From: Phocaeicola salanitronis DSM 18170
GTDB taxonomy: Bacteria > Bacteroidota > Bacteroidia > Bacteroidales > Bacteroidaceae
DNA length: 64,000 bases
Direction of reading: 5' to 3'
Assembly: GCF_000190575.1 (NCBI RefSeq)
Contig: NC_015164.1
Span: 744,001-808,000, forward strand
How positions within the stretch are numbered: the stretch's first letter is position 1; the number at the start of each line of letters is the position of its first letter. Position numbers and translations under genes: made by a program. Shown here in pieces: positions 1-64,000 of this stretch. The notes below the pieces were generated by a model, which worked only from the letters and a program-made list of their open reading frames with translations, was not told the origin of the DNA and did no database searches.

Positions 1-1431
1 ATACAGGATATTGTGGTGGGCGCCACTGATTTCGAATGCCCATGGATACTTATGCCACTCTTTCCCGTCGGCACTATACCAAGCCGAAAGTACATGCTCG
101 TCGTTGCGCATCTTCAGCCATAGCTTGCCCTGCTTGTTGGCTTCGGGATACAACGACTTACTCCGGCTCACCTGACCGCGGCGATACCGGAGAATCTGCT
201 CCCGGTTAAACCCAAACCCGAAGTGATAATCTTCGTTGTAATAAGCCACCAGCCCTGCCGATGCATCCGGACTTTTCAACTCAAAACAAGCCTCCACTTC
301 GTAGCGGTGCGCACTGGTACGAGCCAACAAAGGCGAGCCTTCTTGCGGATTATTTCCCTTGCCTTTAATAAGGATTTTGTCTTCTTCGGGGAAGAAACTG
401 AACCGGTCGGTGATAGCATGCTCCTGATAGGTCTGCCATACCAGGTCATTCATCCGTGTTTCCTTCAGCCGTTGGGGGGCTGGCAGGGAAATGCCCCCTT
501 CCTTCAAATGCAGCCAACCGTCTTCACCCAGAACCAGTTCGCGTATCAACGTCTGCCGTCCCAAGGTCTGGAAACCGTTTTCGTATGCATGGAAAAGCAT
601 AAACAAGCGTCCGTCGGGCGTATCTACAATAGAGCCATGTCCTTTGCTCCACCATTTTTCCTGACGCGAACGCGTGCGGAGCAAGGGATTCTCAGGCGCA
701 TTCTCCCACGGTCCCATGATGCTCTTGCTACGTGCCTGCACCACCATGTGGCTGGTAGGAGGTCCGGCGGTACCCCCTTCGGCAGCAAAAAGATAATAAT
801 ACTCGCCTACTTTCTTGATGTTGATGCCTTCCAGCGAAACGCCTTCGATGTCCCATTCTTCAGGGATAGGCCATTCGTCATAAATGTGAATCGGGTCGCC
901 CGTAATCCGTGTGCCGTCTTCCGAAAGCGGATGAAGCGTTCCTGAGCTAAGCAACAAGTAACGTTTCCCGTCGGCATCGGTGACATGTTCGGGATCTATC
1001 TCCCCGATTTTCAGGTCTACCGGCTTGCTCCAAGGACCTTCAGGACTGTCTGCCCAAATCACCATATTCGTTTTCTTCTTCTGCGCGTCACGTGTAGGCA
1101 GATAAATATAGAAACGGTCTTTATACACACACAAGTCGGGCGCCCAAATCTCGCCGTTGTATTCGGGCAAGGCTATGGAGCACGGATGCCAGTCGACCAG
1201 ATTGTCCGACTCATACACGACGAGCCCCGGCGTATAGACAAACGAGGAATGAATCATGTAATACTTGTTTCCATAACGGATGATGGAGGGGTCGGGATTG
1301 TCTCCTTCCAACAAACGGATAGTAGTACGGTCTTCATTCAGGATATCAGAAGGAGGAAGTTGTGCCTGAAGCGGTATGTTGCTTCCCAGCATGAGCAACG
1401 ATGCCAAAGCTGCAAAGGTCTGTTTTCGCAT
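1..1431 (-). CDS. Glycoside hydrolase family 43 protein (partial, C-terminus beyond window)
   Basis: The frame is open from an ATG at 1431 to the window edge (477 codons, no stop), so the C-terminus is missing. Residues 1-23 look like a Sec signal peptide ending in LQAQ. The five-bladed propeller signature of GH43 is readable: the general-base Asp47 sits in NPDPSII, followed by a stretch around WAPDL and the acid-containing segment near WDIEGVSLEGI. The part after about residue 330 resembles the C-terminal concanavalin-like domain of GH43 beta-xylosidases. Such exported enzymes remove xylose or arabinose from plant glycans; the exact substrate cannot be read from sequence. It is divergent from glmS. 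Confidence 0.85.
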   Translation of the reverse strand, partial: MRKQTFAALASLLMLGSNIPLQAQLPPSDILNEDRTTIRLLEGDNPDPSIIRYGNKYYMIHSSFVYTPGLVVYESDNLVDWHPCSIALPEYNGEIWAPDLCVYKDRFYIYLPTRDAQKKKTNMVIWADSPEGPWSKPVDLKIGEIDPEHVTDADGKRYLLLSSGTLHPLSEDGTRITGDPIHIYDEWPIPEEWDIEGVSLEGINIKKVGEYYYLFAAEGGTAGPPTSHMVVQARSKSIMGPWENAPENPLLRTRSRQEKWWSKGHGSIVDTPDGRLFMLFHAYENGFQTLGRQTLIRELVLGEDGWLHLKEGGISLPAPQRLKETRMNDLVWQTYQEHAITDRFSFFPEEDKILIKGKGNNPQEGSPLLARTSAHRYEVEACFELKSPDASAGLVAYYNEDYHFGFGFNREQILRYRRGQVSRSKSLYPEANKQGKLWLKMRNDEHVLSAWYSADGKEWHKYPWAFEISGAHHNILY

Positions 1432-1464
1432 AATTTTGTTTGATTAGGGTTAATAAATTAAACG

Positions 1465-1472
1465 CAAATATA
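1465..1472 (-). promoter_or_regulatory. Putative Bacteroides -7 box for the GH43 gene
   Basis: On the minus strand this reads TATATTTG, an exact match to the Bacteroidetes -7 consensus TAnnTTTG, 34 nt before the GH43 start. No clear -33 TTTG was found at the right spacing. Confidence 0.4.
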
Positions 1473-1491
1473 TAAAATCCACACAAGAATC

Positions 1492-1522
1492 CTTGCTTTT
1501 CGATTGTTATTTTATAAATTTG
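1492..1522 (+). promoter_or_regulatory. Putative promoter of glmS
   Basis: The box TAAATTTG at 1515-1522 matches the Bacteroidetes -7 consensus TAnnTTTG. A CTTG at 1492-1495 lies 19 nt upstream and is one base off the -33 TTTG. The glmS ATG follows at 1552. Confidence 0.5.
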
Positions 1523-1551
1523 CGTGAACAACGAAAACGAGAAAGACAATT

Positions 1552-3396
1552 ATGTGTGGAATTGTGGGATATATCGGGAAAAGACAAGCCTACCCGATTT
1601 TAATCAAAGGACTGAAACGGCTGGAATACCGCGGATATGACAGTGCGGGAGTAGGACTGATAAACGGTTCAAATCAATTGAACATCTATAAAGCCAAAGG
1701 CAAAGTATTGAATCTGGAAGAAACCGCTGCACAAAAAGATGTGTCAGGGTGTATCGGCATTGCTCACACACGATGGGCGACCCACGGTGAACCATGCCAA
1801 GCCAATGCCCATCCTCATGTTTCCCAATCGGGCAACCTTGCACTGGTACACAATGGCATCATCGAGAACTATGCCTCGTTACGCGACCAACTCAAAGAAA
1901 AAGGATACACGTTTCAAAGCTCTACAGATACCGAAGTGCTGGTACAACTGATAGATTACCTGCAAAATTCGTACCAGATAGATTTGTTGGAAGCGGTACA
2001 AGTCGCCCTTCACCGGGTAATCGGCGCATACGCCATTGCCATTATCGACAAACGCACCCCCGGCCGCATCATCGCCGCACGCAAAAGCAGCCCACTGGTT
2101 ATCGGCGTAGGGAATGATGAATTTTTCCTTGCCTCAGACGCTACTCCCATTGTAGAATATACCAACCAAGTGGTTTACCTGCAAGACGGAGACATCGCCG
2201 TACTGGAAACGGGCAAGCCACTGAAAGTCGTCAATCTGGAAAACGAACTTCAACCGGCAGAAATCAAGGAAATAGACATGAACATCGGCCAGTTGGAAAA
2301 AGGAGGATACCCCCACTTCATGTTAAAAGAAATCTTCGAGCAACCCGAATGCATCAACGATTGCATGCGCGGAAGGGTGAACAAAGAAACGCACGAGGTA
2401 ATACTTTCAGCAGTAAACGACCACAAGGAACATCTCCTGAACGCCCGCCGGTTCATTATCGTGGCATGCGGCACTTCGTGGCATGCCGGACTCATCGGGA
2501 AGCAACTCATCGAAGCTTTTTGCCGCATCCCTGTAGAAGTGGAATACGCCTCGGAATTCCGTTACAGGAATCCGGTCATCAGCAATGAAGATGTCGTCAT
2601 AGCTATATCCCAATCGGGAGAAACCGCCGACACGCTCGCCGCTATCGAATTGGCACGGAGCAAAGGCGCGTTCGTATATGGCATTTGCAATGCAGTAGGT
2701 TCATCTATCCCACGCAATACAGATTCGGGCTCGTACATCCACGTAGGACCGGAAATCGGCGTAGCATCTACCAAAGCCTTTACCGGACAAGTGACGGTAC
2801 TCACGATGCTTGCCCTTACGTTGGGGCATGAGAAAAAACTCATCAATGATACGACTTATACGCATATCATCGACGAGTTGGTCCAAATACCGGACAAGAT
2901 AAAGGAGGTATTGAAGCAGAACGAAAGCATTGCCCGGCTTTCGCGCATCTTCACCTACGCACACAACTTCCTCTATTTAGGACGCGGATACAGCTATCCT
3001 GTGGCACTGGAGGGCGCATTGAAGCTGAAAGAGATATCCTACATCCACGCCGAAGGCTATCCCGCCGCCGAAATGAAGCACGGCCCCATCGCATTGGTAG
3101 ACACGGAGATGCCCGTAGTGGTCATAGCCACCCAAAACGCAATGTATGAAAAGATTATCAGCAACATTCAGGAAATCAAAGCCCGCCAGGGACGCATCAT
3201 CGCACTGGTAAATCCCCATGATACGGTCATCAGCAAACTGGCGGACGAATGCATCGAAATCCCAGAAACCTTAGAGTGTCTGGAACCTTTGATAACCACC
3301 GTCCCTTTGCAATTATTGGCATATCATATCGCCGTATGCAAAGGGAAAGACGTAGACCAGCCTCGGAATTTGGCAAAGTCTGTCACGGTGGAATAA
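1552..3396 (+). CDS. glmS: Glutamine-fructose-6-phosphate aminotransferase (isomerizing)
   Basis: Cytosolic GlmS makes glucosamine 6-phosphate from fructose 6-phosphate and glutamine, the first committed step to UDP-GlcNAc for peptidoglycan and LPS. The 614-residue length is normal. The N-terminal class II glutaminase starts MCGIVGYIG, so Cys2 is the nucleophile once Met is removed. Two SIS sugar-isomerase domains follow, with SQSGETADT typical of the first. The protein ends in the family's NLAKSVTVE tail. It is single and convergent with the downstream methyltransferase (17 nt between stops). No glmS ribozyme was recognised in the short 5' region. Confidence 0.97.
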   Translation: MCGIVGYIGKRQAYPILIKGLKRLEYRGYDSAGVGLINGSNQLNIYKAKGKVLNLEETAAQKDVSGCIGIAHTRWATHGEPCQANAHPHVSQSGNLALVHNGIIENYASLRDQLKEKGYTFQSSTDTEVLVQLIDYLQNSYQIDLLEAVQVALHRVIGAYAIAIIDKRTPGRIIAARKSSPLVIGVGNDEFFLASDATPIVEYTNQVVYLQDGDIAVLETGKPLKVVNLENELQPAEIKEIDMNIGQLEKGGYPHFMLKEIFEQPECINDCMRGRVNKETHEVILSAVNDHKEHLLNARRFIIVACGTSWHAGLIGKQLIEAFCRIPVEVEYASEFRYRNPVISNEDVVIAISQSGETADTLAAIELARSKGAFVYGICNAVGSSIPRNTDSGSYIHVGPEIGVASTKAFTGQVTVLTMLALTLGHEKKLINDTTYTHIIDELVQIPDKIKEVLKQNESIARLSRIFTYAHNFLYLGRGYSYPVALEGALKLKEISYIHAEGYPAAEMKHGPIALVDTEMPVVVIATQNAMYEKIISNIQEIKARQGRIIALVNPHDTVISKLADECIEIPETLECLEPLITTVPLQLLAYHIAVCKGKDVDQPRNLAKSVTVE

Positions 3397-3413
3397 ATGA
3401 TGTTTAATAAATC

Positions 3414-4607
3414 TTATTCTACATACAACACCAGGCCTTTCAGGTATTCGCCTTCGGGATGGTAAATATTTACCGGATGGTCTCCCGGCTGGGTCAGCTG
3501 ATGCAAAATACGGACGCTTCTCCCCGCCTGAGCCGCCGCGGTAAATACCGCATTACGGAAATTCTCTTTCGTCACTACCTGTGAGCAAGAGAAAGTAAAC
3601 AAGATACCGCCGGGGCGAATCTTCTCAAAGGCTTTGGCATTCAATTTTGTATAACCGCGCAAGGCATTGCGGAGTGCGTCCCGGTGTTTGGCAAAAGCAG
3701 GAGGGTCAAGAATAATCAAATCGTATTGGTCACCCATCCGGTCGAGGAACTTGAAAGCGTCTTCAGCATAAGCCTGATGGCGCGGGTCATCGGGGAAATT
3801 CAATTTCACATTCTCGTTGGTCAAGTCAATTGCTTTAGCCGAACTGTCTACCGAATGCACCAGTTTCGCCCCTCCGCGCATGGCATAAAAAGAGAATCCG
3901 CCCGTATAGCAGAACATGTTCAACACGTTCCGTCCCGAGGCATACCGCTCCAACAAATGCCGGTTTTCACGCTGGTCGACGAAAAATCCTGTCTTTTGCC
4001 CTTTCAGCCAATCTACATGGAACCTTAATCCGTTCTCCATCGCTACATTATCCGTGCTTCCTCCCTTGATAAAGCCATTCTCTTTCGCCAACAAATCCGC
4101 CTTGAAAGGAAGGGTTGTTTCCGATTTGTAATAAATGTTCCGGACCGTATCACCCATTACTTGGATTAGCGCATCGGCTATCTCCAGCCGACATACATGC
4201 ATCCCTGCCGAATGGGCCTGCATCACCGCCGTGCTTCCATAAATATCGATAATCAACCCGGGCAAATTATCACCCTCGCCATGCACCAAACGGTACGTAT
4301 CGGTTTGCGGATTGCCTATCAGGCCCAACGCCACACGCAAGGCACGGGCAGACTCCAACTTGCGCACCCAAAAGGCATGGTCAACGGTTTCTTGCGCAAA
4401 CGATAATACACGCACGGCAATGCTCCCTATCTGGAAATGCCCGCAAGCGATAAACTCTTTCTTCGATGTATAGACATCTACCACTTCCCCCTCTTCAGGT
4501 TCTCCTTCTGCATAAGCGATGGCTCCCGAAAAAATCCACGGATGGAAACGCTTCAGCGATTCTTCCTTTCCGGACTTCAAATAAACTCTTTTATATGACA
4601 CGTTCAT
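3414..4607 (-). CDS. rlmI: Class I SAM-dependent rRNA methyltransferase (RlmI-like, PUA domain)
   Basis: This 397-residue protein matches the RlmI/YccW family, which makes m5C1962 in 23S rRNA. An N-terminal PUA-like domain begins after the sequence HPWIFSGAI. The Rossmann methyltransferase core has NMFCYTGGFSFYA as the SAM-binding loop and LIILDPPAF as motif IV. The late SCSQ segment would carry the catalytic cysteine of this m5C group. A long inverted repeat begins 13 nt upstream of the start. The gene symbol is by family; E. coli-type position specificity is inferred. Confidence 0.85.
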   Translation of the reverse strand: MNVSYKRVYLKSGKEESLKRFHPWIFSGAIAYAEGEPEEGEVVDVYTSKKEFIACGHFQIGSIAVRVLSFAQETVDHAFWVRKLESARALRVALGLIGNPQTDTYRLVHGEGDNLPGLIIDIYGSTAVMQAHSAGMHVCRLEIADALIQVMGDTVRNIYYKSETTLPFKADLLAKENGFIKGGSTDNVAMENGLRFHVDWLKGQKTGFFVDQRENRHLLERYASGRNVLNMFCYTGGFSFYAMRGGAKLVHSVDSSAKAIDLTNENVKLNFPDDPRHQAYAEDAFKFLDRMGDQYDLIILDPPAFAKHRDALRNALRGYTKLNAKAFEKIRPGGILFTFSCSQVVTKENFRNAVFTAAAQAGRSVRILHQLTQPGDHPVNIYHPEGEYLKGLVLYVE

Positions 4608-4619
4608 TTTACTTTAATT

Positions 4620-4747
4620 GAATATCCGCATTTCACCCAATTGCCATGTAGGGGCGTATCGCATACGCCCGAATGCATCAACTAATCCACGTGGATATTT
4701 TCAGGGCGTATGCGATACGCCCCTACATGGGATGTTTGCGGATATTC
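4620..4747. repeat. Interspersed inverted repeat with 27-bp perfect arms
   Basis: Perfect 27-bp arms at 4644-4670 and 4704-4730 contain GGGGCGTATCGCATACGCCC. They sit inside an outer 11-bp pair, GAATATCCGCA at 4620-4630 and its complement at 4737-4747. A small palindrome, ATCCACGTGGAT, lies in the loop at 4686-4697. The whole unit would fold into one long hairpin. It fills the gap between the rlmI start and the exonuclease stop. It looks like a non-autonomous interspersed repeat, but copy number elsewhere cannot be seen here. Confidence 0.8.
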
Positions 4748-4801
4748 GTGTTACTTTAAATTCAGTTGACAAAAGATTATCTCAAAAAAACTACACAAGA
4801 C

Positions 4802-5434
4802 CTATTCAGCATCTGCTTCCTCCACCTTCTCTACCTGATAATTCCCATGGCTGCGGAGTTCTTCCAGATAAGTGTAAATCTCCACGCATGCCCATGCATC
4901 GGTAGCGGCATAGAGCTGCTGGGCTTCGGTCAGTACGTCCGCTTCCCAGTTCGACAAACGCTGCGTTTTCGAAATCTTCTTGCCGAAAAGCAATGCGTAA
5001 ATCTTCTGCAAGCTCTTTTCTTCGATACCGAAGCGCGGCACATAATCTTGCAGTTCAATCCAATTACCGTCCCGCGGGTCTCCCTGGTTCCTTTTGCGCA
5101 ACATCGCAAAATCATCACGCAAGGAAAGCCCGACCTTCAACACATTATTTTGTAAGAACTCCTCCAAGAAATCGGGAAGCCCCAAGTGGTTCAGGCGAAA
5201 CAAGAAACAGGTATCATGCGTAGCTATCTGCAAGAGAGCCACCTTATGTACCGTCCCTCTTTTAAACGAAGGGCGTGTCTCCGTATCCACTCCTACAACC
5301 GAATGGGTATTAAGATACCTTACCGCCTTCCGCGCCTCGGATTCGGTATAAATCACAAAGATACGTCCGGAGAAATTCTCCTTCGGCATATTGGCTATTT
5401 GTTCTTTTGAAATTTTATTCCGTAATATTATCAT
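4802..5434 (-). CDS. 3'-5' exonuclease, DEDD/RNase D-like
   Basis: The 210-residue protein is one DEDD exonuclease domain without the HRDC domains of RNase D. The first acidic motif is VVGVDTETRPSF (Asp-x-Glu). The second Asp lies in VGLSLRDDFAML, and the last motif is in LYAATDAWACVEIY. These four acids would bind two metals for removal of nucleotides from RNA or DNA 3' ends. It lies 3 nt downstream of the DUF5063 gene and is probably cotranscribed with it. Substrate is not deducible. Confidence 0.85.
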   Translation of the reverse strand: MIILRNKISKEQIANMPKENFSGRIFVIYTESEARKAVRYLNTHSVVGVDTETRPSFKRGTVHKVALLQIATHDTCFLFRLNHLGLPDFLEEFLQNNVLKVGLSLRDDFAMLRKRNQGDPRDGNWIELQDYVPRFGIEEKSLQKIYALLFGKKISKTQRLSNWEADVLTEAQQLYAATDAWACVEIYTYLEELRSHGNYQVEKVEEADAE

Positions 5435-5437
5435 AAA

Positions 5438-6067
5438 TCATTCATCTTCACCTGTATCCAATCCTTCATACAAATCATCTTCCGTATAATTCGCATCCGC
5501 GTCAAAAACAGCCGGCAAGGGACCGTCTACGTCTTCCTCCGTTTCCTGACGGACGTTGTATTTCACATCGTGCAAGGCACGCATGACATTCAACAAGCGT
5601 TGCCCCCAAAACTCGCTGAAATTCTCCCGGCATACCACCAACGCATCGTTCATCGTCCTGCCAAGGCCTAACTGATAGACACAAATAAAATCCTTCACAG
5701 ACTGGTAGATATCCGCCAATCCCTCGGATATCGTCTGGCAAATGGGAGTATCACTGTATGCCATATCGTCCAGAAACACATCCAGATAATCATCGTATCT
5801 GCCCATCAATGCAGCCACTCCGGCACGTACCCGCTCGTAATCACCTTCCGTAACGAATGTTTCGGGGTCGAACTCGTCCATACGCTCCGCATATTCGGGA
5901 AGCAATGATGCCTTCAGATACAACAATGGCAATAATTTCAAAGCTTTGTCTACAAACGGACGGCGTTTCATTTCGCCCGTCCGCTCCAAGAAACCGCAAA
6001 ATTCAGCGGCTACGGTTACAAACTCTACCGTATTCTTATCATATATAGCGGATATATTCTTTTCCAT
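5438..6067 (-). CDS. DUF5063 domain-containing protein
   Basis: A 209-residue acidic, mostly helical protein with no signal peptide or membrane segment. It fits the DUF5063 family, small cytosolic Bacteroidales proteins of unknown function. It is rich in Asp and Glu, and the last 30 residues are strongly acidic. The stop is 3 nt before the start of the exonuclease, so the two form an operon. The upstream region is shared with divergent ftsK. No catalytic motif was recognised, and no function is proposed. Confidence 0.7.
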   Translation of the reverse strand: MEKNISAIYDKNTVEFVTVAAEFCGFLERTGEMKRRPFVDKALKLLPLLYLKASLLPEYAERMDEFDPETFVTEGDYERVRAGVAALMGRYDDYLDVFLDDMAYSDTPICQTISEGLADIYQSVKDFICVYQLGLGRTMNDALVVCRENFSEFWGQRLLNVMRALHDVKYNVRQETEEDVDGPLPAVFDADANYTEDDLYEGLDTGEDE

Positions 6068-6109
6068 AACGAAATTTGATTGCGGCGCAAAAATAATAAA
6101 AATAATTCG

Positions 6110-6117
6110 TACATTTG
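6110..6117 (+). promoter_or_regulatory. Putative -7 box for ftsK
   Basis: TACATTTG matches TAnnTTTG exactly, 31 nt before the ftsK ATG. No TTTG was found at 19-21 nt upstream, so this is half a promoter by sequence. Confidence 0.4.
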
Positions 6118-6148
6118 CGTTTGATTTTTACTATTTCCCTATTCGATT

Positions 6149-8620
6149 ATGAAGAAAAAGACTGAGACTAAAGAAAACGAAGAAAAAATGATTGCTCCTT
6201 CGAAGGTGATAAAAGCCATGAAAGGCGAAACGATACATTTCATTATTGGATTGCTCTGTGTCATATTCGGCGTGTATATGCTTTTGGCATTCACGTCTTT
6301 CTTCTTCACCGGGGGCAATGACCAAAGCATATTGGCACATCCTGACCCCGGAGAATTGCTCGAGACTGAAAACCGGATTCAGAACTATGCCGGTGCACGC
6401 GGGGCGCAACTCTCGCAATTTCTGATAAATGATTGTTTCGGAATTTCAGCATACCTGATTGTCGTATTCCTTATCGTAGCGGGTATGAAACTGATGAAAG
6501 CCTATCAATTCACATTATGGAAATGGTTTATAGGCTGCTCGGTACTCATGATATGGCTCTCCATTACGTTGGGATTCGCCTTCGGAGGCACGTTCCAAGA
6601 CACTTTCCTTTATCCGGGAGGTCTGCACGGATACAATGTAAGCCAATGGATTTGTTCCCAAATCGGTGCGCCGGGACTCATTCTTGCCCTGCTTGTCACC
6701 TTGATTCTTATCGCCGTATTCTTTACCCGCGAGACCATGCAGATTGTACGCAAGACGCTTCATCCTACCCTTCCGCTGCGGAATAACAAGGAAAAGAACC
6801 GTGCGGAAGAGAAGCCGAAAACCGAAGAGGCCGCCCCCGTCAACACTTCTTCCGAACCAGTCACGGACAAACCTGCCGATGCGCTTTCAGATTCCGGCTC
6901 TGGCCCCATTGAACTTGAACTCGACCCCATAGAGAACAAGGAAGAAGAGCCGCACCACGATATGCGGGAAGAACAGGTTCCTCTAAACGAGACGTTAACT
7001 GTACCTGCGAAAGAGAAAAAAGAGGAAACGCCCAATGAGCCTACGTTTGAAATTGAAAGCACCTCAGAAGAAGAACCTGCGTCCGAACGCGGAACATTGG
7101 ACCAGCCCTACAATCCACGCTTGGATTTAGAGCACTACCACTTCCCTACCCTTGACCTGCTCAACTCGTACAACGACCATGAGCCTTCGATAGACATGGA
7201 AGAGCAAAACGCCAACAAGAACCGCATCATTCAGGTCTTGCGAAGTTTCGGCATCGAAATCAGCTCTATCAAAGCAAGCGTAGGCCCTACCATTACCCTT
7301 TACGAAATCACGCCGGCGGAAGGCGTGCGCATCAACCGCATCCGGAACCTGGAAGACGATATTGCCTTGAGCCTTTCGGCACTGGGCATCCGCATCATTG
7401 CGCCGATTCCCGGAAAAGGCACCATCGGCATCGAAGTGCCGAACGCTAACCCACGCATCGTTCCCATGAACTCAATCTTGAGCAGCAAGAAGTTTCAGGA
7501 TACCACGTTCGAGCTTCCTGTGGCATTGGGAAAGACCATCACGAACGAAGTATTTATGGTTGATTTGGCAAAAGCGCCACACATGCTGGTAGCCGGTGCC
7601 ACCGGTCAAGGTAAATCGGTCGGGCTGAATGCCATTGTCACCTCTTTATTATACAAGAAGCATCCCAGCGAGTTGAAATTCGTCATCGTAGACCCGAAGA
7701 AAGTAGAGTTTGCCATCTACGCACCGATTGAAAGGCATTTTCTGGCGAAACTGCCCGACTCGGACAGTGCCATCATCACCGATGTGACAAAAGTGGTGCA
7801 AACCCTCAATTCGCTCTGCACCGAAATGGATAACCGTTACGATTTGCTTCAGGAAGCAGGATGCCGCAACATCAAGGAATACAATGCCAAGTTCATCAGC
7901 CGCCAGTTGAATCCCGAAAAGGGACATCGCTTCATGCCGTATATCGTGATTATCATCGACGAGTTCGGCGACCTGATTATGACCGCCGGAAAAGAAGTGG
8001 AACTTCCGATATGCCGCATCGCCCAACTGGCACGTGCCGTAGGAATCCATGCCATTATCGCGACCCAGCGTCCGACTACGAACATCATTACCGGAACCAT
8101 TAAAGCAAACTTCCCGGCACGTGTCGCATTCCGTGTGGCTTCGATGATGGACTCGCGTACCATTCTTGACCGCCCGGGAGCGCAACAACTCATCGGTAAG
8201 GGAGACATGCTTTATCTGCAAGGGAACGACCCGGTACGTGTTCAATGTGCCTTTGTAGATACGCCGGAAGTAGAACGTATCGTAAAATACATCAGCCAGC
8301 AACAAGGATATACGACCGCATTCCTTTTACCCGAGCCGGAAGATGATTCGGAAGGAACAGGAGGCAGTGCCGATGTCGACATGAACCGCCTCGACCCCTT
8401 GTTCGAGGAAGCCGCACGCTTGCTCATCTACCACCAGCAAGGGTCTACCTCGCTTATCCAACGCAAGTTCTCTATCGGATATAACCGTGCCGGACGCATC
8501 ATGGACCAATTGGAACGCGCGGGCATCGTAGGGCCAGCCAACGGAAGCAAGGCACGCGAAGTGCTCTGCATGGACGAGAATGACCTGTCCATGCGTATGA
8601 ATAATCTGAAGAACCAATAA
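6149..8620 (+). CDS. ftsK: DNA translocase FtsK
   Basis: Membrane-anchored motor that pumps chromosome DNA and resolves dimers at the division septum. The 823 residues show about four N-terminal membrane segments (roughly residues 28-200), a Pro/Glu-rich linker to about residue 310, an alpha domain, then the RecA-like beta domain with Walker A GATGQGKS at 483-490 and Walker B in VIIIDEFGDL. A winged-helix gamma domain closes the protein (RKFSIGYNRAGRIMDQLE). The gene is 13 nt upstream of a LolA-like gene, so the two are likely one transcript. Confidence 0.95.
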   Translation: MKKKTETKENEEKMIAPSKVIKAMKGETIHFIIGLLCVIFGVYMLLAFTSFFFTGGNDQSILAHPDPGELLETENRIQNYAGARGAQLSQFLINDCFGISAYLIVVFLIVAGMKLMKAYQFTLWKWFIGCSVLMIWLSITLGFAFGGTFQDTFLYPGGLHGYNVSQWICSQIGAPGLILALLVTLILIAVFFTRETMQIVRKTLHPTLPLRNNKEKNRAEEKPKTEEAAPVNTSSEPVTDKPADALSDSGSGPIELELDPIENKEEEPHHDMREEQVPLNETLTVPAKEKKEETPNEPTFEIESTSEEEPASERGTLDQPYNPRLDLEHYHFPTLDLLNSYNDHEPSIDMEEQNANKNRIIQVLRSFGIEISSIKASVGPTITLYEITPAEGVRINRIRNLEDDIALSLSALGIRIIAPIPGKGTIGIEVPNANPRIVPMNSILSSKKFQDTTFELPVALGKTITNEVFMVDLAKAPHMLVAGATGQGKSVGLNAIVTSLLYKKHPSELKFVIVDPKKVEFAIYAPIERHFLAKLPDSDSAIITDVTKVVQTLNSLCTEMDNRYDLLQEAGCRNIKEYNAKFISRQLNPEKGHRFMPYIVIIIDEFGDLIMTAGKEVELPICRIAQLARAVGIHAIIATQRPTTNIITGTIKANFPARVAFRVASMMDSRTILDRPGAQQLIGKGDMLYLQGNDPVRVQCAFVDTPEVERIVKYISQQQGYTTAFLLPEPEDDSEGTGGSADVDMNRLDPLFEEAARLLIYHQQGSTSLIQRKFSIGYNRAGRIMDQLERAGIVGPANGSKAREVLCMDENDLSMRMNNLKNQ

Positions 8621-8633
8621 AACGATTGCAGAA

Positions 8634-9239
8634 ATGAAACACATCTATCTGATTTGCCTGTTCATCGCCGCATCCGTCTTCACCTATGCAGGTGAAGACA
8701 ACCGTGCGAAAGCGATTCTTGACCAAACCGCCAAAGCCTACCGGGAAGCGGGAGGCATCAATATCCTTTTCGAAGGAACACAGCGAGGCACTTTGCTCTT
8801 GAAAGGTGAATGTTTTTACTTGGAATGCGGCGGAGTGAAAAGTTGGTTCGATGGAGAAACACAATGGAGCTACGTAGAAGAAAACGAAGAGGTTACCGTA
8901 TCCAATCCTTCTCCCGAAGAATTGCAAAGCATCAATCCGTATGCGCTAATCAACTCCTACACCACCCTCTTCAATTACCAATATGGAAACCGGCATGCCA
9001 TCAAAGGAAAGCAGGGGAACGAAGTCATCCTTACCCCTCGCCGGAAAAGTGACATCAAGTCGATTGTCCTTTTCATCTCAGACAATTACCAGCCGCTTCA
9101 TATCACTATCAACCTAGTGAACGGACAAGTCCAAGAGTTCCGCATCGTATCCTATAAGACGCACCAACCTTATGCGGAAACTACTTTCCACTTTAATCCG
9201 AAACAGTACCCAGATGCTGAAGTAATCGATATGAGATGA
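8634..9239 (+). CDS. LolA-like outer-membrane lipoprotein carrier
   Basis: A 201-residue exported protein with a signal peptide ending around FTYAGEDN. The beta-rich remainder fits the LolA/LolB-like fold: repeated ILF, LKGECFYLECGG and WSYVEENEEVTV strands, then NPYALINSYTTLF. LolA ferries lipoproteins across the periplasm from the inner to the outer membrane. The length and its place directly behind ftsK support the call. Sequence identity to proteobacterial LolA appears low, so the symbol is withheld. The next gene is in a different functional block 222 nt away. Confidence 0.8.
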   Translation: MKHIYLICLFIAASVFTYAGEDNRAKAILDQTAKAYREAGGINILFEGTQRGTLLLKGECFYLECGGVKSWFDGETQWSYVEENEEVTVSNPSPEELQSINPYALINSYTTLFNYQYGNRHAIKGKQGNEVILTPRRKSDIKSIVLFISDNYQPLHITINLVNGQVQEFRIVSYKTHQPYAETTFHFNPKQYPDAEVIDMR

Positions 9240-9280
9240 ACCGGCACTTGCAGATAAAACGAAACTTAGACAAAACAAGC

Positions 9281-9364
9281 CTCATCGTCAGTCCTATGAA
9301 TCGGGAGTGCATTCCTCCCAAAACAAAAAAGCTCCAGTCATCTTTTGCAAGGACTGACGATGAG
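9281..9364. repeat. Inverted repeat with 15-bp perfect arms and a nested hairpin
   Basis: The arms CTCATCGTCAGTCCT (9281-9295) and its complement (9350-9364) enclose a 54-nt loop. Inside the loop, GGGAG and CTCCC at about 9303-9319 can form a second stem. There is no T-tract right after the 3' arm, so it is not a classical terminator for lolA. It fills the gap ahead of the dextran locus regulator. It may be a structured leader, a processed RNA end or an interspersed repeat. Confidence 0.6.
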
Positions 9365-9461
9365 ATCTTACCAATTTGCCTATTCTGCTTAATAGATGGC
9401 GGGCTTCTACCTTTTTATTTGAGAAACATAATCTTTGACTGCAAAAAATTATCTTGATACC

Positions 9462-11117
9462 ATGAAAAAACATTTCTTTCTTTTATGTTATATCACACTT
9501 GGATTATTGCCGGTACAAGCTCATGTTCCCGAAATGGACTCTTTACTAAAGCGTCTTGATACAGTCATCAAGGAACGCCCGCTTGCTATCGAAAAGAAAA
9601 AAAGCCGATTGCGTGAATTAGAGTTGCGTTATTCTCATAGCCTCTCCGAAGAAGAACGTTTTTTGCACTTGGGCAGATTGCTGGAAGAATACCGTTCATT
9701 CAATGCGGACTCATCGCTGGCACTCACACAAAAGCGTTTACGCTTGGCACAAAGTTTAAAATGCCGGGAATACTTAGACAATGCCCGCATGAATTTAGCA
9801 GAAGTAATGGGTATTGCAGGCATGTATAAAGAAGCGTTAGAACAAATGGATAAAGTTTGTTTAGATTCATTGCCAGGATACTTACGTACTTATTATTTCC
9901 ACAATCTGCGTACCCTTTACGGTTGGATGGCGGATTACGTGATTCTACCCGAAGAAAAAATACGTTACCGCAAATTAATGAAAATTTATACCGACTCCTT
10001 ATTGGAGCGTAGGCTTATGGAACATGACACACTGTTTTACATCATGAACCGTTGCCAGCATTATAATCAATCAGGACGTTATGACGAAGCTATTCGCTTG
10101 ATAAAACCTTATCTAGAAGTTGGAGACATGCATTACAAAGGCATTGCCGCCTATACGCTTTCAGAATCCTACGGACAGAAAGGCGATACAGAGCACGAAA
10201 CAAAATACCTTGCCATGTCAGCTATATCCGATATGCAAACTCCTGTTTTGGAATATGCCGCATTGCCTCGCCTTGCCGTTCGATTGTTCCATAAAGGTGA
10301 CGTAGAACGTGCGTACACTTACTTGAAGTTATGTATGGAAGATGCCGTATCTTGCAATGCCCGCTTACGCATATTAGAGATACTGAAAATATTCCCCATC
10401 GTAAACGAGGTGTATCAATTACAAATACAGAAACGGCAACGTCAGATGGGGTGGGCTTTGGCTTCTATCAGCCTGCTTTCTTTCTTTTTGGTCTTAGCCG
10501 TAATCTATGTACGCAGGCAAATGAAGCGGACAGAACAGGCGCGCCGGGAAGTGGAAGAAGCAAACAACCGTTTGAAAGAGTTGAATGAAGAATTGCACTG
10601 TTCCAATAATATGTTGAAAGAAGCGAATCGGAGCATAGCGGAAAATTCCCGCTTGAAAGAAGCGTATATCGGACGCTATATGGACCAATGTTCACTTTAT
10701 ATAGAGAAGATAGACGAATATCGTCGCCAATTAGGGAAACTGGCTGCGGCGGGGAATGTGCAGGATTTATACAAGTCACTCAAATCATCAAAATTCATAG
10801 ATAAAGAATTGCAAGATTTTTATGCAGGTTTCGATGATACATTTTTACAATTGTTCCCTACCTTCGTGGATGACTTCAACGCTTTATTGATGCCGGAAGA
10901 ACATATTATCCCCAAACAAGGAGAACGAATGAACACAGAGTTACGTATTTTTGCGCTTATCCGGCTTGGTATTACAGACAGTGTAAAAATAGCCCATTTT
11001 TTACGCTATTCGGTTACAACGATTTATAATTACCGTACTCGCGTACGGAACAAAGCCGCAGGCAGTCGAGAAGAACTTGAAAAGCGAGTAGCCGATATTG
11101 GGAAAATGGATTCATAA
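9462..11117 (+). CDS. DUF6377-type membrane regulator of the adjacent PUL
   Basis: I start the protein at ATG 9462 because MKKHFFLLCYITLGLLPVQA is a signal peptide; an upstream in-frame ATG at 9435 would bury it. The resulting 551 residues have periplasmic TPR-like helices to about 330, one membrane helix near 339-358 (MGWALASISLLSFFLVLAVI), a coiled coil (about 365-420), and a cytosolic C-terminal part ending in a helix-turn-helix-like segment (RLGITDSVKIAHFLRYSVTTIYNYRTRVRNKA). This architecture is that of DUF6377 proteins, which often lie beside susC/susD. It probably senses a glycan signal and activates the downstream susC promoter; the ligand is inferred. Confidence 0.75.
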   Translation: MKKHFFLLCYITLGLLPVQAHVPEMDSLLKRLDTVIKERPLAIEKKKSRLRELELRYSHSLSEEERFLHLGRLLEEYRSFNADSSLALTQKRLRLAQSLKCREYLDNARMNLAEVMGIAGMYKEALEQMDKVCLDSLPGYLRTYYFHNLRTLYGWMADYVILPEEKIRYRKLMKIYTDSLLERRLMEHDTLFYIMNRCQHYNQSGRYDEAIRLIKPYLEVGDMHYKGIAAYTLSESYGQKGDTEHETKYLAMSAISDMQTPVLEYAALPRLAVRLFHKGDVERAYTYLKLCMEDAVSCNARLRILEILKIFPIVNEVYQLQIQKRQRQMGWALASISLLSFFLVLAVIYVRRQMKRTEQARREVEEANNRLKELNEELHCSNNMLKEANRSIAENSRLKEAYIGRYMDQCSLYIEKIDEYRRQLGKLAAAGNVQDLYKSLKSSKFIDKELQDFYAGFDDTFLQLFPTFVDDFNALLMPEEHIIPKQGERMNTELRIFALIRLGITDSVKIAHFLRYSVTTIYNYRTRVRNKAAGSREELEKRVADIGKMDS

Positions 11118-11262
11118 GCCTTTCTTCTCCCTCCATAATCTTTTATTTTTACTACTTTTTCCTCTTCCTTTGAAAATAAAATCATACTGATTATTAGTGC
11201 ATTGCATATACGGCTGCACTACTTTTTTACTATCCTGCCAAGAAGGTTTCTTGTTAATGTCA

Positions 11263-11270
11263 TACTTTTG
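11263..11270 (+). promoter_or_regulatory. Putative -7 box for the susC operon
   Basis: TACTTTTG matches TAnnTTTG and lies 39 nt before the first susC start candidate. The -33 element is poor, as expected for a promoter that needs an activator. Confidence 0.4.
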
Positions 11271-11309
11271 CAATACGCTTCGTATGGAGAATGAAGCGAT
11301 AATTATCAA

Positions 11310-14300
11310 ATGTTTAATTTTAAATTTAATGGTATGCAAAGCAACAAGAAGCCATTACGATTCCGGCTATTCGCACTGTTGGTCGGAATCCTATGTTCAC
11401 TCGGTGTTTCGGCACAGCAAATTACAGTGCAAGGTATCGTGAAAGACCAAACGGGCGAGCCTGTTATCGGTGCCAGTGTGGTACAGGACGGCACAAACAA
11501 TGGTGTCATTACCGATTTCGACGGAAAGTTTACGCTTTCAGTTCCCGGCGATTCTAAGATTCGCATTTCTTACATTGGTTACATCACCCAGCTTATCCCC
11601 GTCAAAGGACAGAGTACGTTCAACATCACATTGGAGGAAGATTCCGAAATGCTGAGCGAAGTTGTAGTCATCGGTTATGGAAGTGTGGACAAAAAAGAAC
11701 TGACTTCAGCCGTTTCTCACGTGTCCAGTAAAGATTTCCTGAACATCGCCTCGTCCGACCCTGCCATGCAGATACAAGGCAAAGTGGCAGGCGTGTCTAT
11801 CGACAACCGTGGCGCAGCCGACCCTAACGTATCATCAAGCATTCAGGTACGTGGGCTTTCGTCGAGAAGTGCCGGAACAGGACCGTTGATTGTAATAGAC
11901 GGTGTGCCTGGAGGTAATCTGATGAATGTCAACAGCAATGACATCGCTTCCATTGATGTATTGAAGGACGGTGCAGCTTCCGCTATTTACGGTACGCGGG
12001 GAAGTAACGGAGTAATCCTTATCACAACCAAACAAGGTTCGAAGGACGGTGCTATCCATACGACCTATAATGGTTATGTATCGGCTGATTTTATCGTCAA
12101 CCCAATGAAAACGCTTTCTGCCGAACAGTTCCGTCAATGGCGTGTACCCCAAGGCGGAACAGATATGGGCGGCGACACCGACTGGATGGATGAAATCACC
12201 CGCACAGGGTTCTCCCATTCGCACGCCCTTACCTTATCGGGAGGCAATGCGCAGAACAATTACCGTGTGACGGTGGACATGCGACAGGCAAAAGGCATCG
12301 ATTTACGCTCGGACCGCAAGGAATGGGGAGCACGCGCCACGTTCAACCATACAACGAAGAACGGACTCTTCAAATTCACAGCAAATGTTGCGCCTCGTTT
12401 CGTAAACAAAAACAATTCCGATTGGGGAGTGTTTGATGTAGCTTTAGTCGCTAATCCTACTACACCGGTATTCGACCCGTCTGACCCTTCTGGAAAAACT
12501 TATTATAATTTCCAAGGACAAGACAATTACAATCCGGTAGAAAAGCTGAAGTTAGAAAAGAATTATGACGAAACCAAATGGTTCGACTGGGATGTTACCG
12601 CCAAGCTGAATCTGTTGCCTTTGCTGGCTCCGGAGGCAAGCAATCATACATTGAGCACGCAAGTCACACTGGCGCAACAAATCAACGACAACATGAACTA
12701 TTGGTATGCTCCTTCCACGATGACCACAGAAATCAATGCGGGGCGAAAAGGCGAAGCCAAACAGGCTTATACGAAAGACCGGCAGGAAAGCCTGGAATGG
12801 CTGGTGAATTACAGTTTTCAGAAAAAAGGACATAGCCTAAGCTTTATGGGAGGTTATTCTTACCAATACTGGATGCATAACGGTATGACCGCCGAAAACA
12901 AGGACTTTTCATCAGACGCTTTTTTGTGGAACAATTTGGGTAATGGTGAATATATGTTAGAAGAAGGGCGCAACGGCATGAGCAGCTATCGGAATGATGC
13001 CAAGCTCATCGCATTCTTCGGACGCCTCAGCTATGACTGGGAAAAACGGTATATGGTGACCGCATCTTTACGTTACGAAGGCTCGTCTAAGTTCGGCGAC
13101 AATAACAAATGGGGATATTTCCCTGCGGTATCTGCCGGATGGCGTATCAGCGATGAAGCCTTTATGGAAGACATTCGCTGGATTAATGACTTAAAAATAC
13201 GCGGTGACTTCGGTATGACGGGAAATCAGGATTTCGATGCATACAAGTCGTTGGCTACATACGGAGGTTTCGGTTGGGTTTACTATAATGGAGGTTACTA
13301 TCAGGTATGGGGACCGGGCAAGAATGTTAATCCAGACTTGAAATGGGAAAAAGGCATCAACTGGAATGTGGGTGTTGATTTCTCGCTGTTCGATAATCGG
13401 CTTTCCGGTTCGATAAACTACTATCATCGGAAGCAGCAAGATTTGTTGGGTGACTATACCGTGCCTGTTCCTCCTTACCTATTCGAATCAACATTTGCCA
13501 ACGTAGGAACGATGCGCAATACCGGAATTGAGATAAATTTGGACATATTGGCTGTGCAGACCAAAGACTTTACATATAATATCGGTTTTGTCGGCTCTAC
13601 AAACAACAATAAGTTTGTAAGCTTCTCCAATTCCATTTACAAAGGCAACCCCTATATGGATGTTTGCGGATTGCCCGGTCCAAATAATCCCGGAAACTTG
13701 CAACGCATTCAGGAAGGAGAACGCATCGGGAACTACCGCACGTATGCATACGCCGGAGTAGATGCAGACGGCAACTGGCTGGTGTGGAACAAAGACAATA
13801 CCGAAAAGATTTCCATCAATGATGCTACAGAGGAAGACAAGCGCATTACCGGAAACGGTCTGCCGAAATTTACCGCTTCACTTGCTAACACTTTTACGTG
13901 GAAGAATTGGGATTTGACTCTTTATTTCCGGGGCGCATTTGGATTCGACTTGTTCAATGTACACGATCTGTATTATGGCTTGCAAAGCTCGAATAAGATT
14001 TCAAACGTTCTGCCTAAAGCATACGAAGAAAACGCCGCTATCACAACGGGTGTCAATGTATTGACAGATTATTTCATCGAACGTGGTGATTATGTAAAAC
14101 TGGATGTTGCCACGTTAGGATATACTTGGAATGTGGATAAGAAGTATTTGGAGCGTATCCGTTTCTATTTGACCGGAAGGAATCTTTTTACCATCACCGG
14201 ATTCAGCGGAGTAGATCCTTCTACGTATTCGGTCAACGGCCTTACTCCAGGCACTTTCGGCGGAAACCGCAACTATTATCCTTCAACCACACAACTTATG

Positions 14301-14324
14301 TTCGGTGTGCAAGTGGATTTCTAA
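11310..14324 (+). CDS. SusC/RagA-type TonB-dependent transporter
   Basis: A 1,004-residue outer-membrane transporter. ATG 11334 (MQSNKKPLRFRLFALLVGIL) gives the better signal peptide, so the mature protein starts near QQITVQG. A carboxypeptidase-regulatory-like domain follows (TGEPVIGASV... ITDFDGKFTL), then the TonB box, the plug with VIDGVPGGNL and AIYGTRGSNGVILITT, and the 22-strand barrel ending in VQVDF. With the SusD 34 nt downstream it would form the SusCD import complex. The neighbouring GH66 and GH97 suggest alpha-glucan oligosaccharides such as isomaltooligosaccharides as cargo. Confidence 0.95.
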   Translation: MFNFKFNGMQSNKKPLRFRLFALLVGILCSLGVSAQQITVQGIVKDQTGEPVIGASVVQDGTNNGVITDFDGKFTLSVPGDSKIRISYIGYITQLIPVKGQSTFNITLEEDSEMLSEVVVIGYGSVDKKELTSAVSHVSSKDFLNIASSDPAMQIQGKVAGVSIDNRGAADPNVSSSIQVRGLSSRSAGTGPLIVIDGVPGGNLMNVNSNDIASIDVLKDGAASAIYGTRGSNGVILITTKQGSKDGAIHTTYNGYVSADFIVNPMKTLSAEQFRQWRVPQGGTDMGGDTDWMDEITRTGFSHSHALTLSGGNAQNNYRVTVDMRQAKGIDLRSDRKEWGARATFNHTTKNGLFKFTANVAPRFVNKNNSDWGVFDVALVANPTTPVFDPSDPSGKTYYNFQGQDNYNPVEKLKLEKNYDETKWFDWDVTAKLNLLPLLAPEASNHTLSTQVTLAQQINDNMNYWYAPSTMTTEINAGRKGEAKQAYTKDRQESLEWLVNYSFQKKGHSLSFMGGYSYQYWMHNGMTAENKDFSSDAFLWNNLGNGEYMLEEGRNGMSSYRNDAKLIAFFGRLSYDWEKRYMVTASLRYEGSSKFGDNNKWGYFPAVSAGWRISDEAFMEDIRWINDLKIRGDFGMTGNQDFDAYKSLATYGGFGWVYYNGGYYQVWGPGKNVNPDLKWEKGINWNVGVDFSLFDNRLSGSINYYHRKQQDLLGDYTVPVPPYLFESTFANVGTMRNTGIEINLDILAVQTKDFTYNIGFVGSTNNNKFVSFSNSIYKGNPYMDVCGLPGPNNPGNLQRIQEGERIGNYRTYAYAGVDADGNWLVWNKDNTEKISINDATEEDKRITGNGLPKFTASLANTFTWKNWDLTLYFRGAFGFDLFNVHDLYYGLQSSNKISNVLPKAYEENAAITTGVNVLTDYFIERGDYVKLDVATLGYTWNVDKKYLERIRFYLTGRNLFTITGFSGVDPSTYSVNGLTPGTFGGNRNYYPSTTQLMFGVQVDF

Positions 14325-14358
14325 CAATAGATAATGTTTAAAGAAAAAGAATGCAATT

Positions 14359-16110
14359 ATGAAATTCAAGACGATTATAACTGATTTATGTATAGGAACA
14401 GCGTTGTTGACAATCACACCGTCCTGTACAGATTTAACGGAAAACGTTTACGACCAAACCGTTACTGCCAACTATTACCAGACACACGATGACGTGATAC
14501 GTGCTTTCCTCCGTCCTTTTGAGCATGGATTCTGGTCTATTACCAGCACTTACCGGCTGCAAGAAATCACGGCAGACCAAATCGGGACATGGGAACGTGA
14601 CGGTTGGTGGTACGATGGCGGTCAATGGGAACGTCTGCACGACCATACGTGGGGACTGGAAGGCGGAGAAGCCGACATTATAACAGGTTGTTGGAACGGC
14701 TTCTTCCAAGGCATCGGGCAGTGCAATTCTGTCTTGGAAGACTTTGCCCGCCTCGACCCTGTGCAATATGGCTTTACCACGGAAGAGTTTGATGCGCTCA
14801 AATCACAGATCCACGTGATGCGTGCTTGGTTTTATATCCGTGCGCTCGACCTGTTCCGCCATTTGCCTTTAGTGGTCAGTTTCAGCGATCAGTCGCAAAA
14901 CACTTCTTACCAGTTGCCTCCGAAAGAGATTTTCAATTTTATAGAGACCGAACTGCTGGACGCTTTGCCTCTGTTGCCGTTGAAAGAAGGTAATTCGGGA
15001 AATGGAGTGAATCAAGGCCAATGGAATCAAGGTTCTGCCGCCGCATTGTTGGTCCGTCTCTATTTAAACGCCGAAAAATGGATTGGAGAGGCACGTTATG
15101 ACGATTGTGCCCGTGTGGCTCAGGAAATCATTGACGGCAAGTATGGATATTATGCGCTGGATGAAAAGTGGGATAGCCCGTTCGATTGGAACAACGAGAC
15201 ATCCAACGAAGTGCTTTTTGCCTATACTTCCAGTTACGGGTACAGCCATTGGCACATGACCAGCGACATGTATTGGTGGGGCTTGCCTTCGAACGCCCAC
15301 TATTATTTCGGCTTCACGGATTGGGGAGGCATGAATCCAGGGCGTGGTGTCCAGCCGGGACACGATGTGGACGGCAATCTTTATCACTTTGATTTGGGCA
15401 CGCCCATTCCCAAGTTCCAGAAGTATCCCGAAGATGTGCGTTTGAAGAAATATGTCAATTTATCCGGCACCAGCCAGCGTGAAGGCATGTTTCTCTATGG
15501 CTATTTGCCATACGCTGATGGTTCCGGCGAGCATGTTAAATCTCCTGTAGGTGATTATCCGATTTATTTACGTGATCAAGTAGGCAAATTCGGGAATACT
15601 GAACCAGGTACGGTTATAGACGACAAGGAGTCCAGTGTGACTCACGGCGACATGAATTCTGGATGGTGTTGCGTAAAATACCCCATTTACCGTGATGATG
15701 ATCCGGGTGCGATGGAATCCGATTATGTAGAAATCCGTTTGGCGGAAATCTATTATTCGTTAGCCGAATGCAAGTTCCGACAAGGGGATGTTACTGAAGC
15801 TGGCAAATTGCTCAACACTGTGCGCAAGCGTAATTATCCTGAAGACACGTGGACAGAATACCTTTACCAGCCTGAAGGGAAAGTACAGTTGACCGAGGGT
15901 GAATTGTTGGACGAATGGGGACGTGAGTTCATCGATGAATCACGCCGCCGGACCGACCTTTGCCGTTGGAACAAATTCAGTTCGTCCACTTGGTGGGACA
16001 AACAACCTGACGCGGACAATCATACCGACATCTTTATTTTGACACAAAAGATTTTAGGGGCGAATCCCGACTTGAAACAGAACCCAGGTTATCCCGATAT
16101 CGCACGTTGA
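14359..16110 (+). CDS. SusD/RagB-type glycan-binding outer-membrane lipoprotein
   Basis: 583 residues with a lipoprotein signal whose lipobox TPSC puts lipid on Cys23. The N-terminal segment DLTENVYDQTVTANYYQTHDDV and the repeated helical YIRALDLFRHLPLV, AALLVRLYLNAEKW and YVEIRLAEIYYSLAECKF motifs are the SusD TPR scaffold. It is the lid over the SusC barrel and binds the incoming glycan. Aromatic residues are dense around 85-95 and 295-315 (for example TSDMYWWGL), suitable for sugar stacking. The GH66 gene starts 2 nt after its stop. Confidence 0.94.
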   Translation: MKFKTIITDLCIGTALLTITPSCTDLTENVYDQTVTANYYQTHDDVIRAFLRPFEHGFWSITSTYRLQEITADQIGTWERDGWWYDGGQWERLHDHTWGLEGGEADIITGCWNGFFQGIGQCNSVLEDFARLDPVQYGFTTEEFDALKSQIHVMRAWFYIRALDLFRHLPLVVSFSDQSQNTSYQLPPKEIFNFIETELLDALPLLPLKEGNSGNGVNQGQWNQGSAAALLVRLYLNAEKWIGEARYDDCARVAQEIIDGKYGYYALDEKWDSPFDWNNETSNEVLFAYTSSYGYSHWHMTSDMYWWGLPSNAHYYFGFTDWGGMNPGRGVQPGHDVDGNLYHFDLGTPIPKFQKYPEDVRLKKYVNLSGTSQREGMFLYGYLPYADGSGEHVKSPVGDYPIYLRDQVGKFGNTEPGTVIDDKESSVTHGDMNSGWCCVKYPIYRDDDPGAMESDYVEIRLAEIYYSLAECKFRQGDVTEAGKLLNTVRKRNYPEDTWTEYLYQPEGKVQLTEGELLDEWGREFIDESRRRTDLCRWNKFSSSTWWDKQPDADNHTDIFILTQKILGANPDLKQNPGYPDIAR

Positions 16111-16112
16111 GT

Positions 16113-17852
16113 ATGAAATTTTTTTCGCATATATTGTGGTTTTGCGGTGCAGCGGTCTTAGGAACCGCTTGCACCCGCCATCCGGCACCGAAAGAAGAAA
16201 CGGAAATCTTGCAGCTTCAAACGGACAAAGCCTGTTATCATCCCGGCGATTCGGTAACATTCGGAATAGACAAGAGCGTATCTTTATCAGGGCTGCACGT
16301 TCGTTACCGTCATTTGAACGAGGTGGTGGATGAAGATTCATTGCATGCCGATTCATGGACTTGGATGCCGCCTGCCGTAGACTACAAAGGCTATCTGGCA
16401 GAAGTATTCCGTCGGGATACAAAAGGTAAAGAAGAAACTTTAGGTACAATTGCCGTTGATGTGTCTTCCGATTGGAGCAAATTCCCCCGTTACGGATTTT
16501 TGTCACATTATGCCGGTGTATCGCAAGAACATATGGAGCAAATTATCGACCGGTTAAACCGTTTACATATCAATGGCGTTCAGTATCAGGATTGGCACTG
16601 GAAACACCATCGGCCCGCAGCAGGCACTTCATCTTGTCCCGCTGAAACCTGGACGGATATTGCTTTGCGTCCCGTAGAAAAACGGGTGGTGGATGCTTAC
16701 ATTGCTGAAACGCATCGCCGGGGAATGCTCTCTATTTTCTATAACCTGTGTTTCGGTGCACTGAAAGATGCTGAAACGGACGGAGTATCTCCCGACTGGT
16801 TCTTGTATAAAGACAAAGCCTGCACCGAACGCGATGCACACCGCCTGCCTTCCCAATGGAAGAGTGACATCTACTTGCTTGATCCGGGAAATGCAGGTTG
16901 GCAACGGTATTTGGCACAGGAAAACGAAAAGGTGTACAGCCTGTTCGCTTTCGACGGTTTTCAAATAGATCAGTTGGGAAGCCGAGGCATCGTGTACAAC
17001 GCCCAAGGGCAAGAAGTGGATTTGCCTCAAGCGTATGAATCATTCATCCGTGCGATGCGTACAGCCCGGCCAGACAAACGGTTGGTGATGAATGCGGTCA
17101 GCGGATTCGGTCAGGATGCCATAGCCCGTGCGGGTACAGATTTCTTCTATAATGAAGTATGGGCAGACCAGCCTCAATTCGCTGACTTAGCCGAAATCTT
17201 AAAAGAAAATGCCGCTTTGGATTCCACTCGCGCTACCGTATTTGCCGCTTATATGAATTATAATGTGGCGGATTCAACGGGGATATTCAATACGCCCGGA
17301 GTTTTACTGACAGATGCTGTGATGTTCGCTTTAGGGGCTTCGCATTTAGAAGCAGGTGAGCACCTGCTCTGCAAAGAATATTTCCCGAATAACAACTTAC
17401 GCACAACGGCGGAATTGGATAAAGCACTCATCGCTTATTATGATTTTTTGGTAGCTTACGAGAATTTATTACGTGATGGCGGGCAATGGCAAGAAATCAA
17501 GGTGGATTGTACCGATGGTTCTTTGAAATTCGCTTCTTGGCCTCCACGTGCCGGATGTGTATCTGTGCTTTGCCGGCAAATTGGCAATAAACAAGTATTG
17601 CATCTGCTTAACACTTCACAAGCTGATAAATTGGAGTGGCGTGACGCTTCTGGAACAATGCCGGAGCCAGACTTACATACCGATGTACCCATAAGCATAG
17701 AAGTTGCCCGTCCAATAGAGCGTGTATGGATGGCATCGCCTGATTTTCATTTCGGCATACCTTATAGTCTGGAGTTCCGGCAAAAGAAAGGACAGGTAAC
17801 GCTAACATTGCCTAACTTAAAATATTGGGATATAGTGGTACTAGAATATTAA
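16113..17852 (+). CDS. Glycoside hydrolase family 66 endo-dextranase, surface lipoprotein
   Basis: The start is ATG 16113, just after the SusD stop. The signal peptide ends in a lipobox LGTAC with lipidated Cys20. The region RLHINGVQYQDWHWKH begins the GH66 (beta/alpha)8 barrel. By comparison with characterised GH66 dextranases, Asp286 in FDGFQIDQLG is the nucleophile and Glu348 in FFYNEVW the acid/base. The enzyme would cut alpha-1,6 links inside dextran at the cell surface and feed SusCD. At 579 residues it lacks extra carbohydrate-binding modules. A cyclodextran-forming activity of the same family is less likely without the insert module of CITases. Confidence 0.9.
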   Translation: MKFFSHILWFCGAAVLGTACTRHPAPKEETEILQLQTDKACYHPGDSVTFGIDKSVSLSGLHVRYRHLNEVVDEDSLHADSWTWMPPAVDYKGYLAEVFRRDTKGKEETLGTIAVDVSSDWSKFPRYGFLSHYAGVSQEHMEQIIDRLNRLHINGVQYQDWHWKHHRPAAGTSSCPAETWTDIALRPVEKRVVDAYIAETHRRGMLSIFYNLCFGALKDAETDGVSPDWFLYKDKACTERDAHRLPSQWKSDIYLLDPGNAGWQRYLAQENEKVYSLFAFDGFQIDQLGSRGIVYNAQGQEVDLPQAYESFIRAMRTARPDKRLVMNAVSGFGQDAIARAGTDFFYNEVWADQPQFADLAEILKENAALDSTRATVFAAYMNYNVADSTGIFNTPGVLLTDAVMFALGASHLEAGEHLLCKEYFPNNNLRTTAELDKALIAYYDFLVAYENLLRDGGQWQEIKVDCTDGSLKFASWPPRAGCVSVLCRQIGNKQVLHLLNTSQADKLEWRDASGTMPEPDLHTDVPISIEVARPIERVWMASPDFHFGIPYSLEFRQKKGQVTLTLPNLKYWDIVVLEY

Positions 17853-17883
17853 GTACCTCAATAGAGTATTGGTTTTTAGATAA

Positions 17884-20061
<2,178 letters not shown>

Positions 20062-20481
20062 AATGAACTTCGCATCTTGCCCAATTGCTTGTAGAAGCGT
20101 ATTGCAATTAGGCTGGAATGCAATTGTTTTTAGGAAGGTATTTAGCCGCTCAGGCAGACAGAGGTATATGTTTTGTGAGTTTCAATAGGCTGAAACTATA
20201 GTTTTATATATACTGAAACTTTTGTTTCAATAATCTAAAACCATAGTTTCACACTATTAAAATAAAAGCGAAACTATACTGCCTTAGCGAAAGAAACTGT
20301 ATATAATTCAATATGAGTGCGTTATAGATTCATATAAATGCCTGCAAACAGTTCATTTGACACAATGCAGACATTCATCCTCATTAAGAAGCACAATTCA
20401 CTATCGGGCAGTGCAATCATGTTTGTAGGAATGAAACAAATTATCCCCGCATTCCCGATCTGCAATGCTATACTTGATTCC
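20062..20481. other. Gene-free region with GTTTC/GAAAC inverted motifs
   Basis: No supported gene lies here. Between 20177 and 20278 at least six copies of GTTTC or GAAAC alternate in orientation, several extended to TGAAACTATAGTTT-like palindromes. The remainder is AT-rich and without recognisable signals. It separates the end of the PUL from the convergent TlpA gene. Confidence 0.55.
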
Positions 20482-20527
20482 AATAAAAATGGGCAAACTG
20501 CTTTCTTGCAGCTTGCCCATTTTTATT
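20482..20527 (-). terminator. Rho-independent-like terminator of the TlpA gene
   Basis: A 15-bp perfect outer stem AATAAAAATGGGCAA with its complement, plus an inner CTGC/GCAG stem, encloses a six-base loop. It starts 11 nt beyond the TlpA stop, and the T-rich arm follows the GC stem in both directions, so it could also stop readthrough from the PUL. Confidence 0.85.
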
Positions 20528-20538
20528 AACTTCACGGC

Positions 20539-21630
20539 TTATTTCAGCAATTCAGCCAACTTGGCTTCGATTGCATCCCCACGCAGATTGCGTGCGATAA
20601 TCGTACCTTCCTGGTCTACCAATACCGTAGCCGGAATGCTGCGTACGCCATACAGTTTAGCGCCTTCACAATCCCAGGCTTTCAAGTCTGACATTTGCGG
20701 CCATGTGATGTTCAAATCCTTGATGGCTTTCTTCCATGCTTCTGCGTCACGGTCGAGAGAAACGCCCACGATACCGAAGCCTTTTGACTGATATTTCTTA
20801 TATGCAGCAACTACATTCGGCATTTCCGCACGGCAGGGACCGCACCAGCTTGCCCAGAAGTCAATCAACGTATACTTGTTCTTTGCAATGAAATCAGATA
20901 ATTTCACGCTTTCACCTTCAGGAGTATTCATGGTGAAATCAATGAACTTCTGGCCTACCGCGGTTTTAGCTACCGTAGCCAAATGTTCTTTCAAAGCCAC
21001 CACGTCTTCATTTGAGGCATACGATGCAGGTATCTGGTCTACCAAAGGCTGAATGCGCTCGGTTTCAAATGCGCCATAATAGTTTGTCAACATCTGGACA
21101 CCCATCAAATTCGTAATGTTTGAAGAAATGGCATTGAACATCATTTCCATGCTCAAACTATCCTTTTCCTCCAATTGCTTTTCAGCCTCTTTACGCTGCT
21201 CTGCGCTCAACGAGTCGTTCTTACTCTGCTGGTACAAAGCAAACATTTCTTTATTCAAAGGAATAAATTCGTCCATGAATTTCTGATAAGCATCGTTACA
21301 TACTGTACCCGCCACTTTCGAAACTTCCTTATTCATGTTCAATGTAATGGTTCCCGGTTCAAGAAAGACCATCGTCTGCATCTCTCCCGGAGCGTATGTC
21401 ACATAACGGCTTACTGTAACCGTATCGGCATCTCCCGTAAACTGGAATGTTCCGCCTGTTACTACCGCAGAATCAACGCTGACCCAATTCCTGCCAACCA
21501 AATCCTGCAAATACACAACTTCACCGTCAGCTACACCTTCAATTGTACCCTTAATTGTATAACTCGGTTTGCTCTGACATGAAGCAAACGCCAGCATGCC
21601 AGCGGTTGCTATCCATAAAAATGTTTTCAT
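20539..21630 (-). CDS. TlpA-like thiol:disulfide oxidoreductase lipoprotein (DUF4369 + thioredoxin fold)
   Basis: 363 residues. The signal peptide ends with lipobox FASC, so it is a lipoprotein facing the periplasm. Residues about 25-115 form the beta-rich DUF4369 domain (YTIKGTIEGVADGEVVYLQDL). A helical linker precedes the C-terminal AhpC/TSA-type thioredoxin fold with active site WASWCGPCRAEMPN and the cis-Pro segment RSIPATVLVDQ. It would reduce periplasmic disulfides. It forms its own unit with an upstream -7 box and a downstream terminator. Confidence 0.92.
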   Translation of the reverse strand: MKTFLWIATAGMLAFASCQSKPSYTIKGTIEGVADGEVVYLQDLVGRNWVSVDSAVVTGGTFQFTGDADTVTVSRYVTYAPGEMQTMVFLEPGTITLNMNKEVSKVAGTVCNDAYQKFMDEFIPLNKEMFALYQQSKNDSLSAEQRKEAEKQLEEKDSLSMEMMFNAISSNITNLMGVQMLTNYYGAFETERIQPLVDQIPASYASNEDVVALKEHLATVAKTAVGQKFIDFTMNTPEGESVKLSDFIAKNKYTLIDFWASWCGPCRAEMPNVVAAYKKYQSKGFGIVGVSLDRDAEAWKKAIKDLNITWPQMSDLKAWDCEGAKLYGVRSIPATVLVDQEGTIIARNLRGDAIEAKLAELLK

Positions 21631-21659
21631 ATTGCTATTTATTGAATAATTTTGACGGA

Positions 21660-21667
21660 CAAAGATA
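21660..21667 (-). promoter_or_regulatory. Putative -7 box for the TlpA gene
   Basis: On the minus strand this reads TATCTTTG, an exact TAnnTTTG match 29 nt before the TlpA start. Confidence 0.4.
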
Positions 21668-21708
21668 CGTTTTTTTTCATAGATACGGATAAAACGGCCT
21701 ATATTTTA

Positions 21709-22413
21709 TCATTCATTGGTAGTTCTTGATAAAAACAATGTTAAAAACAGGCCTATCACATAACAAAGATGAAGGGCGGAAGGACTTAATCCCATAAACA
21801 CATCCAGTCCGGTATAGCGGAGCGAGGCAAAAAACTGTACCATAAAGAAAAGCGTAATGAAAAAGCCGGAGAAACGGACAAAGGCATACGACAATCCCCG
21901 TACCAAGTCCCGGTCGGTATGATAATAATCTACAGCATATCCGTACACCAAAGCCATGGTGCCCACTCCTACAGACACGAGAAAAGTACACCCCTCCGCC
22001 AACGGCGAATGTTCCAATCCTCCGGTAATGCTTCGTACCAGATTCCACGGTCCCCATGCCAGAAGCATGCATCCCGCCAAGAATATGCCTCCGACCATTA
22101 AACTCCAACAGAATGCCCGTTTTTCTTTTCCCGACAAACGGCTATGACGCATGAACAGACGCATGATGAGTGCCCCAAGCCCCGAATGCATCCATAACCC
22201 TATCCCAAAAGCCAAGATAAGCAAATGCCCCAGAAACGGAGCCTTCAGGAATCCGGGGACGGCATTCCTTAATTGCCAACGCAAACCTTCGGAGCTGAGC
22301 AGGCTTTGCACATCATGCCAGCCGTAAATGCTCCCTACCCATGATAAAAACGCGACAAGCAACGTGAGCAGGAAGAATACAATAGCCGGATGCAGAAAAC
22401 GTCTATTCATCAT
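21709..22413 (-). CDS. Short AbgT-like integral membrane protein
   Basis: 234 residues (or 233 from the second of two adjacent ATGs) with about six hydrophobic helices. The first part, HPAIVFFLLTLLVAFLSWV, then LLSSEGLRWQLRNAVPGF and LGHLLILAFGIGLWMHSGLG, resembles the N-terminal half of AbgT-family (p-aminobenzoyl-glutamate) transporters. Full AbgT proteins are about 500 residues, so this is either a family with half the fold or a related non-transporting protein. The start overlaps the response-regulator stop by up to 11 nt, which links it to that two-component operon. Function is not assigned. Confidence 0.5.
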   Translation of the reverse strand: MMNRRFLHPAIVFFLLTLLVAFLSWVGSIYGWHDVQSLLSSEGLRWQLRNAVPGFLKAPFLGHLLILAFGIGLWMHSGLGALIMRLFMRHSRLSGKEKRAFCWSLMVGGIFLAGCMLLAWGPWNLVRSITGGLEHSPLAEGCTFLVSVGVGTMALVYGYAVDYYHTDRDLVRGLSYAFVRFSGFFITLFFMVQFFASLRYTGLDVFMGLSPSALHLCYVIGLFLTLFLSRTTNE

Positions 22414-23125
22414 CAGGCTCTAAATTATCGATATCCAGGATGCGCAATTCGAAAGCCCGTGTGACCAGCCGGCAGGCGTTCACGCCGGTACGTTCGTCTG
22501 AACGGAACAAGCGGTTTATCAAATCATTCTGACGCTTCTCTATCGATTTCACGCCAAAAGGCATTCCTTTCAGGTTCGTAATCATTTCTTTCGTATAGCC
22601 CAGCGCCAAATGACGCAACAAACGCTCGTCATACTCATCAATATCGTAATCAATCAACGCTTCCTGACGGCGCTGCTCAGCAAGTACCGACTGCTTGAAA
22701 CGGTCTACAATTTTTTCTAATATCGGATAATTGAATACCAGTTTCTTTCCAGCCATTACCGCTTCTACATCGGTTGCGGTCAACAGTTCTCCCGTTTTCA
22801 GGATAATGCCATCCGCTCCGGCGTTCAATGCGTCTACCCAAAGCTTTTCGTTCAATACTTCTCCCGTAAAAATCAAGACTTTCAGTTCGGGATGTTCCTT
22901 ATGCAAACGGGCACAAATGGAAACCCCGATTGTAGTAGATCCTCCCAATCCTAAATCAAGCAAGACCATATCAGGGATATGCTGTTGCAGCAAAGCCCAA
23001 AACTCCGCCTCGGTCATGGCCGTACCTATCACTTCTGCATTGGGTATCTCATGACGGAATATCTCTTCCGTACCTTTTAATTCCAATTTTACATCTTCAA
23101 CGATGATAACCTTAAATTTTTCCAT
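22403..23125 (-). CDS. Response regulator with receiver and C-terminal HTH-like domain
   Basis: I choose ATG 23125 (MEKFKVIIVEDVK), because the upstream in-frame start at 23149 would overlap the kinase gene. The 240-residue product has a complete receiver: acidic pair Glu10-Asp11, phospho-acceptor Asp57 in LLDLGLGG, Thr in IFTGE and Lys in ILKTGE. The C-terminal part (about 170-235) with ALGYTKEMITNL and KSIEKRQNDLINRLF resembles a LuxR-like helix-turn-helix, as in DUF5932 proteins. It lies 10 nt after the double kinase and should be its phosphorylation target. DNA targets are unknown. Confidence 0.85.
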   Translation of the reverse strand: MEKFKVIIVEDVKLELKGTEEIFRHEIPNAEVIGTAMTEAEFWALLQQHIPDMVLLDLGLGGSTTIGVSICARLHKEHPELKVLIFTGEVLNEKLWVDALNAGADGIILKTGELLTATDVEAVMAGKKLVFNYPILEKIVDRFKQSVLAEQRRQEALIDYDIDEYDERLLRHLALGYTKEMITNLKGMPFGVKSIEKRQNDLINRLFRSDERTGVNACRLVTRAFELRILDIDNLEPDDE

Positions 23126-23135
23126 ATACTTATTT

Positions 23136-26100
23136 TTATGTGCCTGCATTTAATTGTTTCTTCTCCGGAATGGTAAACCATACCGTATATCCGCCTCCCG
23201 CTTCCGGACAAGCATTGATACGGCATCCACGTTTTCCGCCATATTCATCATGGTCGCGGATGATTTGTTTGCAAACTAAAAACTCCGTACCCACCAGCTC
23301 ATTCCGATTGCCTGTATACATACGTGCCAGCGAAGGATAAAACCATGCGTTCAATTCCTCCTGCGTATAAGTGCGCCGCATATCGGTAAAACAAAACCTC
23401 ACAAAACCATTATCCGGACCGGCAGATACGACCAGCTTGCCCGCTTCCGGATAACGGAGCGCCTCGTTTATCAGATTCTCAAAAAGGAAATCCAACAACA
23501 CCACATCGCCCGACATAACTAATCCGGAAGGGATGTGGGATTCCAGTTCAAGGGCGGACATGAATTTGCGGGACACCTTCCGGAAATAACGGCATAGCTT
23601 TTCTTCTACATATTCCGAACGGATTTCTGTACGGCGGAAGGTAATTTCTTCCAACTGGCGTGCCGCACAGGAACTGAGCAAGCCGAATATGTCCTTATAA
23701 TAATTCACCAGCTCGTCCACCGTCTGAAGCTGTTCGCGTTCGTCCGATTCAAGCCTTGCCTCATCCGTATTCAGACGGTCTATAATCTGCTTGATGCGGT
23801 TAGGGTAATAAACCGTTTCATGCTTAATGGTAGACAAGCAATTATCCAGCACCATGTTCTGCACATGCAGCAGGTTTTCTTCGTACAACGCCCGCCTTGC
23901 ATCGTCCTGCGCCAGCTCTATGTCATTGTATTTCTGACGTACCCGTACTACGGCGTTATACAATACAGCCGCCAGATAATCGACCACCAATTCTGAAAGC
24001 AACACATCTTCCTCGTTGATTTTCCGCCTTACAATCTGCAAGGCAAACACACCGGTAGAATGGGTTTCACCTCCTATCTGCACCCGGAGAGGCAAGGCAA
24101 TCCAGCCCGTGGCGTCGGCGCGCAAGAGCACCTGCTTATCAAAACAACGCTGCATCAAGGCGCGCACCTCGTCTATGTCATTCTCTTGCCTGAAATGCCA
24201 ACGCAAGACCGAGGTTTCTTCATCAAAGAATGCCATGCCCAAATTAGATACCGGGAACAATTCGTTCAACTCATCACCTAATTCCGTCAATAGTACATCC
24301 GGCATGATATCCCCTTCGTCGGTAAGGCGGACAGAAGCAAATATCGCCTGGTTAATCACAAACACCTGCTCCATGTTGTAGCGATAGCGCAAACGGTGGC
24401 GCCAATACAGCCAATAATAGCCTATCAGGCAGACAAATACCAGCAAGACGAGCAATACCAAAGCAATGAGCTTATTATTTGCAGACTGGCGCATCTGTAC
24501 ACAATATGCTTCCAGCGAGCGGTCCTTGCTTATTTGCTTATAAAGTGCCGTATACGCCTGATTGTTATAATAATAGACATAAAAATCCTTTACCGCCAAT
24601 GCCGCGACGGCAGCCTCGTTCCGCACATCCAAAAGAATATAATAATCGGTATCAAACTGCTTGTCCAGCCATGCTTGCTCTCCCATCCGGAAATCATCCT
24701 GATAAAGGCTCAGCAAAGGCGCGTCACATCCCGAATAGCGAAGGTAATGGATATTCAGATAATGCAGCACGCTATCGGCATATTCTAACGCATCGGCATA
24801 ATATCCGTTTACATTACATTCGTATACCAGATTGGCGTAATCATTCGCAATTGCCAATAAGCTGTCGTATGACACCACTTGTCGGGAACCGGTTGATACG
24901 GATGTTACAGGTTGCTTCCGGCAACCGCTCCCGCCCACTGCAAGCAACACGAGTCCGATATATACCAATGCCCTTTTTACGCCTTTCGGCAAGCGGAAAT
25001 AAAACCGGCTCCCTTTGCCCAAAGCACTCTGTATATCAAACCGGCACACATTGAACAAAGCGTTCGTTTTCCGGTATTTCTCTATAATGCCCTTGCAATT
25101 CATCAATCCGAAACCATGCCCTTTCTGGAGGCGGAGCGATTCCGCATCCGTAGCGGTATCCATCCCGATTGCTCCCGAATCATACACCTTTTCATCCAAT
25201 ATACGGCGGATATCCTTCTCTGAAAGCCCCATGCCGGTATCAGATACCGAAATCTCCACATAATCCGGCGTCTCACTCGCTTCCAGCTCGATGCGCCCTC
25301 CTTCCGGCGTATACTTACGGGCATTCTCAGCCAACGTATTAATCATGAATAACGTAAGTGCTCGGTCTGCCTTCACAATCGCCTCGGTTGGATGAACAAC
25401 GAAAACCTGTCGCTTCATCTCAAAGGAACGCTTCCCTTTAGCCACCATATCAAACAACTCGTTCAGCCCAAAGCTTTCGATATTCAGGCTCACCGTACCC
25501 TGACGCATTTTAATCCACAAAGCCAAAATATCATTGTATTCGTTAATCCGGGTAATCAGCTCGTCGATATAGGCATACTTTCCCTTTTTCACCTGCTCCT
25601 GACGGGCATAAGGCGCCGATTTTAATTTATGCACTTCATTTACAATCCGGTCGATGTATGGCAAGATTCCCGTCACAATCGAAAGGCACGCTTTCTTGAC
25701 CGCGTTCTCTTTCTTGTTCTCGACCAAATGTTGCCGGTGAATATACTGCTCTTTCTCTACCCTCCGCCGCTCGTCATCCAACGAAACCAGATTCGCCCCG
25801 TTCTCCAATGCCCATGCCAGATAAGGCGAAACCAATTGCAATAAAGCTTTCTCTTCCTTATGGAAAGGGCGGTTCAGTGCCATCCACATACGTCCAATGG
25901 CACCTTTCCCCGGAGAAACCAAGTCAAAGGCAAAACCGATTGTCTTCTCCGGAAGTTCAAAAGACAGGCCTTCAGGCAAAGCTCCCGTTTCTGCATCTTT
26001 CAGACGGATCTGCATGTCTACAGCCCCGAATATGCGGAGGAAATCGTCTTTCACCGTTTGCTGGATGGCACAGACCACCTCATCCATATCAGAAGCAGAA

Positions 26101-27557
26101 GAAGGTACGGAAGAAATGATTTTCCGGCACAATTCAAATACTTGCTTTAATGCTGACAGATAAATGGAATTACGCCTTTTCCATCTCCGATTAAAAAAGG
26201 CAAACAACAGAACCAATACGCACAGCCCGAGCACAACCAAGAAAAGCAAGGCACTGAGCTGTTTCGATTCGCGTTCCAACGCTATATAGCGGCTCTCTAA
26301 CAATTTGTCCTGACGGGTATAATCCAGCAAATCGAGATAAATATTGCGGTTATAGTCCGATTCCGGCTTCATGTCCATAGCCGAATACGTCCGGCTCAAT
26401 TGCTCGCGCAAACGCAGGATCCATTCCGGAACCGTCTTTATCCCGTCATCGGCAATCCATTTCAACTCTATCGAACGCCCTGCACCCGGAATGTAAGTAC
26501 GCAGACGGTCTAATGTATCCGTACAATGATAGTATTTCTCATGATGCAGGTTGACATAATGCAAGGCTGTATCCAAATTGGGCAACGCCTTTTCCGGGCA
26601 TCCTATGTAATTATAATAAGTAGCCAGCGTACGGTATGTCCCCGATATCTGATACCAATCATCATATTGCTTGAACAAGCCCAATGCTTTCCGCGCAAAC
26701 GAAAGCGGAAGGCTGTCCAAAGGCAGCCCCTTATCATTAATCATCCGCAGCATCCCCGGACTGTTTTCCGCCAGGACTTCCCGGTTTTGGCGGAAATTCA
26801 AGAGTTCCGCCAATGCCTGCAAGGCATTCGCTTCAAAATAGATGTACCCTCTTTCCCTGCTCACCATCAGGCAGCTGGTCAAATAGTTCAGTTCGCCAGC
26901 CAACAATTTTTCACGGGTCGGAGCCGCATACATATCTCCGGAACCGCGCATATACACATAATAAAGCCATTGTGCCGTATCACTCCGGATGGCATTTACA
27001 TCCACAGAATCAATCGCACGGAGCGACTCGTCATGCTGTTGCAGATAATAAAAGTAAATCCCAGATACGATATAGAATTCAGAAATGGCGTAACTCAAGC
27101 GTAACTTGAGCCGGGCGTCCGAAACCAGCTTTTCATCCTCGCGGATACGTTTCATCCGGCGGAAAGCACTGTTCCGATAGTCATAAAACTCTTTATTCAT
27201 TGCAGTCCGCTGGCATATTTTCATCATGCCGACATCTGCTATCAACCGCTCTATTTCGTTATCCCCTTCCCCCAGCGCTTGCCTGAAAAGGCGGGAAGCA
27301 CGCTCAAAGTCCATGCGCATAAAAGCGCAAAAGCCCAGATTATTCAAAGCCTCTGCACGCTGGCCGGAATTTCCTTTTGCCAAAAGAAAGGCTTCCTGTG
27401 CGGCTTTCTCAGAAGCAGCAAGATTCCGGTAACGCATGGAATACGCTTCCTGATTCAGCGAATCTGCCCGAAAATACGCCTCCATCCGCTCCGAACGGTT
27501 TCCGCATGCCGTCAATACCAGCATCAGAAACGCCAGACACCACCCTTCCTTACGCAC
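23136..27557 (-). CDS. Double sensor histidine-kinase-like protein (DUF5112/DUF5113 type)
   Basis: 1,473 residues starting at GTG 27557, which has AGGAG 12-16 nt upstream. Order: lipoprotein-type signal (LVLTAC), periplasmic TPR-like helices to about 430, membrane helix 434-457, GAF-like region, dimerisation-like helix near 630, HATPase domain with N-box Asn745, DTGMG box at Asp773 and KGHGFGL near 812, then a second hydrophobic stretch 862-878 ending GGSGC (Cys879), a second TPR-like periplasmic part, membrane helix about 1026-1047, GAF-like region, STIKHE with His1246, and a second ATPase-like domain with Asn1364. Module 1 lacks the His; module 2 lacks the DxGxG motif (it reads DMRRT at 1392). 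It is the first gene of a three-gene operon with the response regulator. Confidence 0.85.
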   Translation of the reverse strand: MRKEGWCLAFLMLVLTACGNRSERMEAYFRADSLNQEAYSMRYRNLAASEKAAQEAFLLAKGNSGQRAEALNNLGFCAFMRMDFERASRLFRQALGEGDNEIERLIADVGMMKICQRTAMNKEFYDYRNSAFRRMKRIREDEKLVSDARLKLRLSYAISEFYIVSGIYFYYLQQHDESLRAIDSVDVNAIRSDTAQWLYYVYMRGSGDMYAAPTREKLLAGELNYLTSCLMVSRERGYIYFEANALQALAELLNFRQNREVLAENSPGMLRMINDKGLPLDSLPLSFARKALGLFKQYDDWYQISGTYRTLATYYNYIGCPEKALPNLDTALHYVNLHHEKYYHCTDTLDRLRTYIPGAGRSIELKWIADDGIKTVPEWILRLREQLSRTYSAMDMKPESDYNRNIYLDLLDYTRQDKLLESRYIALERESKQLSALLFLVVLGLCVLVLLFAFFNRRWKRRNSIYLSALKQVFELCRKIISSVPSSASDMDEVVCAIQQTVKDDFLRIFGAVDMQIRLKDAETGALPEGLSFELPEKTIGFAFDLVSPGKGAIGRMWMALNRPFHKEEKALLQLVSPYLAWALENGANLVSLDDERRRVEKEQYIHRQHLVENKKENAVKKACLSIVTGILPYIDRIVNEVHKLKSAPYARQEQVKKGKYAYIDELITRINEYNDILALWIKMRQGTVSLNIESFGLNELFDMVAKGKRSFEMKRQVFVVHPTEAIVKADRALTLFMINTLAENARKYTPEGGRIELEASETPDYVEISVSDTGMGLSEKDIRRILDEKVYDSGAIGMDTATDAESLRLQKGHGFGLMNCKGIIEKYRKTNALFNVCRFDIQSALGKGSRFYFRLPKGVKRALVYIGLVLLAVGGSGCRKQPVTSVSTGSRQVVSYDSLLAIANDYANLVYECNVNGYYADALEYADSVLHYLNIHYLRYSGCDAPLLSLYQDDFRMGEQAWLDKQFDTDYYILLDVRNEAAVAALAVKDFYVYYYNNQAYTALYKQISKDRSLEAYCVQMRQSANNKLIALVLLVLLVFVCLIGYYWLYWRHRLRYRYNMEQVFVINQAIFASVRLTDEGDIMPDVLLTELGDELNELFPVSNLGMAFFDEETSVLRWHFRQENDIDEVRALMQRCFDKQVLLRADATGWIALPLRVQIGGETHSTGVFALQIVRRKINEEDVLLSELVVDYLAAVLYNAVVRVRQKYNDIELAQDDARRALYEENLLHVQNMVLDNCLSTIKHETVYYPNRIKQIIDRLNTDEARLESDEREQLQTVDELVNYYKDIFGLLSSCAARQLEEITFRRTEIRSEYVEEKLCRYFRKVSRKFMSALELESHIPSGLVMSGDVVLLDFLFENLINEALRYPEAGKLVVSAGPDNGFVRFCFTDMRRTYTQEELNAWFYPSLARMYTGNRNELVGTEFLVCKQIIRDHDEYGGKRGCRINACPEAGGGYTVWFTIPEKKQLNAGT

Positions 27558-27592
27558 AATTTGTATCTCCTGTTTTCTTATCCTTCACAATG

Positions 27593-27644
27593 AAAAAAAG
27601 AGGTTATATCATCAGACAACCAATCTCAATGATACAACCCCTTT
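27593..27644 (-). terminator. Terminator of the Hc1-like gene
   Basis: On the minus strand, GGGGTTGTATCAT pairs with ATGATATAACCTC (one A-C mismatch and a short imperfection) around a 16-nt loop and is followed by a run of seven T. It starts about 20 nt after the Hc1-like stop and ends 35 nt before the kinase start. Confidence 0.75.
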
Positions 27645-27664
27645 CACTCTAACTGAAAGAATGG

Positions 27665-27841
27665 TCATTTTTTCGATTCTTCTAAAGAAACTTTTCTGAA
27701 TTCCTTCAACAGTTTTTCCAATTCCAATGAAGCTTTACGTGCACGAGTGCCTGCTGCCTTGTTGCCCTTTGCAGCCTGCAATTCAGCATCTGCAACCAAC
27801 GCTTCATTCAATTCCTTAATTTTTGCAATTAATTCGTTCAT
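27665..27841 (-). CDS. Histone H1-like protein Hc1
   Basis: A 58-residue protein from ATG 27841, beginning MNELIAKIKELNEAL. It is rich in Lys, Ala and Glu, with the segment GNKAAGTRARKASLELEKLL typical of the small Hc1-like (Chlamydia Hc1 N-terminal-like) proteins of Bacteroidetes. It should be a helical nucleoid-associated protein. The coding potential is supported by length, start, uninterrupted amphipathic pattern and its own terminator. Binding to DNA is a family inference. Confidence 0.85.
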   Translation of the reverse strand: MNELIAKIKELNEALVADAELQAAKGNKAAGTRARKASLELEKLLKEFRKVSLEESKK

Positions 27842-28054
27842 AGCTTTTAATGATTTTGACCTTAAACATTTTCAAAGTAAATACAAATAACTCAATATGC
27901 TGCTGTTCCGCCTTTCTTTTTTACATTATTTAAACATTTCAAGCATGAATGCATTGCAACCCAGTTGCAAAAGTGCCTTCACCAAAGAAAATCAAACGAT
28001 TTGAATAACGACAGAACGAAAGATTCTATTTAATTTCGCACCGGATAAAAATAA

Positions 28055-28969
28055 ATGATTATGGCACACCAACATGTACACATTCACACGCACAATCAAG
28101 CACTGACCTCGCTCAATACGGTTTTTATTGTATGTATTGTCATTAACCTGCTCTTTGTCATCATAGAAGCAGGAGTGGGATTTTTATTCAATTCCTTAGG
28201 CCTGCTGTCTGACGCCGGACACAACCTGAGCGATGTTTTCAGCCTGTTGCTTTCGCTCTTTGCCTACCGCATGGCGAAGCGTCACAGTACCGACCATTTT
28301 ACTTACGGATACAAGAAAAGTACGGTTCTGGTTTCTTTGCTCAACGCCATTATCCTGCTGATTGCAGTAGGTGCCATCATTATCGAAAGCATTTACAAGC
28401 TCAGGCAACCCGAACAAGTATCGGGCGTTGCGGTATCCTGGACGGCTGGAATCGGAATTCTTGTCAACGGCATCACGGCATGGTTGCTTATGAAGAACCA
28501 AAAGCATGACTTAAATGTACGGGGCGCCTTCCTGCACATGGCAATGGACACCTTGGTTTCCGTGGGAGTCGTTATTTCGGGTATCATTATCGTGCTTACG
28601 GGCTTCGTCTTGATTGACACGCTCATCAGCCTCGCCATCGCGATTCTGATTCTGATTTCAACTTGGAAACTTTTAAAAGAAAGCCTTTTCCTTTCGCTTG
28701 ATGCCGTACCCGAAACGATTCACCTGCATGAACTGGAGAAACACATCGCTCAAGTAGAGGGGGTAGAAAGTTTCCATCATTTCCATGTGTGGGCAATGAG
28801 CACGACCGAGAATGCAGCCACAATCCATGTCGTGCTAAAAGACTTAACGCAGATGGAAGAAGTGAAACATGCCGTCAAAGACAAGCTGCGCGATTATGGC
28901 ATCCAGCATAGCACCGTAGAATGCGAAGCCCCCGGAAGCCATTGCCATGACTCCTGTTGTTGCAAGTAA
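28055..28969 (+). CDS. Cation diffusion facilitator metal exporter
   Basis: 304 residues (ATG 28055; a second ATG at 28061 is equally possible). A His-rich N-terminus (HQHVHIHTHNQ) precedes six membrane helices. Zinc-site residues of CDF proteins are in LLSDAGHNLSDVFSLL (helix 2) and HMAMDTLVSVGVV (helix 5). A cytosolic ferredoxin-like domain follows with FHHFHVWAMSTTENAA, and the tail is Cys/His-rich (CHDSCCCK). It would export Zn2+ or a similar divalent cation in exchange for protons. It stands alone; the terminal CCC motif and His-rich head are probable metal-binding extras. Confidence 0.93.
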   Translation: MIMAHQHVHIHTHNQALTSLNTVFIVCIVINLLFVIIEAGVGFLFNSLGLLSDAGHNLSDVFSLLLSLFAYRMAKRHSTDHFTYGYKKSTVLVSLLNAIILLIAVGAIIIESIYKLRQPEQVSGVAVSWTAGIGILVNGITAWLLMKNQKHDLNVRGAFLHMAMDTLVSVGVVISGIIIVLTGFVLIDTLISLAIAILILISTWKLLKESLFLSLDAVPETIHLHELEKHIAQVEGVESFHHFHVWAMSTTENAATIHVVLKDLTQMEEVKHAVKDKLRDYGIQHSTVECEAPGSHCHDSCCCK

Positions 28970-29000
28970 ACGCAAAAAACACCTGATGAACAGACTTCCC

Positions 29001-29219
29001 CGTTACAGCGTTACAATTACAATAATTACAATTACAAAACATCGTTTTTCCAAAGACATGCCATCTAACAATAAGCTTTTTTCGGTCTCCCCGAAATACG
29101 TAAAAAAACGAGATATTACAATATAATATTTTCTTCAAGCTATCCGCACTTTTCCGTTTGAACTTATTGTTAGATGTTAGATTTGTAATTGTAATTATTG
29201 TAATTGTAACGCTGTAACG
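29001..29219. repeat. MITE-like element with 38-bp terminal inverted repeats
   Basis: Perfect 38-bp arms at 29001-29038 and 29182-29219 start with CGTTACAGCGTTACAATTAC. A second, inner inverted pair, CATCTAACAATAAG at 29062-29075 and its complement at 29163-29176, is nested inside. The 219-bp unit has no believable ORF. It lies 32 nt beyond the CDF stop. The size and nested symmetry fit a non-autonomous transposable element or a long structured RNA. The region 29220-29362 beyond it carries nothing I recognise. Confidence 0.75.
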
Positions 29220-29362
29220 TTGGTTGGAGATAATATAGGTGCACAGCCCTTCGGATATATATGCACGGTCCGGTGCAGATAGTTGCGTGCGCCGCCGCAA
29301 GCATCCGGACCAGCCATCACGAACGAATGCCGCGAGAAGCATATACCGCACAAAATATAAAA

Positions 29363-29413
29363 ACAAAAAAGAAGGAGGAAAGCCTGGAGCCGTTCCATGG
29401 CTTTCTCTCCTTC
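29363..29413 (-). terminator. Terminator of uxaB
   Basis: On the minus strand GAAGGAG-GAAAGCC-type arms (29371-29384 and 29400-29413, one bulge) close a hairpin that is followed by TTTTTTG and more T. It begins about 24 nt after the uxaB stop. Confidence 0.85.
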
Positions 29414-29437
29414 CCTTATGGAATTTCTAACAATTAA

Positions 29438-30883
29438 TTACAAAATTGACTTTACAGTTTCCAGCATGCCTTTTTCCTGAATGCTGTCCAAATCAGCTTT
29501 TACGGCTGCGGTCAATCCCGGAATCTGATTCAAATCTTCGCCCCAAATAGACTGTGCCGCCAATACGCCTTCTGCAATCTTCTGCGTATCACCTGTAGCC
29601 CACAACTGTTTCAGCAAATCCATGATTTCCGGAGCGTCATTCGGAACGATTTCAGCACCGTCTTCGCGTACGCCGCCCTTATAATAAGTAATGATAGCGG
29701 CCAATCCCAATACCAAGCCTTTCGGAAGTTCACCCTTACGTTCCAGATATACCTTCAAGCCGGGCAGGTCACGGGTCTGGTATTTCGGGAATGAGTTCAG
29801 CATGATAGAAGTCACTTGATGGTCAACGAACGGATTGTTGAAGCGTTCCAATACATCATGAGCGAATTGTTCCAATTCAGCCTTCGGCAAATTCAAGGTT
29901 TCCATCAGTTCGTCAAACATCACCTTGTGGATGAACTTGCCGATAACCGGATGCTGGCAAGCATCGCGGACAATGTTCACTCCCGACAGATATGCAACCG
30001 GCGACAATACGGTATGCGGACCGTTCAGCAACGTAACTTTTCTTTCATGATACGGAGCTTCAGACGGAACGAACAATACATTCAGGCCTGCCTTGTCTGC
30101 AGGGAATTCTTTTGCCACTTCTTGCGGTGCCTCGATTACCCACAAATGGAAAATTTCTCCCTGAACGACCATGTTGTCGTCGTATTGAAGTTTTTCCTTA
30201 ATGGCATCAATTTCCTTGCGCGGGAATCCCGGAACGATACGGTCTACCAAAGTAGCATATACACCGCAGGCTTTTTCGAACCAATTCTTGAAATCCTCGC
30301 CCAAGTTCCACAAATCGATGTACTGATATATTGTTTCCTTCAACTTATGTCCGTTCAAGAAAATCAATTCGCACGGGAAAATAATCAAACCTTTTGACAT
30401 ATCACCGTTGAATGTCTTGAAACGATGATACAGCAATTGGGTCAGTTTGCCCGGATAAGAAGCAGCAGGAGCATCTTCTAATTTGCAAGCCGGGTCAAAA
30501 GCGATGCCGGCTTCCGTTGTGTTTGAAATGACAAAACGCATTTCCGGCTGCTCTGCCAATTTCATGAATTCATCATTCTGTGAATACGGATTCAAGGCAC
30601 GGCTTACTACATCAATCATTGTAAGGCTGTTCACCACTTGCCCTTTGTCAAGCCCTTGCAAATTAACATGGTACAGACAATCTTGTGCATTAAGCTTGTC
30701 TATCATACCGTTTGCCAAAGGCTGGACGATTACTACACTGCTGTTAAAATCGGTCTTCTGGTCCATGTTGTAGATAATCCAATCTACAAATGCGCGTAAG
30801 AAGTTACCTTCACCAAATTGAATGATTCTCTCAGGACGGATTGTCTTGTTTGCTGTTTCTTTGTTTAATGGTTTCATACTCAT
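29438..30883 (-). CDS. uxaB: Tagaturonate reductase (altronate oxidoreductase)
   Basis: 481 residues of the mannitol dehydrogenase/UxaB family. The N-terminal Rossmann segment IIQFGEGNFLRAFVDWII binds NADH. The C-terminal domain has the family Lys and His in KVTLLNGPHTVLSP. UxaB reduces D-tagaturonate to D-altronate in galacturonate breakdown. It is divergent from uxaC, which acts one step earlier, across a 317-nt region. altronate dehydratase and KDG genes are not in the window. Either Met1 or Met3 could be used as the start. Confidence 0.92.
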   Translation of the reverse strand: MSMKPLNKETANKTIRPERIIQFGEGNFLRAFVDWIIYNMDQKTDFNSSVVIVQPLANGMIDKLNAQDCLYHVNLQGLDKGQVVNSLTMIDVVSRALNPYSQNDEFMKLAEQPEMRFVISNTTEAGIAFDPACKLEDAPAASYPGKLTQLLYHRFKTFNGDMSKGLIIFPCELIFLNGHKLKETIYQYIDLWNLGEDFKNWFEKACGVYATLVDRIVPGFPRKEIDAIKEKLQYDDNMVVQGEIFHLWVIEAPQEVAKEFPADKAGLNVLFVPSEAPYHERKVTLLNGPHTVLSPVAYLSGVNIVRDACQHPVIGKFIHKVMFDELMETLNLPKAELEQFAHDVLERFNNPFVDHQVTSIMLNSFPKYQTRDLPGLKVYLERKGELPKGLVLGLAAIITYYKGGVREDGAEIVPNDAPEIMDLLKQLWATGDTQKIAEGVLAAQSIWGEDLNQIPGLTAAVKADLDSIQEKGMLETVKSIL

Positions 30884-31200
30884 GATATTTTTAAAGTTCT
30901 AATTGTTACTTTTCACCCATATCGCCTCCTTAAATTATATAAAAGGAGGAAATTCGTTTGCCATACTCAGTAAAAAACATTGATAAATCGAGACGTATCC
31001 GGACGAATCATGTGATTAATTTTACTAAATATTCGCTGCAAATATACGAAATATTTTGTTATTCCAAATAAAATTTTTACTTTCGTGTTCGATAACGAGA
31101 AATAAAACGATATTTGTGTTCTTCAACATAAAATATGCCTTATAGCTTCTTGTTTACATGAAAATACCTAACAAAAAACATAAACCAAAAAGAAAGCTTT
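30884..31200. promoter_or_regulatory. Divergent uxaB/uxaC regulatory region
   Basis: No gene lies in this AT-rich 317 nt. For uxaB, a minus-strand box TATATTTG (31039-31046) and a TTTG at 31065-31068, 18 nt away, form a good Bacteroides-type promoter. For uxaC, GATATTTG near 31110 is one base from TAnnTTTG. No GntR-type operator could be defined with confidence. Confidence 0.55.
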
Positions 31201-32607
31201 ATGAAAAAATTTATGGATGAAAACTTCCTGTTGAAAACAGAGACAGCACAGGAATTGTACCACAATCATGCAGCAAAAATGCCTATTATCGATTACCATT
31301 GCCACTTGATTCCGAAAATGGTAGCCGATGATTATCAATTCAAGTCAATCACAGAAATCTGGCTGGGCGGTGACCACTATAAATGGCGTGCTATGCGTAG
31401 CAACGGTGTAGACGAACGCTATTGTACCGGAAAAGACACCACAGATTGGGAAAAATTCGAGAAGTGGGCAGAAACAGTTCCTTACACATTCCGTAACCCC
31501 TTGTATCATTGGACTCACCTGGAACTGAAAACCGCTTTCGGTATCGATAAAATCCTGAACCCCTCTACCGCACGTGAAATATTCGAAGAATGTAATGCCA
31601 AATTGGCTACTCCTGAATACTCTGCACGCAACTTGATGCGCCGCTACCACGTAGAGACCGTATGTACGACAGACGACCCCGTAGATTCTTTGGAATATCA
31701 TATCGCAACACGCGAAAGCGGCTTCGAAATCAAGATGCTTCCGGCTTGGCGTCCCGATAAGGCCATGGCTGTAGAATCTGCAGCCAACTATCGTGCTTAC
31801 ATCGAAAAACTGGCGGAAGTGAGCGGCGTAAACATTTCTTCGTTCGATGACATGATTGACGCTTTGCGCAAACGTCACGCATTCTTTGCAGAACAAGGAT
31901 GTAGATTGTCAGACCACGGAATCGAAGAATTCTATGCTGAAGACTATACAGATGCTGAAATCCGTGCGATATTCAATAAAGTGTACGGCGGCACGGAATT
32001 GACGAAAGAAGAAATCCTGAAGTTCAAGTCGGCTATGTTGGTTATCTTTGCCGAAATGGACTGGGAAACCGGTTGGGCGCAACAATATCACTACGGAGCT
32101 ATCCGCGACAATAACAGCAAGATGTTCAAGTTATTGGGACCGGATACCGGTTTTGACTCTATCGGTGAATTCAACACAGCCAAATCAATGTCGAAATTCC
32201 TCGACCGCCTGAACTCTGAAGGCAAACTGACTAAAACCATCCTGTACAACCTGAATCCATGCGCGAATGAAGTAGTTGCTACCATGCTGGGCAACTTCCA
32301 GGACGGTTCGGTACCGGGCAAGATTCAGTTCGGTTCCGGCTGGTGGTTCCTCGATCAGAAAGACGGTATGGAAAAGCAGATGAACGCGCTTTCACTGCTG
32401 GGCTTGTTGAGCCGCTTTGTAGGTATGCTTACAGACTCACGTTCATTCCTGTCTTATCCGCGTCATGAATACTTCCGCCGCACATTATGTAATTTGTTAG
32501 GCAATGATGTTGAAAACGGAGAACTCCCGGAATCAGAAATGCCGCGCATCCAGCAAATGGTAGAAGATATTTGCTATAACAACGCAAAGAATTATTTCAA
32601 TTTCTAA
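31201..32607 (+). CDS. uxaC: Glucuronate/galacturonate isomerase
   Basis: 468 residues, the usual length of UxaC. It isomerises D-glucuronate to fructuronate and D-galacturonate to tagaturonate in the cytosol. The amidohydrolase-like metal motif is IIDYHCHLIPKMVADD near residue 28. Other family segments are VCTTDDPVDSLEYH and LTDSRSFLSYPRHEYFRR. The preceding sequence AAAGAAAGCTTT does not contain a clear Shine-Dalgarno. A strong terminator follows. Partner uxaB is divergent. Confidence 0.96.
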   Translation: MKKFMDENFLLKTETAQELYHNHAAKMPIIDYHCHLIPKMVADDYQFKSITEIWLGGDHYKWRAMRSNGVDERYCTGKDTTDWEKFEKWAETVPYTFRNPLYHWTHLELKTAFGIDKILNPSTAREIFEECNAKLATPEYSARNLMRRYHVETVCTTDDPVDSLEYHIATRESGFEIKMLPAWRPDKAMAVESAANYRAYIEKLAEVSGVNISSFDDMIDALRKRHAFFAEQGCRLSDHGIEEFYAEDYTDAEIRAIFNKVYGGTELTKEEILKFKSAMLVIFAEMDWETGWAQQYHYGAIRDNNSKMFKLLGPDTGFDSIGEFNTAKSMSKFLDRLNSEGKLTKTILYNLNPCANEVVATMLGNFQDGSVPGKIQFGSGWWFLDQKDGMEKQMNALSLLGLLSRFVGMLTDSRSFLSYPRHEYFRRTLCNLLGNDVENGELPESEMPRIQQMVEDICYNNAKNYFNF

Positions 32608-32640
32608 TCGTTCTTCATAATTGACTAGGTTATGCAAAGG

Positions 32641-32676
32641 GAAGCCCGCTTTTTTGGCGGGCTTCTTTCTTTTTTG
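32641..32676 (+). terminator. Terminator of uxaC
   Basis: GAAGCCCGC and GCGGGCTTC form a perfect 9-bp stem with a short T-rich loop, followed by TTTCTTTTTT. It argues against starting the next gene at 32632. Confidence 0.93.
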
Positions 32677-32715
32677 TATCTTTGCGCTCCTAAAAATGCA
32701 GACATAAAAAAGACA

Positions 32716-33522
32716 ATGAAAATACGATTTATGAGTTTGGGAAGCGGAAGCAGTGGGAACTGCTATTATCTCGCTACTGATACATACAGCATATTGATAG
32801 ACGCAGGCGTAGGCATCCGGAGCATCAAAAAAACATTTAAAGACTATAATTTAAACATTCAAGAACTAAAAGCCATTCTTATCACACACGACCACGCAGA
32901 CCATATCAAAGCTGTAGGGAACCTGGCAAAAAAATATAATATCCCAGTCTACACGACCCAAGAGATACACAAAGGCATGCAACGCAGCTATTGCATGACG
33001 GAAAAACTGAGTGCCGAACACACTTGCCTGCTATACAAGGAAACTCCCATACAGCTTGGAGATTTCAATGTCACATGTTTCGAAGTGCCCCATGACGGTA
33101 CTGACAATGTAGGCTATTTCATCGAAGCAGACAACAAGACGTTCGCTTTCCTTACCGACATGGGGCATATCACCCCTACTGCCGCCACTTACATATCACG
33201 TGCCAACTACTTGATTTTAGAGGCGAATTACGATGACGAAATGCTGCAAATGGGGCCTTATCCTCCTCACTTAAAAGTCCGCATTGCCGGCGCTAACGGG
33301 CACATGAGCAACCGGGATACGGCGCAATTCCTCGCCGAACACTTCCCGCCTGACTTGAAGTATCTTTGGTTGTGCCATCTGAGCAAAGACAATAACCATC
33401 CGGAACTGGCGTACAAGACGGTTGAACTGGCATTAAAAGAACGAAACATTATTGCCGGACGCGATGTACAGGTCATTCCCTTAAAACGTACCTTGCCTTC
33501 TGAATTATATTGCTTTGAATAA
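32716..33522 (+). CDS. MBL-fold metallo-hydrolase (WalJ/YycJ-like)
   Basis: I place the start at ATG 32716 (MKIRFMSLGSGSSGNCYYL), because an upstream ATG at 32632 would translate through the uxaC terminator. The 268-residue enzyme has the metallo-beta-lactamase motif THDHADH (about residue 58), HDG near 117 and further His/Asp ligands (LTDMGH, NGHMSN). It belongs with the cytosolic YycJ/WalJ-type nucleases or hydrolases, whose substrates are poorly defined. Its stop codon directly abuts a palindromic element interrupted by IS66. Confidence 0.9.
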   Translation: MKIRFMSLGSGSSGNCYYLATDTYSILIDAGVGIRSIKKTFKDYNLNIQELKAILITHDHADHIKAVGNLAKKYNIPVYTTQEIHKGMQRSYCMTEKLSAEHTCLLYKETPIQLGDFNVTCFEVPHDGTDNVGYFIEADNKTFAFLTDMGHITPTAATYISRANYLILEANYDDEMLQMGPYPPHLKVRIAGANGHMSNRDTAQFLAEHFPPDLKYLWLCHLSKDNNHPELAYKTVELALKERNIIAGRDVQVIPLKRTLPSELYCFE

Positions 33523-33737
33523 GAAGCTGTTTTGAATTTATCGTGCGATGATTTGGGATGAGTTTTTGAGGCATTTTCGCTTCTGTGATGAGGAAGATAG
33601 CGGGCTATCTGACGAAGAACAGTAAGCATTCGATAAACTACAGTCATTAAATATCTATATAATGATAGCGACTGTTACTATTGGATTCATAGTGACAGTC
33701 GCTATAGTTTTGTTGAACCTGTATGTTGACGTTGTGG

Positions 33738-35363
33738 TTAGTTGGCGGATTCTACAGTTTGTTTGGTCAACAGGCTCTCCGGATGTTGCAGTTTCCATTT
33801 GTGCGGAAGAAGGTTAAGCAGTTCCTCATCAGCGGACTTCTTATGATACGGCATTTGGGCAATGATATCCTTCAGGTAATCCCTTGGGTTCACATCGTGT
33901 GCCTTGCAGGTGGCCAGCAGGGAACAGATTACAGACATGTTAACGGCAGCCTCGTGATTACCGCAGAAGAGATAGTTCTTGCGCCCCAAAGCAATTGGCC
34001 GGATGGCATTTTCCGCCAGGTTGTTGTCCAAAAGCAGGCGTCCGTCCTCCAGGCATCTCATCATGTTGTCCCATCGGGTATAGGCATACGAGACAGCTTT
34101 GCCGATTAGCGATTGGGGACTGTATTTGATGCCTTCCGTTTCCATCCACGTCTTCATGGCCTCCATGATTGGGCGTGTCAGTTCCCGGCGTTTCGCTTTG
34201 CGTCCGTCGAACGACAAGCCCGCCTTATCGCAGCAGTGCTCAATCCTGTACATGTACTGTATCTGGGCCAGCCCATATTCGGCTTCCTTTTTGTTTTCAC
34301 CCAAGGCATGCTCAAAATCACGGCGGATATGCGCCATGCAATTGACCAGCCGCACGTCGGGGTTGGTCTTGAAGGCTGTCTCATAGCCTGCAAAACCGTC
34401 GCATTGAAGGTATCCTTTGAAGCGGTATTGGCTTGCCAGTGATTCGATGACTGATCCGGCCCGGGATCCCATGTCATAATGGAAGATGACCAGTTTTTCC
34501 ATGACAGACCTGACCATCCAGAGGTATTCCTTTTCCGCCTTGTGCTTTCCTCTGTTGATGACCGGGATGGTGGTCTCGTCCGCCTGCACATAGTCGCAAG
34601 AGAAGACCTCTTTCTTAAGCGACTCATACAGGGGCTTCAGCAGTTCTACCGTCTTCTTGAACCATCCGTCCAGCGTGCTTTCCGTAAGGCCTTTCAGCCC
34701 GAGATGCCTGTATTGCCGTATCTGACGGTAGAACGGGACGTGGTATTCATACTTCTGAAGCAGTATCTCGGCAAGCAGGCTGGTATCAGCGATGCACTTG
34801 TCAACAGGCATCAGCGGCATGGGGGCAATCTCCACTCCTTTCTGTCCAGCCGGAGGAAGCATGGTGCTGTCCTTGAGTGCATATTTGGGACGGATGATTT
34901 CCTTGACGTAAAGCATGCCCGGCTTGTGTTTGACGACTTTTGTTATCTCTTCGCCTATTCTACGGTATAAAGACAGGTCAACACCTGTCGGTTCTATTGT
35001 CTCGGTCTCCAGTACGGGTAAGTCCTCTATCATTTTTCGGTTCTGACGATTCTGCTTCCGTACTTCCGCCGATTCCTTTTCAATCTTCCCAACGGCTTCG
35101 TCGCGCTTTTCTTCCGCCTGATGTTGGAGTCCGGCAAACTCGTCTGCAAAAAGATCGGGGATATTAGGGTCATATGCGCGAAGCTTCTCCGATTTACGCC
35201 CAAAGAGCTGACGGTTCAGCCATGCGACCTGAGCCGTCAGCTCCTTGATGCGCGCCTGCAGTTTTTCATTCTGCTCAGCCTGTTTTTTATTAGTGGCAGA
35301 CAATGAAGCAATAGAGGCATTCAGCCCTTCTATCGTCTTGAGTAATATAGCTTTTTCATCCAT
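33738..35363 (-). CDS. tnpC: IS66 transposase (TnpC)
   Basis: 541 residues from ATG 35363 (MDEKAILLKTIEGLN); the extra upstream codons are unlikely. A coiled-coil leader is followed by a zinc-finger-like or basic linker and the transposase core. The DDE residues are in CDYVQADETTIPV, YLQCDGFAGYETAF and LLDNNLAENAIRPIALG. It catalyses cut and join of the IS ends. It is the last gene of the IS. Confidence 0.96.
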   Translation of the reverse strand: MDEKAILLKTIEGLNASIASLSATNKKQAEQNEKLQARIKELTAQVAWLNRQLFGRKSEKLRAYDPNIPDLFADEFAGLQHQAEEKRDEAVGKIEKESAEVRKQNRQNRKMIEDLPVLETETIEPTGVDLSLYRRIGEEITKVVKHKPGMLYVKEIIRPKYALKDSTMLPPAGQKGVEIAPMPLMPVDKCIADTSLLAEILLQKYEYHVPFYRQIRQYRHLGLKGLTESTLDGWFKKTVELLKPLYESLKKEVFSCDYVQADETTIPVINRGKHKAEKEYLWMVRSVMEKLVIFHYDMGSRAGSVIESLASQYRFKGYLQCDGFAGYETAFKTNPDVRLVNCMAHIRRDFEHALGENKKEAEYGLAQIQYMYRIEHCCDKAGLSFDGRKAKRRELTRPIMEAMKTWMETEGIKYSPQSLIGKAVSYAYTRWDNMMRCLEDGRLLLDNNLAENAIRPIALGRKNYLFCGNHEAAVNMSVICSLLATCKAHDVNPRDYLKDIIAQMPYHKKSADEELLNLLPHKWKLQHPESLLTKQTVESAN

Positions 35364-35449
35364 TGCCTGTCTCTTTTTTACTGATGTAAAGATACTAATT
35401 ATTAATGGATTATACAATAATACCAGCACTTTTTTCAATAAAAGACATG

Positions 35450-35818
35450 TCATACATGGTACTCCTTACGCTCTGCCCTGAGCCGCCGGAGCCTCTGCCC
35501 CGGGCTTTCCTGAATGCCCTCGACCATCATTACCAGGTCACGCCATTCCATGGGATAACTGTCTGATTCCGGGTCGTATTCCGGCAGTTTGAAGCGTCCG
35601 GCCTCCAGCCGTTTGACGTACATCACCATGCCGCCGTCTTCCGCATGAAGCAGCTTCATAAGCCTGCGGTTGGAGCCGATGAAGATGAAGACATCGCCGT
35701 TCTTCACCTCACTTTTCATCTTTTCATGCACCACCCCGCACAGCGAACTGATGCCCTTGCGCATGTCCGTCCTGCCGGGACACAGGAAGTAGCGCATCGT
35801 GTCGTTCAAGTTAAACAT
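35450..35818 (-). CDS. tnpB: IS66 accessory protein TnpB
   Basis: 122 residues with the family sequence YFLCPGRTDMRKGISSLCGVV and FIFIGSNRRLMKLLHAEDGGMVMYVKRLE. TnpB is needed for IS66 transposition, with no enzymatic role assigned. Its start overlaps the tnpA stop by 8 nt, which indicates translational coupling. Confidence 0.95.
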   Translation of the reverse strand: MFNLNDTMRYFLCPGRTDMRKGISSLCGVVHEKMKSEVKNGDVFIFIGSNRRLMKLLHAEDGGMVMYVKRLEAGRFKLPEYDPESDSYPMEWRDLVMMVEGIQESPGQRLRRLRAERKEYHV

Positions 35819-36134
35819 GGCCCTCCTGCAGACTTTGGTTCAACACTTCCATCAACAGCTTCTCTGAGCCGCTTCCAAAGTGGGCACGGAGCCCGTTGGG
35901 AAACAACAAGGACACGCCGTAAGGAGCCTGTTCATCCAAGGACAATTCTGCTGTTGGCCGTTTGATATTGATCGGAGCCAGCTCTTGTTTGATACTGTCT
36001 TTCTCGGCAGAGTATTTCTTTTGCCAATAGTGATAGGTGGAATAACTCACTCCTATCTGTCGTAGGTACGACTTCAATGACAGGCCGCTTTGTTGCACCT
36101 GCATTTCTAATTCTTCAAATCCAGTTCTGTTCAT
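35811..36134 (-). CDS. tnpA: IS66 accessory protein TnpA
   Basis: 107 residues with an N-terminal helix-turn-helix (SLKSYLRQIGVSYSTYHYWQKKY) as in IS3/IS66 OrfA proteins. It is the first gene of the IS, 82 nt from its right end. The C-terminal part (ISLDE... YGVSLLFPNGLRAHFG) fits the IS66 TnpA type in Bacteroidetes. Confidence 0.9.
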   Translation of the reverse strand: MNRTGFEELEMQVQQSGLSLKSYLRQIGVSYSTYHYWQKKYSAEKDSIKQELAPINIKRPTAELSLDEQAPYGVSLLFPNGLRAHFGSGSEKLLMEVLNQSLQEGHV

Positions 36135-36320
36135 TGCTATTCGGTTTGATTGTTATGTGGGGCAAAATTACAATCAAACTATAGGGCATGCAATGTGTAT
36201 TTCTTAGAATGCTTACGAAGAACAGGAGCGAAAAGGACAAAAAAATCGCCCAAAGCACACACGAAAACGGATACATCAAGCCAAGAAAAACTTTTTGGAG
36301 AAATTCAAAACAGCTTCTAA

Positions 36321-36405
36321 ATAAAAACGCATACGTTCTCATCAGGCAACGAGAACGTATGCGTAAGCCAACAAGACAGGCTTCACCGGCAAGCGAAGCC
36401 TGTCT
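36321..36405 (-). terminator. Double hairpin terminator of the ara operon
   Basis: Two perfect hairpins follow the last GH51 gene on the minus strand: AGACAGGCTTC arms at 36374-36384/36395-36405, then ACGCATACGTTCTC arms at 36327-36340/36351-36364 with TTTTTAT next. The second is a classical rho-independent terminator. They also protect the operon from IS66 transcripts going the other way. Confidence 0.92.
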
Positions 36406-36421
36406 CGTTAATCCCATTCAT

Positions 36422-38395
36422 TTATTGCACGGCAATCCGATAAACGGCAAAAGTCTGTGCACCGACTTCTGTCTGCATTGTTTCTCCATCTACCGCTACT
36501 TGGCTTTCCTGAGGAACAATCATGTCCGGATTATCCAACGTATTCTCTGCGTCAGGGTCATCCGAATGAAGCGTAATGCAAGTGGCTTGTCCTGCCAGTT
36601 TCTTTTTCTTCAATCCATCAAACTCAATGCTGACCGGCTGTGCTTTATCCGACACATTCACCACTTTGACAATATAAGTCTTTGTCGGTTCATCCCATAC
36701 CGCGCTGGCAAACAAGCCATTCTGATCCGCTTGCCCGCTTACAACTTTTCCGTCCATCAGCAAAGGCACTACCTGCGTTCCTTTATTGTGCCCATACAAA
36801 TTCTGGACATGCCAGCTGCATGAACGTACGCTACGCAAATTATCAAACCAAATCAAGTCCGGACGCCATTGCCAACCCTTTACATGAGCCAGCAAGGGAG
36901 CGTATGTAGCCATGTACACCACATCCGCATTCCGCTCTACTCCGGTCAGGAAGGCAGCTTCAAGCAAGGATGCATGGAAATGGTTCCATTTTTTCCCTTT
37001 ACCGTGACATGCATATTCACCTGCAAATACTTTCGGTCCTTTACGGTCATAATTATCATAACGGTTACCCGATTTCAAGAACCAGTCTTCCGGACGATAG
37101 AAATGCTCGTCTACCAAATCCACTTTCAACTTTTTCATTTCAGGCCACAGATAATCAAAATCTTTACCTTCCGAGTTAGGGCCAGACGAACCGATAATCT
37201 TCATATCCGGATATGCCTTACGGATAGCGTCTACAAAATATTTCAAACGCTCAGGATATTCAGGTCCCCATTGCTCATTGCCTACGCCTATGAATTTCAG
37301 ATTAAACGGTGCCGGATGTCCCATCTCCGCACGCAACTTTCCCCATTGGGTCGATTCATCCCCATTGGCGAACTCGATAAGGTCGAGCGCATCTTGGATA
37401 TAACTGTCCAATTGGTCTACCGGAACATGCGCTTTGGGGTCATTGTTCTGATACTGGCAAGCCAAACCCACATTGACAATCGGAAGCGGTTCTGCGCCCA
37501 TATCTTCCGAAAGCAAGAACAGTTCGTAGAAACCCATGCCGTAGGTCTGATGATAATCAGGATAATAACGATGTTGGAACGTATATTCCCAGCGGTTTGA
37601 GTTCAAGGGACGGTTTTCAACCGGGCCGACCGAGTTTTTCCATTGGTAACGGTCTTCGATTTCTGTTCCTTCTACAATACACCCGCCCGGGAAACGGAAT
37701 ACACCCGGTTTGGTATCTGCCAATGCCTGTACCAAATCCTTACGCAAGCCATTTTCACGGCCTTTCCATGTATCAACCGGGAAAAGAGAAACATGCTCCA
37801 AATCTACGTTCCCTTCCGATGCCAGGAATATACGCAAATGACCTTCTTCCAAAGTCACCGGAGATGTAAGCACCAATTCATATTTCTTCCATTCGCTCGA
37901 ATTGATTTCAATTTTACCCGAAGCCAACACTTGCGTTTCCCCCATCGAATAAGGGTCAATCAATTCAACCAATATCTTCTGCGCATTTCCTTTAGCCCAA
38001 ACACTGAAACGGTATTTTTCATTGGCTTTCAAACCTATTCCGAAAAAGCCTTCATTCTCTAAGCCGGTGCGCTTATGCGCATGTCCGGGCGATGACAAAC
38101 GCACGTAATGCGGATTTTTATCAAACGGTCCGTCTTCCTGTACAGAAACCTTTCCGAATGTTTTCCATCCTTGCAAACGATTGGGGAACTCAAACGAACG
38201 GTTCTTAACCAATTCGGCATACAACCCTCCGTCGGCTCCATAATTAATATCCTCAAAGAAGTGCCCATACATCGTAGGCTGTATCTCTGCCCCCAATTTA
38301 TTCGCTTTTACGACAAAGTGATTGGTCTCTTGCGCCGATAGCCCTGAATAGCAACAAGTTGCCAAAGCCAGACTTAATACAGTTAGTTTATTCAT
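36422..38395 (-). CDS. Alpha-L-arabinofuranosidase, GH51 (large form)
   Basis: 657 residues with a signal peptide ending GLSAQ. The N-terminal third (about 20-220) has a CenC-like carbohydrate-binding beta-sandwich (SFEFPNRLQGWKTFG... SSEWKKYELVLTSPVTLEEGHLRIF). The GH51 barrel carries the acid/base in GVGNEQWGPEYPERL and the nucleophile in VFAGEYACHG. A C-terminal beta-sandwich ends the protein. It releases arabinose from arabinan or arabinoxylan side chains. It is the last gene of the operon, 7 nt after the second GH51. Confidence 0.93.
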   Translation of the reverse strand: MNKLTVLSLALATCCYSGLSAQETNHFVVKANKLGAEIQPTMYGHFFEDINYGADGGLYAELVKNRSFEFPNRLQGWKTFGKVSVQEDGPFDKNPHYVRLSSPGHAHKRTGLENEGFFGIGLKANEKYRFSVWAKGNAQKILVELIDPYSMGETQVLASGKIEINSSEWKKYELVLTSPVTLEEGHLRIFLASEGNVDLEHVSLFPVDTWKGRENGLRKDLVQALADTKPGVFRFPGGCIVEGTEIEDRYQWKNSVGPVENRPLNSNRWEYTFQHRYYPDYHQTYGMGFYELFLLSEDMGAEPLPIVNVGLACQYQNNDPKAHVPVDQLDSYIQDALDLIEFANGDESTQWGKLRAEMGHPAPFNLKFIGVGNEQWGPEYPERLKYFVDAIRKAYPDMKIIGSSGPNSEGKDFDYLWPEMKKLKVDLVDEHFYRPEDWFLKSGNRYDNYDRKGPKVFAGEYACHGKGKKWNHFHASLLEAAFLTGVERNADVVYMATYAPLLAHVKGWQWRPDLIWFDNLRSVRSCSWHVQNLYGHNKGTQVVPLLMDGKVVSGQADQNGLFASAVWDEPTKTYIVKVVNVSDKAQPVSIEFDGLKKKKLAGQATCITLHSDDPDAENTLDNPDMIVPQESQVAVDGETMQTEVGAQTFAVYRIAVQ

Positions 38396-38402
38396 ATTTC
38401 TA

Positions 38403-39953
38403 TCAGTTTATTTCAAGTACTACAATTGATTTGGCAGGCATTTTTACCAACAGACTGCCCTTTTCTATTTTCACGTCTTTAAACGGTTGGGGAGCAACCT
38501 TGTCCGGATTATCAAACGTATTGTAATCGTCAATCTTGTCAGCAGTCAGAATACGTCCGGAAACTTGTTTCCCATTAACTCCCTCCAAATTTACGGTCAC
38601 TTCTGCAGCTTCATCCAGGCTGACATTCGAGATAGATACATGAATACGTCCTTCCTTATCGCGCGATGCAGTGCTGCTGATCAGAGGAATATTCCGTTTG
38701 TCGCGTACGTTTTTATAGGTACATTGCAAATCGGCAGGCAAGAATGTAGCGTCCTGATGTACATTATACATTTCAAAGACATGATAAGTCGGAGTCAGAA
38801 CCATCTTGTCGTCTTTGGTCAGAATCATCGACTGAAGGACATTGGCTATCTGAGCGATATTGGTCATCTTTACCCGGTCGGTATATTTATGGAATATATC
38901 CAATGTCAAAGAAGCGACAAACGCATCGCGCATGGTATTTTGCTGATACAGATGTCCGGGAACCGTTCCGGGCTCTTCGTCCCACCAAGTACCCCATTCG
39001 TCTACCATTAATGCGATTTGTTTCTTCGGGTCGTATTTGTCCATAATAGCGATATGACGTTTCATCACATCTTCTATTTCACGGCACTTACCCATTGTCC
39101 AATAATAATCATCTTCCGTAAACTTTGTAGCCGAGCCTTTGCTTCCGCTCCAGCCAAGCACTGTATAATAATGCAACGAAATACCGTCCATCCGATGCCC
39201 GATATTCTTCATCAGCACTTCTGTCCAGTTATAATCGTAATCACTGGCACCGCTGGCTATCTTAAACAAGACATTGCCGTTATAATTACGGCAGTAAGTA
39301 GAATAACGGCGGTATAAGTCTGAATAGTATTCCGGGAGCATGCTTCCGCCACATCCCCAACTTTCATTTCCTACGCCAAAATATTTGACTTTCCAAGGCT
39401 TTTCCCTTCCGTTTTCCTTCCGTAATTTTGCCATCGGGCTTCCTTGCTCGGAAGTCATGTATTCCACCCATTTTGCCATTTCTTCCACACTCCCACTACC
39501 GACATTGCCACTGATGTACGGTTCGCATCCCAGCATTTCGCAAAGATTCAAAAACTCGTGTGTACCGAAACTATTATCTTCTACCGTGCCTCCCCAGTTG
39601 TTATTCACCATTTTCGGACGGTTTTCCTTAGGACCGATTCCGTCCATCCAATGGTATTCATCGGCAAAACATCCGCCCGGCCAACGCAATACAGGCACTT
39701 TCAGTTTCTTCAAGGCTTCGAGCACGTCATTGCGGTATCCGTTTGTGTTAGGAATAGAAGAATCCTCGCCTACCCACAAACCGCCATAGATACATGTTCC
39801 CAAATGTTCGGCAAACTGCCCATAAATTTCCTTCGGGATAATCTGTTCCGCCTGATCTGTATGGATTGTTACAACGGCCTGCTGCTGAGCAAAAAGAGTT
39901 AAATTAGCACTCAGCATCAAGCCTGCAATAAAAAATCTATTTTTCATAAGCAC
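38403..39953 (-). CDS. Alpha-L-arabinofuranosidase, GH51 (compact form)
   Basis: 516 residues (514 from the third codon, also ATG) with a signal peptide ending LFAQQ. It is the compact GH51 type without an N-terminal [22 protein letters not shown] begins the barrel, [13 protein letters not shown] follows, the acid/base is in [11 protein letters not shown] and the nucleophile in MVDEWGTWW. It is probably periplasmic and complementary to the larger paralogue. The gene sits 18 nt after araB. Confidence 0.95.
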
Positions 39954-39971
39954 CGTTTTATTTCCTTACAT

Positions 39972-41579
39972 TTATGATTCGCTGATTTTACATTTTACAG
40001 CAGCTTCTTCAATTAACAAACCAGCCTTATAACGTTCAATGTATGCATTAAATCCTGCCACATCTTCTCTATCAGGCTGAATTTCCACACCCGTATTTCC
40101 GGCAAACACCTGTTCTTCCAGAAAATCTGCGAGCGATTGTTCCTTCGTATTATTCACCAGATAAGCCCCCAATAAAGCTATGCCCCAAGCACCTCCTTCA
40201 CCTGCGGTTTCCATCACTGATATCGGAGAATTAAGAGCTGCGGCAAGCACACGTTGCCCTACCCCTTTGGTCTTGAATAATCCGCCATGTCCCGTAATGC
40301 GGTCCACCTTAATCTTTTCTTCATTAAAAAGAATATCATTGCCGATTTTCAAAACAGCAACCGATGCATAAAGATGGGCACGCATAAAATTGGCGAGGTT
40401 GAACTTATCATTGGCAGAACGTACCACCAAAGGCCTTCCTTCAGCAAGTTTGGTGACGGGCTCACCTGAAATGTAGTTATATGAAATCAATCCACCGCAA
40501 TCCGGATCACCTTCAAGGGCATGATTATACAACTTCCCAAAAACTTCATTCATATCTACGGGTACGCCTAACAATTCCTGATATTCCTTAAAGAGGTTCA
40601 CCCATGCATTGAGGTCAGAAGTGCAGTTATTGCAATGTACCATTGCCACCAAGCTTCCATCAGGTGTGGTCACCATATCAATTACTTCGTACGGTCTTGA
40701 CAATTCTTTTTCCAAAACAATCATTGAGAACGATGATGTTCCTGCCGACACATTTCCGGTGCGTTGCTTTACAGCGTTCGTCGCTACCATACCCGTACCA
40801 GCATCCCCTTCAGGCGGGCAAAGCGGTATTCCGGCTTTCAGACGACCCGACACGTCCAGTTTCTTAGCCCCTTCGGGGGTAAGGAATCCTGCATTCTTGC
40901 CAGCCAAGAGCACTTTAGGCAGAATATCGGTCAACTTCCAAGAAAATCCTTTCGGGGCAATCATCTTGTCAAATTTCTCAACCATTTCCGCCGAATAATT
41001 CTTAGTCTCCGGATCAATAGGAAGCATACCCGACGCGTCGCCAATGCCCAATACCTTCTGACCGGTCAATTGCCAATGAACATACCCTGCCAAGGTAGTT
41101 AAATAGTCGATATCCTTTACATGCGGTTCACCATTCAAAATAGCTTGATATAAATGAGAGATGCTCCAGCGGAGCGGAATATTGTAAACAAAAGCCTCCG
41201 ACAAAGCTGCAGCAGCTATTCCTGTATTGGTATTACGCCATGTGCGGAAAGGAACAAGAATTTCTTCCTTGTCATTAAATGCCATATAACCATGCATCAT
41301 GGCACTGATGCCAATAGCTGCCAACGACTGTATTTCCGTATCATATTGCTTCTTTACATCGGCGCAAAGGTCGGCATAGCAATCTTGCAAACCGCTCCAA
41401 ATAGCATCAATGCTATACGTCCAAAGGCCGTCAATCAGTTGGTTTTCCCAAACATGGCTTCCCTGAGCAATCGGTTTGTTTTCCGGGTCAATCAACACCG
41501 CCTTAATACGAGTTGACCCAAATTCAATTCCCAAAATAGCTTTACCCGATTCGATAATCGATTTTGTGTTTGTATCCAT
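39972..41579 (-). CDS. araB: Ribulokinase/xylulokinase-type FGGY sugar kinase
   Basis: Start at ATG 41579 ([31 protein letters not shown]), giving 535 residues. The FGGY-kinase N-terminal motif is [12 protein letters not shown]; the C-terminal part has [21 protein letters not shown]. By its position between araA and GH51 genes it phosphorylates L-ribulose; sequence resembles xylulokinases, so xylulose could also be used. The gene is separated from araA by an inverted repeat. Confidence 0.85.
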
Positions 41580-41608
41580 GATATAAGAATTAAAAAAGTT
41601 AGAAATAA

Positions 41609-41673
41609 ACACAGAGACACAAAGGCACAGAGGATAAACATCATTTAAGATCTCAGTGTCTCCGTGTCTCTGT
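41609..41673. repeat. Intercistronic inverted repeat between araA and araB
   Basis: Imperfect arms, ACACAGAGACACAAAGGCAC at 41609-41628 extended to 41632, and the complement at 41652-41673, would form a stem of about 20 bp with a few mismatches. It is inside the ara transcript and may protect or process the mRNA. Confidence 0.7.
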
Positions 41674-41687
41674 ATTCCCTTTTACAA

Positions 41688-43214
41688 TCAGCAAAGTGCC
41701 TTGTTCAGCATATAGTAAACTTCATTCATGCGAAGCTCTTTCTTGAAGTCGCTGATGGTGGTATCTTTGTTGATATGTACCATTTCGATTCCTGCAATTT
41801 CTGCATAATCTTCCCAATATTCTGCGGTCAGGTCGTATGAGAAGCAAGAATGGTGTGTACCACCTGCCAGAATCCATGCACCGGCACCTACTTCGAAGTT
41901 GGGTTGCGGAATCCACAACGCAGAAGCTACCGGCAACTTAGGCAATGGTTTCGGTTCGATACACTCTACATCGTTTACAATCAAGCGGAATCGGTTTCCT
42001 AAATCTACAACTGTAGCCGTGCAACCTGCACCGGTCTTGCTGGTAAATACCAAACGGGCTGTCTGGCTCTTACGTATGCCGATACCCAAGAAGTGAACTT
42101 CCAGACGAGGTTTCTTAGCGGCAATCAACGGACATACTTCCAACATGTGAGCCTGCAGGATAGCGCTGTTTTCGCCGTCGAAGTTCAAGGTATAGTCTTC
42201 CAGGAACGAGCAGCCGTTAGGCAAACCTTGGTTCATCACCCATACCATACGGTAAAGGGCAGCTGATTTCCAGTCGCCTTCCGCACCGAATCCATAACCT
42301 TCTGCCATCAAGCGTTGAGAAGCAAGCCCCGGAATTTGGTCGAAATGGCTTCCGTCTGTCTGACCCAAATCATCAAAGTTGGTAGTGAAACCTTTCGCTC
42401 CTTTTGCTTTCAAAATCGCACGCAATGCCAATTCTGCTTTCGCCGAATTCCATACTTTCTGATACGCTTCGGTAGACTTATCTTCTAATTCAGCATCATG
42501 GTCGTATTCCTGGAAATATGTTTGAACCAGAGCATCTACATCTGCATCTTTTACTTGGCTATGATATTCCATCAATTCGCTTGCCGGGCAATAATCTACA
42601 TGATACCCCATACGAACTTCGGCTTCTACTTTGTCACCGTCAGTTACAGCCACATTATTCATCTGGTCTCCGAAACGGATAATCAGCATATCCTGAGCGT
42701 CTGCCCAAGCTGCACATACACGCATCCAGACTGCAATCTTACGCTGAGTTTCTTCGTCTTGCCAATACCCTACTACCACTTTACGGCGGATACGCATACG
42801 GGTGCAGATGTGTCCGAATTCACGGTCACCATGTGCCGACTGGTTCAGGTTCATGAAGTCCATGTCCATGGTATCCCAAGGTATTTCCTTATTGTATTGA
42901 GTATGCAAGTGAAGCAAAGGCTTCTTCAGTTGCTGCAGGCCATGAATCCACATCTTTGCAGGCGAGAATGTATGCATCCACGTAATAACACCGATACACT
43001 TATCATCGTTATTAGCTGCCTTCATTACGGCTTCTACTTCTTTTGAAGAGTTTGCCGTTCCTTTATATACTACTTTCACCGGCAACTTCCCGCTATTGTT
43101 CAGTCCGGCTACCATTTCATTGCTATGTGCATCTACTGCGATGACTGCATCGCCTCCGTACAGAAGCTGTGCTCCTGTTACGAACCATACTTCAAATTGA
43201 TCAAATGTGTTCAT
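41688..43214 (-). CDS. araA: L-arabinose isomerase
   Basis: 508 residues, the standard length. AraA converts L-arabinose to L-ribulose with Mn2+. Characteristic segments are WFVTGAQLLYGG at the start, VITWMHTFSPAKMWI, and the C-terminal AGGTHHSCFSYDL with the metal-binding histidines. Catalytic acids are expected in the GAEGDWKSAAL and LEDYTLNF regions. It lies 42 nt after araD. Confidence 0.97.
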   Translation of the reverse strand: MNTFDQFEVWFVTGAQLLYGGDAVIAVDAHSNEMVAGLNNSGKLPVKVVYKGTANSSKEVEAVMKAANNDDKCIGVITWMHTFSPAKMWIHGLQQLKKPLLHLHTQYNKEIPWDTMDMDFMNLNQSAHGDREFGHICTRMRIRRKVVVGYWQDEETQRKIAVWMRVCAAWADAQDMLIIRFGDQMNNVAVTDGDKVEAEVRMGYHVDYCPASELMEYHSQVKDADVDALVQTYFQEYDHDAELEDKSTEAYQKVWNSAKAELALRAILKAKGAKGFTTNFDDLGQTDGSHFDQIPGLASQRLMAEGYGFGAEGDWKSAALYRMVWVMNQGLPNGCSFLEDYTLNFDGENSAILQAHMLEVCPLIAAKKPRLEVHFLGIGIRKSQTARLVFTSKTGAGCTATVVDLGNRFRLIVNDVECIEPKPLPKLPVASALWIPQPNFEVGAGAWILAGGTHHSCFSYDLTAEYWEDYAEIAGIEMVHINKDTTISDFKKELRMNEVYYMLNKALC

Positions 43215-43256
43215 GATTGTTTATTTTTAAAATGGTTTGTTGTCTTTAATTCCTAA

Positions 43257-43946
43257 TTACTTCTTCTGTCCATAATAAGCATTCGGTCCATGCTTGCGGC
43301 TAAAATGTTTCTCTACCAGCAACGGGTTCATAGTCAGATGCGGATTAACAGCATAGGCAATGCTTGCCATTTTAGCGACTTGCTCCATAACTACCGCATT
43401 ATGAACGGCATCATGCGCATCTTTTCCCCACGAAAACGGACCGTGGTTTTTTACCAGCACACCCGGCGTATGAACAGGATTCATCCCTTCGAAACGTTTT
43501 ACAATCACATTGCCGGTTTCCAATTCGTATTCGCCTTTTACTTCTTCTTCGGTCATATCAGCCGTACAAGGAATCGCTTCGTGGAAATAATCCGCGTGTG
43601 TCGTTCCTATATTCGGTATGTCACATCCGGCTTGTGCCCACGCTGTAGCGTATGTAGAATGGGTATGCACCACGCCTCCTATTTCCTTAAAAGCCTTGTA
43701 AAGGATCAAATGAGTGGGCGTATCACTCGACGGGCGCAAATCGCCTTCAACCACATTTCCGTCCAAGTCTACCACCACCATATCCGATGCTTTCATTTCA
43801 TCGTATGACACTCCGCTGGGTTTGATAACTACCAGTCCCTTTTCACGGTCAATGGCAGAAACATTTCCCCATGTGAAAATAACCAGTCCGTGTTTCACTA
43901 AATCAAGATTGGCACGGAACACTTTTTCTTTTAAATCTTCCAACAT
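43257..43946 (-). CDS. araD: L-ribulose-5-phosphate 4-epimerase
   Basis: The start is ATG 43946 ([21 protein letters not shown]), 4 nt after the araR stop; an upstream in-frame ATG at 44012 would overlap araR and is rejected. The 229-residue class II aldolase-like enzyme has zinc ligands in [14 protein letters not shown] and the later His of NHGPFSWG. It makes D-xylulose 5-phosphate, which enters the pentose phosphate pathway. Confidence 0.96.
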
Positions 43947-43950
43947 AATC

Positions 43951-44628
43951 TTATAATTTGAATTTGGGAGCTTTCCGGTAAGCTTTATCATTGAACTTAT
44001 ACAATGAAGCACCTCTTTTAGACCCCGTTTTATCTATTTTATCCGTTTTTTCAATAAAGCCCATATCCGCAATGCGTTTCCTGAAATTACGCTTATCCAT
44101 CGATTCTCCATAAATGGCTTCATACAAACTTTGCAACTGGGTCAATGTAAACAACTCAGGAAGCAAATTGAAACCAATTGGAGCAGAAGACGCTTTTTCT
44201 TTCATAATCGTTCTCGCCTTTTCCACCATTTCATTATGGTCAAAAATCAGATTGGGCAACTCTTCGACATCGATCCAATGTGCATTATGCTGCTGTACCA
44301 ATTCACGGTCATATTCATTGATATTGATTAGCGCATAATAAGCCAACGAAATAACCCGTTCTCCCGGATCTCTGTGTATCTCCCCATAAGCGCCAATATG
44401 CTCCATATACACGTCTTTTAGCCCTGTCAATTCATACAAGACACGCTTGGCGGCATCATCGGCACTTTCGTTTTCTTGGACAAACCCACCCATCAGTGAC
44501 CATTGTCCTTTTGCAGGCTCAAAATTCCGTTGAAGCAACAACAGACTTAACCTGCCTTTTTCGAAGCCGAAAATGATGCAATCTATGCCTACATAGAATT
44601 TAGGATTATTACTATAATATGAAGCCAT
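43951..44628 (-). CDS. araR: Nudix-family transcriptional regulator of arabinose use
   Basis: 225 residues. The N-terminal Nudix domain has the box [23 protein letters not shown], in which two catalytic Glu of the REUxEE consensus are replaced (it reads RVLYELT). Loss of hydrolysis is expected in Nudix regulators. The C-terminal winged helix is about 150-225 ([20 protein letters not shown]). A Nudix AraR of this kind controls L-arabinose genes in Bacteroides thetaiotaomicron and lies in the same gene order. It probably binds the palindrome at 47686-47706 and is released by arabinose. Confidence 0.9.
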
Positions 44629-44639
44629 ATATCTTTACG

Positions 44640-45794
44640 TTATTTGTTTTCTACACCAAACTGGAAAATGCAATGACTCTGATAAGTTTCTCCCGGTTTC
44701 AATATAACCGAAGGCCATTGCGGATTATTGGGGCTGTCCGGATAATGTTGTGTTTCCAAACATACCGATGCACGTTGCGGATAAGCAATGCCTTTCTTAC
44801 CCTTCACCGTACCGTCAAGAAAATTTCCGGTATACACTTGAATTCCGGGCTCGTTCGTATAAACGGTCAAGGTAATTCCTGAAGTCGGGCTAACCAGCTT
44901 CGCTGCTATTTGGCTAATGTCACCTTTCGTTTTCAATACCCAGTTATGGTCAAAACCGTTTCCGAACTTTACCTGTTCGTTATCAAATTCAGTTACAGAC
45001 GGAGCAATCGGTTTAGGTGTATTAAAATCGAATGGAGTGCCCTTTACAGCCATCATCTTTCCATTTGTCATATAGGTGCTGTCTACCGGTGTTATGCTAT
45101 CGGCGGCAACATATAATATCTGGTCTGTTCCGGGTTTTGACGGATCGCCATTCAAGTTGAAATAAGAATGGTTGGTCATATTTATGACCGTTGTCTTGTC
45201 GGTTGTAGCATCATATTTGATGTCAATGGCATTATTTGCAGTCAACGAATAGGTCACATGAGCCGTTACATTGCCAGGGAAGTTATTGTCACCGTCAGCC
45301 GAATTCATAGTCAGCACCAACGTACTGTCGTTCGTTTGATTGGCTTCATATACCTGATATTGCCAGCCTGTAGGGCCACCATGCAAACAATGTCCGAAAT
45401 TGTTTACAGGCAACTGATACGATGTACCTTCTATTTTCATCTTTCCCTGATTGATACGGTTGGCATACCGCCCGATTGAAGCGCCGAAATCGCTCGGGAT
45501 ATTCTGATAGTCAGCGACACTATCAAAACCCAATACCACATCAGTCATTGTACCGTTTTTGTCAGGTACCATCAGTGACACGATGCGTCCGCCAAAGTTT
45601 GTAATGCAAACTTCCATACCCTTATGGTTCTTCAACGTGTACAACTTTGTCTGCTTGGTCCCGTCAACCGTAGTTTCAAAATTTGCAGGATTCAACCCCG
45701 AAAGGGTCAGAACAGGTTCCTTCTCTTGTGTAGCACAACCGGCTAATACAGCCCATGCCGCCATGCCCCAAATAGACATCCGAATGCTTTTCAT
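44640..45794 (-). CDS. Galactose/arabinose mutarotase (aldose 1-epimerase), lipoprotein
   Basis: 384 residues with a lipobox LAGC at about residue 19, so it is exported and lipid-anchored. The aldose-epimerase fold is seen in CITNFGGRIVSLMVPDK, FGASIGRYANRI, HGGPTGWQ with His and VINMTNHSYFNLNG with the second His. It would interconvert sugar anomers before uptake. Known Bacteroides ara operons contain the same gene, called araM there. It follows araP across a 68-nt gap with a hairpin. Confidence 0.92.
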   Translation of the reverse strand: MKSIRMSIWGMAAWAVLAGCATQEKEPVLTLSGLNPANFETTVDGTKQTKLYTLKNHKGMEVCITNFGGRIVSLMVPDKNGTMTDVVLGFDSVADYQNIPSDFGASIGRYANRINQGKMKIEGTSYQLPVNNFGHCLHGGPTGWQYQVYEANQTNDSTLVLTMNSADGDNNFPGNVTAHVTYSLTANNAIDIKYDATTDKTTVINMTNHSYFNLNGDPSKPGTDQILYVAADSITPVDSTYMTNGKMMAVKGTPFDFNTPKPIAPSVTEFDNEQVKFGNGFDHNWVLKTKGDISQIAAKLVSPTSGITLTVYTNEPGIQVYTGNFLDGTVKGKKGIAYPQRASVCLETQHYPDSPNNPQWPSVILKPGETYQSHCIFQFGVENK

Positions 45795-45827
45795 GATTGT
45801 TTATTTTTATATGATTTGATTTGACAA

Positions 45828-45852
45828 TAGAGACGCGGGAGCCGCGCCTCTA
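45828..45852. repeat. Short GC-rich hairpin between araP and araM
   Basis: TAGAGACGCGG and CCGCGCCTCTA flank GAG (one A-C mismatch). It lies 10 nt after the araP stop within the operon and could set the araP 3' end. Confidence 0.7.
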
Positions 45853-45862
45853 CCTGAAAAAA

Positions 45863-47608
45863 TTACCAGAAATACCAATAGAACGCAGCACAACATGCGA
45901 TAACGCCCAATGTTGCAATCACATCCCACTTATTCCAGCTTTCTTTAATAGCCTTCTTGTAATCACTTGTAAATGTGATAGCTTCTACTTGTTCTTTGGT
46001 TGGAGCAGGAGTAAAACAAGAAACGATAACCATCATGACAATAATGAATACAAGCAGCCAGACTTCGAAAATAAGCCAATTGGTCTGCCAGAACCAGGAA
46101 GTATATTCCCAAAACGCTCCGTCCATTGCTTTCGTACCAGATTCGGTTATAACATTCGTAAGCAAACGAAGCATACCGATTAAGAAACCACCGATAAGTC
46201 CCCACTCACCGGCTTTAGGAGTAATTCTTTTTGAGAAAATACCGAGGGCAAACACAGCCACCATCGCCGGAGCAATCAAAGACTGAATGTCTTGCAAATA
46301 AGAATACAGGTTACCCATATTCATCATAATCGGCATCCACGCCAAACCTAAAATAACGACAACCACCGTGGCAAGACGCCCAACGAATACATAATGGCTT
46401 TCGCTCATCCCCTTCTTCATGGGTTTATAAAAGTCTTCTGTAAACAACGTAGCGCAACTATTAAAAAATGCAGCCAAAGATGCAACCAGCGCACAAACAA
46501 AACCAATCGTCACAATGCCTTTTACACCTGTCGGCAAAATATTCTTCACCATCATGGCAAACGCGCCGTCTGTGTCGTGAGTATTGGTAATATCCATCAC
46601 AATGCCACTGCCCGCCTTCAGCGAAAGTGCGTATGCGACCATCCCCGGAATCAAGAACATGAATATCGGCAACAATTTAAAATAGCCGGCAGCAATGGTA
46701 CCCCGACGGGCACGTCTCATAACAGCCGCATTATCTTCCCCCTTTGTCTGCCCCAGAACACGCTGTACAATATGCTGGTCCGTACACCAATACCAAAAAC
46801 CGATAATAGAGGCGCCTAAGAAGACCACATATCCCGGGAACTTCGGATACATCGGGTCGGCAGGGTCGGTATGGAACATGTGTGTCGTCCCGAAACCATC
46901 ATGCGCAGCATTACATACTGCCATCATTTGTGTCCAACCTTCCATTATGCTTCCATCTCCCAACATACTCAATCCGAGGAACAACACGAGGAAAGAGCCG
47001 ACAATCAGAATCGGAGTCTGGATTGCAGACAAGGTCATTACCCCTTTCATACCGCCAAAGACAGTAAACACCGCTGTAATGGCAATTAATCCGATAGCTC
47101 CATACCAGAACGGCAAGCCAAGCAAATATTCAAAGAAAATACCGCCGGTAAATGCCGTTACCGAAACTTTAGTCAATATATAAGCAATCAGCGTGATTAT
47201 AGAAAGCCATGAACCCGTCCGCTGAGTATAACGGAATTTAAGGAAGTCAGGCATCGTTATGATTTTCCCCAATTTGTTGTTCAACAACTGGTAAAATGGG
47301 ACGAACAACCATCCGAGAATCAAAATCATCCACCCTTGCATTTCCCAGTGTCCCATGCCGACACCGTCTTTTGCACCTGTACCGGCAAGTCCTACAAGGT
47401 GTTCTGAACCAATATTTGCAGCAAAAATAGCTGCACCAATAACATACCAGGGTTCTCCTTTACCAAAAAGGTAATCTTCACTGTTGGCTCCTTGCTGAAG
47501 CTTTTTGTCTTTTTGAATGGCGCGATATACCGCCCACGCAATCAGAATGACTCCAACGGAAAGAACTGCCCAGTCGAGCCACACAAATTCATTTGAATTC
47601 CAATTCAT
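45863..47608 (-). CDS. araP: Sodium/arabinose symporter (SSS family)
   Basis: 581 residues with about 14 membrane helices, the sodium:solute symporter (SGLT) family. Typical segments are IGAAIFAANIGSEHLVGLAGTGA near helix 2 and GFVCALVASLAAFFNSCATLFTEDFYKP near helix 9. It would import L-arabinose with Na+ at the inner membrane. It is the promoter-proximal gene of the ara operon. Confidence 0.93.
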   Translation of the reverse strand: MNWNSNEFVWLDWAVLSVGVILIAWAVYRAIQKDKKLQQGANSEDYLFGKGEPWYVIGAAIFAANIGSEHLVGLAGTGAKDGVGMGHWEMQGWMILILGWLFVPFYQLLNNKLGKIITMPDFLKFRYTQRTGSWLSIITLIAYILTKVSVTAFTGGIFFEYLLGLPFWYGAIGLIAITAVFTVFGGMKGVMTLSAIQTPILIVGSFLVLFLGLSMLGDGSIMEGWTQMMAVCNAAHDGFGTTHMFHTDPADPMYPKFPGYVVFLGASIIGFWYWCTDQHIVQRVLGQTKGEDNAAVMRRARRGTIAAGYFKLLPIFMFLIPGMVAYALSLKAGSGIVMDITNTHDTDGAFAMMVKNILPTGVKGIVTIGFVCALVASLAAFFNSCATLFTEDFYKPMKKGMSESHYVFVGRLATVVVVILGLAWMPIMMNMGNLYSYLQDIQSLIAPAMVAVFALGIFSKRITPKAGEWGLIGGFLIGMLRLLTNVITESGTKAMDGAFWEYTSWFWQTNWLIFEVWLLVFIIVMMVIVSCFTPAPTKEQVEAITFTSDYKKAIKESWNKWDVIATLGVIACCAAFYWYFW

Positions 47609-47685
47609 AGTTACATCGTTTTTATATTATGTTTTCAATTAGATCTCAAAGGTCACTCAGACACCTAAAACCCCTGGTCTTTATA

Positions 47686-47706
47686 TTAGTGTACTATCTA
47701 CACTAA
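47686..47706. promoter_or_regulatory. Candidate AraR operator (perfect palindrome)
   Basis: TTAGTGTA and TACACTAA, perfect 8-bp inverted arms with a CTATC spacer, lie 78-98 nt before the araP start. It is the only such palindrome in the promoter region of the operon. No second copy was seen in the window. Confidence 0.65.
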
Positions 47707-47784
47707 TTCGACTGCAATATTACGAATAAGAATCGAACTCTGTGCATAAATTCATGTGTTTCACAACATATTTTCAAACATTTA

Positions 47785-47957
47785 GAGCCTGTTTAAATTT
47801 TGCTCAGGTTAATTTGCGAATTGTTTTCGAGGATGTTTTCCTGATTTTATGAGGAAGATAGCGGGCTATCTGACGAATAAAATCGGGGAAACAGACCGGA
47901 AACAAACGCAAAGGAACCTGATAAAATATTACTTTATTGGAAAATTTAAACAGGCTC
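47785..47957. repeat. Palindromic element (copy 2)
   Basis: The 173-bp unit has perfect 17-bp ends GAGCCTGTTTAAATTTT (47785-47801) and its complement (47941-47957). The centre reads GAGGAAGATAGCGGGCTATCTGACGAA flanked by GATTTTAT and ATAAAATC. The same central core is in copy 1, near 33585-33619, while the stems differ. It ends 3 nt before the stop of the kinase gene on the other strand. Copy 1 is likewise at a gene end. Confidence 0.85.
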
Positions 47958-47960
47958 TTA

Positions 47961-48968
47961 TTATTCAAGCAATTCATAACTGCTTACTTGGATGGGCATA
48001 TCAAGATTATGAAGCACTTTTTCCAACATAATACCTTCCAGATTATTGTATTCATAACCGAATGTAGCACGTATCCCTTGCAAAATAAACTGTGTAGCGC
48101 GATCCAGCGCAATAGGCAAGCTGTCCCCTTGCATCAACGAACCGGTTATCACACTGGTAAACGTATCTCCCGTACCCGGATAATGGGCAGGCAAATAAGG
48201 GCATGTCACTTTCCAGTAACGCCCCCCGAAGCGGTTATAAGCATAAACCGATGTAGAATGCGGATCATCCTTAACGGGAACGCTGGTCACAATGACAATG
48301 CTCGGGCCCTTGTCAGACAAAGCCTTGAGTGCCGCTTTCAGTTCCGTATCGCTTATATTCTCTTGAAACGGCAAATCAAGCAGACGGAACAATTCAGTCA
48401 TATTCGGAGTAATGATATCAGCCAGACAAATCAATTTCTTCATTTCAGTCACCATATCTTCGGATATGCCTTTATACAAGCTGCCGTTATCTCCCATTAC
48501 AGGATCGACCACGACTAAATCGGAAGGACGGCGAAATTTCTGAATAAAATCTTCTACGATTTGCGCTTGTTGCGGAGAACCTAAATATCCGGAATAGAAT
48601 GCATCAAAATGAATGTCAAGTTGTTCCCATTTTCCAATAATCCGCTTCATTTCCTCGGTCAGGTCAAGAAAAGAATAAATAGGATATTGAGTATGATTGG
48701 AAAGAATAGCCGTAGGAAGCGGGCATACCTGCACCCCCATAGACGACAGAATAGGTATCACTGCCATAAGCGAAACCCGTCCTACACCGGAAAGGTCGTG
48801 TATCGCCACGACTTTCTTGCTATGATTATGGAAAAGCCGTTCACAAGGATGATTAACCGGCTCTGTACGCGCCGCAGGCTTTTTCCGTTTATATTTGTTT
48901 TCTTTTTCCCACGCGGCTTTCCGTGCCTGATAAGACTCAAATTGCTTTTCGATATAATTATCTGCCAT
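47961..48968 (-). CDS. Pyridoxamine kinase (PdxY-like)
   Basis: 335 residues of the ribokinase/PfkB superfamily. A basic N-terminal extension of about 50 residues (YQARKAAWEKENKYKRKK) precedes VVAIHDLSGVGRVSLMAVIPILSSMG; the anion hole/catalytic motif is HYPGTGDTFTSVI and DPVMGDNG binds the nucleotide. It would phosphorylate pyridoxal and related B6 vitamers. The extension is unusual for PdxY and may be a separate interaction segment. A palindromic element sits at its 3' end. Confidence 0.88.
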   Translation of the reverse strand: MADNYIEKQFESYQARKAAWEKENKYKRKKPAARTEPVNHPCERLFHNHSKKVVAIHDLSGVGRVSLMAVIPILSSMGVQVCPLPTAILSNHTQYPIYSFLDLTEEMKRIIGKWEQLDIHFDAFYSGYLGSPQQAQIVEDFIQKFRRPSDLVVVDPVMGDNGSLYKGISEDMVTEMKKLICLADIITPNMTELFRLLDLPFQENISDTELKAALKALSDKGPSIVIVTSVPVKDDPHSTSVYAYNRFGGRYWKVTCPYLPAHYPGTGDTFTSVITGSLMQGDSLPIALDRATQFILQGIRATFGYEYNNLEGIMLEKVLHNLDMPIQVSSYELLE

Positions 48969-49170
48969 CTCTATAATTGAAATTTAAATGTCTTTTAAAT
49001 TAAAATGTAATTAGGATATACAAAGGACGTGACTTTTTGCGGAACGAGCAAACTTTTCTTCAGAAAATTAGAGAACTACCCGGCAAGAAACAGAATTGTC
49101 AATACTGTAATATAGATGTCTCCTATTTGCAAACAAGAAGCGAATAAAACCTATTTTAATTATCTGACAT

Positions 49171-49258
49171 TTATGGTTTCCATATGAAAACCGTACGGTT
49201 TTCATATCGAGAACGTACGGTTTCCATATCAAGAACGTACGGTTTCCATATCGAGAAC
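49171..49258. repeat. 22-bp tandem repeats (about 4 copies)
   Basis: Three tight copies at 49193-49214, 49215-49236 and 49237-49258 share GTACGGTTTYCATATC plus RAGAAC, and a diverged copy is at 49171-49192. Each contains a GGTTT/CCATAT pattern and there is no spacer between them. The element lies 200 nt upstream of pdxY-like start and may be a protein-binding or slip-prone tract. Confidence 0.85.
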
Positions 49259-49528
49259 ATAAAATGCAGACTAATGGAAACGGATTCCTAACTTTCTAAA
49301 AAGACAAAAGAGGACCGCCCCAATGTTATATTAAGGCATGTACCCTCTTATTATTTATTCAAGCTAAATCAGCTAAACGATATGTATCAGGAACTATCTT
49401 ACACCATAAATCTCTCATACAAAGCATTACCGGAGGATTTATTAGTACAGGTATCTCCTACTATATGTTGTTACAATCCCGAATTGCAGACAATACAACT
49501 TCTGTTTTAGTGCTTATCATTTTCATTT
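49259..49528. other. Junction region before the acquired island
   Basis: No firm gene. A 42-codon frame runs from ATG 49382 to TAG 49508 (starts MYQELSYTINLSYKALPED) but has no recognisable relatives or start signals. The in-frame sequence after this stop continues into the mobilization remnant, so the join of host and island DNA is near 49510-49530. Confidence 0.4.
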
Positions 49529-50089
49529 TTGGGCAGCGGAAAGCTGAAAGAACTGGAAGCCGACAACCGCACCCTGCAAGGCGAGGTTGCCGCCCGTGAC
49601 GAAAACATCGAACTGTTGCAACAGCAAATGCAACGGCAACAGGAGGAACACCACCGCCAGCTTATGGAACTGCAAGCCAAGCACCGCAGGGAATTGTCGG
49701 ACAAGGAAGCGGAACACCAAAAGGAAGTGTCATTCCTGAAATCCATTATCCAAAAAGCCCAAAAGTGGTTTCCGCTGTTCCAAGAATTGGTGTACATGGA
49801 GAAGTTCTGCCTTAAAGTCGGCTTCAACGAACGGCAGACCGCCACGCTCATCAGCGGCAAGCCGCTGTTCTACGAAGGCGAACTCTATTCGGAGGAACAC
49901 AATCGGAAGTTCACGACCGAAAGGGCTGGTTTCCAAGTGGTGAAAGACCCGAAAGACAAGTCTAAACTTGCACTTTCCATCAACGGGCAACTGATTGGCG
50001 AATGGTTCAAAGAGCAGTTTGGCAGGCTGTTTTCATCCGTTAAAAGGACGGTTGAGCCGCTCAGGAAAGGCAAGGGCATGGGATTATAA
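49529..50089 (+). pseudogene. C-terminal remnant of a MobV-like mobilization protein
   Basis: The frame starts without an ATG (only a TTG at 49529) after a stop at 49508 and covers 186 residues. A coiled coil (about 5-75, QQQMQRQQEEHHRQLMEL) is followed by KWFPLFQELVYMEKFCLKVGF and a tail with IGEWFKEQFGRLF, as at the C-terminus of Bacteroides relaxase/mobilization proteins. The nuclease domain is gone. It marks an integrated mobilizable element or its scar. The codon use is GC-richer than neighbouring genes. Confidence 0.75.
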
Positions 50090-50171
50090 ACAATGCCAAC
50101 GGGAGGATAGCAAGTTTGTGTTTTGGGCAGACCAAAACCGCTTGTAATCCTTCCGCCAATTCAAAATAAGC

Positions 50172-51077
50172 TCATGCCTCAATTTTCCCTCTGTACTCGT
50201 TAGGTGTCATACCAGTCGCTTTCTTGAATACCCTTGTAAAATGCTGTGGATATTGAAATCCAAGATTATAGGCCACTTGACTGACCGTGTTGGCAGGAAT
50301 AAGCAGTTGTTCTTTTGCAATGCCGATAATCTTTTGCTGAATATATTCCAAAGCAGTCTTTCCGGTCTCTTTCTTAATCAAGTCACCGAAGTAGTTGGAC
50401 GAAAGGCACAGTTCTCCGGCACAATACTTCACAGTGGGCAACCCTTTCTGCATGGCATTATCACCTGTGAAATAGTTGTCAAGCAATGCCTCGAAGCGGG
50501 TCAGGATATCGCGGTTGGCATCCTGCCTTGTGATAAACTGGCGTTCATAGAAGCGCAGGCAATAATTGAGCAGCAACTCAATATTGTTGGCAATTAACCG
50601 CTTGCTCATGCGGTCGATGGAGTGCTGTAATTCCTCCTGTATCTTCATCAGACAGTCTATGAAAGTATGGCGTTCACGCTCTGACAAGTGCAGTGCCTCA
50701 TTCACTTCGTAAGAGAAGAACGTATATTCCTTGATGTTGCGTCCAAGATTTGTGCCACGGATAAGGTCGGGGTGGAAGCATAGTGCATAGCCCTGTGGTT
50801 GGAACTCCTCGCCTGTGTCCTCAATACCGACGACCTGACCCGGAGCCAGACAGACCACCGAGCCTTTCTGATAATCGTACCGCTGGCGGCCATAAATCAG
50901 TTCGCAGTTCTTCTCGTCTTTCAGGAATACCACATAAAAGCTGAACGTGTGCCGCATGTGGCGCATGGGTCTGGCTTTCGAAAGGTCTATCACGCTGACC
51001 TGTGGATGCAGGGTTTCTACACCGAGCATGTCGTCATATTCCGTAACCGTTTCTATATTCAATAATGTTTTTTCCAT
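50172..51077 (-). CDS. AraC-family transcriptional regulator
   Basis: 301 residues. A cupin-like N-terminal sensor region (FSFYVVFLKDEKNCELIYGRQRYDYQKGSVVCLAPGQ) precedes the two-helix-turn-helix AraC domain (YCAGELCLSSNYFGDLIKKETGKTALEYI and ANTVSQVAYNLGFQYPQHFTRVFKKATGMTPNEY). It is divergent from the redox cluster, with direct repeats in between, so it probably controls that cluster. The effector is unknown. Confidence 0.92.
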   Translation of the reverse strand: MEKTLLNIETVTEYDDMLGVETLHPQVSVIDLSKARPMRHMRHTFSFYVVFLKDEKNCELIYGRQRYDYQKGSVVCLAPGQVVGIEDTGEEFQPQGYALCFHPDLIRGTNLGRNIKEYTFFSYEVNEALHLSERERHTFIDCLMKIQEELQHSIDRMSKRLIANNIELLLNYCLRFYERQFITRQDANRDILTRFEALLDNYFTGDNAMQKGLPTVKYCAGELCLSSNYFGDLIKKETGKTALEYIQQKIIGIAKEQLLIPANTVSQVAYNLGFQYPQHFTRVFKKATGMTPNEYRGKIEA

Positions 51078-51099
51078 ATTGTCCTTTTGATTGTTGTCA

Positions 51100-51107
51100 C
51101 AAAGGTA
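51100..51107 (-). promoter_or_regulatory. Putative -7 box of the araC-type gene
   Basis: On the minus strand it reads TACCTTTG (TAnnTTTG), 23 nt before the AraC-type start. Confidence 0.45.
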
Positions 51108-51142
51108 AGGAACATTATCGGCTTTCTCTTACAGGAACGGAT

Positions 51143-51260
51143 AAAATCTGTGTTTTCGTGAAGCATATCCGTGTTTTGTATCATATCGTCTAATAAGCTG
51201 ATTGTAACATAGATAAAAATCCGTGGATATGTGAAGCGTGTCCGTGTTTTGTATCACATC
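51143..51260. promoter_or_regulatory. Two 45-bp imperfect direct repeats, candidate AraC-type operators
   Basis: Copies at 51143-51187 and 51216-51260, 73 bp apart, share GTGAAGC..., TCCGTGTTTTGTATCA and ATC with few differences. They lie between the divergent regulator and cluster genes, as expected for an AraC dimer bound to two direct half-sites. Confidence 0.75.
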
Positions 51261-51278
51261 TGATAACTGCAAGCAATT

Positions 51279-51286
51279 TAACTTTG
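51279..51286 (+). promoter_or_regulatory. Putative -7 box of the redox cluster
   Basis: TAACTTTG matches TAnnTTTG, 33 nt before the first gene start at 51319 and 19 nt after the second direct repeat. Position suits activation by a bound AraC-type protein. Confidence 0.5.
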
Positions 51287-51318
51287 CAACCGAAATCAAC
51301 GAATAAGTGATACGAGAC

Positions 51319-51753
51319 ATGAAACAAGAAATGGAAGACCGCATGGCGTTGAAGGATTTAGTAGACCGCTATGCAACCGAATCGGACAAGAACAATCAGG
51401 ATTACTATCGTGAAATCTTCCGCCCGGATGTAAAGCTGAAAGTCTATTTCGGCGAAGCACTGGGCATGGACATCAACAATGTGGAAGACATGATTGCGCA
51501 ATACAAGGCTTTTGGGGCGGCAAAGGCATCGTTCCACCAGAACGGGCAGCAGGTGGTGGATTTCATAGATGATACACATGCAACCGGCATCTGTTACGCC
51601 ATCGCCACGCTTGTGACAGAAGAAGAGGGCAAAGACAAACTGACATTGCACGCCGTGCGCTATTATGACAAGTATGAGAAAATGGAAGGACGCTGGTGGA
51701 TTGCAGAACGCGAACAGCATTTCGTTTATTCGTCCGTGCCGCCATTGGCTTAA
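51319..51753 (+). CDS. SnoaL/NTF2-like protein
   Basis: 144 residues from ATG 51319 (MKQEMEDRMALKDLV); an upstream GTG at 51307 is possible but less likely. A cone-shaped NTF2-like fold is suggested by VDRYATESDKNNQDYY, VKLKVYF and the C-terminal RWWIAEREQHFVYSS. It has no signal peptide. Members act as isomerases, dehydratases or binding proteins for small hydrophobic compounds. First gene of the cluster; substrate unknown. Confidence 0.8.
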   Translation: MKQEMEDRMALKDLVDRYATESDKNNQDYYREIFRPDVKLKVYFGEALGMDINNVEDMIAQYKAFGAAKASFHQNGQQVVDFIDDTHATGICYAIATLVTEEEGKDKLTLHAVRYYDKYEKMEGRWWIAEREQHFVYSSVPPLA

Positions 51754-51790
51754 TGCCTGCCATTATTACCCCAAACAAGAATATCACCAT

Positions 51791-52354
51791 ATGAACGAAA
51801 CAAAGAAAGATATAATCAAAATGATGCGTAACGGTGAGCCGGTCAGCATGGCAGACCCCGATTATGCAACCGCTGCAGCGGTCATTGCCGAAACATGGAA
51901 AAAGTGTGAGGAAATCAACTGCGTCCCCAACTCGTTCGCTGAGTTACATGATGTGATAGTGGAAAAGCTCGGTATTGCCTTACCCAAGTCATCCAACATC
52001 GTACAGCCGTTCCATATAGACATGGCAAGCGGGTTGGAAATCGGCGAGAATGTCTTCATCAACTATAATTGCAGCATGATGTCCTGCGGAGGTATTATCA
52101 TCGAGGACAATGTGCAGATAGGCCCGAATGTGATGTTGGTGACCACTAACCATGATTTCACCAAACGCGAATGGGTGCTTCACAAGCCCATTACTATAAA
52201 GAAAGGCGCATGGATAGGCGGGCGTTCCCTTATTCTGCCGGGGGTGACCATCGGCAAAAACGCTGTAGTGGCTGGTGGTGCAGTCGTCACTAAGGATGTG
52301 GAGCCGAATACCATTGTCGGGGGCAATCCGGCAAAAGTCATAAAAAGACTGTAA
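51791..52354 (+). CDS. Maltose/galactoside O-acetyltransferase-like, left-handed beta-helix
   Basis: 187 residues from ATG 51791; the longer open frame overlaps the upstream gene. The N-terminal MRNGEPVSMADPDY segment and the hexapeptide repeats (EIGENVFINYNCSMMSCG, VQIGPNVMLV, IKKGAWIGGRSLILPGVTIGKNAVV) define the LacA/Maa class that uses acetyl-CoA. The active His is expected in TTNHDF. It would acetylate a sugar or similar hydroxyl compound. It sits 37 nt after the NTF2-like gene. Confidence 0.92.
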   Translation: MNETKKDIIKMMRNGEPVSMADPDYATAAAVIAETWKKCEEINCVPNSFAELHDVIVEKLGIALPKSSNIVQPFHIDMASGLEIGENVFINYNCSMMSCGGIIIEDNVQIGPNVMLVTTNHDFTKREWVLHKPITIKKGAWIGGRSLILPGVTIGKNAVVAGGAVVTKDVEPNTIVGGNPAKVIKRL

Positions 52355-52389
52355 GAGATAAGATGGTTTTAATAATAACATATCAAAAG

Positions 52390-53436
52390 ATGAAAAAGAA
52401 AATCTTATATGCAATAGCCTTGTTGTTTGTCATATCGGGTGCAAAGGCGCAACAGAACGATGGATTGCCCGGCGTTCCGCAGACTGAAAGCTACGTGGTA
52501 ACACCTGTCGATACGACAAGCGGCGTGATTGTCCGCAAGGTTTCATTCCTGCGGAGTAATAACATTGTATTAGTGGGCAACCTGTTTTTGCCGAAAGGGT
52601 TAGACAAGACACAAAAATATCCTGCTGTCCTCAGTATCCATCCTGCCGGAAGCGTCAAAGAACAGTCAGCAGGGCTGTATGCCTACCGCTTGGCGGAGAG
52701 CGGTTTTGTCACCCTCGCCTTCGATGCAGCCTACGCCGGAGAGAGCGGTGGTACGCCCCATTGGTCGGAAGCTCCGTATGAACGGGTGGAAGATATCCGC
52801 TATGCCGTGGACTATCTGGTCACGCTTCCTTTTGTGGATGAATATCGCATCGGTGCGCTCGGTCTTTGTGCCGGAGGCGGATATGTCATAGCAACGGCTC
52901 CCACCGAACGGCGCATCCGTGCCGTGGCAGGAGTCAGTGCGGCAGACATTGGGGCTGCCAACCGGGAGAGCTGGTTGAGAGGACGAAGTGTGGAAGAACA
53001 AATCGCGCTGCTGGAGGATGTTTCGCAGCAACGTACCCGTGAAGCCCGTGGTGCGGAACTGATGAAAGTCTATATGTGTCCTGAACCTGATGAAAGCACC
53101 GCACCATCCTTTCGCGAGGGATATGAATACTATCGCACAACCCGTGCATGGCATCCGCGTGCCGACAACTTCTACCTGCGGCGCAGCCAAGCCACCAAAA
53201 TGGCATTCTCCGCTATCGAGAACATCTACCTGTTGACCCAACCCGTCCTGCTCGTGGTCGGTGAGAAAGCCGATTCCGAATGGCAGACCGAACGCTTCTA
53301 CAACGCACTTCCCGGAAAGGACAAGGAAGTGTTCACCGTACCGGGCTACTCACACATCGACCTTTACGACAAGCCGGGAGCGGTCAATCCGGCTGTAAAG
53401 AAGCTGGCCGAGTTCTTCAAACGTACATTGCAATAG
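52390..53436 (+). CDS. Exported alpha/beta hydrolase with dienelactone-hydrolase-type Cys nucleophile
   Basis: I choose ATG 52390 (MKKKILYAIALLFVISGAKAQ), a signal peptide; 348 residues. The nucleophile elbow is GLCAGGG with Cys160, as in dienelactone hydrolases, rather than GxSxG. The late PGYSHIDLYDKPG carries the catalytic His. It would hydrolyse a lactone or ester in the periplasm. The gene is 35 nt after the acetyltransferase and 4 nt before the CMD-like gene. Confidence 0.85.
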   Translation: MKKKILYAIALLFVISGAKAQQNDGLPGVPQTESYVVTPVDTTSGVIVRKVSFLRSNNIVLVGNLFLPKGLDKTQKYPAVLSIHPAGSVKEQSAGLYAYRLAESGFVTLAFDAAYAGESGGTPHWSEAPYERVEDIRYAVDYLVTLPFVDEYRIGALGLCAGGGYVIATAPTERRIRAVAGVSAADIGAANRESWLRGRSVEEQIALLEDVSQQRTREARGAELMKVYMCPEPDESTAPSFREGYEYYRTTRAWHPRADNFYLRRSQATKMAFSAIENIYLLTQPVLLVVGEKADSEWQTERFYNALPGKDKEVFTVPGYSHIDLYDKPGAVNPAVKKLAEFFKRTLQ

Positions 53437-53440
53437 ACAA

Positions 53441-54295
53441 ATGAAAACTATAATCATCATAACTATAACAGTTTTAACTGGTATAATTGGTATAAAAGCT
53501 CAAGAAACAAAAGAAATGGAAGTAGTTAATTCAATTCCGCATTTAAGTGCGGAAGCTGTCAAGAACCACGAAGCATGGTTTCCCGGCTATGTATCGACGG
53601 TCAAACAGACCGACCCGGAGTTAATAGAAGTATTCGATAACTTCGCCTTTGATGAAATTCTGAACCACGGCAATTTAGACACGAAGACACGCATCATGGT
53701 TACGATGGCTTCTACCATCGCCCAGCACGCCGTAGCCGAATACCGCATGATGCTGCGTGCGGGACTTGCCAACGGAGTGACACCTGTGGAAATCAAAGAA
53801 GTCCTTTATCACTCTGTTCCATATGTCGGTATTGCCAAAGTGATAGATTTTATCGGGGCGGCAAACGACTTCCTGACAGAAAATGGAGTCAAACTGCCTC
53901 TGCCTTCGCAATCCACGACTTCGCCGGAAGACCGTTTCGAGAAAGGGCTTGCTGTACAAAAAGAAATGGTAGGTGTGGAAATGATAGACAATATGTATAA
54001 AAACACACCGGGAAACCAAATGCACATCCAGCGTTATCTTTCAGCCAACTGCTTCGGCGACTATCAGACACGTACAGGACTGGACAAACAGATGCGCGAG
54101 TTGCTCACGTTCTCCATGCTCGTATCGCTTGGCGGCTGTGAATCGCAGGTGAAAGGACATATCCGGGCGAATATAAATATGGGAAACGACAAACAGAAAT
54201 TGTTGGATGTTGTCACCCAGCTTTTGCCCTATATTGGCTATCCGAGAACACTCAATGCGATAGCCTGCCTGAACGAGATAATCCCTGAACAGTAA
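53441..54295 (+). CDS. Exported carboxymuconolactone decarboxylase-like protein
   Basis: 284 residues with a signal peptide (MKTIIIITITVLTGIIGIKA). Two CMD repeats are visible: FDEILNHGNLDTKTRIMVTMAS...HAVAEYRMMLRAGLANGVTPVEIKEVLYH, then MREL LTFSMLVSLGGCESQVKGHIRANINMGN. The AhpD CxxC motif is absent, with only one Cys in the second repeat. The fusion of two CMD domains behind a signal peptide is typical of Bacteroidetes members of unknown function. It starts 4 nt after the hydrolase stop. Confidence 0.85.
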   Translation: MKTIIIITITVLTGIIGIKAQETKEMEVVNSIPHLSAEAVKNHEAWFPGYVSTVKQTDPELIEVFDNFAFDEILNHGNLDTKTRIMVTMASTIAQHAVAEYRMMLRAGLANGVTPVEIKEVLYHSVPYVGIAKVIDFIGAANDFLTENGVKLPLPSQSTTSPEDRFEKGLAVQKEMVGVEMIDNMYKNTPGNQMHIQRYLSANCFGDYQTRTGLDKQMRELLTFSMLVSLGGCESQVKGHIRANINMGNDKQKLLDVVTQLLPYIGYPRTLNAIACLNEIIPEQ

Positions 54296-54324
54296 TAATG
54301 ATTCAACCAATTAACAATATGATA

Positions 54325-55467
54325 ATGAAAAAGAGTTTGATTTTAGCAGCAACATTGATTTTTACAGCCATGACTGCATTTGCACAAAACAATGACGGAC
54401 GCATCCCGGCCAAGGGCTTTGCCGTCTATGAGGAGAAAGGGCATTTCAAGCCTTACGAGTTTACCCGCCATGCCGTAGGTGACCATGACATACAGATTGA
54501 AATCCTGTATGCGGGTATCTGCCACAGTGACCTGCACCACGTATTCGCCGACTGGGGAGCAGAGGAATATCCGATGGTTCCCGGACATGAGATTGCCGGA
54601 CGGGTGGTGGCTGTCGGGAAGGATGTCACACGTTTCAAGGTGGGAGATTATGCAGGTATCGGGTGCATGATAGGTTCATGCCGCCACTGCGATGCCTGCG
54701 AACAGGATTTGGAGCAGTATTGTGAAGAAGGGGCGATAATGACCTATCATGGCATTGACCGCTATAACGACAATGAACATACACAAGGAGGCTACTCCAA
54801 CACCTATGTCGTGGCAGAGGATTTTGCCATAAAAGTACCCGACAATGCTGACATTACGAAAGTCGCTCCTTTGCTTTGTGCAGGCATCACATCCTATTCC
54901 CCTATCATGCAGGCCGGAGTTAAGAAAGGCGACAAGGTGGGCGTTGCAGGTTTCGGCGGCTTGGGACACATGGGCGTGCAATATGCCGTATCACTCGGAG
55001 CGGAAGTTACGATGTTCGACATTACGGAGGAAAAACGGGAAGACGCACTTCGCATGGGAGCTGTGCGGTATGTCAATGTGAACAATCCCGAAGACATGAA
55101 AGGACTTGACAAGACTTTCGACTTCATTCTTTCCACCATCCCTGCCAAATACGAACCGGTCATGTATCTGAAAATGCTGAAGCTGGACGGGCAACTGGGT
55201 ATTGTCGGACTTCCGGCATTCCGTAATATGCCCACGCTTTCAGTAGCCGAACTGGTCATGCCCGGAGCAAGGCGCAAGGTATTCGGGTCGCAAATAGGCG
55301 GCATCAAGGAAACACAGGAAATGCTGGATTATTCCGTGGCCAACAATATCTATCCGGAAGTCGAGATTATCAAGGCTGGTGGTGCTGAAATAGACAAGGC
55401 TTACCAAAATGTGCTGGACGGGAAAGTGAAATTCCGCTATGTGATAGACATGAAGACAATGAAATAA
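54325..55467 (+). CDS. Zinc-dependent alcohol dehydrogenase with signal peptide
   Basis: I use ATG 54325 (MKKSLILAATLIFTAMTAFAQ), a clear Sec signal; 380 residues. The rest is a medium-chain dehydrogenase of the YahK/cinnamyl-alcohol type: catalytic zinc in GICHSDLHH and PGHEIAG, structural zinc in SCRHCDACEQDLEQYC, coenzyme fold GFGGLGHMGVQYAVSLGA. It would oxidise or reduce an alcohol/aldehyde, but a periplasmic address for a nicotinamide enzyme is unusual. Two earlier ATG codons exist. Spacing to the CMD gene is 29 nt. Confidence 0.88.
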   Translation: MKKSLILAATLIFTAMTAFAQNNDGRIPAKGFAVYEEKGHFKPYEFTRHAVGDHDIQIEILYAGICHSDLHHVFADWGAEEYPMVPGHEIAGRVVAVGKDVTRFKVGDYAGIGCMIGSCRHCDACEQDLEQYCEEGAIMTYHGIDRYNDNEHTQGGYSNTYVVAEDFAIKVPDNADITKVAPLLCAGITSYSPIMQAGVKKGDKVGVAGFGGLGHMGVQYAVSLGAEVTMFDITEEKREDALRMGAVRYVNVNNPEDMKGLDKTFDFILSTIPAKYEPVMYLKMLKLDGQLGIVGLPAFRNMPTLSVAELVMPGARRKVFGSQIGGIKETQEMLDYSVANNIYPEVEIIKAGGAEIDKAYQNVLDGKVKFRYVIDMKTMK

Positions 55468-55479
55468 CTCTTAGAAGCA

Positions 55480-56097
55480 ATGAAACATATTTATTCATTC
55501 ATAGCCATCTTGTTGGTTGGTCTACTGCCAATCACATCATGCGCACAAACCAATCAAAGAAAGGAACAGAACATGAAAGAAAAGAAGATACTCGTGGCAT
55601 TCTTTTCACGGGCAGGCGAGAATTATGCCGTAGGACACATTGAGAAAGGCAACACCCACATCATTGCTGAAATGATAGCCGCCGAAACGGATGGTGACCT
55701 TTTCCACATCGAGCCTGTAACACCTTATCCCGATGATTATACGGAATGTACGGAAGTAGCCAAACAGGAATTGAATGTCAAGGCGCGTCCGGCCATCAAA
55801 GGGGATATAAAGGTAGAGGATTACGACATCATCTTCATCGGTTATCCCAACTGGTGGGGCGACATGCCGATGCCTGTGTACACGTTTATTGAGAAGCACA
55901 GTTGGCAGGGAAAGACTGTCATCCCGTTCTGTACCCATGAGGGCAGCGGACTGTCCGGTACGGAAAACAAACTGAAAGCCGCCTGCAAGGGAGCAACCGT
56001 GTTGAAAGGCTTGGCGGTACGGGGTGCTACGGCACAGAACGCACAGGCTCAGGCAAAGGAAAGTGTGAATAACTGGTTAGGCAAACTTAAATACTAA
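55480..56097 (+). CDS. Flavodoxin-like lipoprotein
   Basis: 205 residues. The signal MKHIYSFIAILLVGLLPITSC ends in a lipobox, giving a lipid-anchored flavodoxin. The mature part has the FMN-phosphate loop FFSRAGENYAVG, IEPVTPYPDDYTE and the YPNWWGDMPMPVYTF segment. It may carry electrons in the periplasm to or from the other exported cluster proteins. An internal Met (MKEKKILVAFFSR) could be an alternative start for a cytosolic form. Confidence 0.88.
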   Translation: MKHIYSFIAILLVGLLPITSCAQTNQRKEQNMKEKKILVAFFSRAGENYAVGHIEKGNTHIIAEMIAAETDGDLFHIEPVTPYPDDYTECTEVAKQELNVKARPAIKGDIKVEDYDIIFIGYPNWWGDMPMPVYTFIEKHSWQGKTVIPFCTHEGSGLSGTENKLKAACKGATVLKGLAVRGATAQNAQAQAKESVNNWLGKLKY

Positions 56098-56104
56098 GCG
56101 CATT

Positions 56105-56926
56105 ATGGATGTAATGATACTTACCGGAGCCGGACAGATAGGCATGGCAATAGCCCGGCGCATGGGATACGGCATGAAGATAATCATCGGCGACAAGCAC
56201 GTGGAGAATGCCGCACAGGTAGCCGACACAATGAACAAGGCGGGCTTCGATACCGTAGCCACAGAAATGGATTTGGCTTCACGCTCCTCCATCCTTGCAC
56301 TGATAGAAAAAGCAAAGATGTATGGGGATATAAAATATCTGGTCAATGCCGCAGGCGTTTCCCCATCGCAAGCATCCGTTGAAACAATTCTGAATGTGGA
56401 CTTATACGGCACGGCGGTACTGCTGGAGGAAGCGGGCAAGGTCATCAAACCCGGTGGTGCAGGCGTGACTGTTTCCAGCCAGTCAGGACACCGTTTGTCT
56501 GCTCTTGGAGAGGACATTGACCGCCAGCTTGCCTGCACGCCGACCGAAGAACTGCTCGGCCTCGACGTGCTGCAAACGCAGAACATCCGCAACACGCTTC
56601 ATGCCTACCAGCTTGCCAAGCGTTGCAACGTGAAGCGCGTCATGGCGGAAGCCGTCAAGTGGGGCAAGCGAGGCGCACGCATCAACTCCATTTCGCCCGG
56701 CATTATCGTCACGCCGCTTGCCCTTGATGAGTTCAACGGACCGCGGGGCGATTTCTACAAGGACATGTTCGCCCGATGCCCGGCAGGGCGTCCCGGTACA
56801 GCCGATGAAGTGGCGAATGTCGCCGAACTGTTGATGAGCGAAAAAGGTGCGTTCATCACCGGGGCTGATTTCCTCGTGGACGGGGGTGCTACGGCAACTT
56901 ATTTCTATGGCAGACAGGAACATTGA
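56105..56926 (+). CDS. Short-chain dehydrogenase/reductase
   Basis: 273 residues without a signal peptide. The nucleotide loop is TGAGQIGMAIARRMG, a slightly altered TGxxxGxG; NAAG is in LVNAAGVS, and the catalytic pair is in HAYQLAKRC (YxxxK). The C-terminal SPGIIVTPLALDEFNGPRG and FLVDGGATA are typical. It is the only cytosolic dehydrogenase of the cluster and starts 8 nt after the flavodoxin. Substrate unknown. Confidence 0.92.
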   Translation: MDVMILTGAGQIGMAIARRMGYGMKIIIGDKHVENAAQVADTMNKAGFDTVATEMDLASRSSILALIEKAKMYGDIKYLVNAAGVSPSQASVETILNVDLYGTAVLLEEAGKVIKPGGAGVTVSSQSGHRLSALGEDIDRQLACTPTEELLGLDVLQTQNIRNTLHAYQLAKRCNVKRVMAEAVKWGKRGARINSISPGIIVTPLALDEFNGPRGDFYKDMFARCPAGRPGTADEVANVAELLMSEKGAFITGADFLVDGGATATYFYGRQEH

Positions 56927-57375
56927 TGTAACCTCAATCATTAAATGATGTTGGTAGAAAATTCGCTTGAACTTTTTACTGACATCATTTTGATATAGAA
57001 GCATTATTTTTGCATCAGTAAGAGTTACCCAAATAAGCAAAGCGATGCAGACCACGGCAATCAGAACGGTTGCCAGCTCATTACCCGAAAATATGGTAAT
57101 TCTTCTAACTCTCTTGATTTCAAAGAGGTATATTCTTTATACAGATTTACGGAAATAAGTTTGCCATTGAGGAGTATAGAATTTATGTGGGCAGACAAAT
57201 TATTTTTATGTCCTCCGATGCGAGGATATACATCCTTGCTACCGGGGACATAAAACCTACTCCTGTTGCTTGCAGGTTGTCACCTACCGAAAAGGTATTC
57301 GCATTGCTTTTGCAAACCCTTAGGAGAATGCAGATATCAGGGAACTATGAATTCCAATTAAAAATACTTTAGGCT
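56927..57375. other. Gene-poor right edge of the island
   Basis: Only short frames occur, for example ATG 57187 to 57372, which have no recognised relatives. An AT-rich tract near 56970-57010 contains possible promoter-like TTTTTG. No attachment-site repeat to match the left edge (about 49510-49530) was found by eye. Confidence 0.4.
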
Positions 57376-58518
57376 TTATCTTACACGTACCAATTCATAA
57401 TCACGGTTTCCCAACCCGATTTTTTCAGCATGAGCCAAACACGTTTTATATTCCGTGTTCGGATTGGTATTGTCGAAATGGTCATGATGGTCATGAAAAT
57501 GAGGACTTGCCATTTCATCCGCCAACTGGCTATCGGGCAAAGGAGTCTGTTTCAAACAAGCGTCTACACATGCCTGGTCTAAAGCCAACGGGTCGAAAGA
57601 TGCGAACATGCCCACATCGGGTATAATCGGAGTGTCATTCCCCGAATGGCAATCACAAGTCGGCGAGACATCGCATACCAACGAGATATGGAAGTTTGGC
57701 CTGCCATAAACTACGGCTTTCGTATATTCAGCCATCCGGCAATTCAGCTCTTTGATTGCCGCATCTTGGGCAAAGCCGATTGCATCAAAATTACATGCCC
57801 CGATGCAGCGTCCGCAACCTACACAGTTGTCTTGGTTGATGGACATCTTCTTTCGCCCTTCGTCAAAAACAAGACCGTCATTCGCACATTCGCGCATGCA
57901 CCTCTTACATCCCCTGCATGCATCCTGATTGATAACAGGCTTTCCGTTGCAGTGCTGGTCTTTCTTTCCGGCTCTCGACCCGCATCCCATACCGATATTC
58001 TTTATTGCGCCTCCGAATCCGGTCATCTCATGCCCTTTGAAATGAGTGAGTGAAATAAAAATATCGGCATCCATTACGGCACGGCCGATTCTCGCTTCTT
58101 TTACATATTCACCTCCAGCCACAGGCACCGCAATGTCATCCGTTCCTTTCAGGCCATCGCCGATAATCACCGGACAGCCTACGGTCAAAGGCGTAAAGCC
58201 ATTCTCCCATGCACAATACAGATGCTCAATGGCATTCTTGCGGCTGCCCGGATACAATGTATTGCAATCGGTAAGGAATGGCTTCCCGCCACATTGTTTC
58301 ACCATATCCACTACAGCCCGCGCGTAGTTCGGACGAAGGAAACTCAAGTTCCCCAGTTCGCCGAAATGCATCTTGATAGCGACAAACTTTCCGTCCATAT
58401 CTATTGTATTCATACCTGCTGCCTTTATCAGCCTTTTCAGCTTGTCAGCAGGACCTTCATCAGGCTTGCACCGGAAATCGGTATAATAAACCTTGCTTTT
58501 TGTTTTTACTTCATCCAT
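57376..58518 (-). CDS. DUF362 protein with two [4Fe-4S] ferredoxin motifs
   Basis: 380 residues. DUF362 covers about 45-190, with KMHFGELGNLSFLRP, THFKGHEMTGFGGAIKN and GMGCGSRAGK. Two CxxCxxCxxxC clusters follow: CRGCKRCMREC and CVGCGRCIGAC, as in bacterial 2[4Fe-4S] ferredoxins. It is cytosolic and probably transfers electrons. Its physiological partner is not known. It starts 39 nt before the inverted repeat region that separates it from the phosphatase gene. Confidence 0.9.
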   Translation of the reverse strand: MDEVKTKSKVYYTDFRCKPDEGPADKLKRLIKAAGMNTIDMDGKFVAIKMHFGELGNLSFLRPNYARAVVDMVKQCGGKPFLTDCNTLYPGSRKNAIEHLYCAWENGFTPLTVGCPVIIGDGLKGTDDIAVPVAGGEYVKEARIGRAVMDADIFISLTHFKGHEMTGFGGAIKNIGMGCGSRAGKKDQHCNGKPVINQDACRGCKRCMRECANDGLVFDEGRKKMSINQDNCVGCGRCIGACNFDAIGFAQDAAIKELNCRMAEYTKAVVYGRPNFHISLVCDVSPTCDCHSGNDTPIIPDVGMFASFDPLALDQACVDACLKQTPLPDSQLADEMASPHFHDHHDHFDNTNPNTEYKTCLAHAEKIGLGNRDYELVRVR

Positions 58519-58627
58519 TGTCTTATTCCTTTTGGTCGATACCGCAAAGATAATCGAAAATCACATTACAGGCAATAAAAAAGCAGATTAACACAAATCC
58601 TTCCAATCTGCATTAATCCGCTTTCTT

Positions 58628-58683
58628 AGTTCCTATGTTTGTAATGTGCCATCTTTCGCTAGCACTTTACAAACATAGGAACT
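58628..58683. repeat. Inverted repeat, 22-bp arms with one mismatch
   Basis: AGTTCCTATGTTTGTAA-TGTGC (58628-58649) pairs with 58662-58683 across a 12-nt loop; the one mismatch is T-T. It lies 17 nt beyond the metallophosphoesterase stop on the minus strand. No T-tract follows, so it is a palindromic interspersed repeat or a 3' stabiliser rather than a classical terminator. Confidence 0.7.
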
Positions 58684-58700
58684 TATTATATCACAATGTC

Positions 58701-59645
58701 TTATTTCGTACGGCGAACCGTATGGAGCACTTTCCCGTTCTTGTCCATCATGTGTAGGCAAAGCTCGTGTTTGTCTACCGTAATGAGCGAGAAACCTGTC
58801 GCACCGCTGCAGAACTGCGTGCCGTCTACCGGTTTCACTTCGCGTGCCAACGAGCCGGAAGTGTTCACCACATAGTCAATCTTGCTGTCCGTCTTACGGA
58901 TGTGCTGGAAGTTATGGATATGGCCACATACGTACATGTCTACATTGCCGTGCTTGCGCAAAATAGAGTCTACCCGCTTCTGCATGTCCGTCCGTTCGCT
59001 ATCGTTCTTATCGGTATCGGCATAGATGGGGTGATGGCCTACCACCATTACCCAGTCTTCTTTAGCCGAAGTCAATACCGAATCCAGCCATGCCAGCTGC
59101 TTGTCCATATCTTGTTTGCCTGCATCGGGATATTTCTCGGTATCTTCACGGTATTTGTCAAGCAAAGGCGGCGTATCAATCATCACCAAGCGGATAGTCG
59201 CCCCGTCTTCCTCCATCACCTTTGTATAATAGCGTGCCGGCATCTCCCACCGTGCGCTGACATTGCTATAATCCAACACCGCCTGCGTATTGCCCCGATA
59301 CTCATGATTCCCTAAAATGGGATACCAGGGCAACATCAAATCGGGATGGCTGTATATCAGTTCGTAATTGGTCATCCACAAAGGGTCTTGCACACTGCGC
59401 ACCCCCTCGAAATGATGCACGTCACCGGCAGCTACTACAAATTCGATATCAATCGTTTCTGCCATTTTACCCATCAGTTCGGCTATCGGCTTCTGGTCAT
59501 AATAACCGTTGCGCCCAAGGTCGTTTGCCAAATAAAAATTAAGCGGTTTTTCCAAAGATTTCCACGTTGCCGCATCTTGCGCGAAAGCGACTACAGCCGC
59601 CATTACCAGGAATAAAGAGATTCCTATTTTCTTCATTGATTTCAT
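58701..59645 (-). CDS. Exported metallophosphoesterase (purple-acid-phosphatase-like)
   Basis: 314 residues with a signal peptide ending VAFAQ. The dinuclear-metal motifs are YLANDLGRNGYYDQ, VVAAGDVHHF, PILGNHEYRG, VVGHHPIY and CGHIHNFQ, as in TRAP-type purple acid phosphatases. It would release phosphate from organic esters in the periplasm. It is near the TonB receptor that follows, so phosphate or phospho-ligand scavenging is possible. Confidence 0.92.
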   Translation of the reverse strand: MKSMKKIGISLFLVMAAVVAFAQDAATWKSLEKPLNFYLANDLGRNGYYDQKPIAELMGKMAETIDIEFVVAAGDVHHFEGVRSVQDPLWMTNYELIYSHPDLMLPWYPILGNHEYRGNTQAVLDYSNVSARWEMPARYYTKVMEEDGATIRLVMIDTPPLLDKYREDTEKYPDAGKQDMDKQLAWLDSVLTSAKEDWVMVVGHHPIYADTDKNDSERTDMQKRVDSILRKHGNVDMYVCGHIHNFQHIRKTDSKIDYVVNTSGSLAREVKPVDGTQFCSGATGFSLITVDKHELCLHMMDKNGKVLHTVRRTK

Positions 59646-59736
59646 TTGCTTAAAGATAAATGTTGATTAATAATTATGTGACAAAATTAGGAGGCAATTC
59701 TGAATTAAAACTGAAACCCTGCTGATTTCATAAACA

Positions 59737-59773
59737 AAGTCCGGGATACTGGACGCTTTCCAGTCCCGGACTT
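59737..59773 (-). terminator. Terminator-like hairpin after the beta-helix lipoprotein
   Basis: AAGTCCGGGA and TCCCGGACTT (the inner part ACTGG/CCAGT with one bulge) form a strong hairpin 51 nt beyond the stop at 59824. The T-run after it on the minus strand is weak (TTTGTTT). Confidence 0.75.
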
Positions 59774-59823
59774 CTTAGGAAAAAAGAATGTATCAGAGTT
59801 GTATCAGAGATACCGCGTTCAGA

Positions 59824-61248
59824 TTACTCTGCACCATACGCACCGAAATAAGGTTGGGGAGCAGGAGTCGTATAAGTCTCGCCGTTTACAGTCAGACCAG
59901 TCGTGCCGAACAAAGGTGCCATATCCGAAGCATTTGCACTATATGCGCCTTCCAATGCCGGAGAACTTGCAGTCAGGTGGAAATCCCAGCTGTCATCGTA
60001 AGTATAGCTTGTCAGCGACGTAGTATTGATATCGAAATTTGCAAACTGCGGATCTTTGCTGTCACCTTGAGTAGCAATCACACTGTTCAGGTCGACTCTT
60101 TCGGTATCATAGTCTTCGTGGTCATAGTTGTAGCCTTCCCATGAATAATTGATGTCTTGTTCGTAAACATAGCTCGGATCTACTTCCTGGCTTCCTGAAG
60201 CGTAATAGTTGTAATCAATGGTAGAGTTAGCTTCATCGTAACCACCTTCAATATTGTGCAGGTTGTCCAGTCCCGGAGTCATAGCACGGAACTTACAGTT
60301 CACCAGCAGGTTGTTGTAAACGTGTACCGAAACATTTTCCTCAGCATAGATGCCACCGCCCTTATCGCTGTCACGACGCCAGCCTGCATTGATGATGGTA
60401 TTGTTGTAAGCCTGAATCTTAGCTTGCGGACGTACATCGCTTTGGTCAGAGCTTGACAGTTTCAGTGCATTGGTATTCGGGGCAAACATTACATTACCAA
60501 CTACATCTACCTGGCAACCCGATTTCACGTTAACGGCTTCTTCACCCGTTTCGCCGTTTGCTATAAACAAGTTGTTCATGATAATGGCATTACCACCCAT
60601 CATGTAAATCGCGTCAGAAACGCCGTTGCGCAGAATGGAGTTTGTAATGACATAGTTACCGTTCACGTTGTTGGTAGTTATCTGCGGATAAGCGTCATCA
60701 CCTGCTTCATAATAACCAGCCTGGGCTGCTGGAGCACCTTCCAGCACATCACCACCGGTATATTCGATAATGGTATGGTCTATCAACATTTCTTCACAAG
60801 TAGTACCAGCTACAATGCCTCCCCATTTTCCGGCAAATACGTTAGCTTCGGTACGTTCCGCTTCAGGAATAGAGAACAGGATGGGTTTTTCTTCCGTACC
60901 TTCACAATACAAGTTTCCGTTTACAGTAAACTCTACCGGAAGCAAGTTCGCACCTACGCCTTCTGTGCTGGCGATGATCTGCACGCCTTCCTTGATAATC
61001 AAAGTCTTGCCTTCGGGTACTGTGTAGTGTTCGGTCAAATTGATGATTGTATCAGCCGGCCAAGTCACCGTATTGGTATTGTTCCATTGGTCTTCCAGAC
61101 TTACAGGACCTTCCGGATCATCGCCATTCGGTTCATCCGGTTCTTCTACAGGAGGATTCTGCGGTTCGTTCTCGTCATCACTACAAGCAGCGAAGAATGA
61201 TACGCTCATCAAAGCTGCACCTACGAATAAATACTTCTTTAAATTCAT
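59824..61248 (-). CDS. Beta-helix lipoprotein
   Basis: 474 residues with a lipobox AACS (Cys22) and an acidic Pro-rich linker (NPPVEEPDEPNGDDPEG). The middle repeats, such as NGNYVITNSILRNGVSDAIY, NAIIMNNLFIANG and VSVHVYNNLLVNC, fit a right-handed parallel beta-helix. Members of this class often bind or cut polysaccharides, but no catalytic residue was identified. It lies 42 nt downstream of the TonB receptor gene and could be its surface partner, as SusD is for SusC. Confidence 0.8.
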   Translation of the reverse strand: MNLKKYLFVGAALMSVSFFAACSDDENEPQNPPVEEPDEPNGDDPEGPVSLEDQWNNTNTVTWPADTIINLTEHYTVPEGKTLIIKEGVQIIASTEGVGANLLPVEFTVNGNLYCEGTEEKPILFSIPEAERTEANVFAGKWGGIVAGTTCEEMLIDHTIIEYTGGDVLEGAPAAQAGYYEAGDDAYPQITTNNVNGNYVITNSILRNGVSDAIYMMGGNAIIMNNLFIANGETGEEAVNVKSGCQVDVVGNVMFAPNTNALKLSSSDQSDVRPQAKIQAYNNTIINAGWRRDSDKGGGIYAEENVSVHVYNNLLVNCKFRAMTPGLDNLHNIEGGYDEANSTIDYNYYASGSQEVDPSYVYEQDINYSWEGYNYDHEDYDTERVDLNSVIATQGDSKDPQFANFDINTTSLTSYTYDDSWDFHLTASSPALEGAYSANASDMAPLFGTTGLTVNGETYTTPAPQPYFGAYGAE

Positions 61249-61290
61249 AATTAAAAGTGTTTGTTAGTCAATATGTTTTGTTTTGCTTTC

Positions 61291-63951
61291 TTACAATTTA
61301 TATCTCACGCCCAGCATAATGGTTTGTCCGTGCCATTCCTTACGCTCTATCAGGTTCCCGTTCTTGCGTTCGAAATTCGTCACACCGTCTGTATGAGGAC
61401 CTTTATGGGTATAACGGAGCAATGGAATATCCAACAAGTTAGAAGCCTTGGCAAATACACTCACGCCACACTTGAAACTTTTCTCTACCGATGCGTCCAA
61501 TTGGAAATACCCGTCTTCCCAAATATCGTCATCAAAATAGTTAGAAACTTCACTCAAGCGCTTGCCCGTGTAACTTCCGGCTATCTGACCTTCCCAACCG
61601 TATTTCGTACTCTTGAAAAGCAAGGAAAGATTTGCCACATGACCTGCCTGGCCATACAACGGACGCGACTGGCGGACGGTCTTCACTTCCGTACCTTCCA
61701 TAATACGTTTATCGGTTGTAATTTTAGAATGAGTGTACGTATAATTTGCTTTGATACCGAACCAATTGAAATATTTCATAACGTCTACCTCTACACCCAT
61801 ATTGTCTGCATCACCAAAGTTCATCGGCACGTAATAAGTATTTTGTCCCATATTCAACAAACCGGTTTCAATCGGGTCTTTCAAATGTTTGTAGAACAGA
61901 CCAACCATAAACTGCTCAGACGATTTCGGGAAAAATTCATAACGCAAGTCTACATTGTCAGCTACCGTATGCTTCAAATCCGGATTACCTTTTTCATCAA
62001 AGTCCTCATTAAAAATTGTATAAGGCACAATTTCGAAGAAACTCGGACGATTGATGGCACGGGCGTATGAGAAACGCAGATTGGCATTTTCGTGCACATT
62101 GTATTTGGCATGGAAACTGGGCAATACATCCGTATATTTCTGGTTGCCTTCAGGGTCTGCGTTCTCGGTGGGGAACTTCAGCAAATATCCTTGATTGGTA
62201 TGTTCTACACGCACACCCGCAATCAATTCCCACTTGCTCCATGTATATTTTACCATTCCGTATCCGGCGCCAATCTTTTCGGTTGCATCATAATTCAAGG
62301 CTCCGCTAATATTACGGCTGCTTACATCCGAGAAAACGATTTCATCAAAATTATTCCAATCTTCTCCTTTTATCTGAGGATCACCGTTTGTTGTTCTAAA
62401 CTTATATTCATTGAAATAGCTGTCACGCTTCTTGTCGCGATACATACCTCCGATTGAAAAGTCAAATGATGAGCCGTTCGAAAGATTCAGTTTATACATT
62501 AAGTCAAGGTATCCGGCAAAGTCACGGTCGGAATTGTGTTCCCAGCGGCGAACCAACGCATCGTTTACCGCTACACGATTTCCGCCATCCAGCAAACCTA
62601 CTTCTGCATTATCGGGAGTTTCATTATACGCTTTCGATGCTACCGCCGACCAATTCAAGCGCAAGGCATGATTGTCCAGAAACCCATGTTCGCCTTTCAG
62701 CGTAGAATTAATAATGTACTGATGGTTCCATTTCATGCGTACATGTTCTTCATCATCATCTTTTTGGTCGCGCACTTCCGCTTCACGCATATCCATGTAT
62801 CCATTATACCAGGTCAGCTTATTGTTTTCATTGATGTGATAATCCAGTTTTACGTGTGCACCGATACGGGTCTGCTGGGAAGAATAGTTACGGTATTCAA
62901 TATTACCGCTATCCCGCCCCGGCTGATAAAAAATCTGGCTTTCCTTACCACGGTACGTATTCAAGAATGTACCTGCCACCATCACGCCCAAACGGTCATT
63001 AAAGAAACGGTCACCATACGAAAGGCTTGCATTCAAGTCGGGCATCGGCTTGCTCCATTTCATGTGAAGATTATCGTAATTAAAATCATCGGGAGTCGCG
63101 CGGAAATATTCAGGCTTGCCCATCCGCTCGTAAGGCGAATCCTTCACAATAGCTCCATGGTCGAACGACTGGAAATCGCGGTCGAAATACATAGCGTTAT
63201 AACCGGTAGAAATGCTTGCCGTGAACTGACGTTCCGTAGGCGCATCTTTCATCACCAGATTGACCGCACCTCCGATACCGTCGCCTTCCATATTGGCAGT
63301 AAGTGATTTGGTCACCTCCAACCGGTCGAGCATCTCAGAAGGGAATATGTCAAGAGGGACGAAACGGTTCTTATTATCGGGACTTGGAATCTTCACTCCA
63401 TTAATCAAGGTATAATTGTAACGCTTGTCCATACCGCGCAGGATAGCATACTGCCCTTCCCCACTGCTGTTACGCTCAATCGTCACACCCGACATTCGCT
63501 GGATAACATTCGCGACCGTGATATCCGGAGAAAGCTCGATGGCTTTCGCGCTCATTACATTTACTACGTTCATTGATTTACGTTCAATGGCACGGGCGCC
63601 TGCCTCCGTACGTCCGGGATTAGTTGCCACTACGGTCACCTCACCCAATAAAATGTCATCACTCGCCAAAGGGATTTCAATGTCTACATCTTTCGAAGTC
63701 ACCTTCTGCTCGTAGGTCTTATATCCTACATACGTACAGATGATAGTAAATGTCGGCCGGTTTACCGAAATGCTGAAACTTCCGTCCAACCCTGTTACGG
63801 CTCCTTTTGAAGGCTCTTCTTTCACCACTACCGAGGCTCCGATAATCTCTTCGCCTGTTTTTGCATCCTTAATCTTACCTTTCAGGTTCATCGCATTTGC
63901 TCCTGCAGCCAATGCCAGCAAAACCAGACTCAAAACAGCTCTTTTTTTCAT
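61291..63951 (-). CDS. TonB-dependent outer-membrane receptor
   Basis: Start taken as ATG 63951 (MKKRAVLSLVLLALAAGANA), giving 886 residues and a good signal peptide; an upstream ATG at 63987 would put 12 charged residues before it. A carboxypeptidase-regulatory domain (TGEEIIGASVVVKEEPS), a plug (VIQRMSGVTIERNSSGEGQYAILRGMD) and a barrel with terminal ...QTIMLGVRYKL follow. It lacks a SusD neighbour, so it is of the non-SusC class. The cargo is not deducible from sequence; a phosphate-linked ligand is suggested by the nearby phosphatase. Confidence 0.93.
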   Translation of the reverse strand: MKKRAVLSLVLLALAAGANAMNLKGKIKDAKTGEEIIGASVVVKEEPSKGAVTGLDGSFSISVNRPTFTIICTYVGYKTYEQKVTSKDVDIEIPLASDDILLGEVTVVATNPGRTEAGARAIERKSMNVVNVMSAKAIELSPDITVANVIQRMSGVTIERNSSGEGQYAILRGMDKRYNYTLINGVKIPSPDNKNRFVPLDIFPSEMLDRLEVTKSLTANMEGDGIGGAVNLVMKDAPTERQFTASISTGYNAMYFDRDFQSFDHGAIVKDSPYERMGKPEYFRATPDDFNYDNLHMKWSKPMPDLNASLSYGDRFFNDRLGVMVAGTFLNTYRGKESQIFYQPGRDSGNIEYRNYSSQQTRIGAHVKLDYHINENNKLTWYNGYMDMREAEVRDQKDDDEEHVRMKWNHQYIINSTLKGEHGFLDNHALRLNWSAVASKAYNETPDNAEVGLLDGGNRVAVNDALVRRWEHNSDRDFAGYLDLMYKLNLSNGSSFDFSIGGMYRDKKRDSYFNEYKFRTTNGDPQIKGEDWNNFDEIVFSDVSSRNISGALNYDATEKIGAGYGMVKYTWSKWELIAGVRVEHTNQGYLLKFPTENADPEGNQKYTDVLPSFHAKYNVHENANLRFSYARAINRPSFFEIVPYTIFNEDFDEKGNPDLKHTVADNVDLRYEFFPKSSEQFMVGLFYKHLKDPIETGLLNMGQNTYYVPMNFGDADNMGVEVDVMKYFNWFGIKANYTYTHSKITTDKRIMEGTEVKTVRQSRPLYGQAGHVANLSLLFKSTKYGWEGQIAGSYTGKRLSEVSNYFDDDIWEDGYFQLDASVEKSFKCGVSVFAKASNLLDIPLLRYTHKGPHTDGVTNFERKNGNLIERKEWHGQTIMLGVRYKL

Positions 63952-64000
63952 ACAATCTTTTATCCTTTTTTCATTTTGACGCTGCAAAAGTAAAAGGCAT

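Follow-up and report, generated by a model that had tools for sequence, protein, structure and literature searches.

A sensor kinase gene with two incomplete modules

Can a sensor kinase complete its catalytic cycle when it carries two kinase modules, neither of which has a full set of motifs? The question is raised by one gene (Table 1) in the window, the 64,000-nucleotide stretch of the Phocaeicola salanitronis DSM 18170 chromosome analyzed here. A database protein matches its product at 99% identity over 100% of the length, so the open reading frame can be treated as a real gene. Its strand and the residues on which the first-pass annotation had relied (G630, N745, D773, GHGFGL at 813 to 818, H1246, N1364, and D1392) were all recovered in the translation. 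Pfam matched DUF5112, two copies of DUF5113, and HATPase_c in the 1,473-aa protein; no further domain in the kinase exceeded the cutoffs, so that neither the CheA domain set (P1 Hpt, P3, P4, and P5) nor a receiver domain was found, and no HisKA match was listed for module 1 or module 2 at an E value of ≤10. The genome to which the window belongs yielded 36 HATPase_c matches, and only this frame contained two of them. A scan with loose motifs found a lipobox or AxA in 282 of 310 N termini. In source records, these proteins are named DUF5113- or DUF5112-domain protein, ATP-binding protein, or histidine kinase, and a search of the open-license PMC literature, judged by title and abstract, returned no description of this protein.

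Table 1. Features of the double sensor kinase locus (positions are those of the window)
Feature	Position	Strand	Remarks
Double sensor kinase gene	23136..27557	-	1473 aa, GTG start
N-terminal lipoprotein-type signal (residues 1-18, ..LTAC)	27504..27557	-	
DUF5112 domain (residues 31-296), presumed periplasmic sensor	26670..27467	-	Pfam
First DUF5113 (residues 298-458), contains transmembrane segment TM1 (about 433-456)	26184..26666	-	Pfam
Module 1 Thr629-Gly630, acceptor His and acidic neighbor absent	25668..25673	-	
Module 1 ATP-binding domain CA1 (residues 700-860), intact N745, D773-TGMG, GHGFGL 813-818	24978..25460	-	
Junction (residues 861-879), short hydrophobic signal-peptide-like segment, last residue Cys879	24921..24977	-	
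Second DUF5113 (about residues 897-1053), contains TM3 (about 1029-1050)	24399..24869	-	
Module 2 dimerization/acceptor domain DHp2 (residues 1210-1305)	23643..23930	-	
Phosphoacceptor His1246	23820..23822	-	352/352 frames; register to HK853 H260
Module 2 degenerate ATP-binding-fold domain CA2 (residues 1315-1465)	23163..23615	-	
D1392-M-R1394, DxGxG box without glycines	23376..23384	-	DxG in 0/352 frames
Cognate response regulator (receiver plus DUF5932), acceptor Asp65	22403..23149	-	Pfam; 14-nt overlap with kinase gene
Small membrane protein, same operon, partial AbgT similarity	21709..22413	-	Pfam

Conserved motifs are divided between the modules

Conservation was counted over 352 distinct homologous frames, and entropy was computed with gaps left out. 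The module 2 acceptor pair, H1246-E1247, was invariant. At the module 1 ATP site, N745 was present in all 352 frames and D773, G775, and G777 were present in 351, one row being gapped there. Entropy was 0.00 at N745, D773, G775, G777, G815, G817, H1246, and E1247, compared with 1.6 to 3.5 bits at the aligned counterparts T629/G630, N1364, D1392, R1394, and T1396; the complementary pattern is thus far beyond chance. Mean pairwise identity was 0.60 for CA1 versus 0.375 for CA2 and 0.56 for DHp2 versus 0.51 for DHp1. The pattern recurred in every one of 19 diverged full-length frames that came from further genera of the family. It was also seen in 120 Prevotella-type homologues, in which the cytosolic domain before DHp1 is missing as well.

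Within CA2, the DxGxG box had been called broken and the G2 motif missing. The first statement stands, since DxG occurred at that position in none of the 352 frames (D1392 itself was kept in 217); the second does not, as a degenerate G2 that lacks the glycines is recognizable at 1423 to 1438 (GTEFLVCKQIIRDHDE). N1364, described as a kept N-box residue, lies in a column with D in 134, K in 73, and N in 63 of the 352 frames. The CA2 motifs are variable, and in Prevotella-type members they are partly deleted; the window's own CA2 still scores above the Pfam HATPase_c cutoff (30.5 versus 26.4 bits). A DSGAG string in module 2 of one genome (G497) sits in the N-box loop and not at G1.

According to the first-pass annotation, homologues with a His in module 1 or an intact ATP site in module 2 would speak against a division of functions. 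No frame had an intact module 2 ATP site, and 351 of 352 had no His at the module 1 acceptor position. The exception, L093, has His at 629 followed by Asn, not Glu or Asp. A His at 632, a variable position beside P633, was seen in 15 frames.

Thr629 occupies the acceptor position of module 1

Gly630 had been proposed as the residue replacing the acceptor. In AlphaFold2 models, both modules have kinase folds (pLDDT, 89.2 and 86.8; model pTM, 0.68), and the fold comparison recognized the DHp-CA arrangement, with H1246 on H260 of HK853. H260 fell on H1246 in 11 of 12 HK853 rows, the remaining row being one residue off, and on T629 in all four rows that start within DHp1. Alignment with the outgroup kinase described below likewise puts the acceptor at T629. 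On the basis of the fold comparison and the outgroup alignment, the acceptor-equivalent moves by one residue, to Thr629, and Gly630 takes the H+1 general-base position. By sequence alone, hhalign placed T629 opposite H1246 in one run and G630 in another. ChpT was not among the 50 matches listed in each fold comparison, an absence that excludes nothing.

A single-module relative has the complete motif set

Comparison by hhalign shows modules 1 and 2 to be homologous (probability, 99.2%; E value, 1e-18), and in the tree each is a single clade (support, 100/100), so that their origin by duplication is well supported. By eye, branching within the two clades looks parallel. The strongest new evidence comes from a single-module, 710-aa homologue in two genomes (G101 and G286) of another family of the same order. 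This kinase holds His508, N-box N607, D637TGCG, and HGFGL from 666, that is, an acceptor His with a complete ATP site; the full set of acceptor His, acidic neighbor, and N, G1, and G2 motifs is present there and in neither module of the double kinase. It aligns with module 1 over 599 columns (hhalign probability, 99.9%; E value, 2.4e-33). Its gene overlaps that of a DUF5932 regulator; the two systems share homologous sensor, kinase, and regulator, gene order, and overlap; they differ in that one module holds both His508 and the full ATP site. This relative looks like the state before duplication, after which the halves would have lost complementary functions. The proposal of a duplication with functions split between the halves is thereby borne out in three respects: the modules are homologous, the split holds over 352 frames, and the single-module outgroup has both parts. 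With the outgroup, the gene would be a clear example of a duplication within one protein whose two copies then underwent complementary loss.

The double kinase is linked to a DUF5932 regulator across the family

A receiver-DUF5932 regulator lies directly downstream of the kinase in 102 of 105 loci, and the small membrane protein is in the same place in 90 of 105. In L153, the 2.2 kb after the kinase contain no regulator. Residues E18, D19, D65, T95, and K118 were present in all 103 regulator sequences, which were picked by BLAST alone. DUF5932 was absent in all 20 genomes searched out of the 86 family genomes without DUF5113.

DUF5113, used as a marker domain, was found in 313 of 399 sampled genomes of the window's family, and named members include Bacteroides, Phocaeicola, and Prevotella. 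Judged from their sequences, all relatives examined across this broad set of gut and oral bacteria show the same division of labor, with L093 as the one module 1 His exception. A DHp2 query matched 3 of 198 genomes, all within the family, and the pattern KHET[MIV]YY occurred in 8 of 393 genomes of the order, 6 of the family and 2 as chance reading frames. Of the DUF5113 matches in other families, one was above the cutoff; the frames inspected there encode TPR or other proteins and not a double kinase, and one of these frames, L011, is an ordinary single TPR kinase.

We also looked for module 2 halves encoded on their own. When the best 120 of 245 matches were mapped, most looked like truncated or partial frames. 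P0189, P0196, and P0204 could be stand-alone halves. No separate module 2 gene was seen in 29 genomes searched with P0196, 24 of which matched; the three short frames (G453, G762, and G769) are close to a contig end.

A proposed catalytic cycle divided over two modules

We consider it likely that the protein acts as a two-component sensor kinase and that two duplicated modules, fused in one frame, share its catalytic cycle, CA1 phosphorylating His1246. DHp1 and DHp2 would pair into a built-in heterodimeric four-helix bundle, the gamma-phosphate of ATP would pass from CA1 to His1246 and then to Asp65 of the regulator, and the inert DHp1 and CA2 would serve as scaffold and as docking or control surfaces. 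Gating of this single asymmetric reaction would fall to two sensor regions in the periplasm, DUF5112-DUF5113 and DUF5113. Transfer from module 1 to H1246 is predicted from the distribution of motifs. Covariation is weakly consistent with the pairing of DHp1 and DHp2: 19 such pairs were among the top 150 couplings versus 10.7 expected, the strongest at matching helix heights, with P values of 0.01 to 0.07 across cutoffs and relatedness uncontrolled; intradomain pairs, tested likewise, gave no such signal. No enrichment was seen for couplings between CA1 and DHp2 (12 versus 19.4 expected), a class that might be expected from the proposed mechanism. Since the catalytic and acceptor halves can be mutated separately, transfer direction, asymmetry, and two-signal gating are directly testable.

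Three other explanations were weighed. Module 2 might be a ChpT/Spo0B-like phosphotransferase fed by another receiver, while module 1 would bind ATP in a regulatory role without phosphorylating module 2. Module 2 does combine a DHp histidine with a domain that has the ATP-binding fold but no nucleotide motifs, a combination described in ChpT (PMC3433190). We nevertheless regard this alternative as improbable: module 1, with its ATP-site residues kept in 351 to 352 of 352 frames, needs a substrate; the protein has no receiver domain by Pfam; the adjoining receiver belongs to the output regulator; and the outgroup, with its single module, has the look of a conventional, complete kinase.

Other histidines of DHp1 suggest a different possibility. 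Of the 352 frames, 315 have His610, and on helix 1, His607 is followed by Glu or Asp at 608 in 101 frames and His640 by Glu or Asp at 641 in 64. The modules could then be independent and unconventional, module 1 phosphorylating, for example, one of these three residues and module 2 binding ATP without classical motifs through the fold kept in CA2. None of these histidines is invariant, whereas His1246 is; all lie well off the acceptor position given by the fold comparison and the outgroup alignment; and the variability and partial deletion of the CA2 motifs also count against ATP binding there. We judge independent modules to be highly improbable, though His607 and His640, neither invariant nor at the acceptor position, may still act as acceptors in members that carry them with an acidic neighbor. 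Equally hard to credit is a module 1 that is a pseudokinase in the sense of DivL, using ATP as a switch only while a different cellular kinase phosphorylates His1246, as the strict conservation of the ATP site argues for catalysis.

The junction resembles a cleavable signal peptide

Transfer to His1246 may run inside a single chain, across a dimer, or from one cleaved chain to another. Between the halves, the sequence looks like a cleavable signal peptide; the product may therefore be split in two. We tentatively suggest, at somewhat less than even likelihood, a kinase polyprotein in which cleavage of the internal signal peptide yields two membrane chains in an exact 1:1 ratio that form an obligatory heterodimeric kinase. 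Cleavage would fall to lipoprotein signal peptidase in proteins of the Bacteroides/Phocaeicola type and to signal peptidase I in those of the Prevotella type. One chain would then only give and the other only receive phosphate, and both would have a periplasmic sensor of their own. Bradyrhizobium FbcH is a polyprotein cleaved by signal peptidase.

Comparison with known systems

With ordinary membrane sensor kinases and their adjacent regulators (the HK853-RR468 core), the double kinase shares DHp and CA folds, the register of the His, and an overlapping regulator gene; the difference is that each module here lacks half of the motifs and the two together make one set. Module 2 resembles ChpT and Spo0B in its DHp histidine and its CA-like domain without nucleotide motifs but is fused to a catalytic module, membrane bound, and without an upstream receiver in the protein. 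Module 1 resembles DivL-type pseudo-histidine kinases, having the kinase fold minus the acceptor His; however, it is fused to its presumed acceptor, whereas the kinase under DivL control is complete and a protein of its own.

Of the known systems, CheA3/CheA4 of Rhodobacter sphaeroides, a split kinase with different domains on two genes, comes closest; it is described as two separate proteins with the CheA domains P1, P3, and P4 (PMC3591291). As in that pair, the ATP-using and phosphoacceptor parts are complementary, one part having an ATP site without an acceptor and the other the reverse, and neither module here would be expected to work alone. Unlike the two proteins of CheA3/CheA4, the catalytic and acceptor functions lie on one open frame in the 352 analyzed, in a duplicated kinase with a membrane sensor and a DHp-type acceptor. 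The double kinase would represent, in natural and conserved form within one gene, the kind of complementation that has otherwise been reported for a split kinase encoded by two genes.

A double sensor kinase with complementary modules

A database protein matches the double kinase at 99% over 100%, so the open reading frame is not an assembly accident. Its domains are DUF5112, two DUF5113, and HATPase_c; among 36 HATPase_c matches genome-wide, only this frame has two. The residues that the first-pass annotation had named for both modules (module 1, DHp1 plus CA1; module 2, DHp2 plus CA2) are all present in the translation.

Features of the kinase locus
Feature	Position	Strand	Remarks
Double sensor kinase gene	23136-27557	-	1473 aa
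DUF5112 domain	residues 31-296 of double kinase	-	
Signal-peptide-like segment between halves	24921-24977		short hydrophobic stretch after basic turn
Regulator gene	22403-23149	-	receiver plus DUF5932
Small membrane protein gene	21709-22413	-	partial AbgT similarity
TlpA-like thioredoxin with DUF4369	20539-21630	-	same strand, downstream; in 16/105 loci
Uronate catabolism genes	29438-32607		near double kinase; presumably uxaB/uxaC-like

Conservation was followed through alignments of 121 sequences (the query and its best 120 matches), 241 sequences (120 of them Prevotella-type), and finally 352 distinct frames from 251 database proteins and 101 loci, with identical frames removed and some frames N-terminally truncated. 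Bacteroides fragilis and Phocaeicola vulgatus are represented in the final set. Module 2 keeps H1246 and E1247 in 352/352 frames each. Module 1 keeps N745 in 352/352 and D773, G775, and G777 in 351/352 each, the exception being a gap in one database protein (P0128). The annotation had read the ATP site of module 2 as broken, and we looked for homologues in which it is intact: DxG at the G1 position was found in 0/352 frames. Asn1364, its proposed module 2 N-box residue, is present in the window's protein, but the column varies (D in 134, K in 73, and N in 63 of 352).

Locus L093 is the sole frame of 352 with His629 in module 1, there followed by Asn. Position 629 is otherwise mostly T (149) or N (139), and position 630 is G in 215 and S in 95 frames. 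Evidence counter to the split comes from L093 and from His632 in 15/352 frames. DHp1 helix 1 also carries His607 followed by Glu/Asp (101/352), His640 followed by Glu/Asp (64/352), and His610 (315/352), none invariant and all away from the acceptor position. Twenty diverged regions from other genera were fetched, of which the last ended within the kinase; the same arrangement was seen in 19/19 full-length frames. Mean identity was lowest in CA2 (0.375), followed by DHp1 (0.51), DHp2 (0.56), and CA1 (0.60). One genome (G472) has two paralogous double kinases, each with its own regulator and with an identical split.

Thr629 at the acceptor-equivalent position

Two hhalign runs disagreed on the residue opposite H1246, giving T629 and G630. 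In an AlphaFold2 model of residues 459 to 1473 (mean pLDDT, 89.2; pTM, 0.68), fold comparison placed the acceptor H260 of the known kinase HK853 on T629 in all four HK853 rows starting inside DHp1, in one common register; their rmsd was 10 to 18 Å because the domains are oriented differently. With a model of residues 1200 to 1473 (pLDDT, 86.8), H260 fell on H1246 in 11/12 HK853 rows and one residue off in the twelfth. Since each row reports just the start and end of its matched range, gaps inside a range would go unseen. H508-D509 of an outgroup kinase aligned with T629-G630. Both comparisons put Thr629, not Gly630 as originally proposed, at the acceptor-equivalent position.

Gene neighborhood and distribution

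The regulator directly follows the double kinase on the same strand in 102/105 loci, and the small membrane protein follows the regulator in 90/105. Of the three loci lacking the regulator, two (L105 and L143) break off within the kinase or immediately after it; L153 continues for 2.2 kb with no regulator there. Receiver residues E18, D19, D65, T95, and K118 are present in 103/103 regulators (102 loci plus the window). DUF5113 occurs in 313/399 Bacteroidaceae genomes (25/30 genera) and scored above the cutoff in 7/393 Bacteroidales genomes, six of them Bacteroidaceae. DUF5932 was found in 0/20 genomes searched of the 86 Bacteroidaceae genomes lacking DUF5113. Genes that we take to be kdgK- and eda-like lie upstream of the kinase on the same strand in 6/105 loci (L023, L024, L150, L168, L173, and L174); a functional link between uronate genes and the double kinase is possible.

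The junction between the halves

The junction (residues 861 to 879) ends in Cys879, lipobox-like, in 108/121 close homologues (Bacteroides/Phocaeicola-type) and in AxA in 71/120 Prevotella-type members, versus 12/120 and 6/120 at two ordinary transmembrane segments. Loose motifs (lipobox or AxA, all frames) matched 255/346 junctions and 282/310 true N termini; control scans of two transmembrane segments gave 12/346, 34/346, 31/352, and 19/352. A strict lipobox was found in close homologues at the junction (31/121), N terminus (17/118), TM1 (0/121), and TM3 (9/121). In median uncharged run and hydropathy, the junction (14 and 1.73) is like the N-terminal signal (16 and 1.83) and unlike TM1 (20 and 3.11) or TM3 (23 and 2.70). 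The window's own protein has a poor lipobox there (GSGC). Cleavage at the junction is possible. Alternatively, the junction may be a relic from the joining of two genes, with no present role beyond crossing the membrane.

Probable origin by duplication

The two modules are homologous (hhalign, 99.2%). A tree built from 31 sequences of each gave one clade per module (support, 100/100), with inner branching that looks parallel by eye. A search of 247 Bacteroidales genomes for DUF5932, which is the regulator's output domain, matched three Bacteroidaceae genomes and one outsider (G101). The latter encodes a 710-aa single-module kinase overlapping a regulator with DUF5932 (26.2 bits; cutoff, 23.7), whose receiver scores under the Pfam cutoff (21.3 versus 30.2). 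In this kinase, the His, N-box, DTGCG, and HGFGL motifs are all intact. It aligns with module 1 along 599 columns, sensor included (99.9%; E value, 2.4e-33), and with module 2 at 98.5%; its C-terminal HDDETRRGC stretch resembles that of module 2. The same gene pair occurs in G286, a genome of the same family as G101. The simplest history that we infer is that a single-module kinase of this kind was duplicated, that the copies were fused, and that each then lost the functions kept by the other.

Proposed mechanism and relation to known systems

In the best-supported mechanism, which we consider quite likely, CA1 would phosphorylate His1246, from which the phosphate would move on to the regulator's Asp65. 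Confidence is reduced by the acidic pairs at His607 and His640 and by the missing CA1-DHp2 coupling signal (mean-field, top 150: 12 versus 19.4 expected, not enriched). DHp1-DHp2 pairs made up 19 of the top 150 versus 10.7 expected, and their helix-height difference had a median of 6 versus 14 in the top 10 (P = 0.03; for the top 20, 30, and 50, P = 0.07, 0.05, and 0.011, respectively). This preference for DHp1-DHp2 contacts is only a hint, because the statistics ignore relatedness and intradomain pairs gave no height signal.

CheA3 and CheA4 are reported not to autophosphorylate singly, while mixing them labels CheA3 (PMC3591291); they are a working analogue of the double kinase, although their domains and gene arrangement differ from its own. 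Module 2 resembles ChpT (PMC3433190), and DivL is an example of the kind of pseudokinase that module 1 resembles (PMC12189002). We class the double kinase as a variation on the split-kinase idea, outside the CheA3/CheA4, ChpT, and DivL families.
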